In this document: positions 1 to 64,000 of the stretch, in pieces
How positions within the stretch are numbered: the stretch's first letter is position 1
How the letters are laid out: each line of letters opens with the position of its first letter
NCBI RefSeq assembly: GCF_000626675.1
Contig: NZ_CP006842.1
Coordinates: 2,914,001-2,978,000 of the forward strand
Reading direction: 5' to 3'
From: Corynebacterium glyciniphilum AJ 3170
GTDB lineage: Bacteria; Actinomycetota; Actinomycetes; Mycobacteriales; Mycobacteriaceae
Length of the DNA: 64,000 nucleotides
Program-made: the position numbers and the translations under genes
Notes under the pieces: generated by a model
Databases searched by the model: none
What the model was told of the DNA's origin: nothing
What the model saw: the letters and a program-made list of their open reading frames with translations, nothing else

Positions 1-60
1 TCGGCCCTCGTAGACGGGGCCGTCGGGGGTGTCGGTGGGTTCGGGCACGCGGGTGGCCAT
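1..60 (-). CDS. 5' end of an unidentified gene, cut by the window edge
   Basis: Only the first 20 codons are inside the window, starting MATRVPEPTDTPDG. A strong ribosome binding site (AAGGAGG, 7 bases from the ATG) supports the start. The start does not resemble cysteinyl-tRNA synthetase, which often follows ispF in relatives. Nothing can be said about function from 20 residues. It is downstream of ispF on the same strand, but a 183-base gap with a hairpin separates the two, so it probably has its own promoter. Confidence 0.5.
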   Translation of the reverse strand, partial: MATRVPEPTDTPDGPVYEGR

Positions 61-100
61 GATGGTCCTCCTTGGTCTTCGGGACTTTGCGGGGTCTTCA

Positions 101-132
101 GTGATGGAGACGGACTGCTGTCCGTCCATCAC
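101..132. other. Hairpin between ispF and the edge gene
   Basis: GTGATG and GACGGAC pair with GTCCGTC and CATCAC around a TGCT loop, with a 2-base bulge at 107-108. No T-run follows on either strand. It lies in the 183-base gap downstream of ispF and in the untranslated region of the edge gene, so it could be a weak ispF terminator or a leader structure. Confidence 0.4.
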
Positions 133-243
133 CGTGACCTTGAGTCTCGTCGACCGTGACACCTGCCGCGTCCCCCCTACGCAGTCATCACGTACCCCCA
201 CCGCAGTATTCCGCGGTACACCCCCTGCGCTACCCGGAATATT

Positions 244-732
244 TTACCGGTCGGACGCGCCGTCCTGCCAGACGACAGCCGTCGCCACTGCGGCCACGCC
301 CTCACCACGTCCGGCGAACCCGAGGTGGTCGGTCGTCGTAGCCGAGACACTCACCGGGGCGCCGATATGACCGGAAAGAACCTGCTCCGCCTCCGTACGC
401 CGCGGCCCCATCTTCGGGCGGTTCCCGATCATCTGGACAGCAGCGTTGCCGATGGTGAAGCCCTGGGACTCCAGAAGCTCCCGGCATTCGGTGAGCAGCT
501 GGGCCCCGGTGACTCCTGCGTACTCGTCGCGTCCGACTCCGACGAACGAGCCGAGATCGCCGAGACCGGCAGCAGACAGCAGGGCATCCACGACAGCATG
601 CGCGACCACGTCGCCATCGGAATGCCCCTCGCACCCGTCGACCCCGTCGAACAACAGGCCGGCCATCCAGCACGGCTTACCGCTCTGTACCTGGTGTGCA
701 TCAGTGGCCACACCGACCCGTGGGATGATCAC
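244..732 (-). CDS. ispF: 2-C-methyl-D-erythritol 2,4-cyclodiphosphate synthase
   Basis: IspF cyclises CDP-methylerythritol 2-phosphate to methylerythritol cyclodiphosphate in the cytosolic MEP pathway to isoprenoids. The 162 residues match the family length. The metal ligands are visible as D11 and H13 (in ATDAHQV) and H45 (in [13 protein letters not shown]). The conserved C-terminal [13 protein letters not shown] segment is also present. The start overlaps the ispD stop by 4 bases (ATGA), which implies translational coupling in a carD-ispD-ispF operon. Confidence 0.96.
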
Positions 733-1628
733 GCCACTCCCCCGTCGCCCGCCATCCGGTGGGCCCGCTCGAGATCTTCAGGCAGCGTGATCTTGAACGC
801 CTGCTCGTCGCCGCAGACCGTCACGACCGTCTCACCCGCCATCTCCATCAGCGAAGAGTCATCCGTGACCACGACGGGAGCCAGGTCCGACGGTGGCTCG
901 CCGGTGGGGTGCGCTGAGTCGAGTTCCTCCCTCGCCTGCTGCATCTGGTTCGCTGCGAGCAACCTGTCGAAGGCGAAGACCTGCGGGGTCTGCGCTGCCC
1001 GCAGGTTTCGACGTTGCGGAGTAGAGCGGACGACCTCGGCTCCGTCCAGGGCCCCACCCGTCACCGTCTCCACCACCTTGACCGTGTCTGTCACCGGTAC
1101 AACCGGCACCGCACCGGCCCACGAGCCGGTGGACACCCCCTCCGCCGCCGCGGCGACGGTGGCGCGGATCATCTCCGGCGGAGCGAGACACCGGGCGGCG
1201 TCATGAACGGCGACGAGGAAGCCCTCGGGCAGGTCACCCGGATCATCACGGTCCGCATCGGCGGTATCCGGACTGGAACCGTCTCCACCGATATGTGTCT
1301 GGATCGCTTCCAGGCCTGCACGCACGGAGTCTGACCGGTCGGTCCCACCGAGAACCACGGAGACCTCCATCGGTGCCCACAGCCCGATCTGGCTGCTCAC
1401 CAGTTCGTGGGTGTGTTCAACCATGTCGGTGGAGACTGTCACCACGGCGTGACCGACAGACTCCGATGCCGCGAGCCCGTCCAGGCATCGCTCCAGGATG
1501 GTACGGCCACCGACGTGCACGAAAGCTTTCGGCAGGACCTCCCCCAGGCGTGTTCCGCTGCCAGCGGCAGCAACAACGGCGTACACCCGGTCAAGACCGT
1601 CCACAGCGTCATCCACCGCGCCTGCCAC
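729..1628 (-). CDS. ispD: 2-C-methyl-D-erythritol 4-phosphate cytidylyltransferase
   Basis: IspD transfers CMP from CTP to methylerythritol 4-phosphate, two steps before IspF's product. The nucleotide-binding signature [10 protein letters not shown] lies near residues 19-28, followed by the [10 protein letters not shown] segment. The product is 299 residues, longer than the usual ~230, because of acidic or Ala-rich insertions around residues 115-135 and 235-245. The GTG start has GAGGA about 10 bases upstream and lies 5 bases after the carD stop. The alternative Met starts are too far inside the domain. Confidence 0.94.
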
Positions 1629-1633
1629 CGGGG

Positions 1634-2224
1634 TCAGTCCTCGTCTTCGCCGAGTTCGTCATCAAGATCGACGGACTGCGGCGCATCCTCCTCGGTGACA
1701 CCAGCGGCGCGACGAGCCGCCGACTCCTCACGGTGCCGCACAATGGTCTCCTCCATCTTGCGTACCGTGGCGTCGGCCTTCTCGTCATCCACACCCTCAG
1801 CGAGAGCCAGCTCCCCGACGAGAACCAGCCGTGCCTTAGCGAGCATGCGCTTCTCGCCGGCGGACAGCCCACGATCCTGGTCGCGACGCCACAGGTCGCG
1901 AACAACTTCGGCGACACGGTTCACGTCGCCGGACGCCAGACGTTCCTGATTGGCCTTGTAGCGACGGGACCAGTTGCCCGCCTCTTCAACATCCGTCTCC
2001 CGGAGGACGGAGAAAACCTTGAGGAGGCCTTCCTCGCCGACGACGTCGCGGACGCCGACCGTCTCCGCGTTCGCCGCGGGTACCCGGACAAGCAGGTCCC
2101 CCTGGTTCACCCGGAGCACGAGGTAGTCGACCGGCTCCCCCTTGAAAACGCGCTGCTCAATTCCCTCGATCACTGCTGCACCGTGGTGGGGGTAAACGAC
2201 GACGTCCCCGATGTTGAACTCCAT
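1634..2224 (-). CDS. carD: CarD-family RNA polymerase-binding transcription factor
   Basis: CarD binds the RNA polymerase beta subunit and stabilises the open promoter complex, notably at rRNA promoters. The protein begins [20 protein letters not shown], the canonical N-terminus of the CarD/TRCF Tudor-like domain, followed by the helical C-terminal DNA-binding part. The start is set at 2224 (196 residues) because an upstream in-frame start would add 30 unrelated residues. A TAAACT hexamer ends 8 bases before the ATG, so the mRNA is probably leaderless. It is first gene of the carD-ispD-ispF operon. Confidence 0.95.
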
Positions 2225-2232
2225 GACGAGCC

Positions 2233-2238
2233 AGTTTA
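2233..2238 (-). promoter_or_regulatory. carD -10 hexamer, leaderless start
   Basis: TAAACT on the minus strand, 8 bases before the carD ATG. That spacing puts the first transcribed base at or next to the ATG. No purine-rich ribosome binding site lies in between. The same layout precedes ppa. Confidence 0.6.
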
Positions 2239-2451
2239 GCACCCTCCCCGAACACCCGCGGTCATCACCGGGTCGCTGCCCTCTCTTCACGCGGCCCACC
2301 CCGTATGGGCCCATCCAGCCGGGCCGAACTAGGTGTCCAGCACCCCCACAGGTTAATGTGGACTCGACGAAACCCGCCGCCCTGACATGTGACGGGACAT
2401 ATCATCTGCAGTTGACGGCCCCGGACGGGCCTCAGATGGAGGAGAACCACA

Positions 2452-3051
2452 GTGAAGAACCGGAAGCCCGCCGCTCGTCGGCTGCTCGCCGTCACCGCCG
2501 GTTGCGCGGCCCTGGCCCTGTCCGCCTGCGGTGCGGGTCAGATCTCCCAGACCGCCAACCAGGTAGCCGCCGTCAACGGCACGAACGGCGAGCTCGGCGA
2601 CGCCTTCGTCCGGGATGTCACCCTGATCACCCAGGAGGACAACTCGGTCGCACTGAAGTTCAACGCCTCCAACCAGGGCATCGAGGGCGAGGACATCACC
2701 CTGGAGCGGGTGTCCGTGCAGGACGCCTCGGTTAACCTCGGTGAGACCGTCACCCTCTCCCCGGACTGCTCGGTCGTCGCCGATTCCGAGTCGGCGATCA
2801 ATGAGATGAACCCCTCCAACGCCGACGTGGGCTGCACGCAGTACCTGGAGACCACGGTGGAGGGCGAGAACTTCTACAATGGCGCTGCCCGCGTCGTGAC
2901 CTTCGAGTTCAGCAACGGCGATATCGAGATCAATGCGCCGATCGTCGCCTGGTACGCCGAGGCCGGCCAGACCAACCGGCACCAGGACGGTGTCACCCGT
3001 GAAGGCACCGACACCATTGACGGCGACCACGAGGGCCCGGACATCGGCTAA
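2452..3051 (+). CDS. lpqE: LpqE-like secreted lipoprotein
   Basis: The first 26 residues form a lipoprotein signal peptide: basic start, hydrophobic stretch, then lipobox LSAC with Cys26 as the lipidation site. The rest is a soluble, acidic beta-rich domain with two further cysteines (in LSPDCSV and DVGCTQY) that may form a disulphide outside the membrane. Between carD and radA it sits where M. tuberculosis has lpqE (Rv3584). The symbol rests on this synteny plus signal type. The GTG start follows GGAGGAG. Exact role unknown; it has been called a cell-envelope lipoprotein. Confidence 0.8.
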   Translation: MKNRKPAARRLLAVTAGCAALALSACGAGQISQTANQVAAVNGTNGELGDAFVRDVTLITQEDNSVALKFNASNQGIEGEDITLERVSVQDASVNLGETVTLSPDCSVVADSESAINEMNPSNADVGCTQYLETTVEGENFYNGAARVVTFEFSNGDIEINAPIVAWYAEAGQTNRHQDGVTREGTDTIDGDHEGPDIG

Positions 3052-3069
3052 TTCCTCCTGCCCCGTCTG

Positions 3070-3106
3070 ACGCGCATATTCCTGTTCCCGGGAAATGCGC
3101 GTTTTT
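3070..3106 (+). terminator. Rho-independent terminator of the LpqE-like gene
   Basis: ACGCGCAT (3070-3077) pairs with ATGCGCGT (3095-3102) and is followed by TTTTT. It lies 19 bases after the lipoprotein stop and before radA, so radA probably has its own start. Confidence 0.75.
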
Positions 3107-3137
3107 CATGTCCGTCCCCACCACTAGTCTGTGAGCC

Positions 3138-4532
3138 ATGGCCACGAAAACCACGAACCGCAAAACCCGCAGCACCTACAACTGCTCCTCCTGTGGCCAC
3201 CAGGTGTCGAAGTGGGTGGGACGGTGCCCGTCCTGCCACGAGTGGGGGACGATGGACGCCGCCGGCGCTACACCGACAGGCTCCTCCACCCCGTCCGGTC
3301 TGACCCCGACATCGCCGGCACAGCCGGTGACAGACATCGACCCGACCATCGCCAACCACCGCACCAGCGGCATCAGCGAGCTGGACCGGGTGCTCGGTGG
3401 TGGCGTGGTCCCCGGCAGTGCTGTCCTGCTCGCCGGCGAACCCGGCGTCGGCAAGTCCACGCTGCTGCTTGAGGTCGCCAACCGGTGGGCCCGTCAGGAC
3501 CGCAGCGTCCTGTACCTCACCGCAGAAGAATCGGTGGGACAGGTACGTCATCGCGCGGAACGTACCGGTGCGCTGTCCGAGTCACTGTTCCTGGCCGCGG
3601 AACATGATCTGGAGACCGCTCTCGGGCAGATCGACGCGGTGCACCCCGAGCTGGTGATCATCGACTCGTTGCAGACGCTCAACGCCTCCGGGGTGGAGGG
3701 CGTGGCAGGCGGCGTCGCCCAGACACGCGCCGTCGCCGCCACGTTGACCACCCTGGCGAAGTCCACCGGGGCCCCCGTCCTGCTGGTCGGGCATGTGACC
3801 AAGGACGGCAGCGTCGCCGGCCCCCGCACCGTCGAGCACCTGGTGGATGTCGTCCTCAACTTCGAAGGCGACCGACACAGCTCCCTGCGCTTCCTTCGCG
3901 GACAGAAGAACCGGTTCGGGGCGACTGACGAAGTCGGGTGTTTCGAACAGACTGCCGACGGGATCCGTGAGGTCGCCGACCCGTCAGGCCTGTTCCTTCA
4001 CCACCGGGACGACCCCGTCGCCGGCACCGCCGTGACGGTCCTGATGGATGGGCGTCGCCCGATGCTCGGCGAGATCCAGACACTCGCACTGGAGACCCAG
4101 ATGCACACCCCTCGCCGGGTCGTCACGGGTATCGACGCAAGCCGCGTCGCCGTTGTGCTGGCGGTACTCGCCAAGCGCGCCGGTGTTGACCTGATGGGAC
4201 ACGAGGTCTATGCAGCGACTGTCGGGGGCATGAAGATCAACGAGCCCGGAGCGGACCTCGCCCTTGCACTGGCCCTTGCATCGACCGCCTCCGGTAAGGC
4301 ACTGCCGACGGGGCTGGTGGCCGTCGGAGAGGTTGGTCTCGGCGGCGAAGTCCGACGAGTGCCGGACCTGCGGCAGCGCCTGGCCGAAGCCGGACGCCTA
4401 GGTTTCACCACCGCCGTCGTGCCGGATTCCACCCGTGGCGCCGACCGGACGACACCACCGAAAGGGCTGCGCATCATTGCCGTGAGTACCGTTCAGGAGG
4501 CCGTGGTGAAGATCGGAGTCACGCGAGGTTGA
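3138..4532 (+). CDS. radA: DNA repair protein RadA
   Basis: RadA is a RecA-like ATPase that drives branch migration of recombination intermediates. The 464 residues show all parts in order: a zinc finger with CxxC pairs at 16-19 and 30-33, Walker A GEPGVGKS at 100-107, Walker B (LVIIDS), the RadA-specific KNRFG motif at 257-261, and a Lon-protease-like C-terminal domain. The 3' end overlaps the convergent next gene by 14 bases. disA, which usually follows radA in Mycobacteriales, is absent. Confidence 0.96.
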   Translation: MATKTTNRKTRSTYNCSSCGHQVSKWVGRCPSCHEWGTMDAAGATPTGSSTPSGLTPTSPAQPVTDIDPTIANHRTSGISELDRVLGGGVVPGSAVLLAGEPGVGKSTLLLEVANRWARQDRSVLYLTAEESVGQVRHRAERTGALSESLFLAAEHDLETALGQIDAVHPELVIIDSLQTLNASGVEGVAGGVAQTRAVAATLTTLAKSTGAPVLLVGHVTKDGSVAGPRTVEHLVDVVLNFEGDRHSSLRFLRGQKNRFGATDEVGCFEQTADGIREVADPSGLFLHHRDDPVAGTAVTVLMDGRRPMLGEIQTLALETQMHTPRRVVTGIDASRVAVVLAVLAKRAGVDLMGHEVYAATVGGMKINEPGADLALALALASTASGKALPTGLVAVGEVGLGGEVRRVPDLRQRLAEAGRLGFTTAVVPDSTRGADRTTPPKGLRIIAVSTVQEAVVKIGVTRG

Positions 4533-5241
4533 ACGTCTGTGACTCCGACGTGTTGTCACCGATGTGCCCGTAAACCATGTACGCGCCGTTGCCGACCGGC
4601 TCGCGGTTGTCGCAGGAATCCGGAGATGAGGTGGTCCGTGACCACGCGGTCATCTCAAATGTACGGGACTGGTCCGGGTCCAGCCGTAGCCTCCCGGAGG
4701 ACGTCGGCGAATTGCAGTCGGTGTCACCCCAGACACGGGAGTACCCGGAATCCATGGTGAACACCTCGAACTTCAGCTCGTCCTCGCTGAGGTCGATGTC
4801 ACACTCGCCGGACGTGGGGTTGGTGACCTCAAGGAAGAAGTTCGGCTGCTGGCCGTCCCGGAATGTCGGTGCACCCGGACGTACGGACAGGCGAAGGTCA
4901 TCCAGCGCGCAGGTTTCCTTCGACGCGACGTCATCGGGAACCCCCTCGGTCTCCGAGGGCTCCGCCGACCGTGACGGCGCCGCAGACTCCGAAGCCTCGC
5001 TGGACGGCCCACTCGACGCCGCAGATTCCGTCGATTCCTGCGTCGTCTCGGGCGAGGTTTCCGAGACTGCGGAGGACTCCGCTGTCCTGGCGACCTGGTC
5101 CTGGCCGTCGTCCCCACCGGTCAACGAACTGATGACCCACCACAAGAGCGCGATAACCACGACCAGAACCACCACCGCCGTGATACGACGGCGCTGGTAG
5201 ATTTCCGGGGGCAACGGCCGGGGATCATTACGCTGACTCAC
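4519..5241 (-). CDS. Single-pass membrane protein, Rv3587c-like
   Basis: The 240-residue protein has a short cytosolic start, one hydrophobic helix at about residues 20-39, a Ser/Glu/Ala-rich low-complexity linker to about residue 105, and an exported domain with four cysteines that could form two disulphides. Position next to the carbonic anhydrase gene matches M. tuberculosis Rv3587c, a membrane protein of unknown function. The extracellular domain contains VRPGAPTFRDGQQPNFFLEV, resembling the DUF4232-like folds of envelope proteins, but this is only a suggestion. Confidence 0.8.
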   Translation of the reverse strand: MSQRNDPRPLPPEIYQRRRITAVVVLVVVIALLWWVISSLTGGDDGQDQVARTAESSAVSETSPETTQESTESAASSGPSSEASESAAPSRSAEPSETEGVPDDVASKETCALDDLRLSVRPGAPTFRDGQQPNFFLEVTNPTSGECDIDLSEDELKFEVFTMDSGYSRVWGDTDCNSPTSSGRLRLDPDQSRTFEMTAWSRTTSSPDSCDNREPVGNGAYMVYGHIGDNTSESQTFNLA

Positions 5242-5313
5242 ACGCCCAGTGTAACCAGCGCCGACGATGTGGCGACGTCATGACACCCCGGAGGTTGAGT
5301 GTCAACCCTGTCT

Positions 5314-6000
5314 TCAGGGCACCCGGGTGCCGGGTACCCCGTCAATCTCAAGGCCGTAACTGGCGACAGGCTCGGCCAGCCCGTCCGACAGGCGGTACCG
5401 CATGCCGACAACACCGCACTTTCCGTCGCGGAGCCGCTCGAGGATCCCCGGCGAGCGGTCTACGATATGGTTCGCGATCTCCACGACATGGTGCTTCTCG
5501 AAGTCCTCCCCCGTGTCCGCGCCCTGCGACCGCGCCGCCAGCAACGACGGGGTGACCTTTTCCACGAGGACCCGTTGGAACCCCGGGGGCATGCTGCCGG
5601 TGGCCAACGCAGTCTGGGCGGCGGCAACAGCGCCACAACTCTCGTGCCCGAGCACCACGACCAGCGGAACACCCAGGGACACCACCGCGAACTCGAGTGA
5701 CGCGAGCACCGAGAGGTCGGTGATTTCACCGGCGGTACGAATGACGAAGAGGTCACCGAGCCCCTGGTCGAAAACGATCTCCACCGGCACACGGGAATCC
5801 GAACACGCCAGAACGACCGCATTAGGTCGCTGTCCACCGGTGAGGAGCTCGCGACGCCCACGGTCCTGGTTCGGGTGGGCGGAGTCTTCGTCCATGAAGC
5901 GACGGTTGCCGACCATCAGCAACTCGACGGCTTCCTGCGGTGTGAGGTGGCCGGCGGAGTCATTGGTGTCACGGGCCGGTGTTGTTTCGTCTGATGTCAT
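5314..6000 (-). CDS. Beta-class carbonic anhydrase
   Basis: The enzyme interconverts carbon dioxide and bicarbonate, supplying bicarbonate to carboxylases. Zinc ligands are seen in ACSDSRVP (Cys, with the catalytic Asp-Arg pair) and GHESCG (His and Cys). The start is placed at the ATG at 6000 (228 residues); upstream in-frame codons add only low-quality Arg/Gly-rich sequence that runs into the divergent mutY promoter region. Matches canB (Rv3588c) by position beside mutY. Confidence 0.93.
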   Translation of the reverse strand: MTSDETTPARDTNDSAGHLTPQEAVELLMVGNRRFMDEDSAHPNQDRGRRELLTGGQRPNAVVLACSDSRVPVEIVFDQGLGDLFVIRTAGEITDLSVLASLEFAVVSLGVPLVVVLGHESCGAVAAAQTALATGSMPPGFQRVLVEKVTPSLLAARSQGADTGEDFEKHHVVEIANHIVDRSPGILERLRDGKCGVVGMRYRLSDGLAEPVASYGLEIDGVPGTRVP

Positions 6001-6060
6001 GCCGACTATTCTGCCACCGCCTTTTGCCGGGCGCCCGCCCGTGCGGCACAGTAGTTCCCA

Positions 6061-7059
6061 GTGGACACCGTGACGACGCAAGAAACACCAGCTGGACCTG
6101 GCACACCGACCTCACTGGGGGCGGCGTTGAACCAGTGGTACGACAGGCATGCCCGCGACCTTCCGTGGCGGGACCCTGACACCACGCCGTGGGCCGTTCT
6201 GCTCAGCGAGATCATGTCACAACAGACCCCCGTTGCCCGGGTGATCCCCCTCTGGACTTCCTGGTTGAAGCGGTGGCCGACTCCGGCGGACCTGGCGGAG
6301 GCGCCCACCGACGAGATACTTCGAGCCTGGGCGAATCTGGGGTACCCGCGCCGCGCGCTACGCCTGCGCGAGTGCGCCCGCGCGATTGTCACGGATCATC
6401 ACGGACGGGTGCCGGACACCGTGCCGGAACTGCTGGCGCTGCCGGGGATCGGCGACTATACGGCCCGCGCCGTCGCCGCTTTCGCATTCGGGCGAGCCGT
6501 TCCGGTCGTCGACACCAACGTCCGTCGGGTTCAACGGCGTCTGGCCCGGGGAGAGTTCCTCCAGGGGGCGGCCAAAGCCGGTGACCTCGCCGACGTCGCC
6601 GACCTGATGCCCTGGGTCGACGACGATCCGGCCCTCGCCAAGCGCGGTTACCGCAATCCGCGGCACCGGCCGGAAGCCCACCGGGAGGCCGTGGGCATGT
6701 GCGCTTCGCTGATGGAGCTCGGTGCCACCGTCTGTACAGCGAAGTCACCGCAGTGCAGGATCTGCCCGGTGTCCGATCGCTGCCGTTGGATCGCCCTGGG
6801 ACGCCCGGCACCCAGTGCTGCGGACTCCGCGGCCGCGAAGAAGAGGGTTCAGAAGTTCGAAGGTACTGACCGCCAGGTGCGGGGAAGAATCATGGCGATC
6901 CTCCGCGCCGAGGGGACCACGGAGGTCACCGTCGAGGCATTCACAGGCACCAGTGACGACGCGGAACAACGCTCCCGGGCGCTGGAATCCCTGGTCGTTG
7001 ACGGGCTCGTCACACAGACGGACGCCGGCCCCGGGGCCCGTTACCGACTACCTCGGTAA
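6061..7059 (+). CDS. mutY: A/G-specific adenine glycosylase
   Basis: MutY removes adenine mispaired with 8-oxoguanine in the base excision repair pathway. The catalytic Glu lies in LLSEIMSQQT, the helix-hairpin-helix in LPGIGDYTARA followed by the essential Asp (PVVDTNVRRV), and the [4Fe-4S] cluster ligands follow C-x6-C-x2-C-x5-C exactly. The C-terminal part is shorter than in E. coli MutY. The GTG at 6061 is taken as start, with a second GTG three codons on; the choice is not certain. Confidence 0.94.
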   Translation: MDTVTTQETPAGPGTPTSLGAALNQWYDRHARDLPWRDPDTTPWAVLLSEIMSQQTPVARVIPLWTSWLKRWPTPADLAEAPTDEILRAWANLGYPRRALRLRECARAIVTDHHGRVPDTVPELLALPGIGDYTARAVAAFAFGRAVPVVDTNVRRVQRRLARGEFLQGAAKAGDLADVADLMPWVDDDPALAKRGYRNPRHRPEAHREAVGMCASLMELGATVCTAKSPQCRICPVSDRCRWIALGRPAPSAADSAAAKKRVQKFEGTDRQVRGRIMAILRAEGTTEVTVEAFTGTSDDAEQRSRALESLVVDGLVTQTDAGPGARYRLPR

Positions 7060-7102
7060 GGGCCGCCAGGACCGGCGTCCCGTGACGTCGTCCAGCGGAC
7101 GG

Positions 7103-9745
7103 TTAGTCCCGGTGCTCTCCTGCAGAGACATCCTGAGTCTCGGGGAGATCACTGTCGTCGGTCGCCGCCTCGATGACATCCTTCTGAGCGTCCTCGGCAG
7201 GCTCTGCGGCGATCTCCGGCAGCGGCTTCGGACGGGAGCCGAAGACGAACTTCGCGCCTTCGCCCTTGCCGGTGCCGTCCCAGTTCTCCACGTCGACGGT
7301 GACGATCTCGCCGGCACCGATCTCGCCGAAGAGGATCTTCTCCGAGAGGTGGTCCTCGATCTCACGCTGGATCGTCCTACGCAACGGACGGGCACCCAGC
7401 ACCGGATCGAAGCCGCGGACGGCCAGCAGGCTCTTCGCCTCCTCGGACAGTTCCAGACCCATGTCCTTCTCCGCCAGGGCATTGCGCACCCGACCGGTCA
7501 GCAGGTCGACCATCTGAACGATCTGCTCCCGGGTGAGCTGGTGGAAGACCACGATGTCGTCGATACGGTTGAGGAACTCCGGGCGGAAGTGCTTCTTCAG
7601 CTCGTCGTTGACCTTCGTCTTCATCCGGTCGTACTGAGCGTCCTCGTCGGTTTCACCCGAGCCGGAGAAGCCCATGCCCACGGCCTTGGAGATGTCCCTG
7701 GTGCCCAGGTTCGAGGTGAAGATCAGGACGGTGTTCTTGAAGTCCACCATCCGACCCTGACCATCGGTGAGTCGTCCGTCCTCGAGGACCTGCAACAGGG
7801 TGTTGTAGATCTCCGAGTGCGCCTTCTCGATCTCATCGAACAGGACAACGGAGAACGGCTTGCGACGCACCTTCTCGGTCAGCTGGCCACCTTCGTCGTA
7901 GCCGACGTATCCGGGGGGTGCACCGAACAGGCGCGACGCGGTGAACTTGTCGTGGAACTCACCCATGTCGATCTGGATCAGCGAGTCATCGTCACCGAAC
8001 AGGAACTCCGCCAGTGCCTTCGACAGCTCGGTCTTACCGACGCCGGACGGGCCGGCGAAGATGAACGAACCGCTCGGACGCTTGGGATCCTTCAGGCCAG
8101 CACGGGTACGCCGGATCGCCCGGGAGACCGCCTTGACCGCGTCATCCTGGCCGATGATCCGCTTGTGCAGCTCATCCTCCATGTGCAGCAGTCGGGTGGA
8201 CTCCTCTTCGGTGAGCCGAACGACCGGGATCCCGGTCCAGGCACCGAGCACCTCGGCGATCTGCTCCTCGCCGACCTCGGCGACATCGTCGAGCTCACCG
8301 GCGCGCCACTGCTTCTCCTTCTCGGCGCGTTCCTCGGTGAGCTTGCGCTCATCGTCACGCAGTGAAGCTGCCTTCTCGAAGTCCTGGTCGTCGATGGCGG
8401 CTTCCTTGGCCCGACGGACCTCGGCGATCTTGTCGTCAACGTCCTGGATCGCCTTCGGTGCGGTCATCCGCTTGATGCGCATCCGCGCGCCGGCCTCGTC
8501 GATGAGGTCAACAGCCTTGTCCGGTAGGAAACGGTCGTTGATGTACCGGTCCGACAGTCGGGCTGCAGCGGCCAGGGCTCCGTCGGTGATGGAGACCCGG
8601 TGGTGTGCCTCGTAACGGTCGCGGAGCCCCTTGAGGATCTCGATCGTCATCTCGGCACTCGGCTCCGGGACCTGCACCGACTGGAAACGGCGCTCGAGGG
8701 CCGCATCCTTCTCGATGTGCTTCCGGTACTCGTCCAAAGTCGTCGCGCCAATGGTCTGCAGCTCACCACGGGCCAGCTTCGGCTTCAGGATACTGGCCGC
8801 GTCGATCGCGCCCTCTGCGGCACCTGCACCGACGAGAGTGTGGATCTCGTCGATGAACAGGATGATGTCACCGCGCTGATTGATCTCCTTGAGCACCTTC
8901 TTCAGGCGCTCCTCGAAGTCACCACGGTAGCGGGATCCTGCAACCAGCGAGCCCAGATCCAGCGAGTAGAGCTGCTTGTCCTTCAGAGTCTCCGGGACCT
9001 TACCGTTGACGATGTCCAGGGCGAGTCCCTCGACGACGGCGGTCTTACCCACACCGGGCTCACCGATGAGGACCGGGTTGTTCTTCGTACGACGCGAGAG
9101 CACCTGCATGATGCGCTCGACTTCCTTCTCACGTCCGACGACCGGATCCAGCTTGCCGTCCTTGGCCGCCTGGGTCAGGTTCTGCCCGAACTGGTCCAGA
9201 ACGAGGGAGTTGGATTTCTGGCCCGGCTTACCGCCAGAGCTCGAATCGGAGGACTGTCCCACTCCGGCGGTCGCCGGCTCGTCCGGAGCAGCCTCAGGTT
9301 CGGTGCCCTCGTAGCCCGACAGCAGCTGGATGACCTGCTGGCGCACACGCGACAGATCGGCGCCGAGCTTGACCAGCACCTGTGCCGCGACACCCTCTCC
9401 CTCACGGATGAGCCCCAGGAGGATGTGCTCGGTACCGATGTACTTGTGGCCGAGCTGCAGTGCCTCACGCAGGGCAAGCTCCAGGACCTTCTTGGCCCGG
9501 GGGGTAAAGGGGATGTACCCGCTCGGCGGGTGTCCACCGGTACCGATAATGTCCTCGACCTCGGTGCGCACGGCCTCCAGGGAAATCCCCATGGATTCGA
9601 GAGCCTTGGCAGCGACGCCCTCACCCTCGTGAATCAGCCCCAGCAGAATGTGCTCGGTGCCGATGTAGTTGTGGTTGAGCGCGCGGGCCTCTTCCTGTGC
9701 CAGGACGACGACCCGTCGCGCACGGTCGGTGAACCTCTCGAACAT
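7103..9745 (-). CDS. clpC: ATP-dependent Clp protease ATPase subunit ClpC
   Basis: ClpC unfolds proteins and feeds them to the ClpP peptidase. The 880 residues contain two N-terminal Clp-N repeats (residues ~1-150), a first AAA+ module with GEPGVGKT, a UVR/coiled-coil middle region ([20 protein letters not shown]) and a second AAA+ module with GPSGVGKT and the C-terminal domain. It begins [20 protein letters not shown], the standard ClpC start. The acidic tail is strain-specific. It is monocistronic and divergent from the acyl-CoA synthetase gene. Confidence 0.97.
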
Positions 9746-10083
9746 TTGCTCTCCCTCACTTCAAGGTCCGGATGTGGGGACCACCTTAGTGATTCGGCGC
9801 CTCCACGTTGAGTCACTTTGTACAACGACGGCCACCCGAGGCTTGTTCCCTGGACCGAACCCCCCTCAGCACCCTACTAAACAGCAGGTCAAAGCGCCTT
9901 TTTTTGGAGACGGGAGACGTTGTACGCCGTCAGCGAACAGGCATTTTTCGGGCCTCCGTGAACCACAAACAGCTATTCCGGCGAAACGAACCATTTTTAT
10001 CTGTAACCTGTCTTACACGACCACGTCCCCTGAACGGTCTGTCACAACAAAGCCGCAGCTTCAGCCCGAGAAAAAGGAGAACC
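9746..10083. other. 338-base divergent promoter region, clpC / acyl-CoA synthetase
   Basis: No gene is supported here. It must hold the clpC promoter (minus) and the acyl-CoA synthetase promoter (plus), but I cannot assign hexamers with confidence. An 8-base element GTACAACG (9820-9827) recurs inverted as CGTTGTAC (9918-9925), 90 bases apart, which could be paired regulator half-sites or chance. A run of eight T sits at 9899-9906. Confidence 0.5.
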
Positions 10084-11853
10084 ATGAGCGGATCTGAGCC
10101 CGCAGTCACGCTGAAACAACTTCCGCAACTCGCCGAAGGAGCCATCCCTCTCGTCAAGTCCGGCGTCTTCGGCGCGATGAGCCCGGTCGCCATGGGCAAA
10201 GCCCTGAAGGCCATTGTCCAGTGGTCTTTCACACCCGCGGGCCTTCTGGCCATCGGCGCAGCACAGGACCCTTATCACACCGCCATTCTCGATGACGCCG
10301 GGTCGATCACCTACGGTGAGCTTCACGACCAGACGAACAAACTGGCCGAGGCGCTCTACCGGACCGGTGTCCGCGAGCGCGACAAGATCGGCATGCTCAG
10401 CCGTAACCACCGCGGCTTCATCATGACCTTGTGCGCCCACGGTCGTCTCGGCACTGACATCGTCCTGTTCAACACAGGTGCATCGGCTGAACAGACCCGC
10501 GCCGTCATGAAGGAGCAGAAGATCGACCTGCTTTTCATCGACGAAGAGTTTATCCCGCTGCTCCCCAAGGGCTTCGATGAATGCCCCGTGATCATCAACT
10601 GGGAAGAGGACCAGGACACCGCCGCGGCTCCCCTCACCGAAGAGGAGAGGCAGGCCCGGACAGCGGACATCGAGTACGCCAGCAACGTCGCCGACGCGCA
10701 GAAGTCCGACAACCACGCCACCAGGAACTCTGACTGGCCGACGTTGACAGAGGTCCTTCGCACGGGCCCCGCGGAATCCAAGATCCCGGCACGCCCGCGG
10801 CGCGGACGCACGATCATCCTGACCTCCGGCACCACCGGCACGCCGAAGGGTGCCCGCCGCCCGGAGCCGAAGACGTATCTCCCGGCATCGTCGATCATGT
10901 CCCGGATCCCCCTGAAGCATCACCGCGGCTACTACGTGCCTGCGCCGATGTTCCACCTGTGGGGCTTCTGCCAGATTCAGCTGGGCCTGGCGCTGCGTGC
11001 GACGTTCATCCTGCAGCGCAAGTTCTCACCGCGCGAAGCCGTGAAACTCATCGAAGCGAATCGACCGGCGAACATCGCGATCGTCCCCACCCAGCTCCGT
11101 CGCCTCCTCGAGGCCGTTCCCGAGAACTTCAACCCTGGAGTGAAGTCCATCGTCGCCTGTGGTGAAGCCCTTCCGCCACGGGTCATCCGCGAGACACACG
11201 AGAAGTTCGGGAAGATCCTCTACAACCTCTACGGTTCCACCGAGATCAGCTGGGCCTCGATCGCCCAACCCCACGAGCTCGAGGAGCACCCCACCACCGC
11301 AGGTAAGCCTCCGATGGCGACGGTGCTGAAGATCGTGGACGACGACGGCAACGAGGTGCCGGAAGGCGTTGTCGGACGGGTCTTCGTGGGAAATGACCTT
11401 CTGTTCGAGGGCTACACCCGCCCGGGTGTGGACAAGGAGAATCTCCACGGCCTGGTCTCTACAGGCGACCTCGGATTCTACGAGGACGGGCTCTTCTACC
11501 TGGCCGGACGCAGCGACGACATGATCGTCTCCGGTGGTGAGAACGTCTACCCGCAGGAGGCGGAGGACGTCATCTCCGACATGCCCGAAGTGTATGAGGT
11601 CGCGGTCCACGGCGTGGCCGACCCGGACTTCGGCCAGGCACTCGCCGCCTATGTCGTCCTCAATGACGAGGACAAGGACAAGGCGGAAGGCTTCGAGGAG
11701 CGTGCGAAGGCCGCTGTGAAGGCTAAGCTCGCCCGTCACAACGTGCCCCGCTACTACGTGTTCATGGATGTGCTCCCCCGCAACGCCGTGGGCAAGATCG
11801 TCCCCCGCGAACTCCCCGCGGTGGACAACGGGATGGAGGATGACGCAGCCTAG
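10084..11853 (+). CDS. Long-chain acyl-CoA synthetase (FadD family)
   Basis: An AMP-forming ligase that activates fatty acids to acyl-CoA via acyl-adenylate. The P-loop-like motif appears as ILTSGTTGTPKGARR, the adenine motif as YGSTE, and the hinge plus C-terminal lysine region as GRSDDMIVSGGENVYPQE and NAVGKIVPREL. The ATG at 10084 follows AAAAAGGAG; 589 residues. An in-frame start 276 bases upstream is rejected as it precedes a plausible promoter region. The acyl-CoA dehydrogenase genes nearby suggest fatty acid use or remodelling. Confidence 0.9.
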   Translation: MSGSEPAVTLKQLPQLAEGAIPLVKSGVFGAMSPVAMGKALKAIVQWSFTPAGLLAIGAAQDPYHTAILDDAGSITYGELHDQTNKLAEALYRTGVRERDKIGMLSRNHRGFIMTLCAHGRLGTDIVLFNTGASAEQTRAVMKEQKIDLLFIDEEFIPLLPKGFDECPVIINWEEDQDTAAAPLTEEERQARTADIEYASNVADAQKSDNHATRNSDWPTLTEVLRTGPAESKIPARPRRGRTIILTSGTTGTPKGARRPEPKTYLPASSIMSRIPLKHHRGYYVPAPMFHLWGFCQIQLGLALRATFILQRKFSPREAVKLIEANRPANIAIVPTQLRRLLEAVPENFNPGVKSIVACGEALPPRVIRETHEKFGKILYNLYGSTEISWASIAQPHELEEHPTTAGKPPMATVLKIVDDDGNEVPEGVVGRVFVGNDLLFEGYTRPGVDKENLHGLVSTGDLGFYEDGLFYLAGRSDDMIVSGGENVYPQEAEDVISDMPEVYEVAVHGVADPDFGQALAAYVVLNDEDKDKAEGFEERAKAAVKAKLARHNVPRYYVFMDVLPRNAVGKIVPRELPAVDNGMEDDAA

Positions 11854-11902
11854 GGATGTGCCGATGCGCTGAACACGTGTCCGGCCATCCTGAGCGACGA
11901 AA

Positions 11903-11934
11903 AGCGGCCCGCAGAAAAGGTTCTGCGGGCCGCT
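11903..11934 (+). terminator. Terminator of the acyl-CoA synthetase gene
   Basis: A perfect 14-bp stem (AGCGGCCCGCAGAA with TTCTGCGGGCCGCT) around an AAGG loop, followed by CTCTTCC rather than a full T-run. It starts 49 bases after the stop codon. Confidence 0.75.
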
Positions 11935-12034
11935 CTTCCATGTCCGAGGCTTCTCCGACTGCGCCGATGTCGGCCGCCTGAGCGGGTAATCTTCAAGGCA
12001 ACAGCTACAGTCCGCCTGCCCGCCGGAGTACACG

Positions 12035-12166
12035 ATGGCCCCAGATCACCGGAAGCCCCCACCACGCGTGTTGGTCATCATCATCAGCATCGCATTCACC
12101 CTCCTCGCCATTCCCGGCGGCGCTGTCGTCGCGCTGTTCATCATCTCCCTGATACTCAGGATCTAG
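12035..12166 (+). CDS. 43-residue hydrophobic membrane peptide
   Basis: Short ORF with GGAG 8 bases before the ATG. After a basic, proline-rich start (MAPDHRKPPPR) it has a single hydrophobic stretch, residues 12-41, rich in Val, Ile and Leu. This fits a one-pass membrane peptide. It sits between two strong terminators, so it would be its own small transcript or run into the convergent terminator of the porin-like gene. No family recognised. Codon use and composition are plausible but the length makes this tentative. Confidence 0.45.
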   Translation: MAPDHRKPPPRVLVIIISIAFTLLAIPGGAVVALFIISLILRI

Positions 12167-12207
12167 ATGTTAGTGCCACGGCGACCCGTGCTTCTGGAAC
12201 GCAAAGA

Positions 12208-12229
12208 CCCCCGCACCGAGGTGCGGGGG
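12208..12229 (-). terminator. Terminator of the 31-residue porin-like gene
   Basis: CCCCCGCACC pairs with GGTGCGGGGG around a GA centre (12208-12229). Read on the minus strand it is followed by TCTTTGC, and it starts 21 bases after the TAA of the small gene. It could also stop plus-strand transcription of the 43-residue gene. Confidence 0.75.
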
Positions 12230-12250
12230 CTATTAATTCGCTAGTGCGAA

Positions 12251-12346
12251 TTAGGCAGCGCCGTTGAAGGAGCCGACGACAGCCTGGAAGACGGAGACGA
12301 TAGCCTCGGAAACGGTGGAGATGATGGCCTGAATGGTGTCGATCAT
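12251..12346 (-). CDS. 31-residue amphipathic peptide, candidate mycomembrane porin (PorA/PorH-like)
   Basis: The ORF starts MIDTIQAIISTVSEAIVSVF and ends SFNGAA, TAA. A ribosome binding site (AAGGGAAG) sits 6 bases before the ATG and a strong terminator 21 bases after the stop. There is no signal peptide, no Cys, no basic residue at all, and net charge is acidic. Hydrophobic and polar residues alternate as in an amphipathic helix. Known Corynebacterium PorA/PorH channel peptides share these traits: 30-60 residues, no signal sequence, acidic, helical, found in the mycolate outer membrane. Sequence identity with them is not claimed. Alternative: a small secreted or regulatory peptide. Confidence 0.65.
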   Translation of the reverse strand: MIDTIQAIISTVSEAIVSVFQAVVGSFNGAA

Positions 12347-12783
12347 GATGATCTTCCCTTCGGTAGAAGTGTGGTTTCGCGTCCCAGTGTTCTGAGCCGC
12401 ACGATGGACCATACCGGTGGGGGAATATGTTTCGTTACACGAGGATATTACCTACCCCCATACGGGTTAGGGTTCTTTATACCAGCTGGTCAGGGTCCTA
12501 CAAACGCGAATAGGCGCACACCCTCTCCGCCGTTGCGGATCGTGGTGTGCGCCTATCCAGAAAGGCGATACATGATCGATGTGTATCAGATGCGGGGGCC
12601 ATCCAGACCCCCTGCACCTAGGACGTTATCCCTCGAAAAATGATCCGCCGAATCGGCACACCCCCGGGGGTAGTGAATGCTGGTCGGCCTGCTCATCGAC
12701 TCTCGGCACCTGCACACGTCGGGGAGAGAGACAGCGTCCAAGGAGCAGGCGCGGGGTGGGCGAACCTGGAAAACGTGGGAACG
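12347..12783. other. Intergenic region holding the porin-like promoter and a large inverted repeat
   Basis: This region must contain the promoter of the 31-residue gene, read leftwards. AT-rich stretches occur at 12421-12480. Possible -10 hexamers on the minus strand include TATGGT (12408-12413), but no clear -35 is seen. A 13-bp inverted repeat lies at 12510-12555. A 23-codon ORF at 12572 is not convincing. Otherwise no gene is seen. Confidence 0.5.
12510..12555. repeat. 13-bp perfect inverted repeat
   Basis: ATAGGCGCACACC (12510-12522) and GGTGTGCGCCTAT (12543-12555) are exact reverse complements, with a 20-base loop that itself contains CCGCCGTTGCGG, able to form a small inner hairpin. 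No T-run follows on either strand, so a standard terminator is unlikely. It lies about 165 bases upstream of the porin-like start. Confidence 0.7.
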
Positions 12784-12825
12784 AGAAAAGCGGTACCCGG
12801 TCGATGTGACCGAGCACCGCTTCTT
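12784..12825 (-). terminator. Terminator of the acyl-CoA dehydrogenase operon
   Basis: On the minus strand AAGCGGT...CGGTC pairs with GACCG...ACCGCTT, followed by TTTTCT. The hairpin starts 18 bases after the stop of the downstream acyl-CoA dehydrogenase. Confidence 0.75.
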
Positions 12826-12839
12826 GGCTCTGTGAACTG

Positions 12840-14048
12840 CTACTTCAGCTGTGCGGAGGTCAGCTCCAGCTCACGGCGGGCGACAACCAGCTGCTGAATC
12901 TGCTGGGTGCCCTCGAAGATGTCGAGAATCTTGGAGTCACGGGACCACTTCTCAAGCAGCGAGCGCTCGGAGTAGCCGTAGGTGCCGGCGAGCTCGACGG
13001 CACGCAGGGTCAGGTCGGTGGCCATACGGCCTGCCTTCGCCTTGCACTCGGAAGCTTCCTTGTTGTTCGGCTGCTTGTTGTCGGCCATCCATGCGGCACG
13101 CAGCGTCATCAGGTACGCGGCCTCCCAGTCGGACTCAAGGCGGATGTACTCGGCGACGGCCGCCGGCTGGTTCCAGCTCGGGGCGTCGTAGTCGATCTCC
13201 AGTCCTGCCTTCGTGAGGATCTTGCGCAGCTTCTCCAGGGAAGCGCGGGCGACACCGACGGCCATACCTGCCACCAACGGACGGGTGTTGTCGAACGTCG
13301 CCATGACGCCGCCGAAGCCCTTCTTCGTGTCCACCTCGGGGGAACCCAGGAGGTTCTCCTTCGGGACGCGCACGTTGTCCAGGATGAAGTGGGCGGTGTC
13401 AGAGGCGCGGATGCCGAGCTTGTGCTCCAGTCGGGCAAGCTCGAAGCCCGGAGTGTCGCGCGGGACGACGAACGACTTGATGGCGGCGCGGCCGGCGGAC
13501 TTGTCGACCGAGGCCCAGACGACGACGTGGGTGCAACGGTCGCCAGCGGTGACGAAGATCTTCTCGCCGTTGAGAACGTACTCGTCACCGTCCAGCTTTG
13601 CCGTGGTGGCGACCGCAGCGGAGTCGGAACCGAACTGCGGCTCGGTGATGGCCATCGATGCCCACACCTTGCCGAAACGCTCGAGTTGCTCATCAGTGGC
13701 GACAGCGGCGATAGCGGAGTTGCCGAGGCCCTGGTAGGGGATCGACAGAGTCAGACCCACGTCTCCCCAGCAGGTCTCGATAACGTTGACCAGGGAAGAC
13801 ATGTTTCCGCCGTTACGCACGGAACCGTCGTCCTTCTTCTTGTCACCACGACCGCCGGATGCACCGGCGAGGTTGCCGCCGCCGTCGGTCATACCTTCCA
13901 CCAGGGAGGCCATGGTGTCGAGCTCGATGGGACGCTCGTGCTCGGCGAGATCGTATTTGCGTGCGATGGGGCGGAAGATCTCCGCGGCGGCCTGGTGGGC
14001 CTGGTTGATGGTCCCGCGCAGCTTCTTCGGGAGTTCCAGATTGATCAT
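12840..14048 (-). CDS. Acyl-CoA dehydrogenase (FadE family)
   Basis: FAD enzyme that introduces the alpha-beta double bond in acyl-CoA. Flavin and substrate motifs appear as MAITEPQFGSDSAA and NGEKIFVTAGDRCTHVVVWA, and the C-terminal EGTQQIQQLVVARREL segment is typical of the family. A 30-residue Gly/Lys/Asp-rich insert near residues 55-82 is unusual. 402 residues, ATG start. It follows a second dehydrogenase gene by 35 bases, so the two are probably one operon and may form a heteromer, as paired FadE proteins of actinobacteria do. Confidence 0.9.
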   Translation of the reverse strand: MINLELPKKLRGTINQAHQAAAEIFRPIARKYDLAEHERPIELDTMASLVEGMTDGGGNLAGASGGRGDKKKDDGSVRNGGNMSSLVNVIETCWGDVGLTLSIPYQGLGNSAIAAVATDEQLERFGKVWASMAITEPQFGSDSAAVATTAKLDGDEYVLNGEKIFVTAGDRCTHVVVWASVDKSAGRAAIKSFVVPRDTPGFELARLEHKLGIRASDTAHFILDNVRVPKENLLGSPEVDTKKGFGGVMATFDNTRPLVAGMAVGVARASLEKLRKILTKAGLEIDYDAPSWNQPAAVAEYIRLESDWEAAYLMTLRAAWMADNKQPNNKEASECKAKAGRMATDLTLRAVELAGTYGYSERSLLEKWSRDSKILDIFEGTQQIQQLVVARRELELTSAQLK

Positions 14049-14083
14049 GACAGTGCTCCTTCGATGTTGTTACTGACGGGGAC

Positions 14084-15493
14084 TTACAGGACCACGACGC
14101 CTTCGGCGACACCGATGGCACGCAGGTCGCGGTACCACCGCTCCACCGGGTGCTCCTTGGTGTAGCCGTGGCCACCGAGCAGCTGGACTCCGTCGAGGCC
14201 GATCTGCATGCCGCGGTCTGCGGCAAAGCGTCGGGCGAGGCCGGCCTCGCGGTTGTAGGACAGCCCCTGGTCGATCCGGGAGACTCCGCGGAGCAGGATC
14301 ATGCGCAGGCCGTCGAGCTCGATACGGATGTTGGCGACCATGAAGGCGACAGACTGGCGGTGGGCGATGGGCTCACCGAAGGCCTGACGCTCCTTGACGT
14401 ACGGCTTGACGTACTCGAGCACGGCCTCGGAGGTGCCCGCGGCGAGTGCAGCCCAGCCCAGGCGGGCACGGCGGATGATCTCGGCGTAGTTCTCGGTGCG
14501 GGTTTCGTTGTCGAGCTCTGCACCACCCAGCAGGTTGGAGGCCGGAACCTTGACGTCCTTGAGCAGGACGCGGCCCAGACCTGCGGCGCGGACACCCATG
14601 GACGGATCAGCCTCGACCACGACGCCCTCGGTGGAGGACTCGACGATGGCGAAGGTGTTGACACCGTCGAGGTCCACAGCGACGACGAACAACTCCGCCG
14701 AGCCGGCACTGGGAACCATGGTCTTCACACCGTTGATGACGATGTTGTCACCCTCGCGCTTGGCGGTGGTCTGCAGGACGAAGGGATCGAACAGAGCACG
14801 GGACTCGTTAACGATAACAGCAGCCTGGGGGACGGACTCTCCGGCGAACTCCGGCAGGTAGGTCTTCTGCTGTGCATCATCACCGTAGTTGGTGATGGTG
14901 GTGGCCACTCCTGCGGGCGCCAGGATGGCGACGGCCTGGCCCATGTCACCGAAGGCCAGCGCCTCAGCAACGAGAGCAGAGGTCGTGGAGGCGGACTCAG
15001 AGGCCAGGCCCTCGAACTCTTCCGGCAGGCTGACCAGGGAGATTCCCAGCTCAGCTGCGGTGTTCAGGATCTCCTGGGGAGTCTCGGCGGCCTCGTCGGC
15101 GTCGTGTGCACCGGGGCGGAGCTGCTCCTCGGCGAATTCACGCACGGCGGAAGTCAGCATCTCCTGGTCTTCGGAGGGGGTCAGGTCGAAGAGCACCTTC
15201 GCCGGCTTCTTCGGCTCCGTCGTGCCGTCGCCCTCACTACCCTGGTTCTCCAGGCGCACCGGCTTGCCGGAACCCTTGGACTTCTTGAACTGGCGGTTGA
15301 TCGCACCGAGGGTGCGCATACCGCCCTTGGTGGACTCGTAGGCCACCCGGTCCACCTTCTCGCTGAGACCGTACTTGGTCGCCAGATCGGAGCCGGTGAA
15401 GCGGGTCAACACGCGCATCGCGGTACCGATGGCATCACGCTTGATCGTGTTGAGGCCCGGTGTGGAATCGTTCCGCTTGCTTCGGTCACTCAT
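14084..15493 (-). CDS. Acyl-CoA dehydrogenase-like protein (FadE family)
   Basis: First gene of the pair. Residues 1-105 are a basic N-terminal extension (MSDRSKRNDSTPGLNTIKRD...) not found in standard enzymes; the dehydrogenase fold begins at about residue 107 (FDLTPSEDQEMLTSAVREFAEEQLRPG). The C-terminal half ends with GLDGVQLLGGHGYTKEHPVERWYRDLRAI, the usual FadE signature. The middle lacks a clear TEP-type flavin motif (VNESRALFDPF is seen instead), so activity may depend on the partner enzyme. 469 residues, ATG start. Confidence 0.85.
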   Translation of the reverse strand: MSDRSKRNDSTPGLNTIKRDAIGTAMRVLTRFTGSDLATKYGLSEKVDRVAYESTKGGMRTLGAINRQFKKSKGSGKPVRLENQGSEGDGTTEPKKPAKVLFDLTPSEDQEMLTSAVREFAEEQLRPGAHDADEAAETPQEILNTAAELGISLVSLPEEFEGLASESASTTSALVAEALAFGDMGQAVAILAPAGVATTITNYGDDAQQKTYLPEFAGESVPQAAVIVNESRALFDPFVLQTTAKREGDNIVINGVKTMVPSAGSAELFVVAVDLDGVNTFAIVESSTEGVVVEADPSMGVRAAGLGRVLLKDVKVPASNLLGGAELDNETRTENYAEIIRRARLGWAALAAGTSEAVLEYVKPYVKERQAFGEPIAHRQSVAFMVANIRIELDGLRMILLRGVSRIDQGLSYNREAGLARRFAADRGMQIGLDGVQLLGGHGYTKEHPVERWYRDLRAIGVAEGVVVL

Positions 15494-15765
15494 GGTGAGG
15501 CAGCTACCTTTCGCTGTACTCGAGTGTCGCCCCGGCGGTTTCCGGGAGGACGGACAGTCTTAGACAGTCATGGAGTTGGGTCGGATAGATAATGATTACA
15601 TCATAACCACGAACCATGACCCGCGTCACAAATGTCCCGAATCGTAGAGCACCACACATAACAGGAACATCACCCGAGGTCAGCAGGGTGACGAAAGATC
15701 GATATCCCCCCGTGAACCACCCCCACGGGTGGAGTGACCGCTCCAGAGATCGGCCAGAGCGGCGC
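15494..15765. other. 272-base gap between lysS and the fadE pair
   Basis: Contains the fadE promoter on the minus strand. ATGAT-TAC-ATCAT (15592-15604) is a perfect 5-3-5 inverted repeat that could bind a TetR-type regulator, but it is short. CCACCC-CCAC-GGGTGG (15717-15732) lies 34 bases after the lysS stop and may be a weak terminator without T-run. No gene seen. Confidence 0.45.
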
Positions 15766-17397
15766 TCAGCTCTCGCGCTCCGGCTTGACCATCGGGAACA
15801 GAACGGTCTCCCGGATCCCCAGTCCCGTCAGCGCCATCAACAGGCGGTCGATCCCCATGCCGTTCCCCGACGTCGGCGGCATGCCCTGTTCCATCGCCGC
15901 GAGGAAATCCTCATCCAGCACCATGGCCTCATCATCGCCGCCCGCGGCCAGGCGCGCCTGATCCTCGAACCGCTCGCGCTGGATAACCGGATCCACCAGC
16001 TCAGAGTAGCCGGTGGCCAGTTCGAACCCCCGGACATAGAGGTCCCACTTCTCCGTCACGCCAGGCTTGCTGCGGTGCTGACGGGTCAACGGGGACGTCT
16101 CGACCGGGAAGTCACGGACGAAGACCGGGCCGAAGAGCTGGTCCTCACACAGGAGCTCCCAGATCTCCTCGACGAGCTTGCCGTGTCCCCACCCCCCCTT
16201 CGCCGGGACCGGCAGTCCGATCACCGCGGCCAACGCCTTGAGGTCCTCGACGGAGGTGTCAACGGTGACCTCGCCCACCACATCCTGATCGGGGAACTTA
16301 CGGTTCAGTGCCTCGTTGAGGGACGGGTACATCTCCATGGTCGTCCACTCGCCGCCGAAGTCGTACTCGGTACCGTCCACCAGCGTCACGGTGGTGGACC
16401 CGAAGACCTCCTCGGCGATCTCCTGGATGACCTCACGGATCAATGTCGCGCCGGTGTCATAGGTCCCGTAGGCCTGGTAGGTCTCGAGCATCGCGAACTC
16501 CGGCGAGTGGGACGAGTCCACTCCCTCATTGCGGAAGTTACGGTTGACCTCGAAGACCTTGTCGATACCGCCGACCACGCAGCGCTTGAGGTAGAGCTCA
16601 GGAGCAATGCGGAGGTAAAGATCGATGTCCAGCGCGTTGGAGTGGGTCTCGAACGGTCGCGCCGCGGCTCCACCGTGGAGGGTCTGCAGCATCGGGGTCT
16701 CAACTTCGAGGAAGTCCCGACGCTCCAACGCATGGCGGAGGGCACGCATGACCTTGATACGCGTGACCGCGTTGGTGCGGGCCTGCTCCCGCATGATCAG
16801 GTCTGTGTAGCGGTGACGGATGCGGGTGTCTTCGCTGAGTTCCTTGTGCGCGACCGGCAGCGGGCGCAAGGACTTCGACGCCATTGACCAGGAATCTGCC
16901 ATGACGGAAAGCTCGCCCCGCTTCGACGCAACCACGCGACCGTGAATGAAGACGATGTCTCCCAGGTCGACATCGGCTTTCCAGGACGCCAGGGCCTCCT
17001 CACCCACCTCGGCGAGCGACAGCATCGCCTGCAGCTGAGTGCCGTCCCCGTCCTGGATGCGGGCGAAGGCCAACTTGCCGGTGTTACGCACGAAGATCAC
17101 CCGACCGGCGATCCCCACCTCCTCCTGTGTCTCGTCGCCGGGGGAAAGGTAGACGACGCCCTCAGCGCGGTCGACGCGGGTGGCCTCCTCGTCGTCCTTG
17201 GGCAGGACGGCGTAGGACGCGACGATGTCCTTGAGCGCATGGGTGCGGGCAACCTCCACGGGATACGGGTCGCGTCCCTCCTCGATGAGGCGGTCACGCT
17301 TGCCGCGCCGGACCTTCACCTGCTCGGGGAGATCACCACCGTCGGCCTCCGGAGAGACCTGTGATGCGTTCTGGGGGGAGTTCTTCGCGTCAGTCAC
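15766..17397 (-). CDS. lysS: Lysyl-tRNA synthetase, class II
   Basis: Charges tRNA-Lys. The 543-residue protein has an N-terminal OB-fold tRNA-binding domain (residues ~75-190) and a class II catalytic core with motif 2 ([18 protein letters not shown]) and motif 3 ([15 protein letters not shown]). The extra N-terminal ~40 residues are Lys/Asp/Gly-rich. It stands alone on the minus strand with an apparently own promoter in the 192-base gap to the divergent exporter gene. Confidence 0.97.
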
Positions 17398-17488
17398 GGT
17401 GCTCCAGCCTACTGCATGACTGCCGGCACTCCCCGAGTGAGGCGGACCAGCGGACAGCGGGGGCTACAGCATCACACCAATACTGACA

Positions 17489-17509
17489 GAAACCTGATAG
17501 ATAGGGTTC
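17489..17509. promoter_or_regulatory. Interrupted inverted repeat in the exporter promoter region
   Basis: GAAnCCT-N7-AGGnTTC, overlapping a possible -10 hexamer TAGGGT (17502-17507) 82 bases before the exporter start. It has the form of a repressor operator. The nearby XRE gene is one candidate regulator. The call rests on symmetry alone. Confidence 0.35.
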
Positions 17510-17589
17510 TTCCTGCAGTTTCATCGGCGCCGTCCGGGCGGAGTGTCAAGCGTTGCCGACGTCATGCCGAACGGACTTGTCTTGGGCTC

Positions 17590-18917
17590 ATGTCACTTTC
17601 TCCGCGCACAACCACGGTGCTGCTCCTCGCGTCGATTCTTCCGTTGGTCGACTCGAGCCTCGTCAATGTGCTTCTCCCCTCGATCAGCTCAGATCTGGGT
17701 GTCAGTGAAAGCTCCGTCCAGCTCGGTGTCTCCGGTTACATGCTCGCCGCCACCGCCGGCATCATCCTGTCCACGACCTGCCTGCGCAGGTTCGGACCGC
17801 GACACGTCTGGTCAACGTCGGTGATCGTGTTCGCCATCGCATCCACGTTGGTGGGACTGAGCGTGGACCTGGGCATGTTCGTCGGTGCCCGGGTTCTGCA
17901 GGGTGCAGCGTGCGGATTCATCATGCCCGCCGTCCAGCACCTCGTCGCCGAGATCGTCGGCCGCGACGGAATGCGCAACGCCCTGGCGACCATCGGCCTT
18001 CCCGCCGTCATCGCGCCAGCCGCCGGCCCGCTGCTCGGCGGCATACTGGTGGATGCCGTCGGCTGGCGAACGCTCTTCCTCGTCAACGTGCCGGTCGCCG
18101 TCATCGCCCTGATGATGGCACCCGGCGCGCTGCCCACTACCACCGGGCGCCGGACGTCACTGGGATTCGGCCAGGCACTTCCGGCGGTTCTGGGAATGGT
18201 GGCGCTGTTGTCTGTGGTCAGTGAGGTGGGCTCACTGTCGTCGGGGTGGATCGTTCTGATTCTGGGCGTCGCCGCCATTCTCGTGCTCGTATTCTGCGTC
18301 GCCGACCTGCGGTCCTCCACCCCCCTGCTCGACGTGTCCCTGTACCGGGGCACCCCCTTCGCCACGGTGATGGCTCTGTGCCTGGTTGTCGGGGCGGTGT
18401 TCTACGGCACCCTGCTCTCGACCTCGCTGCACCTCCAGGGGGAGCTGGGACAGCCTGCGTGGGTCGCCGGCGTCTTTCTCGGTGTCCAGGGACTGGGCGC
18501 ATGGGCGGTTCGCAGTCTGATCAAGGGGCCGTGGAAGTCGTCGAACGCTTTCGTCATCATCGGTCTGGGGTTGGCGGTCGCAGCGACCGGCACGCTGGTG
18601 ATGCAGGCGGTCGAGGTCTGGGGAGTGGTCTCCGCGGTGGTGTTGGCTCTCGGCGCGTTCATCCGCGGTCTCGGCCTGGGGGCGTGCACGTTGGTGGCCT
18701 TGTCCGCCGCCTACGAGGTCGTGACCGATGACCAGACCTCGGCGGTGGGGCCCACAGTCGACTGATGCTCCAGCTCGGCGGTGCCCTCGGCACCGCGGCC
18801 GTCGGTGTGTGGACAGGCTCCACACTGTCGCTCGGTGTCGCCGTCGCCCTGATCTGCATTGCCGGGTCCGCGGGGGCTGGCACTCTCCTTCTCCACCAGC
18901 GGCGTGCCACCGCCTGA
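17590..18917 (+). pseudogene. DHA2-type MFS drug exporter, frameshifted near the C-terminus
   Basis: The reading frame from ATG 17590 encodes most of a 14-helix proton-driven exporter, with motif A/C-like segments (LPLVDSSLVNVLLPSIS, GLPAVIAPAAGPLLGGILVD). It stops at TGA 18763-18765 after GPTVD. The last helix continues without a gap in the -1 frame: RLMLQLGGALGTAAVG to LLLHQRRATA, TGA at 18915-18917. Restoring one base near 18757-18762 gives ~442 residues, the family length. The truncated protein would lack its last membrane helix. Either a true mutation or a sequencing error; a programmed shift is unlikely as no slippery site is evident. Confidence 0.75.
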
Positions 18918-18936
18918 GGACGTAGCCTCGGGGTTC

Positions 18937-19791
18937 ATGGGAGACGATGCATCGATGTTCGGACATCGGTTACGCCACGCGCGCCTCGAGCGGGGAATGC
19001 CGCAGACAGCACTGGCGTCGGGGATCTGTTCTGCCAGTGCGGTGTCACGGTGGGAGGGCGGGCAGAGCATTCCACCTGAGGAGATCATCATGCGGTTGGC
19101 GGACCGTCTCGGGCTCAGCGCGTCACTGCTCACCGCGCAGCAGTTCGATTCGCGCCTTCTTGCCTCCTGGGACGGCTTCGGAGAGTTGGTCTCGGTCGGC
19201 TTCGGGACGGGACGAACAGCGGAGCGCGATCTGTCGCCGATGGCGTCCTGGATGTCCCGCGCCCGCTACGTCCTCACCCACTCCGACCCGTGGGCGGGTG
19301 GCGATCCGCGGCCGGTGGTGGACGATCTCGCGGTGGACCCGTTGAGCGCCTCGACTCCGGTGGCGTTGGCGACGGTCGAACTGCTGGATGCAGCGGTCGC
19401 GGTACGCGAAAACATGACGGCCGAGAAGGTCGACGCCCTGGTGGACACGCTCACCTGGGCGCTCGACGCCCCGGCATATGTCCGGCAGACGGCGCTGGAG
19501 ACTGCAGTCGCCGTGCTGGTGTCCGTCGACATGCCTGCCGCCGCCCGCGGCGTCATAACCAGGGTGTCTCCGCCCGAAGTGACCTTGACCTGCCGTGCGC
19601 TCGTGACCTGGGGAGGCGGGTCCACCGCAGGACTTCCTCCGGTCCGCCCCGCATACAGTGCACGGGATGTGGCGTTCGGCCTGCTGTCCCGGCACCGGGA
19701 CGCTCCGGACCTCATCCGCTCGCTCGCGGAGACCTGCCCGGAGGACGGCCTGGTTGCGATGTGGATACATCGACTGTTGACATCAAACTGA
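18937..19791 (+). CDS. XRE-family helix-turn-helix regulator
   Basis: Residues 8-60 form a Cro/C1-type HTH domain (FGHRLRHARLERGMPQTALA, then SASAVSRWEGGQSIPP). The remaining ~220 residues are Ala/Val-rich helical and not recognised; they could be a sensing or dimerisation domain. 284 residues from ATG 18937, 19 bases after the restored end of the exporter, so the two may be co-transcribed. A TTG start upstream would overlap the exporter and is not needed. Its stop codon lies inside a large palindrome. Confidence 0.8.
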   Translation: MGDDASMFGHRLRHARLERGMPQTALASGICSASAVSRWEGGQSIPPEEIIMRLADRLGLSASLLTAQQFDSRLLASWDGFGELVSVGFGTGRTAERDLSPMASWMSRARYVLTHSDPWAGGDPRPVVDDLAVDPLSASTPVALATVELLDAAVAVRENMTAEKVDALVDTLTWALDAPAYVRQTALETAVAVLVSVDMPAAARGVITRVSPPEVTLTCRALVTWGGGSTAGLPPVRPAYSARDVAFGLLSRHRDAPDLIRSLAETCPEDGLVAMWIHRLLTSN

Positions 19792-19820
19792 TATCACTTT
19801 AACGTTAAGTGATATCAGTT
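19786..19820. promoter_or_regulatory. Large AT-rich palindrome before the SPFH gene
   Basis: AACTGATATCACTT (19786-19799) and AAGTGATATCAGTT (19807-19820) are perfect 14-bp inverted arms around TAACGTT. Each arm contains the self-complementary GATATC. The site overlaps the XRE stop codon and ends 30 bases before the SPFH start. It has no T-run, so it looks more like an operator than a terminator. The XRE protein is the obvious candidate ligand. Confidence 0.7.
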
Positions 19821-19850
19821 TCCGGAGACACCGGAACCGGAGAGGACACC

Positions 19851-20864
19851 ATGGCACCTGAGTCCCATACACCCGCCCCCGACGCCGTAGCGGGAACCCC
19901 TGTCGGACACGACGGCACCAATGTCAGCATCAGTGAACACCGCGCGTGGTCCGGCTCCACCGGATTGGCCGTCTTCGCCCTCCTCGGCGGTATCGTCCTC
20001 TTCCTCGCCCCCATCGCCCTGATCGTCTGGGCCGGGGTCGGCATGGGCTCCGGCAGCGTCAGCGAGGCACTCGGGGGCACGCTCATCGGGGTCGGCGTCG
20101 TCCTCATTCTCCTGTCGGTGGTCATCCTGACCATGCTGCGTGTCATCAACCCGGGCCACACCCAGGTCGTCCAGTTCTTCGGCCGTTACCTCGGCACCAA
20201 CCGAACCACCGGCCTCACCCTGGTGCCGCCGCTGGCGACGTCGAAGAAGGTCAGTGTCCGGGTCCGGAACTTCGAGACCAATGAGATCAAGGTCAACGAC
20301 CTCAACGGCAATCCGGTGAAGATCGGCGCGATCGTCGTCTGGCAGGTCTCCGACACCGCCAAGGCCACGTTCTCGGTCGAGGACGTCGAGGAATTCATCC
20401 ACTCCCAGTCCGAGTCGGCCCTGCGCCACGTCGCAACCACACACCCCTACGACTCCGTGCCGGGGCGTATCAACGCCGACGGCACGTCGGGCGACGCCGC
20501 CACCAGTCTCGCCGGGTCCACCGATGTGGTGTCGCAGGAACTCGCCGACGAAGTCGCCGCCCGCGTCGCCGTCGCCGGTCTCGAGATTGTCGAGGCCCGC
20601 ATCTCGGCGTTGTCCTACGCCCCGGAGATCGCCGGTGCGATGCTGCAGCGCCAACAGGCACAAGCCGTCGTCGACGCCCGCGAACAGATCGTCGACGGTG
20701 CGGTGTCAATGGTCCAGACCGCTCTCGACCAACTCGAGGAGCGCGACATCGTCGACCTTGACCCGGAACGTCGCGCCTCCATGGTCTCCAACCTGCTCGT
20801 GGTCCTGTGCTCCGACTCCTCGACCCAACCGGTGATCAACACCGGTGGTCTCCATGGCGCGTAA
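19851..20864 (+). CDS. SPFH/band 7 domain membrane protein
   Basis: Two hydrophobic segments (about residues 35-60 and 75-100) are followed by a stomatin/prohibitin-type SPFH domain: [25 protein letters not shown], then [26 protein letters not shown], and a helical tail. Such proteins scaffold membrane microdomains. The ATG at 19851 follows GGAGAGG (337 residues); the earlier GTG lies inside the palindrome and is rejected. It overlaps the next gene by 11 bases, suggesting they are one unit. Confidence 0.88.
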
Positions 20865-21081
20865 GAACGTCCCACTACGCATCGACCCGGCGGTCTACGA
20901 CGCGATCGCCCGCTGGGCGCACGACGATCTGCGCAGCGTCAACGCCCAGATCGAAGTGATGTTGCGCGACCAGCTGCGCAAAGCCGGCAGGTTGCCGAAG
21001 TCCACCGGTGCACTGCCGAAACGCGGACGGCCTCCACGGCGCCCCGATACCGACTCAGGCAGCACTTTCAGCGACGACTAG
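20854..21081 (+). CDS. Small ribbon-helix-helix (Arc-like) protein
   Basis: 75 residues. The N-terminal part ([38 protein letters not shown]) has the beta strand and two helices of Arc/HicB-type DNA-binding domains, followed by a basic, proline-rich tail ([12 protein letters not shown]) with an AT-hook-like RGRPP core. It overlaps the SPFH gene by 11 bases and is probably translated with it. No toxin gene is next to it, so an antitoxin role is not supported. Ends overlapping the convergent DUF503 gene by 4 bases. Confidence 0.75.
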
Positions 21082-21374
21082 AGATCTTCCGAGGAGAGAT
21101 ACCGCAGCTTCGCCGACAGCACCTGAATCTCGGGATGTGACGCGACAAGACGCTCCGCAGCTTCCAGGAGTTCCACGACATGCTCCCTGTCCGCGCTGAC
21201 CGCCGATGCGCCGATGCCGGTACGACGGTGGAGATCACGGTGGTCGACTTCCGCCACCGAAATCCCGAACTTCCGGTGCACTTCCGCAATCACCGGCCGA
21301 ACCACGGAGCGCTTCTGCTTGAGGGAGTGTACATCGCCGAGGAGAACGTCGAGTTCAAGAGTTCCGATCCACAT
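21078..21374 (-). CDS. DUF503 (YlxP-like) protein
   Basis: 98 residues starting [28 protein letters not shown], the signature of the DUF503/YlxP family, an alpha-beta fold of unknown exact function often encoded near infB and rbfA. Upstream in-frame codons are ignored because the family always starts with this strand. Here it is separated from any ribosome maturation genes. Its start is divergent from the YkvI-family gene. Confidence 0.85.
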
Positions 21375-21517
21375 ATGGGCTGCAACAGTAGCGTATGCAG
21401 GACAGAAGCGACAGGTATCGGGCCTCACCGTCCGGCAACGCAGATGACTTTGCGGTACAGTCCAGCAGTCTGGCGGCAGATGACGACAAGAAGATAACTT
21501 CAGGAGAAAGCGTACCG

Positions 21518-22783
21518 GTGAAAGAACAACTCAAGATATCGATGGCTTTCCTCGGCTTGCTGGTCGGTGCCGGTTTTGCGACCGGACTGGAGGTCATCCA
21601 GTACTTCGCGTCCTTCGGCATCAACGGACTGTGGGGCGCGGCACTGGCCGGTGTGGTGATGGCGGTGGCCGGTGCGGTCATCCTGCAACTCGGCAGCTAC
21701 TTCCTCGCCGACGAGCACAAAGCGGTCTTTCGCAGGATCACGCACCCTGTCATCTCCTGGGCACTCGACATCGTGGTCACCCTGACACTGTTCTGCATCG
21801 GGTTCGTGATGCTCGCCGGTGCGGGGTCGAACCTGGAGCAGCAGTTCGGCCTGCCGACATGGATCGGAGCGCTCATCATGACCGTCCTGGTCATGGTCAC
21901 CGGCCTGCTCAACGTCGACAAGGTCAGCGACATCATCGGCGGCCTGACGCCGCTGCTGATCATCGCCGTCCTCATCGGTTTCGTCTACACACTGTTCAAC
22001 CTTCCCGACGATTTCAGCGCCGTCAACGACCTCGCCACACAGGAAGAATCCCCGGTCAGCCCCTGGTGGCTGTCGGCGGTGAACTACAACGGACTGGCAC
22101 TCCTCCTCGGCGTGTCGATGTCGCTGGTCATCGGCGGCAACCACGCCAACATGCGCGCGGCGGGCCGGGGCGGCCTGCTCGGCGGCATCATCTACACCAT
22201 CTTGCTGGCCCTCGCGGTGTTCACACTGTTGGCGAACATCGAGACGGTCGCCGGCGACGACGTCCCGATGCTGACCTTGTTCGACTCCATGCACCCGGCG
22301 ATGGCCTACGTGATGGTCTTCATCATCTTCGCGATGATCTACAACACCGCCATCGGCATGTTCTATGCGTTGGGCAAGCGGGTGACGTCTTCCCGTCCTT
22401 CCTGGTACACACCGGTGTTCCTGGCGTTGTGCGCGGCCGGATACGCCGTGAGCTTCATCGGCTTCGACACCTTGATGACCTACGTCTACCCGGTTCTCGG
22501 CTACCTCGGCATGGCGATGGTGGTTCTGCTGGTCGGCTGGTGGGTCTACGCCCGCACACGCCTCACCGAGGAGAGCGGGCACCGCGACACCGTCCGTGAC
22601 CTCACCGAACGGCGTGAGAACGACAACGCGGACTTCAGTAGCGACGACGAGTCCGACCTGTCGGATGAGCTTGACCAGTCGGACGCCGACTCCGACGCCC
22701 TGGCCAAGCAGGTCACCAGTGAGGTGACCGGCGAGGACCGTGACGAGGACGGTGACTCAGACGATCGTCGAGACGACGCCTGA
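21518..22783 (+). CDS. YkvI-family membrane transporter
   Basis: 421 residues with about ten hydrophobic helices, starting KEQLKISMAFLGLLVGAGFATGLEVIQYF, typical of the YkvI family of the LeuT/APC fold. The substrate is unknown. After the last helix (~residue 355) comes an unusual ~60-residue acidic, disordered tail rich in Asp, Glu and Ser. The GTG start follows AGGAGAAAG; an in-frame start 123 bases upstream would add a non-membrane leader that overlaps the divergent gene. Ends 22 bases before a convergent hypothetical gene. Confidence 0.82.
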   Translation: MKEQLKISMAFLGLLVGAGFATGLEVIQYFASFGINGLWGAALAGVVMAVAGAVILQLGSYFLADEHKAVFRRITHPVISWALDIVVTLTLFCIGFVMLAGAGSNLEQQFGLPTWIGALIMTVLVMVTGLLNVDKVSDIIGGLTPLLIIAVLIGFVYTLFNLPDDFSAVNDLATQEESPVSPWWLSAVNYNGLALLLGVSMSLVIGGNHANMRAAGRGGLLGGIIYTILLALAVFTLLANIETVAGDDVPMLTLFDSMHPAMAYVMVFIIFAMIYNTAIGMFYALGKRVTSSRPSWYTPVFLALCAAGYAVSFIGFDTLMTYVYPVLGYLGMAMVVLLVGWWVYARTRLTEESGHRDTVRDLTERRENDNADFSSDDESDLSDELDQSDADSDALAKQVTSEVTGEDRDEDGDSDDRRDDA

Positions 22784-22805
22784 CTCAACTGCAGGAGCGC
22801 TGTGG

Positions 22806-23180
22806 TCAGATCACGGCGTTCACCGGGACGCAGTCCTGTCTCCTCCCCCAGGCCGGGTACAACAGCCGTCGCCGCGAAGCGACGGGGTCGAACTGCCCAC
22901 GCACGCACACCAGAGCGGAGTACTCGGGGATGAAGAGCACCTCTCCCAGGATGGAGTCGCGGGAGAATGCGGCCACCTCGTCCAGGCTGTGGTTCCAGCC
23001 GAGTCGGGTCTCCCCGTCGATATCGGCTTCGAACCATCCTCCACCGAGATCGGTGAGTTCCACCGGAGTGAAGCGTTCGAGGTTTCCTGACGCCGGGTGA
23101 AGAACCTCGGCGACTTTCCGTGCCTGGATGTGGTGGACCTGGTGTCCCGGGTGAAACAGTCGGCATTGTGGATGGCGCAT
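22806..23180 (-). CDS. Unrecognised 124-residue protein
   Basis: Not recognised. It has a GGAG ribosome binding site 5 bases before the ATG. The first ~15 residues are His/Cys-rich (MRHPQCRLFHPGHQVHH), which could bind metal. The middle (GGWFEADIDGETRLGWNHSLDEVA) looks like a compact beta-rich domain. No signal peptide or membrane segment. It is divergent from the HEAT/MerR gene pair with a 265-base gap between, so common control is possible but not shown. Confidence 0.6.
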   Translation of the reverse strand: MRHPQCRLFHPGHQVHHIQARKVAEVLHPASGNLERFTPVELTDLGGGWFEADIDGETRLGWNHSLDEVAAFSRDSILGEVLFIPEYSALVCVRGQFDPVASRRRLLYPAWGRRQDCVPVNAVI

Positions 23181-23408
23181 GATGCTCCTGGGTATTCGCG
23201 TTTCCCCGTCGCGTCATCGGTGCGTGACGGGGCCGATCGTCCTCCGGGGGCACCGGTGTCCGCGACACGGTTGCCAGTCATCCACTCCGGCCGGGGTCCG
23301 GGTGGCCACTGCCTCCGAGAAGGAGCGCTGCAACCACGTGATGAACTTCTTGATCGTGGTCCTGAGCCTAACACACCCACAGACCGATCTGTCTACTTAT
23401 TTTCATGC

Positions 23409-23439
23409 TTGACCTTCACATGGTGTCAGGGTGTCGACT
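23409..23439 (+). promoter_or_regulatory. MerR-type promoter with 19-base spacer and dyad
   Basis: TTGACC (23409-23414) and TCGACT (23434-23439) are 19 bases apart, the over-long spacing typical of MerR-controlled promoters. The spacer carries the dyad ACCTTCACA (23412-23420) and TGTCAGGGT (23424-23432), matching at 7 of 9 positions around TGG. The ATG of the HEAT gene begins 7 bases after the -10, so transcript and start codon coincide. Confidence 0.75.
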
Positions 23440-23445
23440 GAGGTC

Positions 23446-24060
23446 ATGAATCTCAACAGCACAGACTCCTCTTCCCGCCTCCGCGCCGCACTGGACGCAG
23501 GCACCACCCCGGATTCTGCGGACACCGCCACCGTCCACGAACTCATCGCCCGGTGCGCAGTCGAGCCGGACTTCTTCGTCCGCGACATGCTGACCTGGGC
23601 ACTCACCAGGCACCCTGCGTCGCTCACCGTGCCACCGTTGCTCACCGAGCTGCGCTCACCCACTCCGCAGGCACGGTCGCAGGCCCTGCATACACTCTCC
23701 AAGCTCGGAGAGCGCTCCGCGTACCCGCACATCACCGATGAGCTGCTCAGCGACGCCGACGACGAGGTCGCCCGCACGGCCTGGCGCACCGCCGTCAGCA
23801 TCGTGCCCCGTCAGGACGAACAGCACCTCGCAACCCGTCTCAGTCGCCAGCTGGGCCGAGGTCCCCGGGAACTGCGGCGCAGCCTCTCCCGGGCGTACCT
23901 CCAGCTCGGGGAGGCCGGCAGACCAGCACTCGACGCCACAGACCGCACCGGCAACACCAACTCCGCCTCCCGGGCTCACGCGGCGGCCACGCTGATCCTC
24001 CTCGAGGACCCCGACTACGGCTTCGACGCCGCGGAGTACGCAGTCACGCACCCGGAGTAG
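23446..24060 (+). CDS. HEAT-repeat protein paired with a MerR-HEAT regulator
   Basis: 204 residues made of short paired helices (DFFVRDMLTWALTRHP, PQARSQALHTLSKLGE, DDEVARTAWRTAVSIV, RRSLSRAYLQLGE), consistent with HEAT-like repeats. No catalytic motif, signal or membrane segment. The ATG at 23446 is chosen over a GTG at 23431 because the GTG lies inside the promoter and the ATG sits exactly where a leaderless transcript would begin. 22 bases separate it from the MerR gene, so they form an operon. Confidence 0.78.
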   Translation: MNLNSTDSSSRLRAALDAGTTPDSADTATVHELIARCAVEPDFFVRDMLTWALTRHPASLTVPPLLTELRSPTPQARSQALHTLSKLGERSAYPHITDELLSDADDEVARTAWRTAVSIVPRQDEQHLATRLSRQLGRGPRELRRSLSRAYLQLGEAGRPALDATDRTGNTNSASRAHAAATLILLEDPDYGFDAAEYAVTHPE

Positions 24061-24082
24061 CGACACAGATTAGGATCAGAAC

Positions 24083-25087
24083 ATGCTCATCGGAGAGGTG
24101 TCGCGCAGATCCGGGGTCAGTGTGCGGATGCTACGCCACTACGACTCCCGCGGTCTGGTCTCACCGTCGCACCGCACCAGCGGCGGCTACCGGGACTACT
24201 CCCGGGAGGATCTCGAGCGCCTGATGAAGGTGGAGTCGCTGCGGTCCCTGGGCATGGGCATCGACGAGGTCCGCACCACCCTCGACGACCCTGCCCTGGA
24301 CGTCGCATCAGTCCTCGACCGGTTACGCGAGGAGACCCGGGAACGGATCCGCGACGAGCAGGCACTTCTTCACCAGCTGGAATCCTTCCGGGGCCCCGAT
24401 GGCGATCCGCCGGACAGCTGGGACGACGTCCTGGCCGTCACAGCACTGCTCAGCGCGCTCCGCTCCCAGCACTCCGCGGACCGGCAGTCCGCCGTCCTGC
24501 GCACTGCCCCAGGTCGGGCGACCGCGGCCCTCGTCGCGTCCTACCTGGACGAGACAGATCCGAACGTCGCGGGGACACTGCGCTGGTCACTGGCGCACAC
24601 CGGGGAGGACACCGTCCCCGCGCTCACTGCCCGGTTGGCGTCGGCGGATTCGGCGGCACGCCTGCGCATCGTCGAAGCCCTCAGCGACATCGCCGGGGAA
24701 ACCTCGACGGCAGCGCTGACGGTCCTGTCCGATGACACGGAGCGGGCCGTCCGCTCCCGCGCCGTCCTGTCTCTCGCCCACCGGGAGGCCGACAACGATC
24801 TCACCGGGCGTCTGGTGACCATGGTCATTGACGGTGACCACGACGTCGACGCCGCTGAGGCTCTGGCCTCCCTGTGCCGCCGACACCCGCACATGGCGGA
24901 AGAGGTCGTCTCACAACTCGCTTCGGCCGGCGCCACCGCGCCGCAGGACACCCGCCTGCGCACGGTCCAGGCCCTCGCGGAACTCGCCGACACGGTCGGA
25001 AGCCCCGCCACGGCGGCCCTGTCGTCCTTCACCACCGACCCCGACCGCACCGTCGCTCTGACGGCACAGGCACTCACTCGTCGGTAG
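24083..25087 (+). CDS. MerR-family regulator with HEAT-repeat C-terminal domain
   Basis: Residues 1-70 form a classical MerR winged-helix domain (MLIGEVSRRSGVSVRMLRHYD, then RDYSREDLERL), followed by a dimerisation helix to ~110. Instead of a short metal-binding or Gyr-I domain, the C-terminal ~220 residues are HEAT-like helices resembling the neighbour. There is a single Cys, so cysteine-based metal sensing is unlikely. The MerR-type promoter upstream suggests autoregulation. The 3' end overlaps a convergent GNAT gene by 14 bases. Confidence 0.85.
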   Translation: MLIGEVSRRSGVSVRMLRHYDSRGLVSPSHRTSGGYRDYSREDLERLMKVESLRSLGMGIDEVRTTLDDPALDVASVLDRLREETRERIRDEQALLHQLESFRGPDGDPPDSWDDVLAVTALLSALRSQHSADRQSAVLRTAPGRATAALVASYLDETDPNVAGTLRWSLAHTGEDTVPALTARLASADSAARLRIVEALSDIAGETSTAALTVLSDDTERAVRSRAVLSLAHREADNDLTGRLVTMVIDGDHDVDAAEALASLCRRHPHMAEEVVSQLASAGATAPQDTRLRTVQALAELADTVGSPATAALSSFTTDPDRTVALTAQALTRR

Positions 25088-25646
25088 AGAGTCGGGCGAA
25101 GGTGTCCAGGTCATTGAACCGACCACGGAGCATCTCAGCATCCCGCGCCGTGCCTTCGTGAGCGAAACCAGCGTTGACCGCCACCGCGCAGGACGCCGCG
25201 TTCTCCGGGTTCGCCTTGATCTGCACCCGGTGTACCCGGTAGTCGAAAAGGAACTCGGTGACCATGCGGGCAACCGCCGTCATCAGACCACGACCACGCA
25301 GATGTGGCGCAGTCGTGTACCCCAGCTCCACACACCGGGCCTCCCGGCTGACGAGACGCACCTCGAGTGTGCCGCCGAACTGCCCGGGCGAATCCGGATC
25401 ATCGACGATCCACAACATTGCCACCGGTGAGCGTGCCATCGTTCGCAGGAATGCTTCGGCATCGCCACGGGAGTAACTCTTCTCCAGGTGCGTGAACCGT
25501 TGCGAATCAGCGTGCCGACTGGACGTCACCAAACCCGGCAGATCACTGTTGACGGGCGCACGCAGTCGCAGCGTCCCGTCACCGAACTCCCCCACGATGT
25601 CGGCGGACGGCAGGGGCCAGCTCAACGGCGCAGCAGGATCGACCAT
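25074..25646 (-). CDS. GNAT acetyltransferase, RimJ/RimL type
   Basis: 190 residues. Acetyl-CoA-binding motif A is seen as YTTAPHLRGRGLMTAVARM, with ENAASCAVAVNAGFAHEGTARD as the C-terminal motif of ribosomal-protein-type acetyltransferases. Substrate is unknown; the family modifies protein N-termini or small molecules. Start at ATG 25646 because upstream in-frame sequence is Cys/Gly-rich and overlaps the next gene's 3' end. It lies 11 bases after the hmp stop and could be read from the nsrR-hmp transcript. Confidence 0.85.
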   Translation of the reverse strand: MVDPAAPLSWPLPSADIVGEFGDGTLRLRAPVNSDLPGLVTSSRHADSQRFTHLEKSYSRGDAEAFLRTMARSPVAMLWIVDDPDSPGQFGGTLEVRLVSREARCVELGYTTAPHLRGRGLMTAVARMVTEFLFDYRVHRVQIKANPENAASCAVAVNAGFAHEGTARDAEMLRGRFNDLDTFARLSTDE

Positions 25647-25657
25647 ACCGACAGAGA

Positions 25658-26890
25658 CTACTCCCCCAACAGCCAGTCGTTCGGGCTGAAGAGCTCGACA
25701 TTCACCGCAGCAGGGCGGAGAACCGCAGCCTCCGTCTCCAGTTGTGCCCGGATACTCTGCAGGAACCCGTTGCCCCCGCACAGATACCAGGCAGCTCCCA
25801 CCGGGACCACGGATTCTGCGGCGAGCGCGGTGAGGTCGACCGTCTCCCCCTCCTCACGGTAGGACGTCACAGCATGCACCGTCGCGCCTGCGTCGCGAAG
25901 TGCCGCGAGATACCCCTCTGTCACATCGCGCTGAGCGTACGACGCCGCAGTCTCGTCGGCATGGATGACAGTCACGGTCGGAGACGTACCCGCGGCAACC
26001 AGCGACGACAGCATTCCTGTCATCGGTGTCGACCCGATACCCGAACTGACCAGCACCACTGGAGTCTCGCCGGCGACGACCCCCTCGTCAAGCACCAGGT
26101 CACCGGCGGGCAGGGTGGCGTCCACCCGGTCACCGACGTTCAGAGCATCCAACAATGCCGCAGACACCTCCCCGTCGCGCTGGACCGCGATGCTGAACCC
26201 CTCAGAGCTCCAGTCAACCAGCGAATACTGACGTAACTGGCGCGCGCCGTCGGCCAACACCACCCCGATCGACACGTACTGGCCTGCACGGGCCAGCGCG
26301 AACTCCTCAGGGGCGCTGAACGTGAACTCGGTGACCATGTCGGACAAGTCACGTCGGTCCGTCAGGACAGCGTCGCGAAAGACATCACCCGGTTCCACCC
26401 CTGCCGCACGGTACATCTCAGACTCCGCAGCAATGAGCGTCTCCGCCATCAGCCAGTAGACCTCGTCCCACGCTTCGGCGACCTCCGGGGTAACTGCCTC
26501 ACCGAGAACCTCGACAATTGCGGCGAACAGATGATCATGCACAATCTGGTACTGGTCAGCGGTGATCCCGAGAGAGACGTGCTTGTGTGCGATCCGTGAC
26601 AACATTGCCACCGGGTCCGGCGCCGACGGATCAACAAGCATCGAAGCGAAGGTGGCCACCGAAGCAGCCAACGCCTTCTGTTGGCCTCCTGATCGTTGGT
26701 TCCCACGGTTGAACGTGTCCCGGATCAGCTCAGGATGCTCTGCGAACATACGGTTGTAGAAGATCGGGGTGATCTCGTTGATGTGTGCCCCGATGACCGG
26801 CAGCGTCGCTCTCACTGTCGCCTCGTGCTCGGAGGTGAGGTGGCTGGACCGGACGGAATCGGACAGTACTGGGGTGGCGATGGTGGACAT
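25658..26890 (-). CDS. hmp: Flavohemoprotein (nitric oxide dioxygenase)
   Basis: Converts nitric oxide to nitrate with NAD(P)H and oxygen. An N-terminal globin domain (residues ~15-150) carries the haem-ligand His in IAHKHVSLGI. A ferredoxin-reductase module follows with the flavin motif RQYSLVDW, the NAD-binding VLVSSGIGSTPMTGML, and the C-terminal YLCGGNGFLQSI. 410 residues is the family length. The ATG follows GTAAGGAAA and lies 20 bases after the nsrR stop. Confidence 0.95.
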   Translation of the reverse strand: MSTIATPVLSDSVRSSHLTSEHEATVRATLPVIGAHINEITPIFYNRMFAEHPELIRDTFNRGNQRSGGQQKALAASVATFASMLVDPSAPDPVAMLSRIAHKHVSLGITADQYQIVHDHLFAAIVEVLGEAVTPEVAEAWDEVYWLMAETLIAAESEMYRAAGVEPGDVFRDAVLTDRRDLSDMVTEFTFSAPEEFALARAGQYVSIGVVLADGARQLRQYSLVDWSSEGFSIAVQRDGEVSAALLDALNVGDRVDATLPAGDLVLDEGVVAGETPVVLVSSGIGSTPMTGMLSSLVAAGTSPTVTVIHADETAASYAQRDVTEGYLAALRDAGATVHAVTSYREEGETVDLTALAAESVVPVGAAWYLCGGNGFLQSIRAQLETEAAVLRPAAVNVELFSPNDWLLGE

Positions 26891-26910
26891 CAGGCGGATT
26901 TCCTTACTCG

Positions 26911-27411
26911 TCAGTGTTGTGGTTGTTGTGTGAGCGGCGTGGGCAGTGTCGGCATTCCGACGCTCACCGGCCCTGCCGCCTGCGCGGCGGCGTTACGGTC
27001 GATGAGGTCGCCCAATGTGGTGCCGTCGAAGGTCGAGAAGAAGTTCTCCTGCGCCTCGGCGAGCAGGTGGCGGAGTGAGCAGTCGCGACGAGCCAGAGGA
27101 CAGGGGGTGTCGCCCTCACAGTCCACTACTTCGTGGCGCCCCTCCAGATCACGCAGGAGGGTGCCTACGTCCACGACCCGGGCACCGTCTGCCAGGTACA
27201 CCCCACCACTGCGTCCCCGGACCGACCCGAGGATCCCCGCGCCGGTCAGTCGGGCGATGACCTTCTTCACGTGTGACGCCGGTGCCGCGGTCTGAACGGC
27301 GAGCTCACCGATAGTGCGCCGCTGCGCCGGGTCCGTCGCGCCGGCAGCCCCGGTGTCGCCGAGGATCATCAGCGACCGGAGCCCCAGGTCAGTGAACTTC
27401 GTGAGGTGCAT
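26911..27411 (-). CDS. nsrR: NsrR-type Rrf2 family nitric-oxide-responsive repressor
   Basis: 166 residues starting MHLTKFTDLGLRSLMIL, the standard NsrR/Rrf2 start. The winged helix contains TIGELAVQTAAPASHVKKVI. Three cysteines in CEGDTPCPLARRDCSL give the C-x6-C-x6-C spacing of NsrR iron-sulphur ligands. NsrR represses NO-detoxification genes until NO damages its cluster. Cotranscription with hmp, 20 bases downstream, fits this role. Upstream in-frame codons add only ten residues and no domain. Confidence 0.92.
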   Translation of the reverse strand: MHLTKFTDLGLRSLMILGDTGAAGATDPAQRRTIGELAVQTAAPASHVKKVIARLTGAGILGSVRGRSGGVYLADGARVVDVGTLLRDLEGRHEVVDCEGDTPCPLARRDCSLRHLLAEAQENFFSTFDGTTLGDLIDRNAAAQAAGPVSVGMPTLPTPLTQQPQH

Positions 27412-27442
27412 ATGCCCCACGGTAGGCCTCCCGGGGTGCAAA

Positions 27443-27459
27443 GGTACATCCGAAATACC
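27443..27459. promoter_or_regulatory. Possible NsrR operator
   Basis: GGTA (27443-27446) and TACC (27456-27459) bracket an AT-rich centre, 32 bases upstream of the nsrR start. It is the only symmetric element there and would suit autoregulation. The arms are short, so the call is weak. Confidence 0.35.
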
Positions 27460-27741
27460 CCATAAAAGAACAGGCCGAGACCAGGTCAGGGTATGTTTAC
27501 CACCTTCGGACCGGCGTATTCGCTTCGCGGGGTCGCAAGGGATTGATCTCCGTCACATTTTCTGTCCGCGGCGGCGTTCAAGGAGTTTTCTCCCGGACTG
27601 GTGGCGAGCTGATGCCCGTACAGCAATCCCAGGGTGGTGTCGACGGCGAAAAACACCCCCACGTGTCTGTCCCAGCTGAGCACACCGTCCACGCAAGATA
27701 CTTCGACTTGCCGTAACCCTCCAGAGAGTTCCGGACTCTCC
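27460..27741. other. 282-base stretch with no supported gene
   Basis: Codon structure is poor in all frames and GC is lower than around it. An open frame on the minus strand across part of it (27486-27824) encodes nothing recognisable and runs antiparallel into the acetyltransferase remnant. Probably decayed sequence. Confidence 0.5.
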
Positions 27742-28060
27742 TCAGAAAAACACCGTGGCGAGATGAACGAGTGAATAGTTCCCCGCGAGAGTCCGGCCCG
27801 TCTCGCTGTGACCATTACGTTCACACAAGCGAAGGTCTGCCGCTGAATGCTCCCCTATGAAGAAGTGCGTCTCGCCAACTCCGAGGCATGCTCCTCCCAC
27901 CTGATGAAGCAGCGCGGTTCCAATCCCGTGCCCGTGACGATCAGGGGGCTCCGGTGAGCCGCCCCAGCTCGACAACGTGCCCCGGTCGACGCAAACGCGC
28001 TGCACCGACGATTCGATCTGACTCTCGGAAACGTAGGCGGCCCGTCGGGGCGTCGAAACT
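27742..28060 (-). pseudogene. Remnant of a GNAT acetyltransferase with several frameshifts
   Basis: Three minus-strand frames together spell a GNAT protein: ESDRIVGAARLRRPGHVVELGRLTGAP in one, then DRHGHGIGTALLHQV in a second (the acetyl-CoA binding GxGxA region), then EEHASEL in a third, then back to GETHFFIGEHSAADLRLCERNGHSETGRT, the usual C-terminal motif. At least three frame changes in ~250 bases and no clear start mean the gene is dead. Boundaries are approximate. Confidence 0.7.
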
Positions 28061-28162
28061 TCGCCAGCATCCGCAGCACTCAACGCAGCGCCTGCATGAA
28101 CTTTCCCATCGGCCCCACTGGGCCCGCACGCTGGACCCGCATCGAGTTCAAACAGCCCACTC

Positions 28163-28672
28163 CTAATCGCGTCGCAGCTCCTGCAGTCCCCCCGAGAGTG
28201 CTTCATCAATCTGTCGCAACAGTCCCACATCGGACCGATCGCCGACGTTGGCGCCAAGCAACTGACCGTGCACCTCAAGTTCCCGGAGAAACGCTTCGTC
28301 CACGGCAGCGGCCCCTTCGTCCGTCAGGTTAATGATCGAAGTACGGCTATCTTCCTGGGAAGCCACACGCACGAGCAAACCCCGGCTCTCCAGCCTCGAA
28401 AGGTGTTTGGAGACGCCAGCGCGACTCATACCCAACCTCTCAGCCAGACGCGCCGCCGTCAGGCGGGCCGTGGCATGCCGAAGCGGAACCAGCACTTCAA
28501 GTTCAGCTGCGCTGATGACCGAGTCTCGACATGCCCACTCGGACGCCCGATCGATGGATTCCGAGATCGACTTAATGAGTGCGACAACCGTCATCGTCCG
28601 TTCATCGAGGTCAGGAACTGCACGCTTCCACAATTCCACCGTCTCGGACCGAAGATCCTTCGCGACACTCAT
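28163..28672 (-). CDS. MarR-family regulator
   Basis: 169 residues with a winged helix at ~60-125: LTAARLAERLGMSRAGVSKHLSRLESRGLLVRVASQEDSRTSIINLTDEG, including the DxR wing motif. The long N-terminal helix is typical of MarR dimers. It is divergent from the flavin reductase gene with a 66-base gap holding a palindrome, so it very likely controls that gene and itself. Base composition is lower in GC than the core genome, suggesting acquisition. Confidence 0.9.
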   Translation of the reverse strand: MSVAKDLRSETVELWKRAVPDLDERTMTVVALIKSISESIDRASEWACRDSVISAAELEVLVPLRHATARLTAARLAERLGMSRAGVSKHLSRLESRGLLVRVASQEDSRTSIINLTDEGAAAVDEAFLRELEVHGQLLGANVGDRSDVGLLRQIDEALSGGLQELRRD

Positions 28673-28683
28673 TGCCCCACTCC

Positions 28684-28697
28684 GTTAACTAGTTTAC
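28684..28697. promoter_or_regulatory. MarR operator in the divergent promoter
   Basis: GTTAACTAGTTTAC is a near-perfect 14-bp palindrome, differing from symmetry at one position per arm. It lies 12 bases from the MarR start and 41 from the reductase start. Size and position fit MarR binding. Confidence 0.65.
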
Positions 28698-28738
28698 AGT
28701 ATTGCCTCAGACTCACTCACCACACCAGGAAGGAACAC

Positions 28739-29656
28739 ATGACCACAACCGATGTAGATGTCGTGATTGTCGGTGGAGGCGCGGCAGGATTGAGTGCTGC
28801 CCTGATGCTCTCACGCGCTCGAAGGAGAGTCACGGTCCTCGACGCCGGAAAGCCGAGGAACCTCCCCTCCGAACACCTCCACGGCTATCTGGGGCATGAC
28901 GGAACATCCCCGGAAAGCCTGTTGAACACCGGCAGGAAAGAGGCAGCATCCTACGGAGCGTCCATCCGCACCGGAACGGTTCGAGATATTCGCGCCTCAC
29001 CAGATCTTTTCGGTCAGATCGTCTCCTGGGACGGAGGAACGGTCAGATGCAGAGCTGTTGTAGTTGCGACTGGGCTGAACGATCAGCTTCCCGACGTCCC
29101 CGGATTGGCGGAAGGATGGGGCCGTTGGGCTTTCCACTGCCCTTACTGCCACGGATACGAAATCCAGCAGGCGCCTGTGGCGGTGATAGGTGGCGACAAC
29201 CACGCGTTCTCCCTAAAACAAGCCGGTTTGCTTGCACAGTTGTCTGATGAAGTGGTCTTCTATCTCAACGGTATGCAGCTTACAACGCATGAGGAACAAC
29301 ACCTGGTCGAGCTCGGCGTAGAAATCATCGACGCACGAGTACATCAGGTGTCCAGAGATGCAGAGGGGTGTGTCACGCTGTGTTTGGACGGTTCACGGGA
29401 AGCATGCTTCGACACAGTCTTCGTCGGGCCGCGGTTCAGCCCCAATAACCATCTCCTGAGAGCCGCTGGTTGCGACCTGAATGGTGACGGGCGAATCGAC
29501 GTCGATGACTCGGGTCGCACGAGCAAACCAGGCTTGTGGGCAGCCGGCAACGTTGTTAGCTCTCCGGCCCAGCTCATCAACTCAGCGGCCGCCGGTGCAG
29601 CTGCCGCGATCAGCGTCAACGATGCTCTTGTCTTCGAGTCACCCCGCCAGAATTAG
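28739..29656 (+). CDS. Thioredoxin-reductase-like FAD/NAD(P) oxidoreductase
   Basis: 305 residues with FAD-binding VVIVGGGAAGLSAALML, a redox CxxC in HCPYCHGYE, an NAD(P)-binding region (APVAVIGGDNHAFSLKQA, lacking the full GxGxxG) and the C-terminal FAD motif GLWAAGNVV. The Asp of the usual GD motif is replaced (AAGNV). These traits fit the thioredoxin-reductase-like family without a neighbouring thioredoxin. Codon use is less GC-rich than in core genes. Divergent MarR control suggests a response to a thiol, quinone or drug-type stress. Confidence 0.85.
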   Translation: MTTTDVDVVIVGGGAAGLSAALMLSRARRRVTVLDAGKPRNLPSEHLHGYLGHDGTSPESLLNTGRKEAASYGASIRTGTVRDIRASPDLFGQIVSWDGGTVRCRAVVVATGLNDQLPDVPGLAEGWGRWAFHCPYCHGYEIQQAPVAVIGGDNHAFSLKQAGLLAQLSDEVVFYLNGMQLTTHEEQHLVELGVEIIDARVHQVSRDAEGCVTLCLDGSREACFDTVFVGPRFSPNNHLLRAAGCDLNGDGRIDVDDSGRTSKPGLWAAGNVVSSPAQLINSAAAGAAAAISVNDALVFESPRQN

Positions 29657-29688
29657 CACACTATAAGAGCGAGCCCCCCGGCGCCGCA

Positions 29689-30102
29689 CTACGCGGGGTA
29701 CCGCGGATTCAGCAGCCCGGACCCCACAGGGACGTCGGCGGGATCGGCACCCAAGGTGACCTGTTCATTGGCGTCGTCGACGAAAACGACCCGTGGGTTG
29801 TAGTCCTTGAGTTCCTCGGAGGTGTACTGCCCGTAGGCGATGATGATCACCAGGTCACCGGGGTGGACGAGGTGGGCTGCGGCGCCGTTGATCGAGATCA
29901 TGCCGGACCCACGCTCACCGGTGATGGCATAGGTGGTCAGGCGGGCGCCGTTGTCGATGTCGACGATATCGATCTGCTCGCCCTCGAGCAGGTCAGCAGA
30001 CTCCATCAGGTCGGCGTCGATAGTGCAGGAGCCGACGTAGTGCAGGTCGGCCTGGGTGACAGTCGCCCGATGGATCTTGGACTTCATCATGGTGCGGATC
30101 AC
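29689..30102 (-). CDS. panD: Aspartate 1-decarboxylase
   Basis: Makes beta-alanine for pantothenate. The pyruvoyl cofactor forms by self-cleavage between Gly24 and Ser25 in YVGSCTID. The 137 residues align in length with mycobacterial PanD. The GTG at 30102 is preferred over internal Met codons because homologues start M(L/I)RTM(L/M)KSKIHR. It lies 10 bases downstream of panC and ends the long minus-strand operon. Confidence 0.95.
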
Positions 30103-30112
30103 GTAGAAAACC

Positions 30113-31057
30113 CTACTCTCTGCCTGGCGTCGACGTCAGGCCTTCTGCCGCTTCAGTGCCCTCGGTGTCACCGATGTCCTCACCGATGTTGCGGAACCCG
30201 ATCCCCAACGGCACACCCACGTTGTCGATGAGCCGTGTAGAACCGACCCTCGCCGCGATGAGCAGGCGAGCATCACCCTTCTCCGGCGCCTCGCCCAGAT
30301 CGAGCCCCCGCAGTTCAAGATAATCGACCTCCACATCCGTGGACGTGGCCAGAACCTGGCGGGCGGTCGACAGCACAGCCTCGGCGCCATCCTCAGCGAC
30401 ATGGGCACCGGCGAGCAGGGCCGCGGACAACGACAGAGCCGCCCCACGCTCGGCATCAGACAGGTAGATGTTGCGGGACGACTTGGCCAACCCGTCCGAC
30501 TCACGCACCACAGGTACGCCGTGGACCTGTACCCCGAGGTTGAGATCCGTGACCATCTGCTGGATCAGGACGAGCTGCTGGTAGTCCTTCTCGCCGAAGA
30601 AAGCGTGGCTGCAGTTGGTGATCTGGAACAGCTTCGAGACCACGGTCAGCACGCCGGCGAAGTGGGTGGGACGCTGTTCTCCCTCCAGCACGGCCCCCGC
30701 CGGCCCGGGCAGGACGGTACTGCGTGGGCCGTTGGGGTACATCTCACGGGGGCTCGGCGCGAACACGGCGTCGACCCCGGCGGCAGCCAGCTTCTCGACA
30801 TCGGAGTCCAGCGTGCGCGGGTAGGCGTCGAGGTCCTCTCCCTCGGCGAACTGAAGGGGATTGACGAAGATCGACACCACGACCAGGGCTCGCGGCAAAT
30901 GCTGGGCGGCGCGGACCAGCGCCAGATGCCCTTCGTGCAGTGCGCCCATGGTGGGGACGAGGACGACCGGTCGCCCGGCTTTACGCATGGCACGGGTGAG
31001 TTCACCGATGCTGTCGATCTCGGTGTAGACGGTGGCCTGACCCGGGGTGAAACTCAC
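30113..31057 (-). CDS. panC: Pantothenate synthetase
   Basis: Joins pantoate and beta-alanine with ATP. The HIGH-like motif is seen in [17 protein letters not shown] and the KMSKS-like segment in [14 protein letters not shown]. The GTG at 31057 (314 residues) is chosen because AGGAG lies 8 bases before it; an ATG 30 bases upstream lacks such a site. It follows the DUF2520 gene by 92 bases, enough for an additional promoter. Confidence 0.94.
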
Positions 31058-31149
31058 CGGTAATTCTCCTGACAGGTGTGACGACATAAGAACCTGGAAC
31101 GTTAAGCCACGATAGTCGCCCGCCCCCGCCGAACCCCATTCAGGTCTGG

Positions 31150-32061
31150 TCAGGCTTCGTCGAGCGCCCGCTCCACGTTGAGCGCCCCCACCGCGCGGGC
31201 TGTTCGTTCGGCGGACTGGCGGTAGGCCGCCGCAAGGTCGGTTCCCCCCGCCGGCGTGCTGAGTTCGCGCAGGGCAGCCAGGTGGCGCATCACCGTGGTG
31301 GCGTCGTCCCGGGACGTCGGCCCGGTCAACGCACCCATCCTGCCGTTCAACACCCCGTCGACCGCAGCGGGCAGAATCCTGCGCAGCAGCAGGGCCGACC
31401 GGGAGTCCTCGCCGGCGAAACTGTCTGCACCGAGCGCGTGGTCAAGCATCCGCAGCGACTCGACCACCTGGGTGACCAGGTGGTTCGCCCCGTGCGCCAG
31501 GGCGGCGTGGTAGACGGTGCGCTGGTCTTCGGCGACCGGGACCGCCACCCCGCCCATCGAGGTGACAAGGAGGTCGGCGACGGCCGCACCGGTCTCAGAG
31601 TCGCTGGTCACACCCCAGGCGCAGCCGCCCAGGTTGACGGAGTCCTCACGCCGGTCCAGGAACGTCATCGCCGGATGCAGTGCCAAGGGCAACGCCCCGG
31701 TGTCTGTGACCGGCTGCAGGACCGCACATCCCAGTGCACCGGCGGTATGCGCGACAATCTGTCCGGACCGCACCACCTGTGCCACGCGGGCGACGACCTC
31801 CGGGAGTTCCGGATCAGGGACGGCGAGTACCACCAAGGCCGCCTGGGCCACAGTGGAGATACCCGACCTGTCGTGGACGGGTACGCCGGGCAGACGCATC
31901 CGGGCCCTCTCGCGGGACCGCTCTGACCGGGCCACGACCCCGTGCACGTGATGACCCGCCTGCAGCAGGCATTCGGCGACGGCGGTGCCGACGGCACCAG
32001 CGGAAATGACACCGACCGACAGGCGGGGTTCCTGTCGGTCGGTGGGGCTCGTGGCATTCAC
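31150..32061 (-). CDS. Rossmann-like and DUF2520 domain protein (Rv3603c-like)
   Basis: An NAD(P)-binding fold at residues 14-130 (VGVISAGAVGTAVAECLLQAG) is followed by a DUF2520 helical domain (ALAHGANHLVTQVVESLRML). Such proteins resemble ketopantoate reductase and 6-phosphogluconate dehydrogenase. Next to panC-panD it is a candidate pantothenate-pathway reductase, but the activity has not been assigned here. 303 residues, upstream neighbour 21 bases away. Confidence 0.85.
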   Translation of the reverse strand: MNATSPTDRQEPRLSVGVISAGAVGTAVAECLLQAGHHVHGVVARSERSRERARMRLPGVPVHDRSGISTVAQAALVVLAVPDPELPEVVARVAQVVRSGQIVAHTAGALGCAVLQPVTDTGALPLALHPAMTFLDRREDSVNLGGCAWGVTSDSETGAAVADLLVTSMGGVAVPVAEDQRTVYHAALAHGANHLVTQVVESLRMLDHALGADSFAGEDSRSALLLRRILPAAVDGVLNGRMGALTGPTSRDDATTVMRHLAALRELSTPAGGTDLAAAYRQSAERTARAVGALNVERALDEA

Positions 32062-32082
32062 GGCGATGAGTCTACCTGTGTT

Positions 32083-33150
32083 CTACCGGGCGTTCTTCTT
32101 CATCTGTGCCATCAGTTCGGCGACGGTCACACCCTGGTCGCTCTCGTCGGCCCGGCGACGACCGTGCGGCTCAGCCTCTTCGGCCCGCCGACGACGACCA
32201 GGGGCTGGCTCGGACGCCGGCTCCGGGCTCTGTTCCGGAGTGCCTTCCTGGGCCTTTTCCTGGGCCGGAGCAGTCGACTTCTGCTGCTCGGACCAACGCG
32301 GACGAGCGTCGGGCGTCTGCGTCGTCTCCCGGGGCGCCGGGTCCGTCGATTCTGCACCACCGGCGTTGTCAGCGGTGGACGCCGCCTCCGTCGGCTCAGC
32401 AGCATCCATCGAGCGAGTGTCGACGACCATGGGGATCTGTGTGGTGTCCTCACTGTCCGCACCTGACCACCGCACGGCAGCAAAAGTACCCGTGGAGAAG
32501 CCGCCACGCCGTCCACCGGAGCGATTCTCGCCGGGCTTCCCGGCCGTACTCGCCGCACCCTCCACGCCCGTAGTCGGCGTTTGCCCGCGTGCGTCAGGCT
32601 TATCGGTGGGACGTGACTGCTCGCCGGCACGGGAGACGTTCCGCTCCAACTCGATGATGCGCTCCGCACGCGCCTTCAACGACACCTGTTCACTGTTCCA
32701 GTCACTACCGGACAGGTCGGAGAGCTGTTCGCGCATCACCTCCAGTTCCTTACGGATCGCGTCGAGCGTCTTGTCGTGCTCGTTACCGAGGCGGCTGCGG
32801 TAGTCGTTCTCCAGCTGGACCTCGCGACGCTGGGACTCCGAGCGTTCCCGTTCCATTTCGGCACGGTGGCGGCGCTCCTGCTCCTGACGGCGGCTACGCT
32901 CCTCTCCGATCACCCCGGAATAGCGAGAGACCAGGATCGCTCCGAAGAACGCCGCCCACAACGAGGTGATGACCGCGACGTTCAGCCACACCTCCGAGTC
33001 GACGAAGAACATGATGATCGTCGCCGCAAGGGCGAGAACGAACACCAGGTACATCAGCAGCTTCAGGCCGTTTCCGGGCGTGGAGGAACCGCTCCGGCTC
33101 GACGGATCAGGAAGCCGGTGCGAATCGTCGGGCGAATACGCGGAACTCAT
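32083..33150 (-). CDS. Two-helix membrane protein with coiled coil (DUF6779, Rv3604c-like)
   Basis: Two hydrophobic helices at about residues 31-75 are followed by a strongly charged coiled coil (EERSRRQEQERRHRAEMERE and beyond) and a long Ala/Pro/Glu-rich disordered tail. The family is conserved beside the folate genes in Mycobacteriales; its function is unknown. The start overlaps the DUF3180 stop by 4 bases. Confidence 0.85.
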   Translation of the reverse strand: MSSAYSPDDSHRLPDPSSRSGSSTPGNGLKLLMYLVFVLALAATIIMFFVDSEVWLNVAVITSLWAAFFGAILVSRYSGVIGEERSRRQEQERRHRAEMERERSESQRREVQLENDYRSRLGNEHDKTLDAIRKELEVMREQLSDLSGSDWNSEQVSLKARAERIIELERNVSRAGEQSRPTDKPDARGQTPTTGVEGAASTAGKPGENRSGGRRGGFSTGTFAAVRWSGADSEDTTQIPMVVDTRSMDAAEPTEAASTADNAGGAESTDPAPRETTQTPDARPRWSEQQKSTAPAQEKAQEGTPEQSPEPASEPAPGRRRRAEEAEPHGRRRADESDQGVTVAELMAQMKKNAR

Positions 33151-33638
33151 GGCGTCAAGAATACATCTCCGCGTCCCTCCTCACCGTCGGCATCGCCGGG
33201 AGGAACGAGACAACTTCGTTCCAGCAGGACACCGGCCACCGCCATAGCCACCGCAGCCAGCAGAGACGTCACCGCTCCCGGGGTGTCCTGCTGGGCAGCG
33301 AGTAGCTCTCCGTGTCGCAGCAGGACGTACACCGTCACTCCGCCGTAGAAACCGCCCACCAGGGAGCCTATCCACCCTGCGGCCTTGCCGAACACGGCGC
33401 ACCGGGAGATGAACACCGGCGACATCTGCGAACGGTCCTGTCCCACCTCCCCCGCGGCGATCCGACGCCGCACCGTCACCGCCAGCGCCCCCGCCACCAC
33501 GGCGAAAACCCACAATGCGGTGGAACCGCTGACACTCATCGAGGGAAAACTGCCGTAAAAGACCCACACTGCGGCGAAGGACACGACACCCGCGGCCACC
33601 GCCGAGGTGACGAGCAGCCCGACACTGGTCTGGTTCAT
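33147..33638 (-). CDS. DUF3180 membrane protein (Rv3605c-like)
   Basis: 163 residues with four hydrophobic helices (starting MNQTSVGLLVTSAVAAGVVS). Matches the DUF3180 family encoded between folK and the DUF6779 gene in relatives. Starts with ATG 33638, overlapping the folK stop by 4 bases, so translation is coupled. Function unknown. Confidence 0.87.
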   Translation of the reverse strand: MNQTSVGLLVTSAVAAGVVSFAAVWVFYGSFPSMSVSGSTALWVFAVVAGALAVTVRRRIAAGEVGQDRSQMSPVFISRCAVFGKAAGWIGSLVGGFYGGVTVYVLLRHGELLAAQQDTPGAVTSLLAAVAMAVAGVLLERSCLVPPGDADGEEGRGDVFLTP

Positions 33639-34231
33639 GGGGCCCATCGTACGTCGGGAAGCACACGGATTCCCTCTGCCGTTCCGGCCGCCCCGGCCTC
33701 CTGCCCCTCGCAGACGGTCAGCCATTCCCGGACAGGTCGACCGTCCAACACGGCGTGGGGATCAGCATCCAACCAGGGCACCAGGACGAACGGGCGCTGG
33801 TGAGCCCACGGGTGCGGCAGAATGAGTTCCTCACCCCACCGACCGTCACTGCGGATACCGGCATAGTCGATGATGTCGATGTCGAGGGTGCGTGGACCCC
33901 AGTGCCGCGCCCGCACCCGTCGTGCCGCCTGTTCCAGGTCCTGGCAGTGGTGCAGCAGGGTCAGCGGGTCAAGTGTCGTACGTATGGTGAGGACACAGTT
34001 GCGGAACTCGTCCTGGTCGGTCACCCCCCACGGCGGGGTGGCGAACATTGCGCTGGCGCTGACGGGGACGACTCCGTCTACGGCGGCAAGTGCTTCAGCG
34101 GCACGACGGATCTGTTCCTCGGGGCCGGACAGTGCCCCCGGCAGGTTCGACCCGAACGCCAGGACGGCAGGGACAGCCGAGACGGCCGAGTCAGCAGTGC
34201 CGGCAGGGTTTTCAGGAGCGCGGTCCGTCAT
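33635..34231 (-). CDS. folK: Hydroxymethyldihydropterin pyrophosphokinase
   Basis: Transfers pyrophosphate to 6-hydroxymethyl-7,8-dihydropterin in folate synthesis. Family motifs: LAFGSNLPG, a conserved RHWGPRTLDIDIIDY and LPHPWAHQRPFVLVPW. 198 residues, with a ~20-residue Ala/Pro-rich N-terminal extension. It overlaps folB by 4 bases. Confidence 0.95.
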   Translation of the reverse strand: MTDRAPENPAGTADSAVSAVPAVLAFGSNLPGALSGPEEQIRRAAEALAAVDGVVPVSASAMFATPPWGVTDQDEFRNCVLTIRTTLDPLTLLHHCQDLEQAARRVRARHWGPRTLDIDIIDYAGIRSDGRWGEELILPHPWAHQRPFVLVPWLDADPHAVLDGRPVREWLTVCEGQEAGAAGTAEGIRVLPDVRWAP

Positions 34232-34608
34232 GTCCTCGTCCCGGGTGTCTTACGGGAACGGCGGGCGACCACGCGGACATCAGAGAACGGGTGGTGGATC
34301 GGCGCATCGGGTTTGTGCACGGTGACCTCGACGGCGAGAACACCGTCGACATCGTTGATGTGGTCGGCGATCGACGCGGAGACGGTCTCGATCAGGTCCA
34401 TGCTCGGACCGGAGATGATCCCCACCGCGATGTCGGCGAGGTCGACGTAGGAGATCGTCTTGGTGATGTCATCATCCGCGACGGCGGCGGTGAAATCCGT
34501 CCAGACCACCAGATCGACGATGAACTTCTGCCCCTGCTCCTTCTCGAAGTCGTAGACCCCGTGGTAGCCGTAGACCTCCAGGCCGGTCAGTTCGATACGG
34601 TCAGCCAC
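34228..34608 (-). CDS. folB: Dihydroneopterin aldolase
   Basis: Cleaves dihydroneopterin to the folK substrate. 126 residues beginning (GTG) ADRIELTGLEVYGYHGVYDFEKEQGQKF, with the catalytic Tyr/His/Glu of the family in this segment and Lys in VTVHKPDAPI. GTG 34608 follows GGAGG; an ATG further upstream would overlap folP by over 100 bases. The start overlaps folP by 8 bases. Confidence 0.95.
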   Translation of the reverse strand: MADRIELTGLEVYGYHGVYDFEKEQGQKFIVDLVVWTDFTAAVADDDITKTISYVDLADIAVGIISGPSMDLIETVSASIADHINDVDGVLAVEVTVHKPDAPIHHPFSDVRVVARRSRKTPGTRT

Positions 34609-35482
34609 GGCGGGCCCTCCATCCTTCCGGTAGTGCCGGGCCACGGCCGGTGGCCACGGAATGCGCGACGTCGACGGCGGCACGGTTCGCGGCAACGCTG
34701 TGGACGCGGACCGCCCATGCACCGGCTGCTGCAGCGAGGGCACTCACCGCCGCTGTCGCGTCGTCAGCCGACTCAGGCGTGCCCGGTGCACCGTCCGGCC
34801 CCGGACGTAGGGCGGTGAGGAATCTCTTTCGGCTCGCACCAATGAGCACACGGTATCCCAGGGTCATATAGGAGCGCATGCCCCCCAGCAACGCCCAGTT
34901 GTCGTCGGCGTTCTTAGCGAAACCGAGACCAGGGTCCAGGATGATGCGGTCGGCGTCAACACCCGCCTGCTCGGCCCGGGACGCCAGAGACGGCAACAGA
35001 TCACAGACGTCGGCGACGATGTCCTGACCGTGGTCGGCGCGTCCGGACGCAGACTCGAAACGCTGTGCCCTCCAGTGCATCAGACAGTAGTCGACCCCGG
35101 AGTCCGCGACAGTCCGGTACATCATGTCGTCGGCCAGCCCACCGGACACGTCATTGACGATGTCGACCCCGGCCTCGATCGCGGCGGCCGCTGTCGATGC
35201 CCGCATCGTGTCGACGCTCGTGGCGATGCCCTCGGCGTGGAGAGCCCGGACAACGGGGACAACCCGCTGCACCTCGAGCTCCGCCGGAACACGCGTGGCA
35301 CCGGGCCGGGTCGATTCCCCACCGACGTCGATGATGTCCGCACCATCGGCGACCATGGCCCGAGCGTGAGCGAGAGCCCGGTCGGTGGTCGTCCACTCCC
35401 CTCCGTCGGAGAAGGAATCCTCGGTGACGTTGAGGATCCCCATCACTGCCGTCGTGGCTGTCGTATCTGTCATTGCTGCCAT
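34601..35482 (-). CDS. folP: Dihydropteroate synthase
   Basis: Condenses dihydropterin pyrophosphate with p-aminobenzoate; target of sulfonamides. Motifs: GILNVTEDSFSDGG, IIDVGGESTRPGA, DIVNDVSGG, DPGLGFAKNADDNW and VLIGASRKRF. 293 residues. Two Met codons (residues 1 and 4) are possible starts. 26 bases separate it from folE. Confidence 0.95.
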   Translation of the reverse strand: MAAMTDTTATTAVMGILNVTEDSFSDGGEWTTTDRALAHARAMVADGADIIDVGGESTRPGATRVPAELEVQRVVPVVRALHAEGIATSVDTMRASTAAAAIEAGVDIVNDVSGGLADDMMYRTVADSGVDYCLMHWRAQRFESASGRADHGQDIVADVCDLLPSLASRAEQAGVDADRIILDPGLGFAKNADDNWALLGGMRSYMTLGYRVLIGASRKRFLTALRPGPDGAPGTPESADDATAAVSALAAAAGAWAVRVHSVAANRAAVDVAHSVATGRGPALPEGWRARRG

Positions 35483-35508
35483 CGCGGGAATGCCGTCCTG
35501 CCTACCGC

Positions 35509-36123
35509 TCAGTGACCGCGGATGAGGCTGAGCGCCTCGGCGCGGGAGCGGGCATCCTCACGGAAACCACCGCGGACCGCCGACGTCACGGTGGAGGCAC
35601 CCGGCTTGCGGATGCCGCGCATCGCCATGCACAGGTGCTCGGCCTCAATGACGACGATGACGGCGTGCGCCTGGAGTCGCTCCGAGACCGCGTCGGCGAT
35701 CTGGCTGGTCAGACGCTCCTGGACCTGGGGGCGTTTAGCGTAGCCGTCGGCCAGCCGCGCCAGCTTCGACAGGCCGGTGACCGTCCCCGACTCCCCGGGG
35801 ATGTAGCCGATATGGGCGTGCCCGTAGAACGGCACCAGATGGTGCTCGCAGGTCGAGTAGATCGGGATGTCCTTGACCAGGACGAGTTCGCGGTGGTCCT
35901 CGTTGAAGGTCTTGGCGAGTACCTCCGCCGGATCCTCGTAGAGCCCGCCGAAGGACTCGCGGTATGCACGGGCGACGCGGGCCGGGGTCTCCTGCAGTCC
36001 TTCCCGGTCCGGGTCCTCCCCCACGGCGAGCAGGAGTTCACGCACCGCAGCCTCGGCGCGCGCCTGGTCGAAGACCCGGCCGCCGTCGCGGCTGTTGTCA
36101 CTGTCGGTCACAGAGTCGGTCAC
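35509..36123 (-). CDS. folE: GTP cyclohydrolase I
   Basis: First step of folate synthesis, GTP to dihydroneopterin triphosphate. Zinc ligands are in [10 protein letters not shown] and [11 protein letters not shown]. 204 residues with a short acidic N-terminal extension. It starts 9 bases after the ftsH stop. Confidence 0.96.
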
Positions 36124-36132
36124 GGTGTCAGA

Positions 36133-38487
36133 TCAGTCTTTCTCATCGGAGTCGTCGGGGCGGTGGTGGCGTCCACCGTCATTGTGGCCACTGTCCTGGG
36201 CCCTCAGATTACGCGTCGGCGCATCGTCACTTGTCCACGGGTTGTCCGGTTGTTCACCGTCCGGAAGTCGGAAACCACGCAACGGCTGCTCCCCGCCGTC
36301 TCCGGCGCTCCCAGCATCCCCGGACGTACCGTAGCTGCTTTCACCAGGATGTCGGCCCGGCTCGTCCGGATTCACCCGGTCCTGACCACCCCACAGGTGG
36401 TCGGGGTGCGACTGCCCGCTCCAGCGCCCGGGGGTCCGCGGTGCCGACGGGTGGTCCTGCTTCTGCTCCAGCTCATCCGCCTGCTGGCGTCGGCGCCGCT
36501 CGATACGGGCCTTGCGCGCCTCAGAGAAGAAGTCGTTACGGGCGGGGAGTTCCTCGCCCCGCTCCCGGGCCAGTTCGGTGGGCGTCTTCACCGGCTCGCG
36601 GAAATCCTTCGGGTGGTCGATGTCCTGGTTCGGGAAGATGTCGTTGACCTCGACCGGTTCCATGTCCTCGAAGATCGCCTCGAGGTCCGGGCGACGCAGC
36701 GTCTCCTTCTCCAGCAGCTTCTCGGCGAGACGGTCAAGGTAGTCGCGGTTGTCGCGCAGAATCCGGTAGGCCACCCCGTGTGCTTTCTCGATGAGCATGC
36801 GGACCTGGTCGTCAATAGTCGCAGCCACGGCAGGCGAGTACTCCAGGGAACCCTGGCCTCCCCGCCCGACGAAGGGGTCCCCCTGCTCCTCGCCGTACTT
36901 CACCGCACCGAGTTCCGGGCTCATGCCGTATTCGGTGACCATGGAGCGCGCGATCTTCGTCGCCTGCTCGATGTCGGCGGAGGCGCCGGTGGTCGGCGAA
37001 CCGAAGACGAGTTCCTCGGCGGAGCGGCCACCCATGGCGAAGACCAGGCGGGCGAAAAGCTCCGACCGGTTGTACATGCCCTTGTCATCCTCAGGGACAG
37101 CCATGGCGTGACCGCCGGTACGTCCGCGGGCGAGGATGGTGACCTTGTAGACCCGTTCGATGTCCTTGATTCCCCAGGCGGCGAGGGTGTGGCCACCCTC
37201 GTGGTAGGCGGTGACCTTCTTCTCGTGCTCCGAGATGATCTTCGTGCTGCGACGAGGGCCGCCGATGACACGGTCGGTCGCCTCCTCCAGCGCATCTCCG
37301 GTGATGACGTTCCCGTCCACGCGGGCCGTCAGCAGCGCCGCCTCGTTTAAGACGTTGGCCAGGTCCGCACCGGACATACCCACGGTGCGCTTCGCCAGGG
37401 AGTTCAGGTCCACATCGGGAGCCAGGGGCTTGCCCTCGGAGTGCACGCGCAGAATCTGCTCACGTCCGGCGATGTCGGGGTTGCTGACAGGAATCTGGCG
37501 GTCGAACCGTCCCGGGCGCAGCAGCGCCGGGTCGAGGATGTCCGGACGGTTCGTCGCAGCCATCAGGATGACGTTCTCCCGGTCGCTGAAACCGTCCATC
37601 TCCACGAGCAGCTGGTTGAGTGTCTGCTCCCGCTCGTCATGGCCGCCGCCCATGCCTGCACCACGCTGACGTCCCACCGCGTCGATCTCGTCGACGAAGA
37701 TGATGCAGGGACTGTTCTCCTTGGCGGTCTTGAACAGGTCACGCACCCGGGAAGCGCCTACACCGACGAACATCTCGACGAAGTCTGAACCGGAGATGGT
37801 GTAGAAAGGCACCCCTGCCTCGCCGGCCACCGCGCGAGCCAACAGTGTCTTACCGGTACCGGGAGGCCCGTAGAGCAGCACGCCGCGGGGGATTTTCGCC
37901 CCGAGGTGCTCGTAGCGCTCCGGGTTCTGCAGGAAGTCACGGATCTCGTCGAGCTCCTCGACCGCCTCGTCCGCACCCGCGACATTGTCGAAGGTGGTGT
38001 CCGGGTTGTCGACGTTGAGTTCCTTGGCCTTCGACTTTCCGATATTGAACGCACCACCGGGACCCCCCTGCATCCTGGTGAGGAAGAACAGCAGCAGACC
38101 ACCGATCAGCAGGATCGGCAGCAGCATGACCAGCAGGGACCCGAGGATGCTGTCCTGGGTGACGTTGGTGGTGTAACTGTCGGCGTCCGACGCCTCGACG
38201 CGGTCGAAGACGGTGTCGGCGGCACGCGCCGGATACTGCGCGGTGACCTGGTCGATCCCGTCCTTGCCGTCGACACTGATGTCGTTGCGCAGCGTCATCT
38301 GCAACTGCTGCTCACGGTCGTTGATCTGCACTTCGGCGACGTTGTTGTCGTCGAACTGCTTCATGGCCACCGACGTGTCGACGTCGTCGTAGCCGCGGGT
38401 GGAGTCGGTGAGCACACCGAAGGCGTAGATGACGACGAGAACCGCGGCAACAATGGCGGCGATCCTCAGAACCCTCTTCTTGTTCAT
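36133..38487 (-). CDS. ftsH: ATP-dependent zinc metalloprotease FtsH
   Basis: Membrane-anchored AAA+ protease. Helix at residues ~7-27, an extracytoplasmic domain, a second helix ~115-135, Walker A GPPGTGKT, Walker [12 protein letters not shown], second-region-of-homology and zinc motif HEGGH. A ~150-residue Pro/Asp/Arg-rich tail after the protease domain is typical of corynebacteria. The ATG at 38487 (784 residues) is chosen as the first helix follows directly; upstream codons add 25 unrelated residues. Confidence 0.96.
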
Positions 38488-38525
38488 AGTCCCACTAGCG
38501 TATCGCAGGACCGGACACGCCGTTC

Positions 38526-39104
38526 CTAGCTGTACACGCTGGGGCGCAGCGTCCCGACCCACGGCAGGTCACGGTAACGCTCGGCGTAGTCCAGGCCGTA
38601 TCCGACCACAAAGTCACTGGGAATGTCGAAGCCGATGTCGGTCGTCTCCACGTCGCGCTCCACCGCCTCCGGCTTGCGCAGCAACGTGACCACCTCGAGG
38701 CTCTTCGGGCCCCTGCCCTTGAGATGGTCGACCAACCAGTGCAGGGTGATGCCCGACTCGATGATGTCCTCGAGAATGATCACGTTCCGCCCCGCGATAT
38801 CGCGGGTCAGATCCATGCGGATCTCCACCGTGCCGGAGGACTCCGCTGACTGACCGTAGGTGGACAGCGCCATGAACTCCATCTGGGTGGGAATGTCCAT
38901 CGCCCGGGCGAAGTCCGCGATGAAGTAGGTCGCCCCCTTGAGCACGCAGAGCAGGATCGTGTCCTCGTCCTCGCCCCGGTAGCGGTCGCTGGCGGCCTTC
39001 GCCATCTCAGCGATCCTGGCGTGGAGCGTGGCCTCGTCGACGAGAACACCCTCGACGTCATCGTGGTAACAGTTGTCGGGCACGTCGGCACTCTTGGCGA
39101 TCAT
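38526..39104 (-). CDS. hpt: Hypoxanthine phosphoribosyltransferase
   Basis: Salvages hypoxanthine (and guanine) to nucleotides. The PRPP motif is [14 protein letters not shown]; the start region contains [19 protein letters not shown]. 192 residues from ATG 39104, which shares one base with the tilS stop (TGATG), indicating coupled translation. Upstream in-frame sequence belongs to tilS in another frame and is ignored. Confidence 0.95.
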
Positions 39105-40162
39105 CACGGGGTCCTGTCCTCTTGCTCTAGTACTAGCTGACTGCCGGTGGCCGTCCGACGGCGACGCACCACCAGTCGACGGGTGCCCCCCATTGTAGAG
39201 GTCTGGGACGGTGCCGACGGTGACCCGGTCGCCGGATACGGTAGCGCGACCGCACCCTGCCCGTGCCAGTCGGCAATCAGGGCATCCAGTGCCTCCAGAT
39301 GCCGTGAGGTCAACGGCCCCACCCTCGCTCCCAGCCACTGACGCAGGACGCGCCGACGCAGCGGTGCGGGGCGTCCTGCGACTGCACCGACCGGGAGGGT
39401 CGCCGGGGCGGCCCCACCGACATCGGACAACACCCGCCGTGCCTGGTCGTCGAGCAGGTCGGCGTCCTCCCGGAGCAGCCGGGCCGAACGCGCCAGCGCA
39501 TCACCGACATGCTCGCCGAGGATTTCCCGTGCGAGGGGAAGCAGTTCATTGCGGACACGCGACCGCAGGATCGTGGCACTGGAGTTGTGCGGATCATGCC
39601 AGACGTCGAGTTCAAGCTCCGCGCAGCTGCCGAGGGTGTCCGCACGGGTCGCGTGCAGGAGCGGGCGTCCGAGCCATCCGGCGCCCGCCGTGACGACCGG
39701 GTGGTCATCAGTGACCTCGCGTAGGCCGGCGAGGCTACCCGTCCCCGACCCTCGCGCCAGAGCCAGTAACAGACCCTCGGCGTCATCGTCGGCGGTGTGT
39801 GCCACCAGAACGGGCCGACCGTCCGCACACTCCCCCAACGCGCGGTACCGCGCGTCCCGGGCATCTGCCTCCCCTGAACCTGCGACCTGTACCCGCACGG
39901 TCCGTGCCGTCGCCCCGAGGACGCGACAGGTCCGGGCCGCGTCCCGGGCCACCTGGGCAGAACCGTCCTGTAGACCGTGGTCAACGGTCACCGTGGTCAC
40001 GTCGAGTCCGGCATGCACGCAGGCCGCGGCCAGTGCCAATGAGTCCCCGCCCCCGGATACGCCACAGACCACCGCATCCCCGCGGGAAAGGCGCGGAGCA
40101 TGTGCCGAGAGGAAGCGCCCCAGACTGCGACGGACCTCGAGGGTGTGGGGTGTGTCAATCAT
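39104..40162 (-). CDS. tilS: tRNA(Ile)-lysidine synthase
   Basis: Modifies the AUA-reading tRNA-Ile wobble base with lysine. The ATP-binding P-loop is CGVSGGGDSLALAAA and the next motif TVDHGLQDGS. The C-terminal domain is short. ATG 40162 (352 residues) has GGAGG 8 bases upstream; longer in-frame readings overlap the dac 3' region. Confidence 0.93.
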   Translation of the reverse strand: MIDTPHTLEVRRSLGRFLSAHAPRLSRGDAVVCGVSGGGDSLALAAACVHAGLDVTTVTVDHGLQDGSAQVARDAARTCRVLGATARTVRVQVAGSGEADARDARYRALGECADGRPVLVAHTADDDAEGLLLALARGSGTGSLAGLREVTDDHPVVTAGAGWLGRPLLHATRADTLGSCAELELDVWHDPHNSSATILRSRVRNELLPLAREILGEHVGDALARSARLLREDADLLDDQARRVLSDVGGAAPATLPVGAVAGRPAPLRRRVLRQWLGARVGPLTSRHLEALDALIADWHGQGAVALPYPATGSPSAPSQTSTMGGTRRLVVRRRRTATGSQLVLEQEDRTP

Positions 40163-40226
40163 GCGGGGCGCCTCCGAGTTCCCCGGACCTGGCTCGGCCA
40201 CGCTCCGGAAGTGATACCACCCCGGT

Positions 40227-41588
40227 TCACGTCGCCGAACGCAGAGCTGCCGCGAGCCTGTCCAGCGCCGCCCGGCCCTCATCCGCATCGGAACCGTTCG
40301 ACAGAAACGCGAAACTCAGGGTCCGTCCCGCCTCAGTCGTGACCGTGCCCGCCAACGTGTTCACCCCGTCCAGGGTTCCGGTCTTCGCACGGACCCAACC
40401 GGCTCCGCCCGTGGCTCCCGACCCGTCACCGTAACGGTCGAGCAGCGTTCCGTTACCGGCGGCGACGGGTAGCCCGTCCAGCATCACCCGCAGTTTGTCA
40501 TCGGTCCCGGCCGCAGTGATAATACCGTCGAGGATGCGGGCATTGAGCCGGTTGCTCTCACTCATCCCGGAATTGTCGCGCAACACCACCTTGCTGACGT
40601 CCAGACCTTCGTCCGTCAGTGCCGCAAGTGTCGCAGTCGTAGCCCCGTCGAACGTCGGATCCTCGCCCCGTGCCTGGGCGACTTCCCGCCCAATCGCCTC
40701 GGCAAGCAGGTTGTCGCTGTGCAGGAGCATGTCGCGGATACGAGTGCTCAGCGGTGCGGAGTACACCGTCGCCAACGCCGACTCCTCGCCGACGTCGACC
40801 GCGCTGTCGGTCACCGAGACCGTGGCCCCGTCAGCTCCCAGCGCCGCAGCAAGGGAATCACCCACATCGGAGGCCGGGGTCGTCGACCGCGGCGAGTAAG
40901 AGTCCGTGGGATCCAACCGACCGGCGTCCAGCATCACCGCCGACAGTGGGGCGACATTGCCGGCGCCGATGTCATCACGCGACCACGTCTTGTTGAACAG
41001 TGACCCGGCGCGGGCCGAATTGTCCACGACGATCTCATTGACCTCACTGCCTTCACTGCTCCCGTCCAGAGCATCGGTGACCTGTGACGCAAGGTCATCG
41101 ATATTCGCCGGAGAGGTGAAGAAACCCGATCCCGCAGACCGCTCCAGGGTGATGTCGCCGTCGCCCTTCAGGACGATCTGCCCCGGCTTCGCCCCCGGGT
41201 ACACCTTCGTCTGGACCCGTTCATCCTCATCGAGCGTGACGAGCGCCGCGGTCGCCGTCGCCAGCTTCGTGGCGGACGCGGGGACAAGCATGGTGTCCGG
41301 GTTCTCCGACCAGACCTCCTCGCCCGAGGCGATGTCTGTGACATGCCCGGACAACCTCCCCAATGCCGGATCGGATGCCGGCCCCGCGAGTTCGTCGCTG
41401 ACGTCCGGGGCCGGGCCGTCCGTCTGTGCCGGGGCGAGGACGGCCGTCGGCTCAGGCAACGGTTGCGCGTCCGCCACGGTGTAGGCGTTGCGCTGGTGCA
41501 CCACCAGCGCGGCAGCCACCACCACGATGACAACCACGAGGAAAGCCAGGATGCCGTACAGCCAACGGCGCGAGGCGGACTTGCTCAT
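40227..41588 (-). CDS. dac: D-alanyl-D-alanine carboxypeptidase/endopeptidase (PBP4 type)
   Basis: Trims peptidoglycan stem peptides outside the membrane. N-terminal membrane anchor at residues ~10-30, then the S13-type penicillin-binding domain with SxxK as PASATKLATA, SxN as HSDNLLAEAI and KTG as RAKTGTLDG. 453 residues. It heads the long minus-strand operon ending at panD; a 173-base divergent promoter region lies upstream. Confidence 0.93.
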   Translation of the reverse strand: MSKSASRRWLYGILAFLVVVIVVVAAALVVHQRNAYTVADAQPLPEPTAVLAPAQTDGPAPDVSDELAGPASDPALGRLSGHVTDIASGEEVWSENPDTMLVPASATKLATATAALVTLDEDERVQTKVYPGAKPGQIVLKGDGDITLERSAGSGFFTSPANIDDLASQVTDALDGSSEGSEVNEIVVDNSARAGSLFNKTWSRDDIGAGNVAPLSAVMLDAGRLDPTDSYSPRSTTPASDVGDSLAAALGADGATVSVTDSAVDVGEESALATVYSAPLSTRIRDMLLHSDNLLAEAIGREVAQARGEDPTFDGATTATLAALTDEGLDVSKVVLRDNSGMSESNRLNARILDGIITAAGTDDKLRVMLDGLPVAAGNGTLLDRYGDGSGATGGAGWVRAKTGTLDGVNTLAGTVTTEAGRTLSFAFLSNGSDADEGRAALDRLAAALRSAT

Positions 41589-41761
41589 CGGGGCATCGGT
41601 GCCTTCCTGCGAGGGAGCTCAGTGCATGTGGGACCCCACCAGAGTATCCGACGACCATCATCACACCGGAGCATGCCACCGTGGGGGCGTGGCCGGACCG
41701 GACCGGGCCATCCTCTGTAATCGCCTGCGCTGACAGGGAGCAGGACCGTAGTGTCTAGGCC

Positions 41762-42226
41762 ATGACGACCGAGCTGATCACCACCACACGCACCATCAAT
41801 GCCACGCCCGAGAACGTCTGGGCAGCAGTCTCCGACCTCACAGCCATGGGCGACCGCAGCCCCCAGTGCAAGAAAATGTTCGTCCTCGGCGGCACGCCCG
41901 GAGTCGGCACAACCACGCTGAACCTCAACCGACGGGGCGTGCTGTTCTGGCCCACCTGGTCGAAGATCACCCGGTGGTCCCCGAATGACGGGCTGGAGTG
42001 GCGTGTTCCGATCAACGGCTCGAGGTGGCGGTTCGACCTCACCGACAACGGTGACGGCACCACTGAACTCGCCGAATCACGCATCGTCACCGGCGACACC
42101 ACCATCATCTCGCGGGCCATGGTCGCCGCCGCCCTGGGCGGAAACGAGACCTTCGAATCCGAGTTGAAGAAGGGGATGGACCAGACCCTGGCGGCAATCG
42201 CCGACACCGCTGAGCGGTCAGGGTAA
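41762..42226 (+). CDS. SRPBCC (START-like) domain protein
   Basis: 154 residues beginning [31 protein letters not shown], the polyketide-cyclase/START-like fold used to bind hydrophobic ligands. The ligand is unknown. A TAGTGT hexamer (41749-41754) ends 7 bases before the ATG and no ribosome binding site is seen, suggesting a leaderless transcript. It lies 11 bases before ppa, but ppa appears to have its own start. Confidence 0.85.
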
Positions 42227-42229
42227 ACT
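42224..42229 (+). promoter_or_regulatory. ppa -10 hexamer, leaderless start
   Basis: TAAACT, overlapping the stop codon of the SRPBCC gene and ending 8 bases before the ppa ATG. Same hexamer and spacing as carD. Confidence 0.6.
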
Positions 42230-42237
42230 CACGACCC

Positions 42238-42711
42238 ATGAGCATCGAAGTCACCATCGAAATCCCCAAGGGTTCCCGCAACAAGTACGAGGTCGACCAC
42301 AAGACCGGCAAGGTCTACCTCGACCGTTACCTCTTCACCCCGATGGCCTACCCGGCGGACTACGGGTTCATCGACGAGACCCTCGGCGAGGACGGCGACC
42401 CGTTGGACGCCCTGGTGATCCTGCCGGAGTCCGTGTTCCCGGGTGTCATCGTCGAGGCCCGCCCGGTCGGTGTCTTCAAGATGACCGACGAAGCCGGCGG
42501 CGACGACAAGCTGCTCTGCGTCGTCGACGACGTGCGCTACGAGAAGTTCCAGGACATCAACGACATCGCCCAGGACGTCAAGGACGAGATCGAGCACTTC
42601 TTCGTCCACTACAAGGACCTAGAGCCCGGCAAGGAAGTCAACGGCTCCGGCTGGGGCGACAAGGCCGAGGCCGAGCGGATCCTCGCCGAAGCTGTCGAGC
42701 GGCACAAGTAG
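42238..42711 (+). CDS. ppa: Inorganic pyrophosphatase
   Basis: Hydrolyses pyrophosphate, pulling forward biosynthetic reactions. 157 residues of the family I type with [25 protein letters not shown] and the catalytic Asp cluster in [11 protein letters not shown]. Length and order match actinobacterial Ppa. A strong terminator follows. Confidence 0.97.
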
Positions 42712-42750
42712 GACGCACCGGATGCCCGGGGATGTCCCAGGCGTCCCCCT

Positions 42751-42786
42751 CCCCCGTCGCCGTGACCTCACGGCGGCGGGGGTTTC
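42751..42786 (+). terminator. ppa terminator
   Basis: CCCCCGTCGCCGTGA (42751-42765) pairs with TCACGGCGGCGGGGG (42768-42782) with one wobble, followed by TTTCG. Because the next gene is convergent and ends at 42788, the hairpin may serve both. Confidence 0.8.
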
Positions 42787-42787
42787 G

Positions 42788-44347
42788 TCATTCCGTGGAC
42801 TCCTGCTCGCGCCACACCGTGCGGGCCGTCCAGCCGCCGTCCCCGTCGCAGGTGACGCACCGGAGGTCGCCGTCGGCCAGCCACACGGTGTCCCGACCGT
42901 CTGCCTGCACCTGCACCTGCCAGGTGCACGGCGCACTGAACTCGGCCTCCATCGTGAGCGGGTCCAGCAGGTACAGCCTGCGGTCCTTTGTCACCTCGCC
43001 CGCCTGCGAAGTCGCCACGTGCAGGGACTGCACCGCGAGCCAGGGCCCTGCGGTGGCGAACTCCATGTTCTCGGAGCATATATCGTCCGGCAGGTGACCT
43101 TCGCCGGTGACCTGCAGGTTCCGGTCCAGGTACTGGAGGGCATTGTCCTTCCAGGTCATCACCACATCATCGGTGGCGAGCACACCCGGGCAGGCGGACG
43201 GTCCGCTGATCTCATGCGGCGTTATCCAGGTAATGTCCCCCTGCGCGCTGACCCGCCCGAGTTCCAGAACGCCGGTGCGGACAGGGCCTGTGTAGGCGGA
43301 GACAGGCGTTTCTGGCAGCCGGGCCTGCGTCGGCCCGTACCGTCCGACGCCCCAACCACCCCAGGACTCTGGCGCGACGACAACCTCTTGAGGACGCTTC
43401 CCGCCCTCCGGATCCTCCCGCAGTGCCGGAGGATCCGCGACCTCATTAACCTGGACCTCGGAGCCGGGGCCGCCCCCGGTGACCAGTAGTCGGCGACCGC
43501 CGGTGAGAGAGACCTGGCAGCCACCGTTGTGCGCTGTCAGGACGCCCGGGAGGCGGGTCTGAATGTCACCGATTTTCACCGGCAACGGCACGCTGTCGGA
43601 CGTCCCGCCAGCAGGATCCACGCGCCAGAGCACGGGTAGCTCATCATCGAGACGCCAGAGCGCGACGGTGCTCTCCCGCCCGTCCACGCTCGTTGCGGGG
43701 CTGACGGCGAACCCGCGTTGCCAGCCAGGTCTACTCTCACGCGGCTGCGGTGCGGTGGCATCGTCGAGATCCAGGATCACATGGGCGCGCCAGACCCTGC
43801 GGCGCACGCCCCCGGACCACGAGGCGGGGAACGGTGGTCGGAGACCGGCGACATCAACTTCTTCTCCGTCACCGCAGAGCCTGATGCGCCGGACGGCACC
43901 GCGGGTCGGCGGGAAGCGGCCGGTACCGAAGATGTCCGGTTCATACCGCAGTCGTCCGGTGACCCGGACGTGGCCGGCAACCGGACGCGACGCGGACCAT
44001 TCTGCCGTCCATCCGTCGCCACGAAGGATCGTCGGCCAGCGCGGACCTGCGCCCCGGTCGACGCCACCCGGCAACGACGCGTCCTCGTCGGCCCAGGCGT
44101 CCACCGTGACAACATCATCGCAGGCGCACTCGCCGCCGACGGACGTGACCTCACTGAAGAGCAGAGGAAGCTCAATCGTGTCACCGAGGTCCGGGACGGG
44201 AAACCAGTCATCCTCGATCATCCAGGTCGCGATCTCCACCGGCAGTGTCCGGTGACTGGCGGGCGCGGGCTCCGGCGGTGGCACCGCGATGCGTTGCATC
44301 TCCACGCGGAACTCTGCGGCCACTCTGGTCTCGTCATCATCAGCCAT
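42788..44347 (-). CDS. Unrecognised 519-residue protein
   Basis: Not recognised. It has no signal peptide and no membrane helix. Composition is rich in Trp, Gly, Asp and Pro, with recurring strand-turn patterns (TVALWRLDDELPVLWRVD, NALQYLDRNLQVTGEGHL, DRRLYLLDPLTMEAEF) that suggest a beta-propeller C-terminal half. ATG 44347 is chosen as the codon before MADDDETRV; an upstream in-frame codon adds a poor leader. Divergent from the rhodanese gene, 59 bases apart. Function unknown. Confidence 0.75.
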   Translation of the reverse strand: MADDDETRVAAEFRVEMQRIAVPPPEPAPASHRTLPVEIATWMIEDDWFPVPDLGDTIELPLLFSEVTSVGGECACDDVVTVDAWADEDASLPGGVDRGAGPRWPTILRGDGWTAEWSASRPVAGHVRVTGRLRYEPDIFGTGRFPPTRGAVRRIRLCGDGEEVDVAGLRPPFPASWSGGVRRRVWRAHVILDLDDATAPQPRESRPGWQRGFAVSPATSVDGRESTVALWRLDDELPVLWRVDPAGGTSDSVPLPVKIGDIQTRLPGVLTAHNGGCQVSLTGGRRLLVTGGGPGSEVQVNEVADPPALREDPEGGKRPQEVVVAPESWGGWGVGRYGPTQARLPETPVSAYTGPVRTGVLELGRVSAQGDITWITPHEISGPSACPGVLATDDVVMTWKDNALQYLDRNLQVTGEGHLPDDICSENMEFATAGPWLAVQSLHVATSQAGEVTKDRRLYLLDPLTMEAEFSAPCTWQVQVQADGRDTVWLADGDLRCVTCDGDGGWTARTVWREQESTE

Positions 44348-44392
44348 GGCGCTGACCGTACCGGGGTGCGGCGAAGCCCGCACGACGCTGCG

Positions 44393-44398
44393 TACACT
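44393..44398 (+). promoter_or_regulatory. Rhodanese gene -10 hexamer, leaderless start
   Basis: TACACT ending 8 bases before the ATG, with no ribosome binding site between. Same geometry as carD and ppa. Confidence 0.55.
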
Positions 44399-44406
44399 GG
44401 GGCACC

Positions 44407-44715
44407 ATGAGTGATTTCGAGACAGTGACACCGACCGAGGTCCCGGACGGGGCCCAGCTCATCGACATCCGCGAGCCGGACGAGTTCAACCAGTGGCACG
44501 CTGAGGGCGCCACGAACCTGCCGCTCTCCGAACTGCAGTCACGCTACGGCGAGTTCGACCTCGACCGCGACGTGTACCTGATCTGCCTCTCGGGCGGCCG
44601 GTCCGCCAAGGCCGCACAGTGGCTGGAGATGAACGGCATCGACACCATCAACGTGGGGTCCGGAACCATCGGCTGGCGCGACGCTGGACTGCCCATCGTC
44701 GGCACCGAGGGGTAG
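44407..44715 (+). CDS. Single-domain rhodanese-like protein
   Basis: 102 residues, one rhodanese fold with IDIREPDEFNQWHAEGA and the active-site loop ICLSGGRSAKAA, where Cys accepts sulphur. Such proteins move sulphane sulphur; the acceptor is not known. It is followed by a MarR regulator 73 bases downstream on the same strand. Confidence 0.92.
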   Translation: MSDFETVTPTEVPDGAQLIDIREPDEFNQWHAEGATNLPLSELQSRYGEFDLDRDVYLICLSGGRSAKAAQWLEMNGIDTINVGSGTIGWRDAGLPIVGTEG

Positions 44716-44788
44716 AAACATCACCTCCGCAATAGCGGGGGACCCCCATAGTTCGTTTATCCCATTCGGAAGACGATAGGGTGGGAGC

Positions 44789-45292
44789 ATGCCAGAAACC
44801 GCGCATCTACCCAGCGAGCTCCTGAAGTCGCCGTCGTTCCAGCTTGAGCGGCTCCGTCGTCGCACCCGCGTCTTCGTGGAGACCGCGTTGATGCAGGAGG
44901 GGTTCAATCTCCGGGAATACTGGGTGTTGACCTACCTGGTGGACGGAGATGCCGCCAGCCAGGCCGAACTGGGCGAGATCATCGGGGTGGACCGCTCTGA
45001 CATGGTCCGTCTCGTCGATTCGCTGGAGAAGCGCAAGCTGGCCAAGCGGGACAAGGACCCCAACGACCGACGGCGTCAGATCATCTCCGTCACCAAGAAG
45101 GGCAGGAAAGCTCAGCTGGTCCTGTCCCCCATCGTGCAGAGCGCGGAGGACGAGGCGCTCGACGAGTCGACCTCCAAGCAGCTGAAGCACCTGAAGAAGC
45201 TGGCGAAGTCGATCATCGCGGCAGAGGAAGAAGGCGACGGGGTGGATGGCGACGAGAGCTCCGACACCGCCCCGAAAGACGACACCGACTAA
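44789..45292 (+). CDS. MarR-family regulator with acidic tail
   Basis: 167 residues with the winged helix EYWVLTYLVDGDAASQAELGEIIGVDRSDMVRLVDSLEKRKL and the wing motif DPNDRRRQII. The last ~25 residues are acidic and disordered. TAGGGT (44777-44782) and GGGAG lie just before the ATG, so it has its own promoter. Target unknown. Confidence 0.9.
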   Translation: MPETAHLPSELLKSPSFQLERLRRRTRVFVETALMQEGFNLREYWVLTYLVDGDAASQAELGEIIGVDRSDMVRLVDSLEKRKLAKRDKDPNDRRRQIISVTKKGRKAQLVLSPIVQSAEDEALDESTSKQLKHLKKLAKSIIAAEEEGDGVDGDESSDTAPKDDTD

Positions 45293-46213
45293 TCAGTCCC
45301 CGATCTGGTCTCGTCCGCGCTTCACGATCTTCGGGTCCGGCTGGCCGACCACGTCGTAGTCTTTACCCGTGTAGTTGAACTTGCTCAGCACATACCGCAT
45401 CGCATTGAGCCTGGCACGCTTCTTGTCATTCGACTTGATCGTGATCCACGGCGATTCATTGGTATCGGTGTAGCGGAACTGTTCCTCCTTGGCCCGGGTG
45501 TAGTCGTCCCATTTGTCCAGGGACGCCAGATCCATCGGTGAAAGCTTCCACTGCCGTACCGGGTCAACCTGACGGATGGCGAACCGGGTCCGCTGTTCCT
45601 TCTGTGTCACCGAGAACCACAGTTTGGTCAGACTGATGTCGGATCCCATGAGCATGTTCTCCAGCATCGGCACCTCGCGCAGGAACTCCGCGTGCTGGTC
45701 GTCCGTGCAGAAGCCCATCACGCGCTCCACGCCTGACCGGTTGTACCAGGACCGGTCGAAGAAGACGATCTCACCGGCACACGGGAAATTCTGGATGTAG
45801 CGCTGGAAGTACCAGGAGGTCGACTCCCGCGGACTCGGCTTCTCCAGGGCGACGGTCCGCGCACCACGGGGGTTGAGGTGTTCATTGAACCGCTTGATCG
45901 TCCCGCCCTTGCCGGCGGCGTCGCGGCCTTCGAAAAGGATGATGTGCTTCTGGCCGGTGTCCTTCGTCCAGTTCTGCCACTTCAGCAACTCGATCTGGAG
46001 AGACCTCTTCGTGGTCTCGTACTCCTCGCGGCTGAGACGCTCCTCGTAGGGGTAGTTCTCCCGCCACGTGTCGACGCGGTGCCCGTCCGGCGTGATCAGG
46101 ACCGGATCGTCCTCATCCGAGTCATCGACGATGTAGCCCTCAGTCGCCGCCAGATCGACGATGTGGAAGTCCTGCTCGTCCGGTGCGCCCTGATCGCTAC
46201 TGTCCTTGGTCAT
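45293..46213 (-). CDS. ppk2: Polyphosphate kinase 2
   Basis: PPK2 transfers phosphate between polyphosphate and nucleotides. Walker A is FEGRDAAGKGG and Walker B FFDRSWYNR; the lid region RSGVERVMGFC follows. 306 residues, single-domain class I type. Its stop is adjacent to that of the convergent MarR gene. In several corynebacteria PorA-type porin genes lie between ppk2 and groEL; the 166-base gap here holds no such ORF. Confidence 0.95.
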   Translation of the reverse strand: MTKDSSDQGAPDEQDFHIVDLAATEGYIVDDSDEDDPVLITPDGHRVDTWRENYPYEERLSREEYETTKRSLQIELLKWQNWTKDTGQKHIILFEGRDAAGKGGTIKRFNEHLNPRGARTVALEKPSPRESTSWYFQRYIQNFPCAGEIVFFDRSWYNRSGVERVMGFCTDDQHAEFLREVPMLENMLMGSDISLTKLWFSVTQKEQRTRFAIRQVDPVRQWKLSPMDLASLDKWDDYTRAKEEQFRYTDTNESPWITIKSNDKKRARLNAMRYVLSKFNYTGKDYDVVGQPDPKIVKRGRDQIGD

Positions 46214-46266
46214 GCTTCCATGCTAATGGTTCTCCGACGTCACCACACGGCTCCGGAGACGGGTCA

Positions 46267-46294
46267 CCCCCGCTCACGACGAGCTGAGCGGGGG
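46267..46294 (-). terminator. Likely groEL terminator
   Basis: CCCCCGCTCA pairs with TGAGCGGGGG around an 8-base loop, 85 bases after the groEL stop. There is no T-run on the minus strand, so it may act only as an mRNA-stabilising hairpin. Confidence 0.5.
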
Positions 46295-46379
46295 CGGATA
46301 CAGGTCGACCCCGTCTCTATCCCACACATGTCATCGTGGAACGAGCCGGGGTCAGAGGACCGGACGAATCAGAGACGGA

Positions 46380-48128
<1,749 letters not shown>

Positions 48129-48167
48129 TCACTGCACCTGAGTGAGACTTCATTTCTGTTGTTCGTT

Positions 48168-48194
48168 CTAGCACTCCGCATGAGCAAGTGCTAA
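48168..48194. promoter_or_regulatory. CIRCE element (HrcA operator)
   Basis: CTAGCACTC-N9-AAGTGCTAA, which matches the CIRCE consensus (TTAGCACTC-N9-GAGTGCTAA) at 16 of 18 positions. It lies upstream of groEL and implies heat-shock control by HrcA. It also lies 63 bases before the divergent dipeptidase gene. Confidence 0.9.
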
Positions 48195-48257
48195 CCCCTG
48201 TTTCTAGCAGTCTCCCCCGCCGAGTGCAAGGTACCGGACACGGCTACGCTGGAGCAC

Positions 48258-49676
48258 ATGACCGAGAACAACACTCTCACCGCAGAATCCGCACGCGCGG
48301 CAGTCGCCGAACAGATGCCGTGGCTGCAGCAGGCGCTCACCGACCTCGTCGCCTTCCGCTCCGTGCACTCGACCCCGGGCCTGGAGAAGGACAATGCCGG
48401 TGCGGCCCAATGGGTCACCGACGCCTTCCGCGCGGAGGGGATCCCGGTGGAACCGCACACCACCACCGACGGGTCAGTGTCGGTCATCGGTGTCCGCGAC
48501 GCGGCCGAAGGCTGGCCCACCGTCCTCCTCTACTCCCACTACGACGTGCAACCGGCCAGCGACGTCGACAACTGGACCTCCTCCCCGTGGTCGCTGACCG
48601 AGCGCAACGGGCGCTGGTACGGACGCGGTGCCGCCGACTGCAAGGGTCATGTGGTCATGCACCTCGCCGTCCTGCGCGCACTCAATGCCCTCATCGACTC
48701 CGGTGACCTGGATGACGAGACGGCGACCGCTCTGTCGAGCATCGGCATCCGCGTCGTCGTCGAAGGTTCCGAGGAGCGCGGCGGGTACGGTCTCGAGGAC
48801 CTGCTGTCGTCCAACCCGGAGCTCTTCGCCGCCGACACCTTCCTCATCGCCGACTCCGGCAACGACGCCCTCGGCGTCCCGGCCGTCTGCACGGCCCTGC
48901 GCGGCACGGCACCGGTCACCGTCCGACTGCGGACTCTCGAGCAGCCGATGCACTCCGGGCAGTTCGGCGGCGCGGCCCCGGACGCCCTGCTCTCCCTGAT
49001 CCGGCTGTTGGCCACCCTGCACGACGATGACGGACTCGTCGCCGTCGACGGACTGACCTCCGAAGCCCGTTGGGAAGGACGTGGACCCGACGAAACCACC
49101 TTCCGCGCGGACGCCGGTGTTCTCGACGGCGTGGACGTCCTCGGTGCGGCGCAGGGCCTCAACCCCAACGACCTGACGATCTCCCGGCCGTCCATCACCG
49201 TCACAGGACTGGACTCACTCTCCGTCGCGGACTCCGTCAACGCCGTCGTCGCTGACGCCGGAGCCGTGGTGAGCCTGCGCATCCCGCCGGGAATGGACCC
49301 GAAGGACGGGCAGGACGCCCTGATCCGGCACCTGGAATCCCATGTGCCGCACAACGCCCGAATCAGCATCGAGCGCGAATCCCTGGCCTCACCCTTCTCC
49401 GCGGACACCTCCGGACCTGCACTCAAACTGCTCTCACAGGCCCTCGCGGACGCCTACGGCGCGGACGAGACCGCCGAGATCGGATCCGGCGGCTCGATCC
49501 CCCTGAGCAACGCCCTCCTCGAGAAGTACCCGAACGCTGAACTCGCCCTGTTCGGCATCGAGGAACCGTCCTGCCGAATCCACTCGGCCGACGAATCCGT
49601 CGATCCCACGGAAATCGCCGCGATCGGCACCGCCGAACTGCTGTTTCTTGCCCGCTCGGGGGCGCTGGCCACCTAG
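48258..49676 (+). CDS. M20-family dipeptidase
   Basis: 472 residues of the M20/ArgE/DapE zinc-peptidase fold. Metal ligands: H in LLYSHYDVQP, D in GRGAADCKGH, E-E in VVEGSEERGG, D in IADSGND, and a C-terminal His in SCRIHSADE. Cuts dipeptides or similar small substrates in the cytosol. TACGCT lies 7 bases before the ATG, overlapping GGAG, so it may be leaderless. Apparently monocistronic. Confidence 0.93.
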   Translation: MTENNTLTAESARAAVAEQMPWLQQALTDLVAFRSVHSTPGLEKDNAGAAQWVTDAFRAEGIPVEPHTTTDGSVSVIGVRDAAEGWPTVLLYSHYDVQPASDVDNWTSSPWSLTERNGRWYGRGAADCKGHVVMHLAVLRALNALIDSGDLDDETATALSSIGIRVVVEGSEERGGYGLEDLLSSNPELFAADTFLIADSGNDALGVPAVCTALRGTAPVTVRLRTLEQPMHSGQFGGAAPDALLSLIRLLATLHDDDGLVAVDGLTSEARWEGRGPDETTFRADAGVLDGVDVLGAAQGLNPNDLTISRPSITVTGLDSLSVADSVNAVVADAGAVVSLRIPPGMDPKDGQDALIRHLESHVPHNARISIERESLASPFSADTSGPALKLLSQALADAYGADETAEIGSGGSIPLSNALLEKYPNAELALFGIEEPSCRIHSADESVDPTEIAAIGTAELLFLARSGALAT

Positions 49677-49713
49677 AGTTCACCCCGAGGTTGCCTGTCG
49701 GCAGTGATACAGA

Positions 49714-49809
49714 TAACATCATCGGCATGATCAACACCCTTAAGCGAGTAGCCCACCCGGGTGGAGGCGCGGACTGACCCCTCCACCACGGGGAAGTCAC
49801 GCTACTCGC
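49714..49809 (+). promoter_or_regulatory. Structured leader with competing hairpins
   Basis: TAACAT (49714-49719) ends 7 bases before an upstream ATG. The leader then offers exclusive pairings. An outer stem GCGAGTAGC (49744-49752) with GCTACTCGC (49801-49809) encloses GGTGGAGG (49760-49767) with CCTCCACC (49780-49787). Alternatives are the self-pairing CCACCCGGGTGG (49753-49764) and CCCC (49778-49781) with GGGG (49790-49793). This looks like an attenuator or other cis-acting switch for the LeuA-domain gene. Confidence 0.65.
49727..49777 (+). CDS. Upstream ORF (16 codons) in the leader
   Basis: ATG through TGA encoding MINTLKRVAHPGGGAD. Its ATG lies where transcription should begin, as in the leaderless genes of this window. 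The ORF runs through both the left arm of the outer stem and the GGTGGAGG arm, so ribosome movement would change the fold. It has no run of a single amino acid; Leu occurs once. Confidence 0.5.
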   Translation: MINTLKRVAHPGGGAD

Positions 49810-49868
49810 AAGCGGTTGCGTCGGTCCACATCCCACCGACGGTAACCAGCACAAGGGAAGACCCACTC

Positions 49869-50498
49869 ATGTTCGAGTCACAGGACAACCGGATGCCCAC
49901 CACCACAATGATTCGCTTCGCCCGCCCCGACGAGGCCCACGACGAGCGACTCGCCCCCGTCTACACCGACCGTCCCGGTCTGCGCCGTTCCACGGCCGTC
50001 ACCTACCGCGAGGGCAACCCGACCCGCCTCGAGAAGCGTCGCAACCGCACCAGAGTCTTCGCCGAGGACCCGTTCCGCGCCCGCTTCGGCCACCGCCTGC
50101 CCGCCGGGATGCGCCAGGAAGCACGCGGCATGGAGTGGCGGAAGTTCGTCACCACCTATGCCCCTTCGACCTACCGGGTCGAGTCGATGTCCACGACCCG
50201 ACGCACAGCCGGTCGGCGGGACTTCGAGATGACGATCTCCGGGCTCCGCGAGGACGCCGGCACACAGGTGTCGATCACCTCGATGGGCGCTGCGTCGGCA
50301 ATGACGCAGATCCTCGCCGACCACGGGCGACGCGTCGAGATCCTCGAGTTCCACCAGTACGACATCTTCGAGGCGACGGTCACCTTCGTCTTCGCTCAGC
50401 ACCAGACAAAGAAGGTCTGGGCCGTCGGCTTCGGTGCCGACCGTGACCTCTCCATCGCCAGCGCCCTGGCCTCTGCCGCGGGTCGGCTGCACGGGTAG
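49869..50498 (+). CDS. Stand-alone LeuA allosteric-domain-like protein
   Basis: 209 residues. The C-terminal ~120 (YRVESMSTTRRTAGRRDFEM onwards, through GAASAMTQILADHGRRVEIL and WAVGFGADRDLSIASALASA) resemble the leucine-binding regulatory domain of 2-isopropylmalate synthase. The N-terminal ~85 residues are Arg-rich and lack the catalytic TIM barrel. It might bind leucine or a related ligand, or adjust LeuA itself. ATG 49869 follows AAGGGAAG. The match is a fold-level impression, not a confirmed hit. Confidence 0.7.
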   Translation: MFESQDNRMPTTTMIRFARPDEAHDERLAPVYTDRPGLRRSTAVTYREGNPTRLEKRRNRTRVFAEDPFRARFGHRLPAGMRQEARGMEWRKFVTTYAPSTYRVESMSTTRRTAGRRDFEMTISGLREDAGTQVSITSMGAASAMTQILADHGRRVEILEFHQYDIFEATVTFVFAQHQTKKVWAVGFGADRDLSIASALASAAGRLHG

Positions 50499-50553
50499 AA
50501 CCACTGGCGCTGACCCGACCACGTGGGGGCGGTTTGAACATCTGAGACCGCCC

Positions 50554-51594
50554 CTACATGGTCGTAGCAGAGTGTGGTGCCGGGGCGGCCGCGTCGAGCG
50601 AGGCCATCCGGCGAAGCGCCCTGTCCCGTGCCTTCACCACCCGTTCCCGGACCATCGCCGGGGACCGGATCGACTCCTTGTTGAACCGGAGTGCCTCCCA
50701 GTCCAGATCCCGCAGCGCATGGAACTGATCGAAGTCCACATCAGTCTGACTGGCCGTGTCATGGTGGCCACCGTCGTAGTAGAGGGCCAGTTTGAGCTCC
50801 TCACAACCCAGGTCAGGAAGAGTCCTCGGTGTCCACCCGGTAGCGGCACCCGGCATCAGATCGACCCTGATCTGTGACTGCCACCGAAACGGCTGCGGCA
50901 GCAGGTCACGGACGATCAGCCGCAGAACCGTCTCCATCGGTGACTGCGCCCCGTCGTCCGCCAGCGCGAGAAGACGTTCCATGACACGGCGGTCGACCTT
51001 TCCCTTCGTCTCCTCCAGGATCTGTGCGCGCGTGACCCACGTGCACTGGCAGAACGCGTCGAGGAACTGCACGGCCCTCACCTCCTCCCTGGTCATTCCC
51101 GGAACGTCATGGACCCACCAGGTATGACGCCCGGTCATTATCGTCCACAGGCAGTGCGCTGCCGCCACCTGCGGAGTGACCACTTTCAACTGCGGGAACC
51201 TGCGGGACGGACGCATGGTCTTCAGCCCCGCAGGCAGCGGACGGATCACCGGTCGCACCGGATGGCATGCCGCCTTCATGGACCGGGTCGACCCTCGGGA
51301 GGTTCCGCCATGGAGGAGCAACACCGGCGCTGAGTCGCACCAGTCCGGCCGTAGCCCGTAAACCCCGGCCGCCGCCCAACCAGCCAGCACTGCGTCCGGA
51401 CGTACCAGATGGTGCGCCCAGGCCCGGGTGACGCAGTCGACGCCGAATCCTCCGTGAGCAGACGAGTCATACCCCTCCGGTGTAGGGATGACCAGCCCGG
51501 GAGCCACCTGGATGTACTCCCGCTTCAGCTTCCAGTCGGTCACGTTCCCTGACGCAGCCAGATCTCTCCGGACAACCGGAACGGTCGTCGGCAT
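50554..51594 (-). CDS. AbiEi/DUF559-like protein
   Basis: 346 residues. The C-terminal ~80 (LALYYDGGHHDTASQTDVDF, then LRDLDWEALRFNKESIRSPAMVRERV) match the DUF559 nuclease-like fold related to very-short-patch repair enzymes. The N-terminal part (RAWAHHLVRPDAVLAGWAAAGVYGL) is like the AbiEi-type antitoxin proteins common in actinobacteria. No partner toxin is adjacent. Whether it cuts DNA is unknown. ATG 51594 is the first start before recognisable sequence; the region above it contains 10-bp tandem repeats. Confidence 0.7.
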   Translation of the reverse strand: MPTTVPVVRRDLAASGNVTDWKLKREYIQVAPGLVIPTPEGYDSSAHGGFGVDCVTRAWAHHLVRPDAVLAGWAAAGVYGLRPDWCDSAPVLLLHGGTSRGSTRSMKAACHPVRPVIRPLPAGLKTMRPSRRFPQLKVVTPQVAAAHCLWTIMTGRHTWWVHDVPGMTREEVRAVQFLDAFCQCTWVTRAQILEETKGKVDRRVMERLLALADDGAQSPMETVLRLIVRDLLPQPFRWQSQIRVDLMPGAATGWTPRTLPDLGCEELKLALYYDGGHHDTASQTDVDFDQFHALRDLDWEALRFNKESIRSPAMVRERVVKARDRALRRMASLDAAAPAPHSATTM

Positions 51595-51952
51595 GCGCCT
51601 CCGCGTATAGTCCGGTCCCCGGCCCGCTGCTCTCGTCCTGTGCCCCACATGTCCCCCGCTTCCCATTCTTCCCCCTCGCCTTTCCTGCGCTTTCCTGCGC
51701 TTTCCTGCGCTTTCCTGCGGTGCGAAGTCCAGCAGACCCCGTTGCCCCCTGTCCACCCCTTTCCCCGCGCCTGTGGACGACGCCCTCCCGCAGCACCCCT
51801 TTGTCCACAGCCTCCTTCACTGTCGCCCCACGTATGCTATGTCTCATAGTGTGGGACGAACACGTCCGGGTGGTCTGACCCCCTCAAACCGCCCTCACGT
51901 CGTCGTGTCAGCCCGGCCGAGCGAGCCCCCGAGCGACCGAGCACCCACCGAT
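51595..51952. other. 358-base gap with repeats and short symmetric elements
   Basis: Besides four 10-bp repeats (51680-51719) it holds an exact TTGTCCACA (51801-51809), the actinobacterial DnaA-box form, with an inverted CTGTGGAC about 25 bases away, and CTATG-TCT-CATAG (51837-51849). One in-frame extension of the AbiEi-like ORF runs back to 51756 through the repeats. No other gene seen. Confidence 0.55.
51680..51719. repeat. Four perfect 10-bp tandem repeats
   Basis: CTTTCCTGCG occurs four times head to tail, 86 bases upstream of the AbiEi-like gene (as CGCAGGAAAG on its strand). Perfect short tandem arrays are prone to copy-number change. A unit of 10 is not a multiple of 3. Confidence 0.9.
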
Positions 51953-53134
51953 CTACCTCACCGACTCCCTCAAGGTGTCCACCGTGAGATCCACCGCGGC
52001 AATCCATGACTCGGGCTGGGTGAACCCCTCCTCGGCCCCGACATCGCCCCGGGTACGGGTCCCCGGTTCCAGGGCGGCACCGGCTTCACGCGCTGCGGCG
52101 CGTTGCAACGCATAGTCCCCGCCGCGTTCCATGATGCGGCGCACGTCCTGCAGTGCCTCGGCACACCCGAACTCCTCGGCGATCGGAGCGAGCACGTCCA
52201 GCCAGTCGGAGATGTCCTGGGTAACCCACCGTTCCGTGGTGTCACGGTCGGTGATGATCAGGGCCTCGAGACCGTACCGTGCCGCCCGCCACTTGTTCTC
52301 GGCGACATGCCAGTGCTGCAGGGTCGGCAGTTCCCGGCCAGCCTCCCACTCCCGTTCGTAGTACACGACGAGGCAGTGGATGAAAGCGCTGATCGCGCCG
52401 ACTTCCCGGATGTCCATCGTGGCGTCGGCGAACCGGACCTCCACCGTTCCGTACTTGGACGGCCGGACGTCGAAGTGCATGGAGCCGGTGTGGTTGATCA
52501 CCCCGGAACGGTCCATGTCCTCGTTGAACGCCTCCCACTCATCCCAGTCGGCGAACTGGTAGGGCATGCCGGCGGTGGGCAGCTGCTGATACAGCAGCGT
52601 CCTGTTCGACGCGTAACCGGTGTCGAGGCCCTCCCAGGCCGGGGAGGACGCCGAGAGCGCCAGGACGTGCGGGTACTGCGTCATGACCGCGTTGATGATG
52701 GGCCACACGCGGTCGCGTCCGCCGACACCGACGTGGACGTGGATGCCCCAGATCAGCATCTGGCGTCCCCAGTACTGGGTGCGCTGGATGATCTCCTGGT
52801 AGCTGCTCTTCTCGCTGAGGATCTGATCGCCCCAGTGCGCGAAGGGATGCGTCCCGGCGGAGAAGACGTTCACCCCCAGGTCATCGGCGACCGCGAGGAT
52901 CTGGGTGAGCTGTTCGCGCAGGTCCTCCACCGCGTCCGGGATGGTCTGGTGGACACCCGTGACCATCTCGACGGTGTTCGCGAGGAACTCACGGGTGACC
53001 CGGTGTCCCGGGAAGCGCTCGTCGAGGGCGTCGACGAGTTCGGGGGCACGCGGAACGAGGTCCCTCGTCTCCGGGTCGACAAGGGCCACCTCCCACTCGA
53101 TACCGACCGTCGGGGCGGAGGACGGAAATTCCAT
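51953..53134 (-). CDS. ybdK: Carboxylate-amine ligase, YbdK/GCS2 family
   Basis: 393 residues starting with [21 protein letters not shown], the GCS2-type glutamate-cysteine-ligase-like fold. Family segments [14 protein letters not shown] and [11 protein letters not shown] are present. E. coli YbdK has weak glutamate-cysteine ligase activity; true substrate here unknown. Order with LytR_C and DUF3263 proteins matches M. tuberculosis Rv0433-Rv0430, without the sodC of that locus. Confidence 0.92.
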
Positions 53135-53158
53135 GGGGAGGATGTTACTGCATCAGTG

Positions 53159-54019
53159 TCACAGCGGTCCGGTCAGCACAACGACCACCCCGTCGGCACG
53201 GGGGCCGTTGCGGACGTCCGCCTCACCGAAGCGGTCGTAATAGTCCGGATTACCGGCGGCGGCGGCGATCCCCAGGTCACCTGCGACCTGCTCGGCTGCC
53301 GCCTGCGACTGTGCGTTGCCCTCGGGGTAGTACACCCGCGACTCCTCGCTGATGCCGTCGATCCGGCCCCTGAGGTTGCCGTAGCCGATGTTCGTCCAAC
53401 GCTCCCCCCGCAGCCGGTCTGCGGTGGTCTGGGCGACGGGCTCGCCACTGTTGTTGAGGACGGTGACCGCGGTGGCTCCCCGGTCAATGTCGGGTGCCGC
53501 GGGCTCACCGCCCCCGGCGTTCCCTGCTCCAGCCTCGGCGTCAGGATTGCCGTCCCCGTCCTCTGTGGGATCGCCGGCGGTCTCATCCCCGTCGCCGGCG
53601 GAGGGCGAGGCGCTGTCACCCCGGGCGGCGTCTGTGTCGTCCTCCGGTGCAGCGCTGTCCTGGGGCGCAGTGGCGGCGGCACTGCCCTGCCCGGTGGTGG
53701 CGTCTTGGGCGGTGTCCTCGGTATCGTCCCCGTCACCACCGACGAAGGAGTAGACACCCCATGCGATGAGCACGACGGCGACCGCGGTGAGCACCATAGC
53801 CAGGCCGCGGAGAGGCGGGCCACCGGTGCCGTTGTCTCCGTCGGGCCCGTCGGCCCCTGCGGCGGCCCCTGCGGCGGATCCTGAGGCGGCTCCGGCGGTG
53901 CCTCCTGCGGCGGCCGCGCCCATGGCGGGATCGATGGCGTACTCGTCATCGTAGGCCGTGTCCGGATTCGGGTCGTAGACGGAGTCGTCTCCGTGGCGGG
54001 GTCCGTTCTGATCAGTCAC
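53159..54019 (-). CDS. LytR C-terminal domain envelope protein
   Basis: 286 residues: an acidic and Ala/Gly-rich N-terminus (to ~68), one membrane helix (RGLAMVLTAVAVVLIAWGVYSF), a long Asp/Glu/Ala-rich linker and a C-terminal LytR_C domain (VTVLNNSGEPVAQTTADRLR). Such proteins lie in the cell wall space. M. tuberculosis counterpart is Rv0431. It lies 64 bases from the DUF3263 gene and 24 bases before ybdK. Confidence 0.88.
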   Translation of the reverse strand: MTDQNGPRHGDDSVYDPNPDTAYDDEYAIDPAMGAAAAGGTAGAASGSAAGAAAGADGPDGDNGTGGPPLRGLAMVLTAVAVVLIAWGVYSFVGGDGDDTEDTAQDATTGQGSAAATAPQDSAAPEDDTDAARGDSASPSAGDGDETAGDPTEDGDGNPDAEAGAGNAGGGEPAAPDIDRGATAVTVLNNSGEPVAQTTADRLRGERWTNIGYGNLRGRIDGISEESRVYYPEGNAQSQAAAEQVAGDLGIAAAAGNPDYYDRFGEADVRNGPRADGVVVVLTGPL

Positions 54020-54083
54020 GCCCCAATACTAACTACAGTCACACCAGTCACGTCCACATGACACCCCGGGAGAACATGACCAA

Positions 54084-54320
54084 TTATCCTTCCCGACGCC
54101 GCAGCAACGCCCCCACCACCACCGGGGCCACGTCCAATGCTTCCGGACGCGAGATCAACGCGTTGAGTTGCTGGTAGTACCGGACCGGGCTCACCCCGAA
54201 ACGGCGTCGGATCTCCTCCCCCTTCGCCCCTTCATCGCGCCACCACAGAGCCTCGAAGTCAAGCATCTCCCGTTCCCGCTCGGATAACCCCGCGCCAGCC
54301 CCATCCCTCAGTTCATCCAC
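54084..54320 (-). CDS. DUF3263 small protein (Rv0430-like)
   Basis: 78 residues with the DUF3263 signature SEREREMLDFEALWWRDEGAKGEEIRRRFGVSPVRYYQQLNALI, which has a helix-turn-helix-like shape. A DNA-binding role is plausible but unproven. Upstream gene is divergent, so it starts the DUF3263-LytR_C-ybdK minus-strand run. Confidence 0.9.
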   Translation of the reverse strand: MDELRDGAGAGLSEREREMLDFEALWWRDEGAKGEEIRRRFGVSPVRYYQQLNALISRPEALDVAPVVVGALLRRREG

Positions 54321-54458
54321 GGTGAATCAGTTTAGCCGACCCAAGATGGTAGTTTCGCTCCATCACGGCACCACCGTTGCGTACAGTACTCCTGCCCGGA
54401 CGAATACCTTTTCCCGGTGAATCGTCCCCTCATCCCGGAGAGACCCAGAGAGACACAC

Positions 54459-55796
54459 ATGAGCACCTCCCCGTCCACGACATCGTCGCCGACTTCGGCT
54501 GCCCCGTCCCCCTCGAAACAGACCCCTGAACAGAAGCGCGTCCTGGCGGGCACGCTCGTCGGGACGACCATCGAGTGGTACGACTTCTTCATCTACGCGC
54601 AGGCCGCCGCGTTCGTCTTCGCGCCCCTGTTCTTCGCCCCGCTGGGCGACTCTCCCCTGGCACAGGTGATCTCCTGGGCCACCATCGGGATCAGCTTCCT
54701 CTTCCGCCCGCTCGGCGCAGTGGTCGCCGGACACCTGGGCGACCGCTACGGACGCAAGATGGTCCTGGTGGTCACCTTGTTCGGCATGGGTGTGGCCACC
54801 GCACTCATCGGCCTGCTGCCCACCTACGAGACGATCGGCGTGGCCGCACCGCTGCTGCTGATCCTGCTGCGGATCATGCAGGGCCTCTCCGCCGGTGGCG
54901 AGTGGGGTGGCGCCGCCCTGATGGCCGTGGAGCATGCTCCCCGCGACAAGCGCGGCATGTTCGGCTCGTACCCCCAGATCGGTGTGCCGCTGGGTCTGAT
55001 CCTGGCGTCCTCGTTCATGTTCCTGCTCACCAACGGGATGTCCGACGAGGCCTTCCAGAGCTGGGGCTGGCGTATCCCGTTCATCTCTTCGGTGGTGCTC
55101 ATCGCCGTGGGCTACCTGATCCGCCGCGCCGTCGACGAGTCCCCGGTGTTCCTCGAGATGCAGAAACGGCGCAAGGAGGCCTCGGCCCCGCTGGGCAGCC
55201 TGTTCAAGAACCACTGGCGCCGCGTGCTGCTCGCCGCCCTGATCTTCGCCGGCAACAATGCCGCCGGCTACATGATCATCGCCTTCTTCTCGTCCTACAG
55301 TTCCAACGAACTGGGTATGGCGAAGTCACAGACCCTCATCGCCACCCTTATCGGTGGAGTCTCCTGGCTGATCCTGACCATCTGGTCCGGACGTATCTCC
55401 GACAAGATCGGACGGCGTGAGACGTTCATCATCGGCTACCTGCTCATCGCGGTGTGGGCCGTGCCCATGTGGTTCTTCGTCGACAAGGGTGAGCTGCTCT
55501 GGCTGGTCCTGGTGATCGTCGTGCTCACGATCGGGCTGGCCCCCTCCTACGCCCCGCAGTCCGCGCTGTACGCCGAGATGTTCCCGGCGGAGGTCCGGTA
55601 CTCCGGCACGTCCATCGGTTACGCGCTCGGTTCGATCCTGGGCGGCGCTTTCGCCCCGATGATCGCCCAGCTGCTGTTGGACTCCACCGGAAAGTCCTGG
55701 ACGATCGGTCTCTACCTCGCCGCCGTCGCGATCATCTCCGCCATCGCCGTGTGGCTGGTGCCGAAGTCCGTGGAAAAGTCCGACCTCCACGTGTAG
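54459..55796 (+). CDS. MHS-family metabolite/proton symporter
   Basis: 445 residues with twelve helices. Family motifs: [13 protein letters not shown] in helix 1, [13 protein letters not shown] in the first loop, and GGEWGGAAL in helix 4/5, typical of ProP/KgtP/ShiA-like carriers of osmolytes or organic acids. Substrate unknown. ATG 54459 is preferred over a GTG 42 bases upstream as the latter would lie near the divergent start. Ends 29 bases before def. Confidence 0.9.
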
Positions 55797-55825
55797 CCCC
55801 GCACCCGGCGGTTATTCTGGAGGGC

Positions 55826-56461
55826 ATGTCAGTTCTCCCCGTCGTCATCTGCGGCGACCCCGTCCTCCATCACCCCACCGAGCCCGTCGCCGAGGCCGAG
55901 GTCGGGACCGAACAGTTCGGTACCCTCATCGCCGACATGTACGAGACCCTCGACCTGGCCCACGGTGTGGGCCTGGCGGCGAACCAGGTCGGCGTCTCCA
56001 AGCGCCTGTTCGTGTACAACTGTCCCGATATCGACGGGCCGGACGGCACCCGTAAGACCGGTGCCGACATCGATGCCCAGGGCGGCCCCATGCGCCGCGG
56101 GTGTCTGATCAACCCCGTTCTGGAGACCTCCGAGATCCCGGAGACCATGCCGGACGAGGAGGACGACGTCGAGGGCTGCCTCTCCGTCCCCGGGTACGAC
56201 TTCCCCACCGGGCGCGCAGACTGGGCACGCGTCTCCGGCCTCGACGAACACGGCGACCCGGTCACCGTCGAAGGGTACGGCTTCTTCGCCCGCTGCCTGC
56301 AGCACGAGGTCGGTCACCTGGACGGGTACCTCTACATCGACACTCTCATCGGCCGGAACAAGCGCGCCGCGAAGAAGACGGTGAAGCGTGAGGGATGGAC
56401 TGTCGCAGGGAACTCCTGGACCCCCGGCGTGGACCCCGACCCTTTCGGCCACGATGAGTGA
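55826..56461 (+). CDS. def: Peptide deformylase
   Basis: Removes the formyl group from new proteins. Motif 1 [10 protein letters not shown], motif 2 EGCLSVPG with ligand Cys, and motif 3 QHEVGHLDG. 211 residues, slightly long because of an acidic insertion near residue 110. TATTCT (55813-55818) and GGAGGG precede the ATG. An earlier in-frame start is in the transporter's 3' region and is rejected. Confidence 0.96.
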
Positions 56462-57587
56462 CCTGCCACCTGACCCGGCTCCCGACACATCGTGGTCGGG
56501 CGCCCACGCAGGGGCGGTTTCCCCGGAGTCCACGGGGCTCCCCTTCCCCGTGTCCCGCCACACCGATCCTCTCGGCGTGCGGGTGGGGGTGCGTGCGACG
56601 GTCCGTTACCTCGTCATGAACGATGCCGAGGGCGATGCCGCACGTCCGGCGATGAACCCCTCGACAGGGCGGCCCCTGGTCACCGACCTCATCGGTGTCA
56701 TCGACTCCGTGGATCCGCTGCAGATCCGGACGACGGACGGGGTGGTGCACACTGTGCCCGCCGACGGAGTCGTCGTCCTCAAGACTCTCGCCGACCGTCC
56801 GGTACGCACCTCCGACATCCGCGCGGTGGAACAGGCCACCGCCGCCGCCTTCCCCGGCATCACCAACGACAGGATCGCCGGCTGGCTGATGCGCGCGGGG
56901 GACGGGATCACCGAACGGTCGAACTCAGCCGTCCCCCTGGGACCGGAGACCGGCACAACTCCGGTACCACTCGAGGCCATTCACGCCTTCTACCGACGCC
57001 ATGACCTCCCCACCAGGATCCTTCTTCCCGACCGGGTGGCGCGTCCTGCCGAGCATCTTCTCGGACTCCCCGGGACACAGACGGGCCCGGAGATCATCGT
57101 GATGACCCGCACGCTCGACGGCGAGCTTCCACCGGTCCCCGAAGGACCTCCGAACGTCACGTTCTCGGTCTCCGAGGAACCGGACGACGAGTGGTTGAGC
57201 CTCTACCATTTCCGTGGTGAGCCGCTGCCTGAGCACGCGCTCCGGCTCCTCGCCGGCCGGATTGACGGCACACTGGGTTTTGCCCGCCTCACCGTCGACG
57301 GTGAGCTCGTCGCGGTCACGCGTGGCACCGTCACCGTCGGCGGACGGGAACAACACCTCGGGTACTCTGCCGTCGAGGTCGCACCCAGATGGCGGCGCCA
57401 GGGGCTCGGCCGACTGATGGGGACCGCCATGCTCCACTGGGGACGCCAGCACGGGGCGACCCGCAGTTATCTGCAGGTCATCACCACAAATGAGGCGGGC
57501 CTCGGCCTCTACCGTTCCCTCGGGTTCGCCGAGCACCACCGGCATCGTTGCCTGACGTTGGCCGATGCTACCGGGGCGGGCGACTGA
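56454..57587 (+). CDS. GNAT acetyltransferase (Rv0428c-like)
   Basis: 377 residues with a C-terminal GNAT domain: [32 protein letters not shown] and [25 protein letters not shown]. The N-terminal ~240 residues have a second, weakly conserved domain seen in Rv0428c homologues. It overlaps def by 8 bases, so the two are translated together; an N-terminal-protein-modifying role is a guess from this. Confidence 0.87.
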
Positions 57588-57639
57588 GACGGTGATCTGA
57601 CTGCGGTGCAATCGCCGCGGAGTGGATATGGTGTAGGAC

Positions 57640-58413
57640 ATGAGGATCGCCAGCTGGAACATCAACTCCGTGCGTAACCGGGAACAACGCGTCCGGGACT
57701 TCCTGGAGCGCTCAGACGTGGACGTCCTGTGCCTCCAGGAGACCAAGTGCACCGATGACCAGTTCCCCGATTTCTCCGACACCGGTTACCTGCACGCCCA
57801 TGTCGGCGAAAACTCCTGGAACGGCGTAGCGATCCTGTCCCGGGTCGGTATCGAGGACGTGCGCTCGGATTTCGGTCAGCCCCGCTTCGACAAGGATCCT
57901 GCCGCGGAACCGTCCCTGGAGCCCCGGGCAGTCGGGGCCCGGTGTGGCGGGGTCGAGGTGTGGAGCCTCTACGTCCCCAACGGACGGGAGATCTCCGACC
58001 GGCACTTCACCTACAAGATCGACTTCCTCGACAGCATGGCGTCCTATCTGGAAAAGGGGAAGGACGCGAGCGACCCCGTGGTTGTCGTCGGCGACTTCAA
58101 CATCATCCCCACCGACAAGGACCTCTGGGACCGCTCCTGGTTCGACGGCAAGACGCATGTCACCCCACGGGAGCGTGCTGCCCTGGACGACCTCGGGCGC
58201 CGCGGCGGCATGACCGAGGCCACCGCACCGCTCGAGGGCACCTACACCTACTGGGACTACCAGGCGATGCGGTTCCAGAAGAACCAGGGCATCCGGATCG
58301 ACCTGCAGTACTCGCGGGGTCTCGCCCCCTCCTCCCCGGTGGTCGACCGGGAGGAACGCTCCGGTAAGGGCGCCTCCGACCACGCCCCCGTAATCGTGGA
58401 CTACGCGCTGTGA
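57640..58413 (+). CDS. xthA: Exodeoxyribonuclease III
   Basis: AP endonuclease and 3' exonuclease for base excision repair. The catalytic signature is spread over IASWNINSVR, CLQETKC, VVVGDFNIIPT and KGASDHAPVIVDY. 257 residues, family length. TATGGT lies 7 bases before the ATG. It overlaps the cls gene by 4 bases. Confidence 0.95.
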   Translation: MRIASWNINSVRNREQRVRDFLERSDVDVLCLQETKCTDDQFPDFSDTGYLHAHVGENSWNGVAILSRVGIEDVRSDFGQPRFDKDPAAEPSLEPRAVGARCGGVEVWSLYVPNGREISDRHFTYKIDFLDSMASYLEKGKDASDPVVVVGDFNIIPTDKDLWDRSWFDGKTHVTPRERAALDDLGRRGGMTEATAPLEGTYTYWDYQAMRFQKNQGIRIDLQYSRGLAPSSPVVDREERSGKGASDHAPVIVDYAL

Positions 58414-59978
58414 CCAGCATGGTGACGGCTTCTGACTTCTGGTCGTTCATCACTCCGGACAACTTCGGTTTCCCTCTGTTCGGCAACATCGTCGGCGACG
58501 GACTCGAATGGTGGCAGTGGGCACTGGTCCTGCTGGACTACACGCTGAAGATCATTGCCCTGGGGTATGTTCCCTCGCAGCGGAAGCCCACCAGTGCCAT
58601 GGCCTGGCTGCTGGCGATCTTCCTCATCCCCTTCGCCGGGGTGATCCTCTTCCTGTTCATGGGGTCGCCGTACATCAACCGGCGTCGCCACAATATCCAG
58701 AACCAGGCCAATGAGCTCATCCGCACCGTCAGTGAGGACGAGCCCGACGTCCCCGACGGTTTCGAGGTCACCGACGAGATCATCAGCATGATGCATCTCA
58801 ACAGGCATCTGACGTCGATGCCGGCCGCCACCGGCCGCCTGGTGGCGCTGCACTCCGACTACGAACAGTCGATCAGGGCGATGGCCGACGCCGTCGACCA
58901 CGCCGAGAACTACGTTCACGTGCAGATCTACATCACCGCCTGGGACGACACCACCGGGGTCTTCTTCGACGCGCTGGAACGTGCGGTGCAACGAGGTGTG
59001 AAAGTACGCCTGATGTTCGACCACGTCGGCAGTTGGAAGTACCCCGGCTACCTCAAACTGGGGAAGCGACTGACGGAGATCGGGGTCGACTGGATGGTCA
59101 TGCTGCCACTGAAGCCGTGGCGATGGCGTTTCCGCCGACCGGACCTGCGCAACCACCGCAAGATCCTGGTCGTCGACGGGCACACCGCCTTCATGGGCAG
59201 CCAGAACATGATCGACCCCAGCTACCTCCTGCCCAAGAACCAGAAGAAGGGACGCCACTGGATTGACGTCATGGTCGAGGTCACCGGGCCGATCGTGATG
59301 AGTCTCGATGCCGTCTTCGCCGTCGACTGGTTCACCGAGTCCAAGGAGGAGCTCGACCTGCTCTCCCCGTCGCAGGCGACGCACTGGCTCAATGCCGACA
59401 CCGCCCCGCAGGTGCCGGACTCCGGGAACGAGATCCTCCAGGTCGTCCCCTCCGGGCCGGGGTTCACCACGGAACCGAACCTGCGGTTGTTCACGTCGGT
59501 GGCCCACCACGCCAAGGAGCATCTGGTCCTGGTCAGCCCTTACTTCGTACCGGATGAGTCACTCCTGGACGCCGTCACCACCGCGGCCTACCGCGGCGTC
59601 GAGGTCGAACTTTTCGTCTCAGAGAAGGCGGACCAACCGATCGTCGACTTCGCCCAGTCGTCCTACTACGCAGAGATGCTCGAAGCGGGGGTCCGGATCC
59701 ACCAGTACCCCTACCCTGCCGTCCTGCATTCGAAGTTCGTCATCGCCGACGCCGAGGTGGCGATCATCGGGTCATCCAACATGGACATGCGCTCCTTCGG
59801 GCTGAACTACGAGGTGACCATGCTCGCCGGCCACGGTGACCTGCTGGATTCGATGGTGGAACTCACCGAAACCTACCGTTCCACCTGTACCGAACTGACC
59901 GGGGAAGAGTGGGGGAACCGCCCGTTGATGCGACGCTATGTCGAGAATGTTGCCCGGCTTACGTCAGCGCTGCAGTAA
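58410..59978 (+). CDS. cls: Cardiolipin synthase
   Basis: Makes cardiolipin from phosphatidylglycerol. Two N-terminal helices (residues ~30-90) are followed by two phospholipase-D motifs: NHRKILVVDG and LHSKFVIADAE, each HxKx4D. 522 residues. The GTG start overlaps the xthA stop by 4 bases; an internal ATG three codons on is possible. Confidence 0.94.
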   Translation: MTSMVTASDFWSFITPDNFGFPLFGNIVGDGLEWWQWALVLLDYTLKIIALGYVPSQRKPTSAMAWLLAIFLIPFAGVILFLFMGSPYINRRRHNIQNQANELIRTVSEDEPDVPDGFEVTDEIISMMHLNRHLTSMPAATGRLVALHSDYEQSIRAMADAVDHAENYVHVQIYITAWDDTTGVFFDALERAVQRGVKVRLMFDHVGSWKYPGYLKLGKRLTEIGVDWMVMLPLKPWRWRFRRPDLRNHRKILVVDGHTAFMGSQNMIDPSYLLPKNQKKGRHWIDVMVEVTGPIVMSLDAVFAVDWFTESKEELDLLSPSQATHWLNADTAPQVPDSGNEILQVVPSGPGFTTEPNLRLFTSVAHHAKEHLVLVSPYFVPDESLLDAVTTAAYRGVEVELFVSEKADQPIVDFAQSSYYAEMLEAGVRIHQYPYPAVLHSKFVIADAEVAIIGSSNMDMRSFGLNYEVTMLAGHGDLLDSMVELTETYRSTCTELTGEEWGNRPLMRRYVENVARLTSALQ

Positions 59979-60066
59979 ATGGCTTACAATGACATAAACA
60001 ATAGGTCGCAGAAACTACCACGAGTCGGATACCGTGATAGCTGACGGACCGATACACCAGTCAGAA

Positions 60067-60079
60067 GCTAGTCAATAGC
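60067..60079. promoter_or_regulatory. Possible MarR operator
   Basis: GCTA-GTCAA-TAGC, an inverted repeat with 4-bp arms 16 bases upstream of the MarR start. It is a candidate autoregulatory site but the arms are short. Confidence 0.35.
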
Positions 60080-60095
60080 AGACAAGGAGCCCACC

Positions 60096-60689
60096 ATGGC
60101 CAAAGACATCCGGGACACCACGGACTCCACAGAGTCTGCCGACGATTTCACCGATTTCATCAATGACCTGGGCTCCGACCCGGTCCAGGACCAGATTCGC
60201 GGTCACCGCGCACCGGAGATCCTGCCCGAAATCGACGTCGCCGAGATCGCGACGGCCGTCTACGACTTCCTTTCCGCTCTACGCCGCCTGATGGACCGCC
60301 CGAACCACAAGCTGGCGATCTCCCAGTCCGAGATCGAAGTGCTGCATTTCATCGCCCAACACCCCGGGTGCGGCGTGTCGGACATTGCGCGCCTCCGTTT
60401 CCTGCGTGCCTCGAACGTCTCAGCCACCGTGCGTCGCCTGATCAACTCCGGGCTGGTGCTACGGCAGGCCAATGACCAGGACCGTCGCGCCCAGGATCTG
60501 TACCTGTCCGACGAGGGCATTGAAATGCTGAACTCGATCACTGATGAGTGGGCGATGCTGATCGCCCGCGCCGCACGCCGCATGGACGGCCGTGACCTGG
60601 CGAAGCTCCGCCGCGGTGTCCCCGCGCTGCGTAATCTGTCGATCGCTGCCGAAAGCCTCATCGAGGACATTCAGCGCAGCCGCAACTAG
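60096..60689 (+). CDS. MarR-family regulator
   Basis: 197 residues with a winged helix at ~80-150: QSEIEVLHFIAQHPGCGVSDIARLRFLRASNVSATVRRLINSGLVLRQANDQDRRAQDLYLS, with the wing motif DQDRRAQ. An acidic N-terminal ~50 residues precede it. ATG follows AAGGAG. It is convergent with the exporter gene 14 bases away; a link between the two is only suggested by proximity. Confidence 0.9.
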   Translation: MAKDIRDTTDSTESADDFTDFINDLGSDPVQDQIRGHRAPEILPEIDVAEIATAVYDFLSALRRLMDRPNHKLAISQSEIEVLHFIAQHPGCGVSDIARLRFLRASNVSATVRRLINSGLVLRQANDQDRRAQDLYLSDEGIEMLNSITDEWAMLIARAARRMDGRDLAKLRRGVPALRNLSIAAESLIEDIQRSRN

Positions 60690-60703
60690 CCTGGCCGGTA
60701 CGG

Positions 60704-61978
60704 TCAGCTGTCCGACACGTCGGGGGAGCAGGCACGCCGGGCACCCCGACGGCCGTAGAGGCCGCTGAGGACAGCGACAACGGCACAGGAGGCCATCACT
60801 GTCGCCATGGTCAGCAGACCGTCCTCGCCCAGCCCGACGATAGGGGCGACAACGCCGGCGGCGAGGAACTGACCGGCTCCCAGTAACGCTGAGGCGGCGC
60901 CGGCACGCCCGGGTGCCAGATCCATCGCCAACGCCGTGGTATTGCCCAGGTTCAGTCCCGTTCCGATCGTCGCAACGAAGGTGAACAGGATCACCGGGAC
61001 CAGGCTGTGCGCCGTCAGGGCAATAACCAGCAGTCCCAGCCCGCCAGCGAGGAGCAGCCCCTGGCCGATCGCCTGCATCCGCGCAGGACCGACTTTCTTG
61101 ACGACACGTGCATTCACCATGTTCGCCAGCACGAGTGCCACGGCATTACCAGCGAACACGAGGCTGAACTGGGATGCCGTAAGGCCGAACTGTTCCTGCA
61201 TCACGAATGAGGAGCCGGAGACGAAAGCGAAGAATCCGCCGAACCCGATGGCAAACGCCACGAGATGGCCGACGTAAGGACCGACGCGGAAGAGCCCCGC
61301 CATGCGCCGGTACACCACAAGCATCGCACCCTCGGTGCGCTTCTCGGCAGGGTGGGTCTCCGGAAGCAGAAGCGCGACAACCACCTGGGCCACGGCGATG
61401 GCGGCCAGCGTCCAGAACACCGCCCGCCACCCCGCAAGACCTGCCACGGCGCCGCCGACCACCGGGGCGAGAATGGGGGCGACGGACGTGAAGATCATCA
61501 TCGTCGACAGGGCCGCCGCAGCTGCGGCACCGTTGAGTCGGTCGGCGATCATGGAGCGGCCCAGGGTCACCCCGGCACCACCGGCGGCGCCCTGGAAGAA
61601 ACGCACGACGATGAAGAGCCAGATCGAGGGCGCCAGGGCGCAGATCACGGAGGCCACGAGGCCGACGACTGTGGCGGCGACGAGCAGGCGGTGTCGCCCG
61701 GCACGGTCGGACAGTGGGCCTACGACGAGTTGACCGACGGCCATACCGACCATGAAGGCGGTGATCGTGAGCTGGGTGAGCGAGGCCGTGGTGCCGAGAT
61801 CGTCGGTGATCTCCGGCAGGGACGGCAGGTACATGTCTGTACCGAACGGCCCCCCGGTGGAGAGCAGTGCGATGCCGGCGAGCATCGCAAGGGAAACCGT
61901 GGCGGTCGCAGAAGCCTGGGTCGTTCCGTGGGACGTCCCCTGGACCGCCCCCCTGCCCTGGGAGGGTCGGTCAGGCAT
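60704..61978 (-). CDS. Bcr/CflA-type MFS drug exporter
   Basis: 424 residues, twelve helices, starting after a short leader with STGGPFGTDMYLPSLPEITDDLG, the family signature, and GPLSDRAGRHRLL in the first loop. Probably exports drugs or sulfonamide-like compounds by proton antiport. ATG 61978 overlaps the ABC permease stop by 8 bases, so it is the last gene of a three-gene operon. An earlier start would add a Ser-rich sequence of the permease gene. Confidence 0.92.
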   Translation of the reverse strand: MPDRPSQGRGAVQGTSHGTTQASATATVSLAMLAGIALLSTGGPFGTDMYLPSLPEITDDLGTTASLTQLTITAFMVGMAVGQLVVGPLSDRAGRHRLLVAATVVGLVASVICALAPSIWLFIVVRFFQGAAGGAGVTLGRSMIADRLNGAAAAAALSTMMIFTSVAPILAPVVGGAVAGLAGWRAVFWTLAAIAVAQVVVALLLPETHPAEKRTEGAMLVVYRRMAGLFRVGPYVGHLVAFAIGFGGFFAFVSGSSFVMQEQFGLTASQFSLVFAGNAVALVLANMVNARVVKKVGPARMQAIGQGLLLAGGLGLLVIALTAHSLVPVILFTFVATIGTGLNLGNTTALAMDLAPGRAGAASALLGAGQFLAAGVVAPIVGLGEDGLLTMATVMASCAVVAVLSGLYGRRGARRACSPDVSDS

Positions 61979-62783
61979 CACGACGACGCAGTGTGACCGT
62001 GCCGATGATGAAGATGACGAGGCAGATGACGGCAAAGTAGATCACTGAGCCGGCCTGACCCCACGGTGCGTTGGCCACATCGTTGAGGTTGACCGCACCT
62101 CCGATGTTCTTGAACGGCATGTACTGCGGGACCCATTCCTTGACCCTCGGGAACATCCCCGGGATCTCTTCGAGAACCAGCACCCAGAGCAACAGGACAG
62201 CCATCGCACCGGCTGTCTTCCGCAACAGGTACCCGATACCGATCGCCAGAGCGACTGCACCGAGCGAGTAGATCACCATGCGCAGCATCACTGTCCAAGC
62301 ATCGTCGGCTGACAGTGAGATATTGGAGAGCACTGCCTCATCGTCGATCTGGAGTCCGGCAACCCACTTTGTCACCAACACACTGAGCACCGCGGAGATC
62401 AACGTGACGATCGCCGCGATGACACCGTAAACGATGAACTTGGCCACCGGCAGCTGCCAGCGTTTCGGTACCGCCAGGACACTCGACTTCGCGGTGTTGT
62501 TACCGTACTCACCGGTGACCAGCAACGCGCTCTGGATCAGGATGATCATCACACCGAAGACCTGCAGCCCCATCAAGGCACCCGCAACATCGAGTGCGCC
62601 CGCGTTGATCGCGGCGGTCTCCAGGTCCCCGTCGTCGACAAACATCTGGTAACTGGTGGCATTCGCCCATCCCATGAACGCGCCGAAGGCAACGGAGAAC
62701 ACGACGATGAGAGCCGAGGTCCAGTAGACCGCCTTGGTGGTCCGGATCTTGATCCACTCGGCGTTGATAGCGTGTGCGAGCAT
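61971..62783 (-). CDS. ABC transporter permease
   Basis: 270 residues with six hydrophobic helices, starting HAINAEWIKIRTTKAVYWTS, typical of the ABC-2 type permeases of lantibiotic/drug exporters with separate ATPase. It shares one base with the ATPase gene and eight with the exporter. Substrate unknown. Confidence 0.88.
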   Translation of the reverse strand: MLAHAINAEWIKIRTTKAVYWTSALIVVFSVAFGAFMGWANATSYQMFVDDGDLETAAINAGALDVAGALMGLQVFGVMIILIQSALLVTGEYGNNTAKSSVLAVPKRWQLPVAKFIVYGVIAAIVTLISAVLSVLVTKWVAGLQIDDEAVLSNISLSADDAWTVMLRMVIYSLGAVALAIGIGYLLRKTAGAMAVLLLWVLVLEEIPGMFPRVKEWVPQYMPFKNIGGAVNLNDVANAPWGQAGSVIYFAVICLVIFIIGTVTLRRRDA

Positions 62784-63796
62784 TACTTCTCCCCCTCGGT
62801 GGTCGGCTGGGCGTCGTTCGGAGCATCGGCCTGCTGGTTCGGCAGACCACCCAGGTCGGACATGTCGCCCAGGTCCCCACCAAGATTCGCGTGGTAGTCC
62901 ACGGCGTGCCCGGTCATGCGCATGAAGGCGTCCTCCAACGAGGCCCTCCGTTCACTGAGCTCCCGCAGCAGTAGTCCGTAGGTGTAGGCGATACCGCCGA
63001 CCTCGTCTGGTTCGGTGTCCTCCATGACGAGGATGTCGCGCCCATCATCATCGGTGCTCTGGCTGAAGCTCACGGACTGTTCCGTCAGCGCATTCTTCAT
63101 CTCCTCGAGATGATCCGTGCGCACCACCGTCGTCGCGGTGGAGGCATTCTTGATGAAGTCATGCGTCGACGTGTTCGCAACGAGACGTCCACGGCCGATG
63201 ACCACGAGGTGGTCGGCGGTCATCGCCATTTCGCTGAGCAGGTGTGAGCTGATCAACACCGTCCGCCCCTCGGTCGCGAGGTGACGGACGAAGTCACGCA
63301 CCCAGCGGATACCCTCCGGGTCCAGGCCGTTGACCGGCTCGTCCAGGATCAGGACCTCCGGGTCCCCCAGCAACGCGACCGCCAGGCCGAGGCGCTGCCC
63401 CATACCGAGAGAGAAGTTGCCGGCCTTCTTACCAGCGACATCACTGAGCCCGACGAGATCCAGGACCTCATCGACCCGTTTACGGGGGATGCCGTTTGCT
63501 GCGGCCAGCCACTTCAGGTGATTCGCCGCGGTGCGGTTGGGGTGGACCCACTTCGCATCGAGCAGAGTACCGACCTTGTGCAGTGGTTTGGTGTACTGGT
63601 CGTAGCGTTTACCGTCAATCGTGGCGGTGCCGGCCGACGCGCGGTCGAGTCCGACGATCATGCGCATGGTCGTGGACTTACCTGCACCATTCGGCCCGAG
63701 GAATCCTGTGACGATTCCCGGCTGAACCGAAAAGTTCAGGTCGTCCACAACGGTCGCGGAACCGTACCGCTTGGTCAAGGATTCGACTTCAATCAT
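62783..63796 (-). CDS. ABC transporter ATP-binding protein
   Basis: 337 residues. Walker A GPNGAGKST, signature NFSLGMGQRLGLA, Walker B VLILDEPVNGLDP, and H-loop ISSHLL. The C-terminal ~100 residues are an accessory domain ending in an acidic tail. ATG 63796 starts IEVESLTKRYGSATVV. It heads the ATPase-permease-exporter operon; the divergent gene beyond carries a strong palindrome. Confidence 0.93.
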   Translation of the reverse strand: MIEVESLTKRYGSATVVDDLNFSVQPGIVTGFLGPNGAGKSTTMRMIVGLDRASAGTATIDGKRYDQYTKPLHKVGTLLDAKWVHPNRTAANHLKWLAAANGIPRKRVDEVLDLVGLSDVAGKKAGNFSLGMGQRLGLAVALLGDPEVLILDEPVNGLDPEGIRWVRDFVRHLATEGRTVLISSHLLSEMAMTADHLVVIGRGRLVANTSTHDFIKNASTATTVVRTDHLEEMKNALTEQSVSFSQSTDDDGRDILVMEDTEPDEVGGIAYTYGLLLRELSERRASLEDAFMRMTGHAVDYHANLGGDLGDMSDLGGLPNQQADAPNDAQPTTEGEK

Positions 63797-63853
63797 TCCC
63801 CTATGGTGCCATACACCCCTCAGCCAGGGCACTGCCACTTCTTGCCTCGACGA

Positions 63854-63871
63854 ATGTAGGATGTCCTACAT
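63854..63871. promoter_or_regulatory. 18-bp palindrome over the -10 and start codon of the edge gene
   Basis: ATGTAGGA-TG-TCCTACAT is a perfect 8-2-8 inverted repeat. It contains TAGGAT (63857-63862), a possible -10 hexamer 7 bases before the ATG at 63870, and covers the first two bases of that ATG. It is 57 bases from the ABC ATPase start on the other strand. A repressor here would block its own gene and possibly the ABC operon. Confidence 0.75.
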
Positions 63872-64000
63872 GCCCGTGCCGACACGAGATCCAAGTGACG
63901 GGGCCGCCGATCCGGCCTCGACCGGCACATTCACGACCCTCGATACGGACCCCTCGGCAACCACCGACTCCCCGATCGGCCCCGGGGGGCGCCGCCAGGA
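63870..64000 (+). CDS. 5' end of a likely regulator, cut by the window edge
   Basis: Forty-three codons are inside the window, starting MPVPTRDPSDGAADP and ending IGPGGRRQ. The start is low-complexity; the last residues could lead into a TetR-type helix-turn-helix, but no domain is visible. The ATG at 63870 is preferred to one at 63861 in the same frame, because the latter lies inside the presumed promoter. Role as a regulator is inferred from the palindrome and the divergent transporter operon. Confidence 0.45.
   Translation, partial: MPVPTRDPSDGAADPASTGTFTTLDTDPSATTDSPIGPGGRRQ

Follow-up and report, generated by a model that had tools for sequence, protein, structure and literature searches.

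The locus examined here raises the question of whether a reading frame of 31 codons is a gene and, if so, whether its product belongs in the mycomembrane. The window, i.e., the whole 64,000-nucleotide stretch of Corynebacterium glyciniphilum AJ 3170 DNA that was analysed, carries this frame on its minus strand, and an initial annotation made from the letters alone had proposed it as a candidate mycomembrane porin short enough for gene callers to miss. PMC12632848 treats the passage of leaderless helical peptides through the inner membrane, and their assembly into mycomembrane channels, as an open question.

The window gene and its transcription unit

The window gene is a real gene, and the following elements were assigned to its transcription unit.

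12251..12346 including the stop, minus strand: 31-codon peptide gene, family member (nine paralogues in its own genome and family alignments)
12353..12360, minus strand: ribosome binding site AAGGGAAG (equivalent in other copies mostly CGAAAGG)
12412..12438, minus strand: sigma-D-type promoter GTAACG (12438-12433)-N16-CGGTA (12416-12412) (consensus from excerpts of PMC6338062)
12234..12253, minus strand: 8-bp hairpin containing the stop codon (by folding; similar GTCGC-ACTA-GCGAC after several other copies)
12207..12230, minus strand: rho-independent terminator hairpin, then TCTTT (by folding; stem starting 20-21 nt past the stop)

The frame (12254-12346, stop codon at 12251-12253) reads MIDTIQAIISTVSEAIVSVFQAVVGSFNGAA, a peptide of net charge -2 in which K, R and H are all absent and which has no signal peptide; on these features, as on the ribosome binding site and terminator, the initial annotation was correct. 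Folding of the gene's 3' end, which comprises two hairpins, gave -32.1 kcal/mol; shuffles averaged -12.8 (z -7.1), and 0 of 200 did as well. The 5' leader folded no better than its shuffles (z -1.2), and 65 nt separate the promoter -10 from the ATG. The ORF is in fact called, as database protein P0023, though only in a 53-aa form from an upstream ATG at 12412; the ATG at 12412 touches the promoter -10 (12416-12412), and the 31-aa start is favoured by the family alignment.

The inverted repeat at or just past the stop, seen also at loci such as L057 and L089, reads TTCGC-ACTA-GCGAA in the window copy and GTCGC-ACTA-GCGAC in some others, i.e., with paired changes. Upstream of the promoter, 12510-12672 lies inside a segment common to C. 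glyciniphilum DE0385 (G003) and Corynebacterium sp. CNJ-954 (G194) and contains, at 12510-12556, a strong inverted repeat. Parts of this DNA have matches upstream of other copies, and it may be a small RNA or an additional regulatory unit. A 43-aa ORF on the plus strand (12035-12166) with a long hydrophobic stretch (MAPDHRKPPPRVLVIIISIAF...) had no Pfam match, and the DNA around it is conserved in DE0385 and CNJ-954. Nothing was found by Rfam at gathering thresholds in the 64-kb window.

A lineage-expanded peptide family

The initial annotation had implied a single gene, whereas its genome (G000, 3.57 Mb) carries nine copies, the window gene and four tandem pairs, and the gene is part of a large paralogous family. 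The search of relatives that it had proposed bore the gene out: widened profiles, run on 242 Corynebacterium genomes, located the family at 54 places in 8 of them, with up to 13 copies each (G000, 9; DE0385, 7; CNJ-954, 13; G207, 13; G133, 5; G075, 3; G163, 3; G024, 1), although the window site itself is without the cassette in DE0385 and CNJ-954. The G133 count includes two identical halves at two contig ends, possibly one gene, and the matches of the three G163 copies are weak (E 4e-4 to 1e-3).

At E<=0.03, profile A4 matched 13 genomes, eight of which were accepted. Matches in G253 and G195 were rejected as parts of large ORFs, and those in G101, G236 and G243, which are plausible single members, were left out of the 54. 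Profile A3 at E<=1 matched 101 of 242 genomes, a count that mixes in weak matches; those in G010 and G131 look, by their motifs, like D-aminoacyl-tRNA deacylase. Among the proteins matched in database searches (51 at E<=1; 47 at E<=10; the sets overlap and include the genomes' own proteins) are P0023 and one named from C. stationis. Six family members run against Pfam and NCBIfam gave nothing above cut-off (NCBIfam, two weak chance matches), the window peptide as a single query at E<=0.01 had no match in 24 non-Corynebacterium genomes from the same order, and the window segment had no match in a plasmid collection. No description of the family was found in the open-licence literature searched.

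Sequence types mostly follow genomes, MIETIQ being found in G000, DE0385 and CNJ-954, MLDIVS in G207, MIDTI in G075 and G163, and MSAIAEIL in G133. The pN/pS ratio was 0.83 among MIETIQ-type peptides (403 pairs) and 1.10 in G207 (77 pairs); purifying pressure on the peptides is not strong, and the evidence for coding therefore does not rest on purifying selection. Ratios near 1 are what a chance ORF would give, but that explanation has practically nothing left to it and is refuted by the paralogues in the same genome, by the agreement of the 54 places in start context and in range of lengths, by an RBS-like core before 53 of 53 readable starts (broad pattern), by a terminator-like hairpin within 110 nt after 50 of 53 readable ends and by the 51 database proteins. 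The family of tiny, predicted helical peptides is fast-changing and apparently undescribed.

All 54 peptides carry a net charge of -1 to -6, contain no more than one basic residue (K, R or H) and exceed their shuffles in hydrophobic moment at 100 degrees (z>1.64; mean z 4.6; window peptide 0.51, z 4.7). Lengths were 27-33 aa in 51 of 54 and 37, 39 and 46 aa in the remaining three; two are cut by contig ends. The small, leaderless, net acidic and amphipathic character of PorA/PorH/PorACj-type porins is thus present in 54 of 54 by composition and moment, the helix being predicted. Tandem clusters hold 46 of the 54 copies, with 173-843 bp between neighbours. Ser or Thr is present in every peptide and [GSD]S follows residue 20 in 50 of 54; according to excerpts of PMC11066868, no strict motif is known for O-mycoloylation. 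In the genome of the window gene, five matches to PF00756, a broader esterase family than the mycoloyltransferases, were obtained at E<=1e-20.

Promoter pattern and sigma-D

Many copies have in common the upstream pattern GTAAC[G/A]-N16-CG[G/A/C]TA. Its strict form, TAAC-N17-CG-N-TA within 150 nt, was found in 26 of 51 upstream regions (53 readable minus two near-identical); 200 dinucleotide shuffles gave an expectation of 0.09 and never more than 2. The 26 are not independent cases, because many of the 51 regions are homologous. The strict form is lacking in 25 of 51 regions, and a relaxed form in three of the nine own-genome copies. Within the 64-kb window, on both strands, the strict form occurs once, at 12438 on the minus strand, upstream of the window gene.

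Genome-wide, GTAACRN16CGNTA gave 11 sites in the organism's own genome versus 10 for a reversed-pattern control, so the promoter signal is in where the sites lie and not in their total. Family copies follow five of the 11; the chance of five falling inside nine 150-nt targets is ~1e-16 by arithmetic that treats homologous copies as independent. One site precedes an rsdA-like gene (PF16751 below the Pfam cut-off), which follows an ECF sigma factor passing the NCBIfam ShbA cut-off; one precedes a PF00756 (mycoloyltransferase-like) gene; and one precedes an AMP-binding gene resembling FadD, for which NCBIfam ranks FadD12 and FadD2 highest, both falling far short of their cut-offs. Of the remaining three, two are the two strands of a palindromic place at hisD and one lies near an IS481 fragment.

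The sigma-D motif of C. glutamicum is given as GTAAC[A/G] and GAT, with a PrsdA spacing of GTAAC-15-CTCGAT, in excerpts of PMC6338062, and the own-genome rsdA site has exactly this published spacing. The window promoter matches the -35 and the spacing exactly and reads GGT in the -10 where the consensus is GAT, a pattern that may be used by sigma-D. In C. glutamicum, sigD overexpression raises porH and mycoloyltransferase genes (PMC5508688, in part), and the sigma-D regulon includes porA, porH and ProtX (PMC11175481, in part). The family pattern was found within 300 nt of 0 of 42 canonical porA/porH genes, which puts the regulation of the family closer to ProtX and the mycoloyltransferases than to the porins.

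A CCCCC..GGGGG palindrome (TACCCCCGGGGGTA-like) stands before the promoter of many copies (e.g., L052, L055, L057 and L058) and is a possible operator.

The canonical porin locus

The usual porin position beside groEL and ppk2 had been described as empty in this genome, and it is.

46214..46379, strand not applicable: groEL2-ppk2 gap, canonical porA/porH position (166 bp, no porin-like ORF)
46380-48068, minus strand: groEL2
45293-46213, minus strand: ppk2

The window gene lies ~34 kb from this gap and not between the two genes. The survey of the gap covered the window and 59 further genomes (an additional genome, G017, had no ppk2 match), and 42 of the 60 contained an acidic amphipathic small ORF in it by the filter applied. 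Short empty gaps (144-313 bp) were found in ten genomes, of which six belong to the family set (G000, DE0385, CNJ-954, G133, G207 and G024, with gaps of 164-224 bp; 6 of 8 family genomes) and four had no accepted family match (G028, G013, G001 and G007). Longer gaps without a candidate were seen in G033 and G009, and in G070 and G151 groEL2 lay beyond the flank and there was no candidate. The gap was not parsed in G130, G121, G075 and G030, though G130 and G121 nonetheless show porin-like ORFs. G163 has a porin-like ORF at the canonical locus as well as its three weakly matched family copies, and canonical-locus ORFs are also present in G101, G236, G243, G253 and G195. Since the family genomes are related, the empty-locus pattern may reflect few events.

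The single porin-like ORFs at groEL2-ppk2 in G258, G163, G101 and G243 (L101, L210, L211 and L212) have a common FFGGF-x-DVFSGL-type core and are a distinct single-gene porin type.

Relocation, neighbouring genes and prophages

Comparison of the window site with DE0385 and CNJ-954 defined three stretches.

12203..12672, strand not applicable: cassette (82% identical to the ppk2-paralogue locus of DE0385)
12262..12672, strand not applicable: cassette part (83% identical to the ppk2-paralogue locus of CNJ-954)
12171..12780, strand not applicable: stretch without counterpart in the fadD-fadE intergenic region of DE0385 and CNJ-954 (250-280 bp of other DNA there)

The cassette, being present at the ppk2-paralogue locus of both genomes and absent from their fadD-fadE gap, has moved, or else was lost at fadD-fadE. 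Its position inside a fatty-acid activation block had been read as a clue to mycoloylation; this clue does not hold up, for both genomes keep the flanking genes without the peptide and carry a matching cassette elsewhere, and the fatty-acid context therefore looks accidental. One pair of copies lies ~2.2 kb from a second PPK2 gene (L052 4561-4960, 7133-8026), and the same locus has copies in DE0385, CNJ-954 and G207.

One cluster lies ~5.2 kb from a PF00756 gene in five genomes (G000, DE0385, CNJ-954, G133 and G207). There, identity to G000 is 91-98% for the neighbouring acyl-CoA oxidase and the DNA upstream of the first peptide gene is alignable between divergent types (62-78%, z 8.8-19.9), whereas in-register identity between peptides of different types is only 34-48%. 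Of the neighbours compared for synteny, the acyl-CoA oxidase alone is used, since some of the other query ORFs lacked a Pfam match and may be read from the wrong strand. Away from this locus (C77 of DE0385 against C8 of CNJ-954), the upstream regions are 96% identical and the peptides 59%. With upstream DNA conserved and peptides divergent, the coding sequences have been replaced or diversified inside conserved regulatory frames.

In CNJ-954, two predicted proviruses each carry a copy at the 3' end, downstream of an endolysin gene and sharing its strand; in one of them the copy comes after a holin-like gene.

L055 5108-5206: provirus-end copy, CNJ-954 (also L158, L159)
L057 5141-5233: provirus-end copy, CNJ-954 (also L158, L159)

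Searched against a phage collection, the window peptide had no match and a MIDTI-type peptide had two irrelevant weak matches; a viral scan with G207-type peptides gave none. The multi-copy, relocating and partly prophage-borne organisation of the family is unusual.

A relative beside an endolysin-like fragment on a metagenomic viral contig (L239) was not counted, as the start of the contig looks chimeric; it holds what we take to be rRNA-like and acyl-CoA-dehydrogenase-like letters. The fadE-adjacent region of G207 (L149) contains a reading frame which, by its motifs, is presumably integrase-like.

Comparison with described peptides

The family PSSM was scored on six comparison ORFs against class-preserving shuffles, and homology to PorA/PorH/PorACj-type porins was not found among them: those from G130, G258 and G163 and the PorA and PorH of G094 gave p 0.32-0.68, and G010 was marginal at p 0.04. 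ProtX, for which 30 of 38 residues were readable from primers, gave p 0.0065 against full shuffles and 0.39 against class-preserving shuffles. On these scores, the family is described here as working like a leaderless mycomembrane peptide, with no claim that it belongs to PorA/PorH or ProtX.

The PorA/PorH peptides of C. glutamicum resemble the family in being leaderless, small and helical, and porH is raised by sigD overexpression; they differ in forming a two-gene operon at groEL2-ppk2, and no sequence homology to the family was shown by those of the C. glutamicum-like genome G094. They are mycoloylated with the help of Cmt1/MytC, according to published work, and loss of porA/porH is reported to give kanamycin resistance. 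PorACj of C. jeikeium (40 aa, reported with its own RBS and terminator) and PorACur of C. urealyticum (37 aa, channel-forming; PMC5944148, in part) are likewise small, leaderless, helical peptides, and for each a single peptide is sufficient for channels in vitro, of about 1-3 nS in 1 M KCl. The shared features extend to an own RBS and terminator in the case of PorACj. Their genes lie between groEL2 and ppk2, whereas the window gene lies elsewhere, and the PorACj-like ORF of G130 showed no homology to the family profile. The family is multi-copy and 51 of its 54 members are shorter than both; as the initial annotation had remarked, 31 residues is below the described sizes.

ProtX (cg2875) of C. 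glutamicum is similar in being leaderless, in its amphipathic pattern and in having a Ser near the C-terminus, and it belongs to the sigma-D regulon where the family has a sigma-D-type promoter. Primer sequences give the protX 5' leader as GAAAGAGAGATCACA-ATG, which closely resembles the leaders of some family copies (GAAAGAGAGATCATC-ATG). The peptide sequences differ in that their similarity is no better than the amphipathic pattern alone provides, and an expansion of protX paralogues is not mentioned in the passages on ProtX that were available.

Staphylococcal phenol-soluble modulins are leaderless, amphipathic, multi-copy peptides with a dedicated ABC exporter. They are like the family in the first three properties and unlike it in that the family has an envelope-type promoter and a mycolata-specific setting.

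Proposed function and alternatives

The family probably consists of mycomembrane peptides that work like PorA, PorH or ProtX. Placement in the mycomembrane is supported by the sigma-D-type promoter, the empty porin locus in 6 of 8 genomes, the leaderless acidic amphipathic peptides and the mycoloyltransferase-like gene ~5.2 kb from one cluster in five genomes; this much of the initial proposal stands, and membership of PorA/PorH is not borne out by sequence. From these features we infer sigma-D use, export, mycoloylation, membrane location and oligomerisation. The window gene is one of nine cassettes in a lineage-expanded family, its own having a sigma-D-type promoter, a short leader, a strong RBS, about 30 codons and a terminator. 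Mycomembrane stress would bring sigma-D RNA polymerase to the window gene and to many other copies, and the peptides, having no signal sequence, would pass the inner membrane by the same route as PorA, PorH and ProtX. They would receive an O-mycoloyl group on Ser or Thr, the likeliest site being the [GSD]-S close to the C-terminus, and would enter the mycomembrane as amphipathic helices; ~29 residues make a helix of roughly 43 A, which could just span it. Oligomers with apolar residues towards the lipid and Ser, Thr and acidic residues inward may then substitute for PorA/PorH where the canonical locus is empty. Pore formation is plausible since PorACur, at 37 aa, does so (PMC5944148, in part), but it is the least certain step, and we put it at slightly less than an even chance.

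An unlikely alternative is that the peptides are structural or surface components like ProtX that make no pore and whose variation is driven by phages using such peptides as receptors. This alternative has the mycomembrane location in common with the best explanation, and the confidences given to the two overlap. It draws on what the available parts of PMC5310785, PMC11175481 and PMC9671496 say of ProtX, namely that this leaderless 38-aa peptide is mycoloylated on Ser37, belongs to the sigma-D regulon and is required for adsorption of phage Cog of C. glutamicum, which needs PorA for infection. The resemblance of the leaders GAAAGAGAGATCACA and GAAAGAGAGATCATC fits, as do the low peptide identity at the syntenic locus beside a highly conserved acyl-CoA oxidase and the two copies at prophage ends. 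Against it, the ProtX similarity is explained by the amphipathic pattern alone under class-preserving shuffles, and the emptiness of the porin locus points to a porin's task for some copies.

Secreted surfactant or cytolytic peptides analogous to phenol-soluble modulins would match in size, in the missing leader, in tandem arrangement and in hydrophobic moment, but would leave the sigma-D-type promoter and the mycoloyltransferase-like neighbour unaccounted for, and no exporter was seen among the few neighbours sampled; this reading is improbable. More improbable still are type I toxin-like or bacteriocin-like peptides, for which short hydrophobic tandem ORFs, strong terminators and the two prophage-borne copies could be cited; the polar face is acidic, up to 13 copies stand under an envelope-type promoter and the window has no Rfam match at gathering thresholds, all of which speak against them.

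As an extension of the mycomembrane-peptide reading, we tentatively suggest, with confidence well short of even, a variable mycomembrane surface system: relocating, promoter-bearing cassettes would supply sigma-D-driven peptides that are swapped or diversified while their regulatory DNA is conserved, some of them carried by prophages in a lysogenic-conversion position. The peptides would both replace PorA/PorH and change phage receptors. Prophage-borne copies would tie mycomembrane proteins to lysogenic conversion and to phage-receptor change, and a species that has 7-13 substitutes and nothing at the porin locus would show that the mycomembrane porin is replaceable. The dozens of natural variants of ~30 residues would offer a smaller working unit than the described porins and an alignment for oligomer modelling.
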